From: a virus
Virus record (IMG/VR): IMGVR_UViG_3300033977_000029
Location: 1-20,350 of that record
Direction: 5' to 3' (one strand)
Length of the DNA: 20,350 nt
The notes beneath the pieces are model-generated. The model did not search any database and had not been told where the DNA came from. It saw nothing but the letters and a program-made list of their open reading frames with translations. Positions 1 to 20,350 of the stretch are shown one piece after another. The translations under genes and the position numbers were made by a program. Within the stretch, counting starts at the first letter, position 1, and every line of letters starts with the position of its first letter.

Positions 1-1023
<1,023 letters not shown>

Positions 1024-1026
1024 TCA

Positions 1027-2187
1027 CTAACCGGCGACCCATGACACCACACCATTCGCCGCGACTTGCAACTTATATGTTACTGTTAAAGCAGTGTGAG
1101 CAGGTGGAGACGGCAAACCATTACTCGGTCCTGTTGCCCCAATACCACCTTGCTGCCCGGCGGCACCACTCGGGCCTGTTGCCCCTGTCGCCCCTGTCAC
1201 TCCTGTCTCCCCTTGATCACCAACCGGACCCGTCGGCCCTGTCGCACCAGTCGCACCAACACCAGTAGGACCAGTCGGCCCAGTTGATCCTGTTAGACCG
1301 GTTGCACCAACTGATCCAGTTGCACCTGTCGCGCCAACTGTTCCAGTATCACCTTGAACACCCGGCTCACCCTGCGGTCCTGATGGGCCACCAGCCGGCC
1401 CAGTCGCACCAGCCGGTCCAGTCGGGCCTGCCGGTCCAGTCGGACCAGTTGGGCCAGTTGTGCCAACACCAATCGGGCCGGTTGGGCCAGTTGGGCCGGT
1501 TGCGCCAACACCAGTCGGACCCGTCGCACCAGTGAGACCAGTTTGGCCTGCTCGACCCATTGGCCCACTCGACCCACTTGGCCCACTCGGACCTGTCGGG
1601 CCTGTAGCCCCCGCTCCTGTCGGACCTGTAGCTCCTATTGGACCTGTTGGACCTGTAGCCCCGGATGCTCCACTCGGACCACCTGGAGTACCTGAAGCCC
1701 CGTCGTTACCTGCTGGTCCTGAAGGCCCTGTCGGGCCTGTCGGGCCAGTTGCCCCTGTCACCCCATCCGGTCCAGTATCTCCAACCGGTCCACTTGGTCC
1801 AGTTGCACCATCTGGCCCAGTTTCACCAATCGGCCCAGTTGCTCCAAGTGCCCCTGATGGTCCTGTCGCCCCTACGGCCCCCGACGGTCCTGTTGCCCCT
1901 GCGGCCCCCGTGCCGCCAACATTCCCTTGTGAACCTGGCTCACCTTGCAAACCTTGCGGGCCAGTTGCGCCTGATGGGCCGATTCCGCCTTGCGATCCAG
2001 ATGGGCCACTCGGTCCAGATGGACCACTCGGCCCTGTCGGTCCAGTTGCTCCTGTGGCACCAGTAGCACCGTAGCGACCTTGAATACCTTGTGGGCCTGT
2101 CGGGCCTGTTGCCCCTACGGCACCACCCGAAGGGCCTGTCGCCCCTGTCGCCCCTATCGTTCCTTGTTGTTCATTGTAGATTAACAT
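1027..2187 (-). CDS. Collagen-like (Gly-X-Y) phage structural protein
   Basis: The product has 386 residues. A short N-terminus (MLIYNEQQG) leads into roughly 110 Gly-X-Y triplets ([15 protein letters not shown] types) with few interruptions up to about residue 340. A short C-terminal tail follows ([20 protein letters not shown]), which may act as a trimerisation or attachment segment. The ATG lies three bases after the stop of the preceding gene. GGGGAT upstream is only a weak ribosome binding site, so translational coupling is likely. The next gene downstream is also collagen-like, so the pair may form a fibre shaft or a decorated head/tail surface; this role is inferred from phage collagen-like proteins in general. 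The long proline-rich ORFs on the opposite strand are shadows of the repeat. Confidence 0.9.
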
Positions 2188-2190
2188 GGC

Positions 2191-2520
2191 TTATATCCCC
2201 AACCAAGCAACGTCTTGTCCTGCGGTCGCGGAGACCCCGTAAAGATTTTGCGGGTCTTCAATCGGGATTTCCAGACTTGCACCGGGCAGCAAGGGAATGC
2301 CGCCTGTACCAGCATTCCGATCAGCCGTAACCTGAGCCCCGCCGATGTAAACAACATCGGTATTTGCACCGCGAGGATCACCGGGGCCGGGAGCGTGAAG
2401 TAGCACGCCGCGATTTTTTCGCTTCAACGGCTGCGAAGAAATCGGAGTCGGCACATTACCGACCAAACAATGCCCTTGGTCCAAATCGCTCATTGGCGAT
2501 GTTTCTTTAATTTCCCACAT
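2191..2520 (-). CDS. Small conserved phage virion-type protein
   Basis: The product has 109 residues. The C-terminal half contains VVYIGGAQVTAD, then GGIPLLPGASLEIPI and ends in SATAGQDVAWLGI. This pattern is typical of small beta-rich phage proteins found between portal and tail or fibre genes, often annotated as structural or hypothetical. It has no TM segment or signal peptide. The start follows GAGGAG, which overlaps the end of the portal gene with spacing of about 6 bases, and its stop is three bases before the collagen-like gene. The location supports a structural or head-completion role. I recognise the pattern but cannot give a precise name. Confidence 0.8.
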   Translation of the reverse strand: MWEIKETSPMSDLDQGHCLVGNVPTPISSQPLKRKNRGVLLHAPGPGDPRGANTDVVYIGGAQVTADRNAGTGGIPLLPGASLEIPIEDPQNLYGVSATAGQDVAWLGI

Positions 2521-2522
2521 GG

Positions 2523-4611
2523 CTACTCCTCATTCTTTTTTCCCTCGCCTCGGGTCAGCGGTTTGGTGCTGTCAGAGAGGGTTGTGTCTTGACTTGTTGT
2601 TTTCTCGCCTTCAGCCGCCTTATTCGGATCGGTTGAAAGATCAGGCGCGCCACGCGCGGCCGGATTATCCTCTGTTGTCGGCGCGCCGCCTCCACCAGGC
2701 TTACCGGCAGTCTTCATCTGTGCTTGCAGCACACGAATCGCTCGCTGCGCATGGTCCTTGCGAGCCTGAGTGACTTCATCATCCTCGAAGCCCAAAGCAA
2801 TCGAGCCTGTCTTCTCACCGCAGAGTCCATTTTCAACGGCTTGAATAATCGTGTTGACATCACTCGTGATATAAGGTGCCTTGTCGATCTCGTCGTTAAT
2901 ATCCTTGAGATCATCGACATTGATCTTGCCGCCCAAGAGAGCAACTACGATGCATTTCGCCAGTTCTCGCTTGACTTTGCGACCAGGCACGACAGCCATC
3001 AACTTGACGAGTTTGCTAGCCTCCTCGATTCGGTCGTCGTCAGTTCTGATTTGGTAGACATCAGGATATTTGATTGTCGGAATTTCCCGGTGAATCGGGT
3101 TTCGTTCCTCATACGCAGACCAATGCTCTGCAATCTGACGCTCGGCATTCTCCAGAACCAAGCCAATATAAGACAGGCCAGCTTCGAGATTCTGGTTGTC
3201 CATACTCTTCGACTCGGCACTTTGTCGTAGTGCCAAATTTGCAACTGCCAAGTGTACGAGTTTGCGAATCTCATCTTCCAACTTCTCTTGCAAATCCATC
3301 GACGCCTTCAAGGGCTCGCTCGACGGATTGATGAAATTTGGTTGATTCAAGCCTTTCTCATAAGACCGACCCTGTGCTACACCAACCTCAATATTCGTGT
3401 TAGCACTAGGTTGGCCTCCTGTGGTTGCCGTGCCATCGGTAGCGGCCGGCTTGAGATGTGTACCAGCGGCCCTGGAATCTCGTTGCTCTACATAGAACGG
3501 GAAGTTCGACTTCAGAGCGTAGTTGATGTCTGACGAACCGAGATTCAAGAGTGCTATCTGATGATTCACAATATCCTTAATCATGCTGTCGCCAAGGTCA
3601 AGCAGCACGAAGGGAATACGGCGCAACTCCAGTTCATAAACGCCGCCGGGATTCCCGAGACGATCAATCGGGTTGCCGTCCGTATCAAGGAACTGCAAAT
3701 TAACGAGTCCGGTGTCTCGATTGATCCAAAGCATACGGAATCGCTCGACCGTAGTTGTCGGCAAATAAGTCCGCTGATCGTAGTTAAGCACCACGTCGCG
3801 AAGCAAGATTGCTTGAAACTCAGAGGGCTCTTCCGGTTTTGAGCACGTCCAACTTAGGATGTCTTCGATTGGATAGAAATACAAATAGGGACGCTGCTCT
3901 TGTGCCGTGAAAAGCGTCACCTCACCCGTTAAGGCTGGAGCATCCACAAAGACACCTGCACGGCCCATGATTAGCAAATCGGTAAGCACCTTGATGCCTA
4001 AGAAGGCGTTCATGGTTGAGCCACGCTTATCCACGCCAAGATTCAAGCCGTTCGCGGCCGACTGATAGACAGTGGACCCGCCACGGCGCGTAATGTCGCG
4101 CATCCGTTGAAAAATCGCATTGCGCACGTCGTTAATCGCCAGCCTCGCGTAGGCTGGGATCGGCGTCATCTCCAAGCGATCATTGAATTCGAGATCGTCT
4201 TCACGGCGGCTAAACTTCTTGAGATAAAGTTTTCTGAAATATTCGCCACCATTGTAAACGATGCGCCACTTACGCCAATCAAGGAGACTACTGAGGTAAG
4301 AGGGATGCCGTACCTCGACTATATTCGTAATATCGAATTGTTACTGGCTTTCGCCGGACAAGTCATTTCTGCTTGTCTCTCTATGTCGCCATAGAGGCCA
4401 GACTATATCTTCATCCCTTACGGGAGCAGTGCATATAGTCGTTGAGGGTTCAATCAAGAGCCTTTTCCTCTCGAAGCCTTCCCTGCTGATTGCCTGCACC
4501 CATCAGATTTTCACGTAAACGTACTGTGGGATACTCAGGGTTTCCAGCATATAGCACTGTACCTATCACACGTTACCGTATGAGTGAGCAACTACATTAC
4601 TCGACAACCAC
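2523..4611 (-). CDS. Phage portal protein (DUF4055-like), split by a group I intron
   Basis: Read as exon 1 (4611-4599) joined to exon 2 (4333-2523), the gene gives 607 residues. The portal forms the dodecameric DNA gate at the head vertex and works with the terminase. Exon 1 is GTG GTT GTC GAG T, with AAGGAG 8 bases upstream. Joining gives MVVEYITNIVEVRHPSYL. After the HPSYL start come WRKWRIVYNGGEYF and AHARL-like YARLAINDVRNAIFQRM, as in DUF4055/portal-type proteins. The GRAGVFVD motif follows, with a long helical part about residues 340-420 and a polar, Gly/Pro/Thr-rich C-terminal tail. Without splicing, exon 2 meets an in-frame TAA at 4343-4341 and has no ATG or GTG before TTG 4175, which would cost the first 57 residues. 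Family assignment is from recognised motifs, not a search. Confidence 0.9.
4334..4598 (-). ncRNA. Group I self-splicing intron in the portal gene
   Basis: This 265-base intron has no ORF inside it. P1 pairs GAGU|AA with UUGCUC and places a U-G wobble at the 5' splice site. P2 is UCAUACG/CGUGUGA with a GUAA loop. P3 is CAGUGC/GCACUG. P4 is UGCUG/CAGCA, using AAUCAGCAGG as the Q element. P5 uses ACCC/GGGU and P6a is UCGAGAG/CUCUUGA. P7 is GACUAUA (R, 4432-4441 region) with UAUAGUC (S, 4401-4407 region, in AAGAUAUAGUC). P8 has a GUAA loop, P9 is CUCUAUG-GCGA-CAUAGAG, and two more hairpins follow. The last intron base is G (4334). This is the only G-ending 3' site near P9 that keeps the portal frame. 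P10 is weak. The subgroup (IA or IB) is not resolved. Confidence 0.95.
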
Positions 4612-4619
4612 GACGATCA

Positions 4620-4625
4620 CTCCTT
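4620..4625 (-). promoter_or_regulatory. Ribosome binding site that fixes the portal GTG start
   Basis: AAGGAG lies 8 bases upstream of GTG 4611-4609. It overlaps the TAA stop (4626-4624) of the 21-codon ORF before it, so ribosomes ending that ORF stop on the portal ribosome binding site. It decides the exon 1 start over the in-frame GTG at 4620-4618, which would be too close to the site. Confidence 0.8.
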
Positions 4626-4689
4626 ATAATAGCGGCGAGTTCAACGGCGGCTTTCGCAAGGCGTTAAATGTGCCGAACAGAAGTCTCAT
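4624..4689 (-). CDS. Possible 21-residue coupling peptide or relic between HNH gene and portal
   Basis: The ATG overlaps the stop of the HNH gene as ATGA, and the frame (MRLLFGTFNALRKPPLNSPLL) ends in a TAA inside the portal ribosome binding site. It could be a short coupling ORF that carries translation from the endonuclease gene to the portal. It could also be the leftover 3' tail of the upstream small gene, cut off when the endonuclease gene arrived. No family is recognised and it may be chance. The two-sided overlap is the only support. Confidence 0.4.
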   Translation of the reverse strand: MRLLFGTFNALRKPPLNSPLL

Positions 4690-5099
4690 TCGTTTGCGGA
4701 AAAGGTCCGCAAATAATTTGCAGCTTTCTCAAGACTTTCAGGTGTAAAATAACCAATCCCTATGTTACATCGTTCACATAAAAGTCCGCGTACTTTTCTA
4801 GTCACATGATCATGGTCAATATGGAAATATGTTTCCTTTTTGCCAGGACTATCAGAACCGCAAATAGCACATCTTCCATTTTGTGTTTTAAGAAGCCACT
4901 CATAATCATCAAGCGTTATGCCATATCTCTTCAGATTATAACTGCGATTTTGTTTTGAAGTGCGTGCTTTTGATCTTATCCTGGCGCAGGCTTTACAGTA
5001 ATGGGCTTTTCCATCTGATTGCCGTCTGTCATTATGAAACTCGCTAAGCGGTTTCACTTTCTGACATCTACTATTGCCGCACCGCTTGACTTCTTCCAT
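4686..5099 (-). CDS. HNH endonuclease, recombination endonuclease VII type
   Basis: The product has 137 residues. An N-terminal CxxxxC/CxxC zinc region (C7, C12, C35, C38) is followed by YGITLDDYEWLL and GRCAICG (C77, C80). The DHDH core (95-98), VRGLLCERCN (C108, C111, N112) and IGYFTPESLEKAANYL complete the pattern. This is the endonuclease VII-like HNH fold used by many phage homing endonucleases: two CxxC pairs bind structural zinc and the His residues bind the catalytic metal. The ATG is only three bases after the stop of the upstream gene, without a good ribosome binding site, so coupling is likely. The gene lies outside the portal intron, whose 5' splice site is 87 bases further on. 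That fits a free-standing homing endonuclease that cuts intronless portal alleles, but the target is inferred. Confidence 0.92.
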   Translation of the reverse strand: MEEVKRCGNSRCQKVKPLSEFHNDRRQSDGKAHYCKACARIRSKARTSKQNRSYNLKRYGITLDDYEWLLKTQNGRCAICGSDSPGKKETYFHIDHDHVTRKVRGLLCERCNIGIGYFTPESLEKAANYLRTFSANE

Positions 5100-5102
5100 G
5101 AA

Positions 5103-5432
5103 CTATTGTGGCTCGCCAACACTGTCGTCAAAGTCGTTGAAAAACGCGCACAACTTCTTCCATGCAAAACCATAGTACGGCCGGAGGCGATGGAGCACTT
5201 CTTGCATCTGATTGCTGTAAGTGTCGGCAATCGTGTAGTCATCGCCGCTGGCACCGCCCTGCGGACCCGTAGTGCTGCTCGCCGTAATTAGCTCGGCAAG
5301 ATTGGCTGCCTCAATGGACAGAACAAAATATGCCAGGTCAGCACCGTTGTCTTCACTCGTTGAAGTGAGAGCAAGGTTACTGAGAACATTCTGAAAACAG
5401 TTGTTGGTGTTGGTAACGACGGATTTTGCCAT
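5103..5432 (-). CDS. Small phage protein, paralogue of the next gene upstream
   Basis: The product has 109 residues. It shares with the 87-residue product at 5486-5749 the pattern NCFQxV...L, D(N/D)G(A/S)D(L/V)AY, DTYxN, EVLxRLxPYxGF and an aromatic/basic end. The longer copy has an extra Gly/Thr/Ser-rich insert (about residues 57-68) and an acidic tail. No catalytic motif, TM segment or signal is seen. The position between terminase and portal suggests a small packaging or head protein, but this is inference. AGGAG lies directly beside a 5-bp hairpin just before the start. The stop nearly touches the HNH gene, so the C-terminus could have changed when that gene arrived. Confidence 0.8.
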   Translation of the reverse strand: MAKSVVTNTNNCFQNVLSNLALTSTSEDNGADLAYFVLSIEAANLAELITASSTTGPQGGASGDDYTIADTYSNQMQEVLHRLRPYYGFAWKKLCAFFNDFDDSVGEPQ

Positions 5433-5433
5433 T

Positions 5434-5480
5434 CTTATTCTCCTGTCCCTTCGGGACTACTAGTGAAAGCCCCGGAGGGC
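5434..5480 (-). promoter_or_regulatory. Leader with two small hairpins next to a ribosome binding site
   Basis: On the minus strand, GCCC-(5 nt)-GGGC (5480-5469) and then GTCCC-GAA-GGGAC (5457-5445) precede AGGAG (5444-5440), which leads the ATG at 5432. The second hairpin touches the Shine-Dalgarno sequence. The pair could tune translation or stabilise processed mRNA between the two paralogues; neither has a U-tract typical of a terminator. Confidence 0.5.
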
Positions 5481-5485
5481 ACAAA

Positions 5486-5749
5486 TCAGGTTGCCCGCGC
5501 TCCAAAGCATCGGGCGACATACTTGTATCCAAAACCTTGATAAGGCTGTAGACGGTAGAGAACTTCCTTGAACGGATTGTTCGGATAGGTGTCAGACGGC
5601 ACCGTGCCGCCAGACGCAATTAGTGCCGCCTCATAGGCAGCTTCCTTATCGGCTAGCGCGGCGACCACCAGGTAAGCGACATCAGAACCATCGTCCTGCA
5701 TATTGCCGTTCAAACCAAGTGCCGCTTGTACTTTCTGAAAACAATTCAT
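5486..5749 (-). CDS. Small phage protein, paralogue of the next gene downstream
   Basis: The product has 87 residues. It shares the motifs NCFQKV, DDGSDVAY, DTYPNNPF, EVLYRLQPYQGFGYK with its neighbour at 5103-5432 and looks like its shorter, more compact version. The ribosome binding site AGGAGACAGACATG overlaps the TAG stop of the terminase gene, which argues for coupled expression with packaging. No known domain is recognised. A tandem duplication of a small packaging or head gene is the simplest reading. Confidence 0.8.
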   Translation of the reverse strand: MNCFQKVQAALGLNGNMQDDGSDVAYLVVAALADKEAAYEAALIASGGTVPSDTYPNNPFKEVLYRLQPYQGFGYKYVARCFGARAT

Positions 5750-5758
5750 GTCTGTCTC

Positions 5759-7435
5759 CTAGAAGATGTTAGCAATGTTCTGCCCACTCAACATCTGAGC
5801 CGCGAAGTATAGGCCAATCTCCGCGTAATTCAAACTATGTGCAAAGTGGTCTGCCCCTGTTTCCAAATAAACCGCCCTCGGATTTCCGTGCTCATCCTTC
5901 TCATACGTTCGTACTGGCGACTTTATATGTTCGCGGTACTCGTCAGAAAGGTCTTTTGGCAACCAGATGCGGGGTGGTTTTGTTTTGAATCTACTGAATG
6001 TAGCGCTCATCCAGTTAGTCCGATCCACAGTAGCCATTGGTGAACCAGTGTCTTCTTCTGTGACGGCTACCTCTCTCGATTGCAAGCCGCGACGGTAACG
6101 ACAAAGCCACACATAACCATGAAACTTTCGAGCAAAGCGGCGCGCTTCGTTAATCTGAGGGTCGGCGTCAATCACGCAGGCCCTAATCTGCCAAATCCTC
6201 ATCAACTCGCAAAGTCGGTCCCAATCTTCTTCATAGAATTTGGTGAAGTGCAACAACTTGGCGATTGCGACCTGGTTTATATCCTTTGTTTTCATGTCTT
6301 CACCGCGAAGCCACTCAACAATCGAGACGTGACACCACTTACCTTGGTCAACACCCATTGTAATTATTGAATTTTCCGGTGGAAGATCATTGTTTGAATG
6401 TGTCCTGATACAGGCGTCGATCATTTCATCCGTGATTTGGGCATCGTGACCAATAAAAGGAAGACCAAGTTTCGAGTTGTGAAATTCCTTCATCGCGGCT
6501 TCATCACCAACTCCACGGTGATATGCAATTGCCAAATCGCCGGGCGATACCGTAGAACTGTAAAGTTGATTCACATAAAAACCGCGAGCCTCTTCTGGAT
6601 TGGCGTTTGTTTCAGATGGCACCCATACCCCATTTGCCAACCAGTATTGTTTCGCATTATGTTCCAATCTCTGCTTGCACTCTTTACACTTGATGAATGA
6701 GTCTTTGCAGCGAGGATCGCTAATTGTCTCCCCTAAAAGTTCAAAACAATCGGGCCAAATCAACTCCGTCAATTTGTCGCAATGTGGACAAGTAAAGAAG
6801 TAATGCTCCTGAGTCGAAGTCAAGAAGAGTTTATGAATGCCATAGTTTGGAATAGTCGGCGTTGATATTCCTAAGACATTCTTCTGGCCTTCTTTCTGAC
6901 CTGATAAACGCTCAAACGCAAGCCAAACGGCTTTCGGGTCCATTTCATCCACTTCATCCAGAACCAAGAGAGCAACTGCAACAGATTTCAGATTACTCTT
7001 TCCTTTAGCACCGCGAATATAAAGCGTATTTGTGCTTGTCTGCTTTATATGAACGGCGTTCGTATCGGTGAAAAGACTCCTTAGATATGGACTGAGAGAC
7101 AGTGCGATTGAGAAACGCGCCTTCGAGAAGTCCGTGGCATTATTATCAGTAGGCATGAGATATAATACATCACGCCTGAGTTTATCCAAAGTAAAAAATG
7201 CCCGATTTACAGCAGCCTCAGTTACCCCTAGCTGCGCCGCTTTCATCGAATACGTCCTAACAGCTTGCGAATCGTGAATCTCCCGGCACCAAGGGTGGTA
7301 TCGAAAACTGTAAGGCCCTTCAAAAGGAGTCCCCATTATTCTACGGGCTTCAGCCCAACGAGAACAAATATTTGTCAACCGACTACGCATAAATTCAGCC
7401 GTGGTCAATGTAAAATCCTCTATAAGGCTGTTCAT
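5759..7435 (-). CDS. Phage terminase large subunit, GpA family
   Basis: The product has 558 residues, near the usual GpA family length. This ATP-driven motor and nuclease cuts and packs phage DNA through the portal. The deviant Walker A is KAAQLGVTE (65-73); lambda GpA also has its lysine at the front of the loop. Walker B is VALLVLDE (D160, E161) and a coupling motif follows near GISTP (189-193). A zinc-type insert uses CPHC (216-219) and CxxxxxxCKEC (243-253). The nuclease domain starts at ITMGVDQGK (D363), continues at VIDADP (D423, D425) and ends near DHFAHSLNYAEI. No good Shine-Dalgarno precedes ATG 7435. A TTG (8 bases after GAGG) nine codons in is an alternative start, so the N-terminus is uncertain. 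Downstream genes follow with coupling, ending at the portal. Confidence 0.95.
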   Translation of the reverse strand: MNSLIEDFTLTTAEFMRSRLTNICSRWAEARRIMGTPFEGPYSFRYHPWCREIHDSQAVRTYSMKAAQLGVTEAAVNRAFFTLDKLRRDVLYLMPTDNNATDFSKARFSIALSLSPYLRSLFTDTNAVHIKQTSTNTLYIRGAKGKSNLKSVAVALLVLDEVDEMDPKAVWLAFERLSGQKEGQKNVLGISTPTIPNYGIHKLFLTSTQEHYFFTCPHCDKLTELIWPDCFELLGETISDPRCKDSFIKCKECKQRLEHNAKQYWLANGVWVPSETNANPEEARGFYVNQLYSSTVSPGDLAIAYHRGVGDEAAMKEFHNSKLGLPFIGHDAQITDEMIDACIRTHSNNDLPPENSIITMGVDQGKWCHVSIVEWLRGEDMKTKDINQVAIAKLLHFTKFYEEDWDRLCELMRIWQIRACVIDADPQINEARRFARKFHGYVWLCRYRRGLQSREVAVTEEDTGSPMATVDRTNWMSATFSRFKTKPPRIWLPKDLSDEYREHIKSPVRTYEKDEHGNPRAVYLETGADHFAHSLNYAEIGLYFAAQMLSGQNIANIF

Positions 7436-7444
7436 GATGCGTCA

Positions 7445-7543
7445 TTATAAAGGAGGTTGCATTTCAGGCTCGCGTATGGCAGCTAAATCGCTGTGGTAGT
7501 TGGCGTTCGTCCTGGCAACCTCATATTCTAGTCGGCCGACCAT
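7445..7543 (-). CDS. Possible 32-residue peptide just upstream of terminase
   Basis: An ATG at 7543 overlaps the end of the upstream gene and the frame runs to TAA 7445-7447, nine bases before the terminase start. The product begins MVGRLEYEVARTNANYHSDL and has ordinary, helix-friendly composition. The ribosome binding site is poor. It fills the gap between two genes almost exactly, which favours a real coupled ORF, but chance is not excluded. Confidence 0.4.
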   Translation of the reverse strand: MVGRLEYEVARTNANYHSDLAAIREPEMQPPL

Positions 7544-8064
7544 GCACGTCGTTTCCGTTTCACATCCAGAACTCGTATTTCCGGTGAGTCGGAGGTGGGG
7601 GCGGCGGTGGAATTGGTGTCGGCATCGGCAGAATCGGCAGTGGATTCTGCGGGTTCGGCGGAAGCATCGGCGGTCGCTTGCTCGGGTACGGACGCTGCGG
7701 GGGCGTCGGTACTATCGGTATCAACGGCATCGGAAACAGGGGTTTCGGCTCCGGCGTCGGTTCCGGCATCGGTTCCGGCATCGGCTCCGGCTTCAACGGC
7801 TTCGGCTTCACTTTCTTTTTGGACATCAGATTCCTCAATTTTTGCAGCTTTCAACAGCACTGGACCGCAGCCGTAAGCCTGACGCTGATTAGCGCCGAGA
7901 AAAGCCGAATAGACTGCAATATGATCTTCCGTAAAGCCGTCAGGCACGTCAAAATCATAAAATTGATGTGACGCATCCAACTTCACGCTTATCTGTTGCG
8001 TCGGCGTTAAGATGACCAGCATTGTCAGTGGATATTCACGGCTATGCGGTACAAGAATTCTCAT
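7528..8064 (-). CDS. Unknown phage protein with acidic Ala/Asp/Ser-rich tail
   Basis: The product has 178 residues in two parts. Residues 1 to about 70 look folded (PLTMLVILTPTQQISVKLDA, then FYDFDVPDGFTEDHIAVYSAFLGANQ). The second part is a low-complexity acidic stretch with DAGTDAGTDAGAE repeats and many Ala, Asp, Ser and Thr. A basic C-terminal tip (KRKRRAWSAD) ends it. The start overlaps the previous stop as ATGA. It has no signal peptide or TM segment. It lies directly upstream of the packaging genes, and the disordered acidic tail could be a binding arm, but no family is recognised. A proline-rich ORF in another frame here is a side effect of the repeats. Confidence 0.75.
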   Translation of the reverse strand: MRILVPHSREYPLTMLVILTPTQQISVKLDASHQFYDFDVPDGFTEDHIAVYSAFLGANQRQAYGCGPVLLKAAKIEESDVQKESEAEAVEAGADAGTDAGTDAGAETPVSDAVDTDSTDAPAASVPEQATADASAEPAESTADSADADTNSTAAPTSDSPEIRVLDVKRKRRAWSAD

Positions 8065-8300
8065 TTTCGCTCCTCACAGTTCTTGATTACTTGGTTTAGC
8101 CTCTCCGATAATCGGCGAAGCTGAGGGATTTGCTCACCACCCACGCCAAGAAGGCTGTAACCGGTCATCATTTCGATAACACTGTGAGCAGTAAAGATTG
8201 CCTGCTGCCAAAGTCGCGCTGAATCCGACCCTTTTGGGAACGGTATAACTTTAATCGGAACAGGCTTATCGGGGCAGTTGCGACATTTTCGTTTGCCCAT
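8061..8300 (-). CDS. Small unknown phage protein
   Basis: The product has 79 residues. A CxxC pair (CRNC, residues 6-9) near a basic N-terminus (MGKRK) is followed by a mostly helical region ending in LRRLSERLNQVIKNCEERK. Its stop overlaps the next start as ATGA. No clear Shine-Dalgarno precedes the ATG; a strong hairpin ends 13 bases before it. A lone CxxC is not enough to call a zinc domain. Function unknown. Confidence 0.75.
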   Translation of the reverse strand: MGKRKCRNCPDKPVPIKVIPFPKGSDSARLWQQAIFTAHSVIEMMTGYSLLGVGGEQIPQLRRLSERLNQVIKNCEERK

Positions 8301-8313
8301 GTTAATAGAGCCA

Positions 8314-8340
8314 CCCTAACGACTTTTCAAGCCGTTAGGG
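8314..8340 (-). other. Strong 12-bp RNA hairpin before a start codon
   Basis: Read on the minus strand, CCCTAACGGCTT and AAGTCGTTAGGG pair over 12 bp (one G-T) around a GAA loop, 13 bases before the ATG at 8300. There is no U-tract, so it is not a standard terminator. Possible roles are mRNA processing, stabilisation or translation control. It lies between the end of a one-TM protein gene and a gene lacking a clear ribosome binding site. Confidence 0.65.
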
Positions 8341-8368
8341 AGTGGCCGAGTTGGTAAGCGGGGTGAAA

Positions 8369-8761
8369 CTACGACTTTACCGGAGGGGTGGGCTGGGTCG
8401 CTGAGGCGACCTTCGCTTGCAAATACGCCAAGCCCTCGGGAGTGCTCAGCTTCTTATCGAGCACGTTCTGGAAAGTCGAATCCAATTCCTTGAGAATGGC
8501 GTCATCGCCGCCAATATTGAGAAGCCGGGCGAAATCGTGAATATTGTTCACCATATCAGTCCAATCGCCGACCACAAAATCTTCGAGCATCGCGGGAATC
8601 TGCTTCAGCCCGTAGTCGCGCAGCTTCGCGGCCAGAGTTTGGGCGGCCCGTTTCTTCTCATCAAGTTTCTTGCTCGCGCCGATGGCCCACTTGGTCAGAT
8701 CGCGACCGATCAGGATTGACAGCACTAATGCCAGCACTAGAATTACAAACGCAGGACTCAT
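8369..8761 (-). CDS. Small membrane-anchored protein with one N-terminal TM segment
   Basis: The product has 130 residues. A hydrophobic helix (about 3-19, PAFVILVLALVLSILIG) is followed by a basic patch (KWAIGASKKLDEKKR) and a helical soluble part. Positive charges after the helix suggest an N-out, C-in single-pass protein. The start follows AGGGAGAG. It sits among predicted exported proteins and could belong to a membrane or lysis-related set, but it lacks a recognised holin or spanin motif. Confidence 0.8.
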   Translation of the reverse strand: MSPAFVILVLALVLSILIGRDLTKWAIGASKKLDEKKRAAQTLAAKLRDYGLKQIPAMLEDFVVGDWTDMVNNIHDFARLLNIGGDDAILKELDSTFQNVLDKKLSTPEGLAYLQAKVASATQPTPPVKS

Positions 8762-8792
8762 TGTTTTCTCTCCCTTGGAGGTTAATGGGTGA

Positions 8793-9467
8793 TCAGGTAG
8801 TTTTGAAGTTCTTCTTGGTCATTGTCACGACCGAGTAGACGGACCCGGCGACAAAGCCGGTGAGACAGACGAAGAACAGAAGCCACGTCGGCGCGAGGCC
8901 GTCATCTTCCAGCACTGGTTCGCTCTTGTTGTCAAGAGGCGGGGCTACAGGCTGGGGAAGTACGGGTTCGACCTTGGGCTCCGGTTTGGGCGTGGGACAG
9001 TTATGGTTTCGTCTCCACGGCAATAGCGGGAAGATACTGTCGGTCACAGGGCCAGCGCGCACCTCCGAGACGATCATACCGTTAAGCGCTTCGGCGCTGG
9101 CGGGCAAATCGCTGCCGCAAATCTGCGAATAGACGATGCCTTCACTGTTCTGTAGTCGTACCATGGGCAGGGCCGGCGTATTAGGCGCGTAGCGCTCATC
9201 ATAGATGGCCGAACCGGTGGTCACGGAATTGAAATGGGTACTATTCTTCAAATTGACTAGATGAATATTCGTGTCGAACCAGGAAGAGACTTCCAAGAAA
9301 CGGGGGTCTCGCGGGTCACCGACAACAGACAGATACCATTTGCCTTGGTCAGTCGGCAAGTTAATGACACGCTCTTGGACAATCACACCGTTGTCAGCAC
9401 CGTGGCAAAACGCAGCAAACAGGGTGGCTGCTAAAACAGCCAACAGACTAAAAACAAAACGCAACAT
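8793..9467 (-). CDS. Secreted, C-terminally anchored protein with thioredoxin-like look
   Basis: The product has 224 residues from ATG 9467, which follows GAGG by 8 bases; a GTG three codons earlier overlaps that ribosome binding site and is less likely. It has a signal peptide (LRFVFSLLAVLAATLFAAFCHGA, cut near residue 24). The middle domain has KWYLSVVGDP, FLEVSSWFDTN, the motif YAPNTPALPMVRLQ and EGIVYSQICG. The order strand-helix-strand with a cis-Pro-like TPALP resembles thioredoxin-like folds, but no CxxC active site is present. A Pro/Lys/Glu linker (PTPKPEPKVEPVLP) then leads to a C-terminal TM helix (WLLFFVCLTGFVAGSVYSVV) and a basic tail. So it is probably an extracytoplasmic protein tied to the inner membrane; the fold is my inference. 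Confidence 0.75.
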   Translation of the reverse strand: MLRFVFSLLAVLAATLFAAFCHGADNGVIVQERVINLPTDQGKWYLSVVGDPRDPRFLEVSSWFDTNIHLVNLKNSTHFNSVTTGSAIYDERYAPNTPALPMVRLQNSEGIVYSQICGSDLPASAEALNGMIVSEVRAGPVTDSIFPLLPWRRNHNCPTPKPEPKVEPVLPQPVAPPLDNKSEPVLEDDGLAPTWLLFFVCLTGFVAGSVYSVVTMTKKNFKTT

Positions 9468-9495
9468 CGAAATCACCTCGCTAGGTTAGGGGTTC

Positions 9496-10041
9496 TCATT
9501 TTGGAGGAAGCGGGGCAGCAGGATCATAAATTGGCGTAACGGCCCAACTTGTACTCGCGGCCCACTCAGCAAGAAAACGTTCACGCGGAAGCCAAACATA
9601 GTGTGAAACATCATTGTCGTCAAGCAGCCCGGCCCATTTCTTATCCAAATGAACAAGAGCGACCATGTGGCTGCCGCCTTCTATCGTAACACCGCACCCT
9701 CGCCGTGTGCGAATAGCCCACTCTAAAAAAGCTACGTCATTCTTCTCTGATGTGTATGCATATCGAATACCCTCAGCTTCCATCTGTGCTGCTAATTTCT
9801 CAGGATACTCGCCGCCTTCATACTTCTGACGAAAACGTTCGGCCAGTTGACAATGACCTTGCCATCGCAACAGTGTAATTGTCGTTGCAACAACACATGA
9901 GCCTTCTCTACCAACTGCCCAGTTCTCTTGTCGAAAAATGAGAGGAGGGTTGACTGTCGGCCATTCTACAAAGGGCCTCGGCGGCTGACCACAACCAGCA
10001 AATAACAGCAGCAACAACAACAACAACACGTACTTTTTCAT
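9496..10041 (-). CDS. Lipoprotein with papain-like (C39-like) cysteine peptidase domain
   Basis: The product has 181 residues from ATG 10041. GGAG lies 6 bases upstream, and the ATG overlaps the previous stop as ATGA, so the longer ATG at 10059 is rejected. A lipoprotein signal (MKKYVLLLLLLLLFAGC) puts the acylated Cys at residue 17. The domain has a nucleophile in REGSCVVAT (C49), a His in GGSHMVALVHL (H125) and an Asp/Asn in LLDDND (141-143). This is the Cys-His-Asp order of papain-fold peptidases of the C39-like type. It would sit at the outer face of a membrane and cut peptides or peptidoglycan cross-bridges; the substrate is not shown. Confidence 0.85.
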   Translation of the reverse strand: MKKYVLLLLLLLLFAGCGQPPRPFVEWPTVNPPLIFRQENWAVGREGSCVVATTITLLRWQGHCQLAERFRQKYEGGEYPEKLAAQMEAEGIRYAYTSEKNDVAFLEWAIRTRRGCGVTIEGGSHMVALVHLDKKWAGLLDDNDVSHYVWLPRERFLAEWAASTSWAVTPIYDPAAPLPPK

Positions 10042-10637
10042 TTGATTCTCCGTGCGCAAACCAAAACACCAGCAGCCCGAAGATGACGTGTTAATTTATT
10101 CGGGTTCCACTTTCCGGCATTATCTGTCGGCCACAGACCAATGCGAGCAAGAGCCGCTGCTACATACTCACTGCAAAAGACATGGTGCATATCGGCTGGG
10201 TGCAAAAACGACTCAATAAATGAAAACAACTCACCCCCTGAACGAACGGCTTCTATCTTACCGTAAGGCACTCCAATCATACTCGTCAAGTAGTTTGTGA
10301 GACGCCCGGCTTCGTAACCATAGAGCGGTCGATATAAGGAGTAATGCCAAACTTTTCCTCGGTAGTTTTGCACGACGGAATCAAGCTGATGCGCTTGCGT
10401 TCCATTAAAAGGTTTCCCTGTGATTTCACAAGGAAGGGGGTCGAGTGTTGTGGATTCAAACAGTAGCAGGCGACCATTTGCGGCCTCCCCCATAATCCCG
10501 ACGTGGCTCAAATCCCAACGCGGAATTCCATAGGTTCCAATGTTAATAATGTCTCCAGTGAAACTCTCCCCGCTAAAGCCAATAACATCACCTGGCTTAA
10601 TTCTCTGGTGGTCTGGATGTCGGCGGAATGGAATCAT
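10038..10637 (-). CDS. YiiX/YebB-like NlpC/P60-related cysteine hydrolase
   Basis: The product has 199 residues. KPGDVIGFSG (14-23) is followed by WDLSHVGIMG (H45), LLLFESTT (E61) and the late cysteine in HHVFCSEYVAAAL (C155). His before Cys is the circularly permuted papain order of the YiiX/YebB group in the NlpC/P60 superfamily. Members are amidases or hydrolases that often act on cell wall or lipid-linked substrates. No signal peptide or TM segment is visible. Its start lies inside the preceding gene (41-base overlap) and its stop is coupled to the lipoprotein gene. In a phage a wall-degrading role is plausible but not shown. Confidence 0.85.
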   Translation of the reverse strand: MIPFRRHPDHQRIKPGDVIGFSGESFTGDIINIGTYGIPRWDLSHVGIMGEAANGRLLLFESTTLDPLPCEITGKPFNGTQAHQLDSVVQNYRGKVWHYSLYRPLYGYEAGRLTNYLTSMIGVPYGKIEAVRSGGELFSFIESFLHPADMHHVFCSEYVAAALARIGLWPTDNAGKWNPNKLTRHLRAAGVLVCARRIK

Positions 10638-10824
10638 CAGCGCTTCTCCGGGCCATTAGTTTTTCGTAGGTATTTTCTGGGTTTCGTGGTATGCCTTGCT
10701 CGTGATAGGGTGATTTCCCGTGAATTCTCATCCTTCGCATGTCGTCAGCATAGCAATCTTCACAGCGAGTTTCATTGGTGAAGGTGATAAGTTTGCCACA
10801 CGCACACCACCTTGGAAACTCCAT
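10597..10824 (-). CDS. Small zinc-knuckle-like protein
   Basis: The product has 75 residues. CxC (residues 7 and 9) and CEDC (21-24) near the N-terminus look like a four-Cys zinc knuckle; the rest is polar and charged with a Pro-rich end. The ribosome binding site (AAGGG) lies at the stop of the upstream gene, two bases before the ATG. Its last 41 bases overlap the hydrolase gene in another frame, so either end could be misjudged. Function unknown. Confidence 0.65.
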   Translation of the reverse strand: MEFPRWCACGKLITFTNETRCEDCYADDMRRMRIHGKSPYHEQGIPRNPENTYEKLMARRSADDSIPPTSRPPEN

Positions 10825-10826
10825 GA

Positions 10827-11399
10827 TTACCCTTCGCTGGATTGAACATCAATCGGTGCTTCTAGTAGTTTATTCTTTCTGCTCATCGTCCCTAGAATTC
10901 GATGTATAATTCGCTCCGCAACCGGCTCATGATTTGGTAGAACCTCTAACTCATCCATAATAATCTTTGCCCATTCTTGAGCAAGAGCAATCACCTTCGA
11001 GCGACCTATTAGCGATTGTAGTCGCTCCTCCATCTGTTGCTGTGACTTATTCATCCGTTCAAGAGTCAGAAATAAGGCGTTAATCGCCCCGGAACGTTGA
11101 ATAAGATCATTGTCGCTCTTTATTGTATTCCAGTACCGCTCAATCATCATTCGGATAAAACCGACTTCACGCCGCATATCCTTTAATTCATCACTCTCCG
11201 ACAACTGAGCCAAACGAACTCGGTCATCTATCTTAGCCAGCAAATAACCCCGCACATCCTCCATGGCTGCTTTGTCTTTGGCGTCGGGAGCATGAATACG
11301 GCAAAAATCATAGCCGCTTACTGCTCTATTCCAACATTGCGCGTGTCCACACGACCCTTTACAACGTGTCGGGTCGGCGGGGTCAGTAACGCGATCCAT
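10827..11399 (-). CDS. Phage protein with N-terminal Cys/His motif and helical body
   Basis: The product has 190 residues from ATG 11399, with GAGG 5 bases upstream; an in-frame start at 11453 adds 18 residues of poor quality and lacks a site. The N-terminus carries RCKGSCGHAQCWNRAVSGYDFCRIHAP, matching the short phage motif C...C..PA..G...C..H that heads many hypothetical and small-terminase-like proteins. The remainder is strongly helical and charged. It is the first gene of the minus operon that leads to terminase and portal. A small terminase or DNA-binding role is possible but not proven. Confidence 0.75.
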   Translation of the reverse strand: MDRVTDPADPTRCKGSCGHAQCWNRAVSGYDFCRIHAPDAKDKAAMEDVRGYLLAKIDDRVRLAQLSESDELKDMRREVGFIRMMIERYWNTIKSDNDLIQRSGAINALFLTLERMNKSQQQMEERLQSLIGRSKVIALAQEWAKIIMDELEVLPNHEPVAERIIHRILGTMSRKNKLLEAPIDVQSSEG

Positions 11400-11589
11400 A
11401 GTAACCTCACACTGCCGAATGAAGATAGAATCCCTGCCACATATAAGAAACACTCAAACTAGAGGTTTTTTTAGCGTCACAAAGAAAATCCGGCAAAATC
11501 TACAGTAAAACCGAAAAAAAATCCAGAAAACTCCGGCCAGTAGATATTTTTTACGACTATCTAATAGCGATTCCATTAAAGGAGCCAGA
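11400..11589. promoter_or_regulatory. Divergent, AT-rich intergenic region
   Basis: The region lies between the minus operon and a plus-strand cassette. It contains A-tracts and partly repeated ATCCGGC/CTCCGGCC words (about 11488-11545), and AAAGGAG 6 bases before ATG 11590. Both transcription units should start here, but I could not find a sigma-70 promoter with good -35 and -10 boxes for either. A phage-specific or activated promoter is possible. Confidence 0.55.
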
Positions 11590-11844
11590 ATGAGCGACAA
11601 TCATCAGCCGAAACGTAAGTATATAATCCTCTATCGACGCGGTAACAATCCCTTCGGCTTGTTAACCCCCAACATCCACGAAAAACTCTACAATCGGCCA
11701 GAAGTAGCCTTTGGCGTGGCTTTTATCCAGGCAAATGAGTTTATTGAGGGTGTTTGCATCCGACTCGAAGATGAATTATACAACATCATGATTACTCTCG
11801 ATGCCAAAAACCCACACGCTTTCGAGTTTTCGGAGAAGACCTGA
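11590..11844 (+). CDS. Small unknown protein, first gene of plus cassette
   Basis: The product has 84 residues with mixed strand/helix character (KYIILYRRGNNPFGLLTP, later IRLEDELYNIMITLD). There is no signal peptide, TM or metal motif. AAAGGAG precedes the start; its TGA overlaps the next ATG by one base. The clean ribosome binding site and coupling make it a real gene. Family not recognised. Confidence 0.75.
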   Translation: MSDNHQPKRKYIILYRRGNNPFGLLTPNIHEKLYNRPEVAFGVAFIQANEFIEGVCIRLEDELYNIMITLDAKNPHAFEFSEKT

Positions 11845-12365
11845 TGCCACGTTTTCGTAGAAAGCGTCAGAAACTACCGCCACGGCCGACAAGTAGACCA
11901 AGATTGCCGATGTTGCAACTGCCAATCTATCGCGTCAAGATGAAGGCGCTAATCGACTATTTATATCAAGTATTCCACATCGAGCACTATAATTTCCTGC
12001 GGTGTGCTGGTGTTGTGCCAGGGCAGTGTCCTGAATACTACGTGAAGGCGGCCGTACCTGAAAACCTAGAACAAAAAGCCCAGGCTCTTCGTGACGGTCA
12101 TTTTTGCAGCAATGTCCCTTTGATACTCAACGTCCTGTGCCTTGACGGCTACATCCCATCAGGACGATACATCATCGACACGCATCCAGCACCGCCCCCT
12201 ATCGACATCTATACGTCGTTAATGAAAAAAAGGCTTGATGCAAGTCACCCTGAGTGTGCTGCTTTTAAGAAAGCAAACAGCAGAAACAAAACTTTCATGG
12301 CACAGGCCGCCGTGATCGACAAAATGATCAAGGAAGCAACCGAACAAAGAAAGGTAAAACAGTGA
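11844..12365 (+). CDS. Unknown basic protein, second gene of plus cassette
   Basis: The product has 173 residues. A very basic, Pro/Arg-rich N-terminus (MPRFRRKRQKLPPRP...) is followed by a mixed domain with five cysteines and a polar, helical C-terminus. No motif gives a family. It overlaps the upstream gene by one base and the downstream gene by four bases (GTGA). The basic start could bind nucleic acid or act as a linker; this is a guess. An internal ATG at residue 33 (MKALIDYLY) could be an alternative start. Confidence 0.7.
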   Translation: MPRFRRKRQKLPPRPTSRPRLPMLQLPIYRVKMKALIDYLYQVFHIEHYNFLRCAGVVPGQCPEYYVKAAVPENLEQKAQALRDGHFCSNVPLILNVLCLDGYIPSGRYIIDTHPAPPPIDIYTSLMKKRLDASHPECAAFKKANSRNKTFMAQAAVIDKMIKEATEQRKVKQ

Positions 12366-12901
12366 AAATCCTCGATTTCCCCGAGCACCGTCAAATTTAC
12401 GATTACGACTGCGGTGCAAGTGCTTTGACAACGGTACTTGCCTACTATGGCATCGACGAGCGTGAAGACCAAATCTGGAAAATTGCTGACATCACCAAGG
12501 CCGGTACTGATCCTCGCGGCATCCTTCGTGTTTGCGGCCGTTTCAATCTGGTAGTATCTGCCTATAACGGCATGACTCTCGACCGTATCAGGCAAGCTAT
12601 TGACGACAACCAGCCAGTAATCATCAACCTTCAAGCCTGGCGAGAAGGCGACACAACGCCGGCCGGCACCGACTGGTCCCATGACTTTGATGACGGCCAC
12701 TTCGCCGTCGCCATTGGCTACGATGCTAACCGAATTATCTTCTCTGATCCGGCTTCCTACAAATGGACATGGCTAAGCAACACAGAACTCATGCTTCGCT
12801 GGCATGACAAGAGCGTAGATGGTCTACTTTGGGACCATTGGGGCTGCATTGTGCAAGGCACACAAAAATTCCATAGCGGTGATATGGAACACATGGATTA
12901 A
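12362..12901 (+). CDS. C39-like cysteine peptidase domain protein
   Basis: The product has 179 residues and starts at GTG 12362, overlapping the previous stop as GTGA, with AAAGG upstream. The motif YDYDCGASALTTVLAYYG puts the nucleophile at C17; DGHFAVAIGYD gives H113 and IIFSDP gives D129. This is the C39-like papain fold seen in peptidases that cut double-glycine leaders and in phage or secreted relatives. There is no signal peptide, so it probably acts in the cytoplasm or on virion proteins. It ends its cassette, just before a strong terminator. It is the third papain-like gene within 3.5 kb. Confidence 0.88.
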   Translation: MKILDFPEHRQIYDYDCGASALTTVLAYYGIDEREDQIWKIADITKAGTDPRGILRVCGRFNLVVSAYNGMTLDRIRQAIDDNQPVIINLQAWREGDTTPAGTDWSHDFDDGHFAVAIGYDANRIIFSDPASYKWTWLSNTELMLRWHDKSVDGLLWDHWGCIVQGTQKFHSGDMEHMD

Positions 12902-12915
12902 CACAATCCATTTAC

Positions 12916-12957
12916 AAAAGCCTCAAGACTCAATATGAGTCTTGAGGCTTTTTCTTT
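12916..12957. terminator. Strong Rho-independent terminator, probably bidirectional
   Basis: A perfect 17-bp stem (12916-12932 with 12936-12952), loop ATA, is followed on the plus strand by T-rich sequence. It ends the plus cassette. On the minus strand a shorter T-run follows, and the stop codon of the convergent gene (TGA 12925-12923) lies inside the stem, so it may end both transcripts. Confidence 0.92.
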
Positions 12958-13165
12958 TACCTGGATCGGGAATCACAATGATTCGACGACCTTTTGCCCG
13001 AAAAAAGGCAAATTCAAACTCGTCGCCGCCATCGATACGACCTATTGTACTATGCCAGCTTACCTCAACAGCCGACCCGCGAGGGAGAGAACGTCTCACT
13101 AGCCTTCGTGACTTGTTTCGGAAGATCGACCTCTTCGTATCTTCCCAGTAAGCTGCATACGTCAT
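12923..13165 (-). CDS. Small basic unknown protein
   Basis: The product has 80 residues, rich in Arg and Lys (SIFRNKSRRLVRRSLPRG), with a short beta-type pattern (FEFAFFRAKGRRIIVI). The ATG overlaps the stop of the preceding gene as ATGA. Its stop lies within the shared terminator. Possibly nucleic-acid binding from charge alone; no family seen. Confidence 0.65.
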   Translation of the reverse strand: MTYAAYWEDTKRSIFRNKSRRLVRRSLPRGSAVEVSWHSTIGRIDGGDEFEFAFFRAKGRRIIVIPDPGKRKSLKTHIES

Positions 13166-13521
13166 ACCGGAGCTTTTAGCATTGGTTTTAATTGGATTTT
13201 CTCGCCGCTATGAAAACGCACATAGTTGTAGACAATACACTGAAGTTTCCCGTTATACAATCTATGGCCGCGATAGTGTGCCTTATTACCAAACCGCATC
13301 CAGTAGCCCGTCACCGGATCAGGCTCTCCGTTTTTTGCTGCTTTATAGGCGGTAATCAAATCATCAGATGTTAGCAGCCGCTCATCAAATCCAAAACATT
13401 TAACATCGCTAACCCGTATTTGCTGCCCCTGAACCTGTGACCATAGATGCAACGTTGCCAACAGTTTCTTCCGCTCCTCCTGCTTCTCCTCGATTGATTG
13501 CAATAACTCTTTCACACCCAT
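13162..13521 (-). CDS. Unknown protein with helical start and aromatic beta-type end
   Basis: The product has 119 residues. The first 30 residues form a charged helix (LLQSIEEKQEERKKLL). The middle has DLITAYKAAKNGE, and the end is aromatic and basic (GYWMRFGNKAHYRGHRLYNG). No catalytic motif is visible. It lies 2 bases after the GHKL-like gene and is coupled to the next gene, so it likely shares the cassette's function. Confidence 0.72.
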   Translation of the reverse strand: MGVKELLQSIEEKQEERKKLLATLHLWSQVQGQQIRVSDVKCFGFDERLLTSDDLITAYKAAKNGEPDPVTGYWMRFGNKAHYRGHRLYNGKLQCIVYNYVRFHSGEKIQLKPMLKAPV

Positions 13522-13523
13522 GG

Positions 13524-14978
13524 CTATACCTGACTATTAAGCACGCGATCATTCAACTCAATGATGACATTCAAAAGGTAGTCCTGAAAATCTCGCGACA
13601 TATCAGTTGAGCCTGTAACCCAGTGGGTGCATTCTTCAAGGGCTGTTTTCAAGACGCTTTTTGTCATACCGGAGGCATGATCCTGTGATAAATATACGCC
13701 TTCACTATCGCAAAAACCTAATAGCCGCTCGCCGCCACTCATAACATCGCGGAAACAGCCGACAGGCGGTTTCTCTTTACCATTAGTCAAGTTCAGCTTG
13801 ACCAGAAGTGACCAGATCGTATCTACCGCCGACAGAGCCGCCTGAGTAGCAGGAATCTTCTCACGGCCTTTCTGCTCAGTCGAGTTTAGCACTGTTCTCT
13901 CGGTAGGAATACCGAAACGCTCGGCAGCTTTCCGAAAGCCATCCGCACTCACTGGCTTAACGGCGTGTCCCTTTCGCTGCACAAACCCGACTATCGTGGC
14001 CGAGGGACTGCACATCACAGCATCGGCTGCCACAGCCTGCCAGGCTTGCTGCCAATTTTTCTTCTGTTCTTCCTTGGGCGTGTCCCAATACGGCATGATG
14101 TAATCGCCATCCAAGCGATTCTCAAAAGTCTCACGTTGCTCCACAAGTGCCTCAAAAACCGGAACCAACTCTGGTATGGAAGCCTTACGAAACAGGCGGG
14201 CAATCGCCGCCTTAATCGTGTAATCACTGGAATTGCGGCATTCATCGATTGCTAATTCATTCGGCTTGAAATTGTAGTCGTAAACCGATTGTTCGTCAGA
14301 CTCCTCAATTTCCCGGACAAACACGCCAGCCCGATAAATAACGGCTGTTTTCTTGCCGCTGAGATTACGGTCAGTTTTCGGCAGGAATGATTTCTTGACC
14401 TGGCTCGGGTCCGCTGAAAAATGCAGGAAACGATTGGGCAAATCAGTGCAATAGCGAGTCACCGCTTCATTGACCTCAATATAGACGCGGGTATAGCCAT
14501 CCTTTGCCCGGACTTGAATCTCATCTACCGTCGATACAGAGAGGCGGCAGTCTTCCACCGCAGGAAGAAACTCGCCGTTCTCCTCACGAATCGTTCGATC
14601 AATGGCATTACTGATAAACTCGCGCAGCGCCATACCGAGATCAGTCCAGTCGATTGCGCCGAAATCAAGCACCCAGCCAAGGTCGATTGTCCGGGTGGAC
14701 GTACCGCCCATCTTGCAAACCACCCGCTTGATCAGCTTGCGAACCAACCCATCATCAATCTCGTCGTCGCGAGTCTGAAAATCCAGACGGGTCTTGCCGC
14801 AGTAAGCAATTACCTTGAGCCCGGCTCGCAGCAGCACATTGATAGCGTGCTTATTGCCACTGCCGAATTGCCCGACCGTACCTTCCACACCGCAATCACG
14901 GGTTGTAGATACACCGAGAAGAGTGAAGCCTTCGACAGGGGCTACGCCAGGATTCTGAATACAGAGAAAGTTGCTCAT
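13524..14978 (-). CDS. GHKL-type ATPase-like protein with permuted motifs
   Basis: The product has 484 residues. GTVGQFGSGNKHAI (33-46), preceded by LGVSTTRD (21-28), matches the G2/lid region of GHKL ATPases such as HSP90 (IGQFGVG) and MORC. LREFISNAID (118-127) matches the N-box that coordinates magnesium. In standard GHKL proteins the N-box comes before G2; here it comes after, a permuted order. I do not see a clear G1 (DxGxG). The C-terminal ALEECTHWVTGSTDMSRDFQ resembles a zinc-protease helix in spacing but lacks the HExxH residues. The start lies 2 bases after the stop of the two-TM gene. ATP-driven conformational change is the family theme; substrate and role are unknown. Confidence 0.8.
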   Translation of the reverse strand: MSNFLCIQNPGVAPVEGFTLLGVSTTRDCGVEGTVGQFGSGNKHAINVLLRAGLKVIAYCGKTRLDFQTRDDEIDDGLVRKLIKRVVCKMGGTSTRTIDLGWVLDFGAIDWTDLGMALREFISNAIDRTIREENGEFLPAVEDCRLSVSTVDEIQVRAKDGYTRVYIEVNEAVTRYCTDLPNRFLHFSADPSQVKKSFLPKTDRNLSGKKTAVIYRAGVFVREIEESDEQSVYDYNFKPNELAIDECRNSSDYTIKAAIARLFRKASIPELVPVFEALVEQRETFENRLDGDYIMPYWDTPKEEQKKNWQQAWQAVAADAVMCSPSATIVGFVQRKGHAVKPVSADGFRKAAERFGIPTERTVLNSTEQKGREKIPATQAALSAVDTIWSLLVKLNLTNGKEKPPVGCFRDVMSGGERLLGFCDSEGVYLSQDHASGMTKSVLKTALEECTHWVTGSTDMSRDFQDYLLNVIIELNDRVLNSQV

Positions 14979-14980
14979 GG

Positions 14981-15370
14981 TTACTCTTTCGATTTCATCA
15001 ATCGTTCCAAAGCCAATAAGTCCGTATCGAGTTGAGCGTGCCGATACTGCATCCGGTTATAGGCCCATTGAATAGCCTCTCGCTCATAGGTGATAATAGT
15101 CGGTACATCTCCCTCCTCACCGAGAATATAAGTGCCAAGAATCGCGAGGGCTTCGGCGTCCTCCTTCTGTCCCGATCCTTCCAATTTCCCGGCCTGCTTG
15201 CTCAGCGCGCCGATTGCCAGCACACCGATGCTGAGTATGATTGTAACGACACAGATGACAATGAAAAGCACTGCCGAAGCCACATCGTTTTTGAAAACCA
15301 AATCCAGGCCGGCAAGCACCAGCAATACAGATTGAATAAAAACAAGAGGAGCCCAGTTGAACTTACTCAT
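14981..15370 (-). CDS. Two-TM membrane protein
   Basis: The product has 129 residues. Two hydrophobic helices (about 6-26 and 29-56) form a hairpin, followed by a soluble, mostly helical tail with LEGSGQKEDAEALAILGTYIL. It overlaps the upstream gene by 8 bases and leads directly into the GHKL-like gene. A membrane partner of that ATPase is a reasonable guess. No holin or transporter signature is recognised. Confidence 0.8.
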   Translation of the reverse strand: MSKFNWAPLVFIQSVLLVLAGLDLVFKNDVASAVLFIVICVVTIILSIGVLAIGALSKQAGKLEGSGQKEDAEALAILGTYILGEEGDVPTIITYEREAIQWAYNRMQYRHAQLDTDLLALERLMKSKE

Positions 15371-15857
15371 TTATGATCCTCTTCACGGTGTCGTAGGCGG
15401 CATCAACAGCAGCATTAAGAGCACCATCAAAATCACCAATTTTGAGATTCGCTTTGTAAGCGTCCGAAGCCGCCTCCCCAATCTGGCCACCAGCTTTGGC
15501 TAGCTGGTCCGCTACCAAAGCATGAAGGTCGAGAGTTTCAAACACAACGCCGTCCGCTTTCTTGTGGCGCGATCGGAGGTATTCATCCGTGATGACCTCA
15601 ATCTTGATGTCATCCAGCAACAAGCCATAGATAACTAACCACCTCTTGACCTTGCCCTTCTCATTCAGGTAAGTATCATCAAGCTGACGGCTAATCGTGA
15701 TTTCGATTGGAACGTCAAGTTTCTCCAACAGCTTGACCAGCCGCTTGTCAACGGTCGGGTTCGGCTTGTCGAGGGTGAACTTGAATCCATCAACAGTCAC
15801 TACCTTCTTGCCGGGAATGGCTCGAAGAATAAACAAAACTGCATCACGATCACTCAT
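15363..15857 (-). CDS. Unknown protein at the head of the GHKL cassette
   Basis: The product has 164 residues. A strand-rich first half (KKVVTVDGFKFTL, VPIEITISRQL, RWLVIYGLLLDDIKIEVI) is followed by an Ala-rich helical C-terminus. AGGA lies 8 bases before the ATG. It shares its last 8 bases with the two-TM gene. No family recognised. Confidence 0.72.
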   Translation of the reverse strand: MSDRDAVLFILRAIPGKKVVTVDGFKFTLDKPNPTVDKRLVKLLEKLDVPIEITISRQLDDTYLNEKGKVKRWLVIYGLLLDDIKIEVITDEYLRSRHKKADGVVFETLDLHALVADQLAKAGGQIGEAASDAYKANLKIGDFDGALNAAVDAAYDTVKRIINE

Positions 15858-15880
15858 ACTTAAATCCTATCATAAGGAAG

Positions 15881-15973
15881 TTACTTGTCAAATGGTTTTC
15901 CACTTTTATTTCCAGCCTGATACTCTTCGGCAGTCGGAGTAATCGTAACGCGAAGTTCGGGAATGGGTATCAC
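15881..15973 (-). CDS. Small 30-residue protein with strong ribosome binding site
   Basis: GTG 15973 overlaps the TGA of the upstream ORF as GTGA, with GAGGAG 6 bases before it. The product begins MIPIPELRVTITPTAEEYQ and ends SGKPFDK, with no low-complexity bias. It is too short for most callers. The site and coupling support translation; function unknown. Confidence 0.65.
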   Translation of the reverse strand: MIPIPELRVTITPTAEEYQAGNKSGKPFDK

Positions 15974-16167
15974 TCAATTCTCCTCAATTTCACAACCACA
16001 ATCTCAGTTGTTAAACAATGAGCTATTTGTCGAATCTGGTCTGCCATAGCGGCTGCCAAGGCTTCAGTCGAGTACCAGACATTGCCATAAAGTTCGTGAG
16101 AACCTCTCCGGCAATCAACTATCACAAATACGTCTTGTGTCATTTGTAACGTATCCTGGTTTGTCAC
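15970..16167 (-). CDS. Small unknown protein
   Basis: The product has 65 residues from GTG 16167, or 57 from ATG 16143. It has an alternating strand (DVFVIVDCRRG), an Ala-rich helix (TEALAAAMADQIRQIAHCL) and a final strand (TEIVVVKLRRIE). This regular alpha/beta pattern looks like a folded domain. The start is uncertain: both have weak ribosome binding sites. It is coupled to the next small gene. Confidence 0.65.
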   Translation of the reverse strand: MTNQDTLQMTQDVFVIVDCRRGSHELYGNVWYSTEALAAAMADQIRQIAHCLTTEIVVVKLRRIE

Positions 16168-16237
16168 CGTACTTCCACATATTCTTGATCATTTGAATGT
16201 CGTGTTCACTTGATTTGAGACGCAACAAACGCAACAT
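16115..16237 (-). CDS. Possible 40-residue ORF starting in the left end of the IS607 element
   Basis: The ATG at 16237-16235 begins the 16-base inverted repeat, and the frame continues outside the element to 16115. The product starts MLRLLRLKSSEHDIQMIKNM and ends GYVTNDTRRICDS. It overlaps the next ORF by about 53 bases if that gene starts at its GTG, or 29 from its ATG. It may be the 3' remainder of a host gene whose start was replaced by the insertion. No clear ribosome binding site. Confidence 0.35.
   Translation of the reverse strand: MLRLLRLKSSEHDIQMIKNMWKYGDKPGYVTNDTRRICDS
16222..16237. repeat. Left 16-bp inverted repeat of IS607-type element
   Basis: GCAACAAACGCAACAT, identical to the reverse complement of 18015-18030. 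The unit itself has two GCAAC words nine bases apart, which may be a recombinase binding site. Confidence 0.8.
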
Positions 16238-16266
16238 TTCTGCTGCGAATATGGGGTTTCTCTGGC

Positions 16267-17388
16267 TCAAGTTGCCAACGCCCGTAGGAATTGTCCACGG
16301 GCACCGTTTACATCCCTGCATAGTCCGTTGATCGTTTTCGCCGGACCAAGTTCCACTATCTGGCCGTTCCGCGAGTCGGTCTTGGACGTGTAGGCTTCGC
16401 TACCAACCAACACCACCTTGCCACGCTTGTATGCTATCCAACCCAAGTATTGCTTGAATTGGTAGTGACCAAGCGAAAGCATTTGCCGAACGGTGCGTGA
16501 CGTGATCTTCCGCTTTTGCTTGGCGGTCATTTCTGACATTTCAAACGTCGGCAACAAAATCACGTCGTAGTTCTTTGTGAGAAAGTCGGCCGCTCGTCGA
16601 TGTAAGTCAAGCGTTAGGTCTTGGATTTTGTTGCGTATCGAGTAGATACGTTTCTGGAAATACCGAAACCTATCGCGGTGACATTGCTTCCATGCTTTTG
16701 GTGCCGAGTTGAAGAAACGCTTCCGCTGCCCAAGCAACTTGTCAAGTCGCAAGAGCATCGGATGTATCTTCGCTGCAAATCCTTTTCCGATCTTCGCACA
16801 ATCACGCGGGGAGTAAGTCGTGAGGAAGGTTCTGACGCCGGGGTCACAAGCTACGGTCAACTTGCCTTGGCTTTCGGCACTTACCTTTACCGCGACCTTG
16901 CAAATCAGGAACCAACGACCACACTCCCAAACTACACTTGCCATTTTACCGATGGCCTCACTTGGGATGGCCTCGGTAAGATGTTCCTCCAACATCGTGG
17001 GGAACGGCCCGCCGTTGGCAAGCCGCTGAACCACGAACGATTGTTTGTTGTCTTTCCGTCTACGGAAAGAGTAGTCACATTCCTCGCCCTTGCTCCGCTT
17101 CCGTATGATGGCGGCTCGCGTGAGGTAGGCGGAATTGACCGCTTCATCGAGCAAAACCGAGGGAACTTCGGGGAATTCGGCTAAAACCGCCTCCCTGACT
17201 TTAACCCGGAACGTAACCTGATTGTCGGTCTCGTGAGGCTCACCCTTCGTCCAAGTCTTGAAAGCCGCAATGCAAATGTTGTAGGCCCGCCGCGCGGCCG
17301 TGAGCAACTCAAACCACTTGGGCAAGTTTGTTGGAAAGAGCCTGATCTTTCGACTTACTTCTTTTGACTCGGGCCGAGCGCCGTCCAT
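16267..17388 (-). CDS. tnpB: TnpB, RNA-guided nuclease of IS607 element
   Basis: The product has 373 residues from ATG 17388; the open frame continues upstream inside tnpA but without family likeness. TnpB is an RNA-guided DNA nuclease related to Cas12 that helps keep the element in place. The RuvC residues are visible: LTVACDPG (D182), LLPTFEMSEM (E283) and CRDVNGARG (D359). HYQFKQYLGW and YTSKTDSRNG match the C-terminal TnpB pattern. The zinc ribbon is degenerate: the usual TSKTCSxCG is TSKTDSRNG and only one Cys remains. Some TnpB/Fanzor relatives of giant viruses also lack these cysteines, so this does not prove loss of function. It overlaps tnpA by 80 bases. Confidence 0.9.
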   Translation of the reverse strand: MDGARPESKEVSRKIRLFPTNLPKWFELLTAARRAYNICIAAFKTWTKGEPHETDNQVTFRVKVREAVLAEFPEVPSVLLDEAVNSAYLTRAAIIRKRSKGEECDYSFRRRKDNKQSFVVQRLANGGPFPTMLEEHLTEAIPSEAIGKMASVVWECGRWFLICKVAVKVSAESQGKLTVACDPGVRTFLTTYSPRDCAKIGKGFAAKIHPMLLRLDKLLGQRKRFFNSAPKAWKQCHRDRFRYFQKRIYSIRNKIQDLTLDLHRRAADFLTKNYDVILLPTFEMSEMTAKQKRKITSRTVRQMLSLGHYQFKQYLGWIAYKRGKVVLVGSEAYTSKTDSRNGQIVELGPAKTINGLCRDVNGARGQFLRALAT

Positions 17389-17926
17389 AGTAGGCGTTAC
17401 AAAAACTGGTGATAAACCCGACAAGCACTTCGGTGCTGAATTGATCGGGGCTATCACTCGACTTATTAAGTGCTGTGACCGATCCACCAGAGCGTTCAAA
17501 GATGGCTCTGACGAATTCAAGTCCAACGCGAGACAATCTATCGTTGTTGGACACCACAACATGGACTGCAATGCCGGACATCGCTCGTTCCAATAGGGCA
17601 ACAAATCCTTTTCGTTTGAAATTGAAACCAGAGCCGATGTCGGCAAAGACTTCGATTTTCGGGAAGACTTTTTTGAGTTGCCGCTTTTGTTCTTCGAGCG
17701 ACGAGCGTTGCTTGCGTGACGAGACGCGGGCGTATCCGACGCGCAGTTCGGCGTCGGGGACAAAACCAATTCGGTAATGCCCGCCCTCGGTTCGCTTTGT
17801 GTGCTCGAAATCCCCATTAACAATCCACCTACGAATGGTCTGCGGCGTTACGCCGTAGTCTGCGGCAACCTGCCCGGTCGTTTTCCATATCAAGTCATGT
17901 TCTCCGGTTTGGACGACTTGCAACAA
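17309..17926 (-). CDS. tnpA: TnpA, IS607 serine recombinase
   Basis: The product has 205 residues from TTG 17926. A MerR-like HTH comes first (TTGQVAADYGVTPQTIRRWI, 16-35), then GGHYRI, VGYARVSS (nucleophile S69) and SNNDRLSR. IS607 TnpA cuts and joins DNA by serine recombination, with the HTH before the catalytic domain. The stop overlaps tnpB. The frame remains open to a TAG at 18034-18032 without ATG or GTG, and the added residues (RAKVKRFLASGKIGTAHALL) look protein-like, so the true start may be a rare codon further up, or the 5' end is damaged. Confidence 0.9.
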   Translation of the reverse strand: MLQVVQTGEHDLIWKTTGQVAADYGVTPQTIRRWIVNGDFEHTKRTEGGHYRIGFVPDAELRVGYARVSSRKQRSSLEEQKRQLKKVFPKIEVFADIGSGFNFKRKGFVALLERAMSGIAVHVVVSNNDRLSRVGLEFVRAIFERSGGSVTALNKSSDSPDQFSTEVLVGFITSFCNAYYGRRSARVKRSKSKDQALSNKLAQVV

Positions 17927-18014
17927 AGCATGTGCCGTGCCAATCTTGCCGGAGGCCAGAAACCGCTTGACTTTTGCGCGGTTCTGATTTTGCGTGTTGA
18001 TTTCAAGAAACGCT

Positions 18015-18030
18015 ATGTTGCGTTTGTTGC
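18015..18030. repeat. Right 16-bp inverted repeat of IS607-type element
   Basis: ATGTTGCGTTTGTTGC, the exact reverse complement of 16222-16237. It lies about 90 bases upstream of tnpA, inside the open-frame extension of that gene. A looser relative (GCAACAAAGCAT) lies at 17920-17931. Confidence 0.8.
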
Positions 18031-18055
18031 ACTAAAGCGGCGCAGACAAAAATTC

Positions 18056-18256
18056 TCATAATTCCGCTTCAAACTGATCGGTGTAAACTTCGCTAAGAAT
18101 CATATATTCACCAACAACACCTTGGCGCCCAGTTGATAAATCAATAGTTGGACTAAACCAATTAAATGATGATATACGAAGGAGGCGAGTGCCGTCTTTC
18201 AACCGCACAATGCTGCCGGGCTCAATACTCTCCCATTTCTCTTCACACGTCATCAT
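18056..18256 (-). CDS. Small unknown protein beside the IS607 element
   Basis: The product has 66 residues from ATG 18256, with AGGA 5 bases before it; the longer start at 18313 lies deep in the preceding gene. The sequence IEPGSIVRLKDGTRLLRI and VVGEYMILSEVY suggest a small beta-barrel (SH3-like) fold, but this is weak. It overlaps the SprT-like gene and ends just outside the right end of the IS607 element. Confidence 0.6.
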   Translation of the reverse strand: MMTCEEKWESIEPGSIVRLKDGTRLLRISSFNWFSPTIDLSTGRQGVVGEYMILSEVYTDQFEAEL

Positions 18257-18842
18257 CCGATTCCTCTGGTTCCATCGCACCGCCGCACGCACAAATCGGA
18301 CATCCCGGATCATCGATGCACTTCTGACTCATACGGCAGATACAGCCGCATTCTTTGCAAATGACCTTGAGTTGGCGACAGACCTGGGGTTTCTTCTCCT
18401 TAGTACTCGACTTCAATTCGGCGTGGGGATATTGACCAACCTGAACGATAGCCGCATCAATTTCCCGTAAAAGTTCGTCACCGGCGGTAGTTGCCGTCAT
18501 CTTACCCACCAAACCGACAGCTAGTGCTAATTTCTTGAACGGACCTCGATGCCCTTTCTCAACACCAACCGCACAATGGACCATTTCATGAACCAACGTA
18601 GCCAGAACCTCGCGGGCCTCCTTTATCGAAGGGCTGACAAAAATCTCAAAAGTCTCATCACTGGAGCACTTTGAACTCCAAGCCTCCCCAACTCGGGGTT
18701 TCTTTTTGGCAAGGGCGTTTCGTGACGGCCAGCCACAGGACACCCGAACCTTCGTCGGGACAGGAGAGCCCTTCGACTCGAAGAGAGGACGGAAAAGGTC
18801 GAGCGAACTAAGTAGATATTGCTCGCGGTTGATAGCTGTCAT
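18243..18842 (-). CDS. SprT-like zinc metallopeptidase
   Basis: The product has 199 residues. VLATLVHEMVHCAVG gives HExxH (H85, E86, H89); KGHRGPFKKLALAVGL gives the third ligand (H98). A C-terminal zinc ribbon (CKECGC...CPICACGG, 155-189 region) follows and the end is acidic (EPEESDDDV). SprT-like proteins include the DNA-protein crosslink protease Spartan; phage versions are common and their targets are mostly unknown. The ATG has AGGAGA 5 bases upstream and a good sigma-70-like promoter just before it. It overlaps the next gene by 14 bases. Confidence 0.92.
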   Translation of the reverse strand: MTAINREQYLLSSLDLFRPLFESKGSPVPTKVRVSCGWPSRNALAKKKPRVGEAWSSKCSSDETFEIFVSPSIKEAREVLATLVHEMVHCAVGVEKGHRGPFKKLALAVGLVGKMTATTAGDELLREIDAAIVQVGQYPHAELKSSTKEKKPQVCRQLKVICKECGCICRMSQKCIDDPGCPICACGGAMEPEESDDDV

Positions 18843-18859
18843 ATTCGTCTCCTACCTAT

Positions 18860-18887
18860 ATGATAACACAATTACTTGAAAAGTCAA
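18860..18887 (-). promoter_or_regulatory. Sigma-70-like promoter for the SprT-like gene
   Basis: TTGACT (18887-18882) and TATCAT (18865-18860) with a 16-base spacer, 18 bases upstream of the ATG. Both boxes match consensus in five of six bases. A second TTGACT nearby (in 18909-18940) lacks a correctly spaced -10. Confidence 0.75.
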
Positions 18888-18957
18888 ACGACATTCCAGC
18901 CATTTTAACCCCAAATATAGTCAAACATAGTCGATTTTCGCCTGTTTTCTGTTATAA

Positions 18958-19299
18958 TCAGGGCTCTTTTGCCGTGATAACGGCCAAAATATTGCCTGGA
19001 AGGCGAATTTCGTCGCCAATTTGATAGGTTTTTGCAGGCTGAAATGATTCGACCGAACATTTCGGTGCTCGCACCGCATTGTAGCCGCAGTTCTCAAAAT
19101 CAGAAACCAGAGCATCAGCCCACTCTTTGCTCGATATCTGGGCCGGCGGCAAGATGTCAATGCACATGCCTTCATAGTCGTCTCGAAGCGTCTTGACAAC
19201 GCCACCGAGATTCAATAATTGAAGTAGCTCGCGGGTCTTCGCGTCCAAAGCGAGAAAATCATCCGGCAGGACCAGGCGGACAACGTAAGTACGGTTCAT
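18958..19299 (-). CDS. Unknown protein with alternating alpha/beta pattern
   Basis: The product has 113 residues: RTYVVRLVLPDDFLALD, then a helix, ALVSDFENCGYNAVRAP, and a final beta part (YQIGDEIRLPGNILAVI). The first part resembles small alpha/beta folds. GAGG lies 5 bases before the ATG. It lies between two well-defined phage genes and has its own intergenic gaps on both sides. No family recognised. Confidence 0.72.
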   Translation of the reverse strand: MNRTYVVRLVLPDDFLALDAKTRELLQLLNLGGVVKTLRDDYEGMCIDILPPAQISSKEWADALVSDFENCGYNAVRAPKCSVESFQPAKTYQIGDEIRLPGNILAVITAKEP

Positions 19300-19328
19300 T
19301 GTGACCTCTTTTCTTCCTCTTTTCAGGG

Positions 19329-19350
19329 TTTTAGCGTAGTTTTAGTGTAG
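19329..19350. repeat. Two tandem 11-bp repeats
   Basis: TTTTAGCGTAG and TTTTAGTGTAG (plus strand), one base different, lie between the recombinase stop and the next gene. They stand next to a hairpin and could be a protein binding site or part of a recombination site. Confidence 0.7.
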
Positions 19351-19383
19351 TTTTCACGAAAAAATAGCTATTTTTCGTGAAAA
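19351..19383 (-). terminator. AT-rich hairpin after the recombinase gene
   Basis: TTTTCACG/CGTGAAAA plus A5/T5 pair with one bulged A and a small TAGCTA centre. It directly follows the recombinase TGA. Low GC and no clean T-tract make it a weak terminator; a binding site is also possible. Confidence 0.5.
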
Positions 19384-20103
19384 TCAGGCTCCCAAAGTAG
19401 TTTTCTCGACAGTTCCCAGGTATCGAACCGTGATTTCATGGACGACCGACTTGCTAAATGGTCGATTTTTGCTCGTCTTGTAGCTTTTCGAGTTGAGCCA
19501 ATCAGTTATTTGCTGATATGTGTCGCCACGTTGTCGCATCATTTCAATGAGAGGCAGAAGGTGTTCATAGCAGTGTCGGATTTCTGCCGACTTTTGCTTG
19601 GCATATTCCTGTAATCCGGCATTCCACCCTCGAAGATGCTCGCGACCCTCCCAATGACCAGGACGGGCAGACCCCAGAAGCACACCCCTCCGTTTCGCCG
19701 ATGCTAACCCCGCGCAAGTCCGCTCCCTGATTCGTCGCAATTCGTCTTCGGCAATCACGCATAATAGGGTAATCGTCAACTCGTTTGCATCAGGATTATC
19801 AGCACAAACAAAAGGAACTTTCGCGTCTCGAAGTTGTAGAAGCAAGTGGAGTGATCTGGTCAAACGATCAAGTTTTGCCACACAAAGTTTAGCTCCCGTA
19901 GACTTACATCTGGTAATCGCTGCCATTAGACCAGGACGATTACACCTGCTACCAGACTCAATATCCTTAAATTCGTCAAGAACGGATGTATTAAGTCGTT
20001 GGCGTAGAAAATCCACATCGCGAACCTGTGCATCAAGTCCGTAGCCGGTGTCCCCTTGATGTCGGGTGCTGACACGATAATATGCAACTAAAGGTTGGGT
20101 CAT
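19384..20103 (-). CDS. Serine recombinase, resolvase/invertase type
   Basis: The product has 239 residues. YYRVSTRHQ (nucleophile S12), LDAQ, DIESGSRCNRPGL, KLDRLTRS and AEDELRRIRERT match the resolvase catalytic domain. The C-terminal part has PLIEMMRQRGDTYQQITDWLNSKSY, the usual helix-turn-helix of resolvase-like recombinases. It is shorter than large serine integrases, so a resolvase or invertase role is more likely than phage integration, though a small integrase is not excluded. AAAGGAG lies 6 bases before the ATG and a strong promoter precedes it. Confidence 0.9.
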   Translation of the reverse strand: MTQPLVAYYRVSTRHQGDTGYGLDAQVRDVDFLRQRLNTSVLDEFKDIESGSRCNRPGLMAAITRCKSTGAKLCVAKLDRLTRSLHLLLQLRDAKVPFVCADNPDANELTITLLCVIAEDELRRIRERTCAGLASAKRRGVLLGSARPGHWEGREHLRGWNAGLQEYAKQKSAEIRHCYEHLLPLIEMMRQRGDTYQQITDWLNSKSYKTSKNRPFSKSVVHEITVRYLGTVEKTTLGA

Positions 20104-20121
20104 GCTTGTCTCCTTTACTCA

Positions 20122-20149
20122 AGCATACATCACCGGCAGTATTTGTCAA
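20122..20149 (-). promoter_or_regulatory. Promoter of the serine recombinase gene
   Basis: TTGACA (20149-20144), a perfect -35, and TATGCT (20127-20122), separated by 16 bases. The -35 box abuts the palindrome at 20150-20177, so the promoter is a good candidate for repression by a protein bound there. Confidence 0.8.
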
Positions 20150-20177
20150 GTCAGAAAAAGAGATCGCTTTTTCTGAC
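20150..20177. promoter_or_regulatory. Perfect 11-bp palindrome beside the recombinase promoter
   Basis: GTCAGAAAAAG (20150-20160), loop AGATCG, CTTTTTCTGAC (20167-20177). It touches the -35 box. It may be an operator, a recombination site or a transcript hairpin. There is no T-tract on the minus strand. Confidence 0.75.
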
Positions 20178-20179
20178 AA

Positions 20180-20254
20180 ACCTTAACTTAACACAGCATA
20201 ACCTAACCTAACCTAACAGAACACAACACAACACAACACAACCTTACCTTAATT
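20180..20254. repeat. AACNN pentamer array
   Basis: About 15 units stay in perfect 5-base phase, mostly AACCT (three in a row), AACAC (four in a row), AACAG and AACTT. The minus strand reads TTAGG and GTGTT units. It begins over the stop of the partial gene and runs up to the palindrome. It could be an origin, a packaging or a recombination element; I see no DnaA-type partner sequence. Confidence 0.85.
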
Positions 20255-20350
20255 CATAGGCCAGGGCGCGGTTTCCGTGTGAAACACTCCAGAAGCCCGA
20301 AGTTTATCGTAGAACAGCTTCATTACGCGCGAATCCTCAATCAATGAGGG
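20249..20350 (-). CDS. C-terminal end of an unknown gene
   Basis: The frame is open from the window edge to TAA 20251-20249. The visible end (SRVMKLFYDKLRASGVFHTE, then TAPWPMN) reads like a real protein. Only 33 residues are in the window, so no function can be given. Confidence 0.7.
   Translation of the reverse strand, partial: PSLIEDSRVMKLFYDKLRASGVFHTETAPWPMN

Follow-up and report, generated by a model that had tools for sequence, protein, structure and literature searches.

A dyad shared with DUF6088 antitoxin promoters and a pentanucleotide tract beside a phage serine recombinase gene

A virus fragment of 20,350 bases (the window, by which we mean the whole stretch of DNA analysed) carries a pentanucleotide tract, a 28-bp dyad and a promoter-like sequence in the interval that separates a gene truncated at the contig boundary from the gene of a small serine recombinase. 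We tentatively read this stretch, at a little short of even odds, as a control region in which a regulator bound to the dyad would gate the recombinase promoter, and in which the tract would have grown by slippage and would be neither an origin of replication nor a working guide array. The dyad would be a binding site of the type found before DUF6088 (AbiEi-type) antitoxin genes, the regulator could come from the host or the phage, and the -35 box of the promoter touches the dyad. The tract, GTTNN on one strand and AACNN on the other, would, if transcribed, form the 3′ end of the upstream gene's transcript, and replication would have expanded it chiefly through slippage. The initial annotation, which had seen an array, a palindrome and a promoter here and offered three functions for them, was sound in its observations apart from small corrections; of the three functions, a regulatory switch is a plausible one for the dyad, given that it matches dyads 11 bp before DUF6088 genes and touches the recombinase -35 box, and a replication origin and a recombination site are both unsupported in the window.

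Layout of the region

The fragment encodes a GpA-type terminase, a portal protein and the small serine recombinase, and the feature stops about 96-98 bases short of the contig end. On the minus strand the order runs from 33 codons and the stop of the cut-off gene through the GTTNN tract and the dyad to TTGACA-N16-TATGCT and the recombinase (Table 1); database searches with those 33 codons returned 0 matches that would identify the gene. Elsewhere in the window, an IS607-type transposon lies within the phage at 16267-17926 (minus strand) and comprises TnpA, a MerR-HTH serine recombinase, and a TnpB-like protein that matches Cas12f1-like TNB weakly, and two long collagen-like Gly-X-Y proteins adjoin the portal gene at 1-2187 (minus strand).

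Table 1. Features of the putative control region, in window coordinates
Feature	Position	Strand	Basis or remark
Upstream gene, C-terminal 33 codons (PSLIEDSRVMKLFYDKLRASGVFHTETAPWPMN), cut by contig end	20252..20350	-	TAA stop immediately before array
Pentanucleotide tract, GTTNN on gene strand (AACNN on +)	20179..20251	-	Repeat analysis
28-bp dyad GTCAGAAAAAGAGATCGCTTTTTCTGAC, 26/28 symmetric	20150..20177	no strand	Symmetry scan and pattern searches
Promoter-like TTGACA-N16-TATGCT of recombinase	20122..20149	-	Promoter scan; TTGAC element kept in homologues
Small serine recombinase, 239 aa	19384..20103	-	Resolvase N-terminal domain; PHROG DNA invertase

The dyad and the recombinase promoter

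The palindrome had been called perfect; it is present and centred on GATC, but one of its pairs is mismatched. With 13 of 14 pairs formed, as compared to at most 11 of 14 in Markov-shuffled copies, it is better than any other dyad of this length within the window. A terminator scan gave 0 hits, and the hairpin was accordingly set aside as an intrinsic terminator.

The dyad recurs in bacteria at a fixed place. Among 84,980 species genomes the exact 28-mer has one match, which lies in a Nitrospiraceae bin; there it precedes a DUF6088 gene that is followed by an AbiEii toxin gene. When 395 Nitrospirota genomes were searched with a pattern of fixed arms and a free 8-nt centre, five places matched when one mismatch was allowed: in two genomes the copy is identical to the window sequence at 28/28 positions, and in three more it has one mismatch. 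All five lie exactly 11 bp upstream of the ATG of a DUF6088 (AbiEi-type antitoxin) gene, the DUF6088 assignment of one, at a contig end (L157), being made from its N-terminal codons alone. In a sample of 148 genomes, 2 of 9 DUF6088 family matches carry the dyad, and an Agrobacterium vitis plasmid has a diverged copy 37 bp 5′ of a DUF6088 gene.

Similarly, GTCAGAAAAA-N8-TTTTTCTGAC is found in 35 other viral contigs, representing about 20 distinct contexts, and a control palindrome of equal composition with scrambled arms is found in 0 viral contigs. The genes near these phage copies vary and include those for an exonuclease, a single-stranded DNA-binding protein, a holin, head-tail proteins, a UvsX-like protein and an integrase; the copies share no neighbour and no consistent promoter, and some fall within long open frames. 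One contig (L203) has the pattern three times in tandem at 4075-4192, in 45-bp copies next to a UvsX-like recombinase gene, and in two others (L190, 5655-5682, and L200) the dyad follows a tyrosine integrase gene, 2 bp past its stop codon, a placement resembling that of an attachment site. A literature search on the dyad sequence gave nothing related among the papers listed. We read the dyad as a predicted sequence-specific protein-binding site. If it truly binds a protein, then one short palindrome would connect bacterial type IV antitoxin promoters with many unrelated phages, and the question would arise of phages having antitoxin operators of their own, responding to them or turning them to use.

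The perfect -35 box reported by the initial annotation (TTGACA, 20149-20144) does abut the dyad directly. The full promoter-like sequence scores 10/12, a level at which 0.7 such matches per region are expected by chance; we take the promoter as real not for its hexamer score but because, of 13 homologous loci (37-55% identity), 11 show TTGAC[A/T] and a matching second hexamer in front of their recombinase gene, as read by eye. The same reading by eye found neither dyad nor array upstream of the recombinase in any of the 13 loci. Therefore, the promoter is likely to be the conserved part and the tract and dyad local additions, and the array is ruled out as a conserved part of the recombinase promoter. 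It had been suggested that the same array be looked for in relatives; apart from its absence at these recombinase loci, the combined array-plus-dyad unit has 0 occurrences elsewhere. A close homologue of the recombinase was not found in Nitrospirota, where the best match has 31% identity.

Gating by the dyad is weakened by several observations. A DUF6088 gene was found in neither the window nor 23 other dyad-bearing phage records, a search set that contains no positive of its own, though the same family search detects the Nitrospirota gene. In addition, adjacency of the dyad to a promoter is inconsistent in other phages, the recombinase homologues do not conserve it, and it stands 46 bp from the recombinase start as compared to 11 bp at DUF6088 genes.

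The pentanucleotide tract and AACNN arrays in viral contigs

Between 20185 and 20244 the plus strand shows AAC at 5-bp intervals, in 12 in-phase units of which 11 are exact and one reads AGC. The array had been described as about 15 pentamers in exact phase, which was slightly generous: that number is reached with the looser units AACCTT (a one-base slip), TACCT and TAATT. Read on the minus strand, the tract consists of GTTGT four times, GTTCT, GTTAG three times, GTTAT, GCTGT, GTTAA, GTTAA and GGTTT, and its NN series is GT GT GT GT CT AG AG AG AT GT AA AA. Eight consecutive AACNN units match twice at the array and 0 times when the window is dinucleotide-shuffled 100 times, far above chance expectation, and the period-5 self-match of 48/60 is the window maximum for that period. 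The exact core of the array has 0 copies among the other viral contigs searched.

Scanning viral contigs for (AACNN)x8, with the array pattern as the only criterion, yielded at least 120 loci (L021-L140), and those listed are of three kinds: arrays with variable NN, tracts inside initiator genes, and plain pentanucleotide tracts. The variable-NN arrays are mostly intergenic, carry GTT on the coding strand and often begin straight after a stop codon. Their form recalls VIPR, whose guide RNAs (vrRNAs) are described in a preprint (PMC13142463): each has 9-16 repeats of YNNGG and a structured tail, a RAMP-like protein (Vipr) binds it, and DNA is read with a one-base skip; the fixed triplet is given there as GGY or a "related consensus". 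As a Vipr query we used a protein from the phage SUSP1 record. It was picked because its gene is flanked by YNNGG arrays and because it has a glycine-rich loop, and comparison with a solved chain, 36pp (SUSP1 Vipr protein), confirmed it. Homologues were recovered next to variable-NN arrays, the lowest E value being 4e-31, and an iterated profile matched at 28 of the 120 loci listed, or 29 with one more from a full record. Among the loci listed, Vipr was found at 0 of 64 with an NN entropy below 1 bit and at 21 of 28 with at least 2.5 bits. The profile also matched CRISPR Csm5 weakly and not significantly (E 0.06).

Because Vipr homologues lie alongside them, the variable GTT/NN arrays are very probably VIPR guide-RNA arrays (loci include L046, L093, L107, L118, L124, L040, L021, L098, L042, L067 and L135), and GTT at these arrays appears to stand in for the published GGY, in a comparison with the main text of the preprint, the type-specific consensus being listed in its supplement. 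In one locus (L093) roughly nine arrays are packed into 630 bp, with GTCGG or GGCGG between them. Another (L119) has VIPR-type arrays at 1050-2650, after each of which comes a hairpin ACAACACC...GTGTTGT that is a plausible invariant tail, and two Vipr-like frames in tandem at 1-333 and 337-891. Thus, (AACNN)n with variable NN offers a sequence-only route to VIPR systems, Vipr homologues occurring in about a quarter of the matches listed. Beside the original feature, this independent recovery of GTT/NN VIPR systems and the dyad that joins antitoxin promoters and phages are the most valuable results of the analysis.

The window tract itself might be such a guide. The minus-strand tract and hairpin would then be a single VIPR guide RNA of about 100 nt, with 12-14 GTT/NN repeats and a structured 3′ tail, lying next to the recombinase promoter and having its vipr gene past the contig end. 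We consider this unlikely, though several properties agree with it. The 12 in-phase units fall within the published 9-16 range, and 11 have exactly GTT, the others reading GCT, GGT or GTC (accepting GTT as the triplet is our own extension of the "related consensus"). GTT is on the gene strand straight after a stop, an 11-bp hairpin follows in phase, Vipr homologues accompany 29 of the 120 loci listed from the array pattern alone, and the last two GTT units are both GTTAA, an ending seen in 8 of 81 VIPR arrays as compared to 1 of 37 others among the loci listed. However, the NN positions are not hypervariable: adjacent NN are identical at 6 of 11 steps (0.55), as compared to a VIPR maximum of 0.38 in the 73 arrays of the loci listed, and the NN entropy is at the bottom of the VIPR range, only 3 of the 73 arrays being as low. 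A profile of 20 Viprs found no match in the window record, which ends about 98 bp beyond the array, and no Vipr was found in 16 records with relatives of the recombinase or SprT. Moreover, the would-be tail is a dyad that occurs elsewhere without any array, the array-plus-dyad unit turned up only at this site, and the whole folds no better than shuffles (z -0.49). A one-base-skip target search over 1.7 Mb gave nothing above background; when 86 guides from real VIPR loci were run through the same method, no target stood out clearly for them either. The window tract is probably not a working guide array, although it might be a degenerate vrRNA.

About as improbable is a replication origin in which the tract would serve in unwinding or loading and the dyad would be bound by the initiator. 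In its favour, phage arrays of similar NN diversity are located inside genes for DnaD-like helicase loaders or replication initiators, right after iteron-like repeats, and the three tandem dyad copies beside the UvsX-like gene are iteron-like in their 45-bp spacing. The AACNN tracts of these initiator genes encode linkers of the PNLTKPNLT type (L036 5877-5921, L072, L125, L094, L113, L048, L073, L084, L130, L061 and L043), and such a tract is a candidate phage-origin element that would also code for the linker. In the window, however, no initiator gene was recognised, no iterons were found, and no skew turn is visible, the site being at the contig end. No open frame of at least 50 aa passes through the tract on the AAC strand, and because the tract is non-coding in the AAC sense it stands outside the initiator-gene class.

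The window array thus appears to fit neither the VIPR nor the initiator-gene class well, and growth by replication slippage is its most likely origin. Slippage is favoured because its share of identical neighbouring NN is of the kind seen in half of the non-VIPR tracts (the window level is reached in 51 of 96, as compared to 0 of 73 VIPR arrays, among the loci listed) and because TRF resolves the tract into two homogeneous parts, TAACC x3.8 and AACAC x5.6.

Other readings of the dyad and comparison with known systems

The dyad might instead be a crossover or attachment site of a recombinase, common to bacterial DNA through phage recombination there, a reading we regard as improbable. It would agree with the dyad's place only 46 bp from a serine recombinase, with its exact 28-bp identity to bacterial DNA between unrelated flanks, with the copy 2 bp after a tyrosine integrase gene (L190) and with the free 8-nt centre. 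Yet the bacterial copies all stand at the same operator-like distance, 11 bp, from genes of one family, and of the phage copies examined most have no recombinase as a neighbour. A crossover site of a small serine recombinase would be expected to be kept beside its homologues, but 0 of the 13 homologue upstream regions show the dyad; the core shared with bacterial DNA leaves this proposal of the initial annotation some room. Least probable, and quite unlikely, is a decoy that would titrate a host AbiEi-type repressor or antitoxin and so disturb type IV toxin-antitoxin defence, for although the dyad occurs in about 20 distinct phage contexts without a DUF6088 gene, it is mostly single-copy per phage and titration would derepress the antitoxin operon.

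Returning to the control region that we favour, its parts can be set against three known systems. Like the VIPR vrRNA arrays (PMC13142463), the window tract has a fixed triplet with two free bases on the gene strand, a post-stop position, a 3′ hairpin and a length of about 100 nt; unlike them, it has GTT and not GGY, low NN diversity and runs of identical units, a Vipr was not found for the window, and its hairpin is common to unrelated loci. With the AACNN tracts of DnaD-like and initiator genes it shares the AACNN phase and a moderate NN diversity, but those tracts are coding and follow iteron-like repeats, whereas the window tract is intergenic and has no iterons. The closest comparison is with the operators of AbiEi/DUF6088 genes of the type IV toxin-antitoxin system AbiE. 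The window dyad differs from these in its position, since it has a recombinase gene and not an antitoxin gene as its neighbour and lies upstream of the -35 box. In other systems AbiEi is reported to autoregulate through inverted repeats (PMC7319586), and in sequence the window dyad is identical, at 28/28 positions, to Nitrospirota copies located 11 bp before DUF6088.
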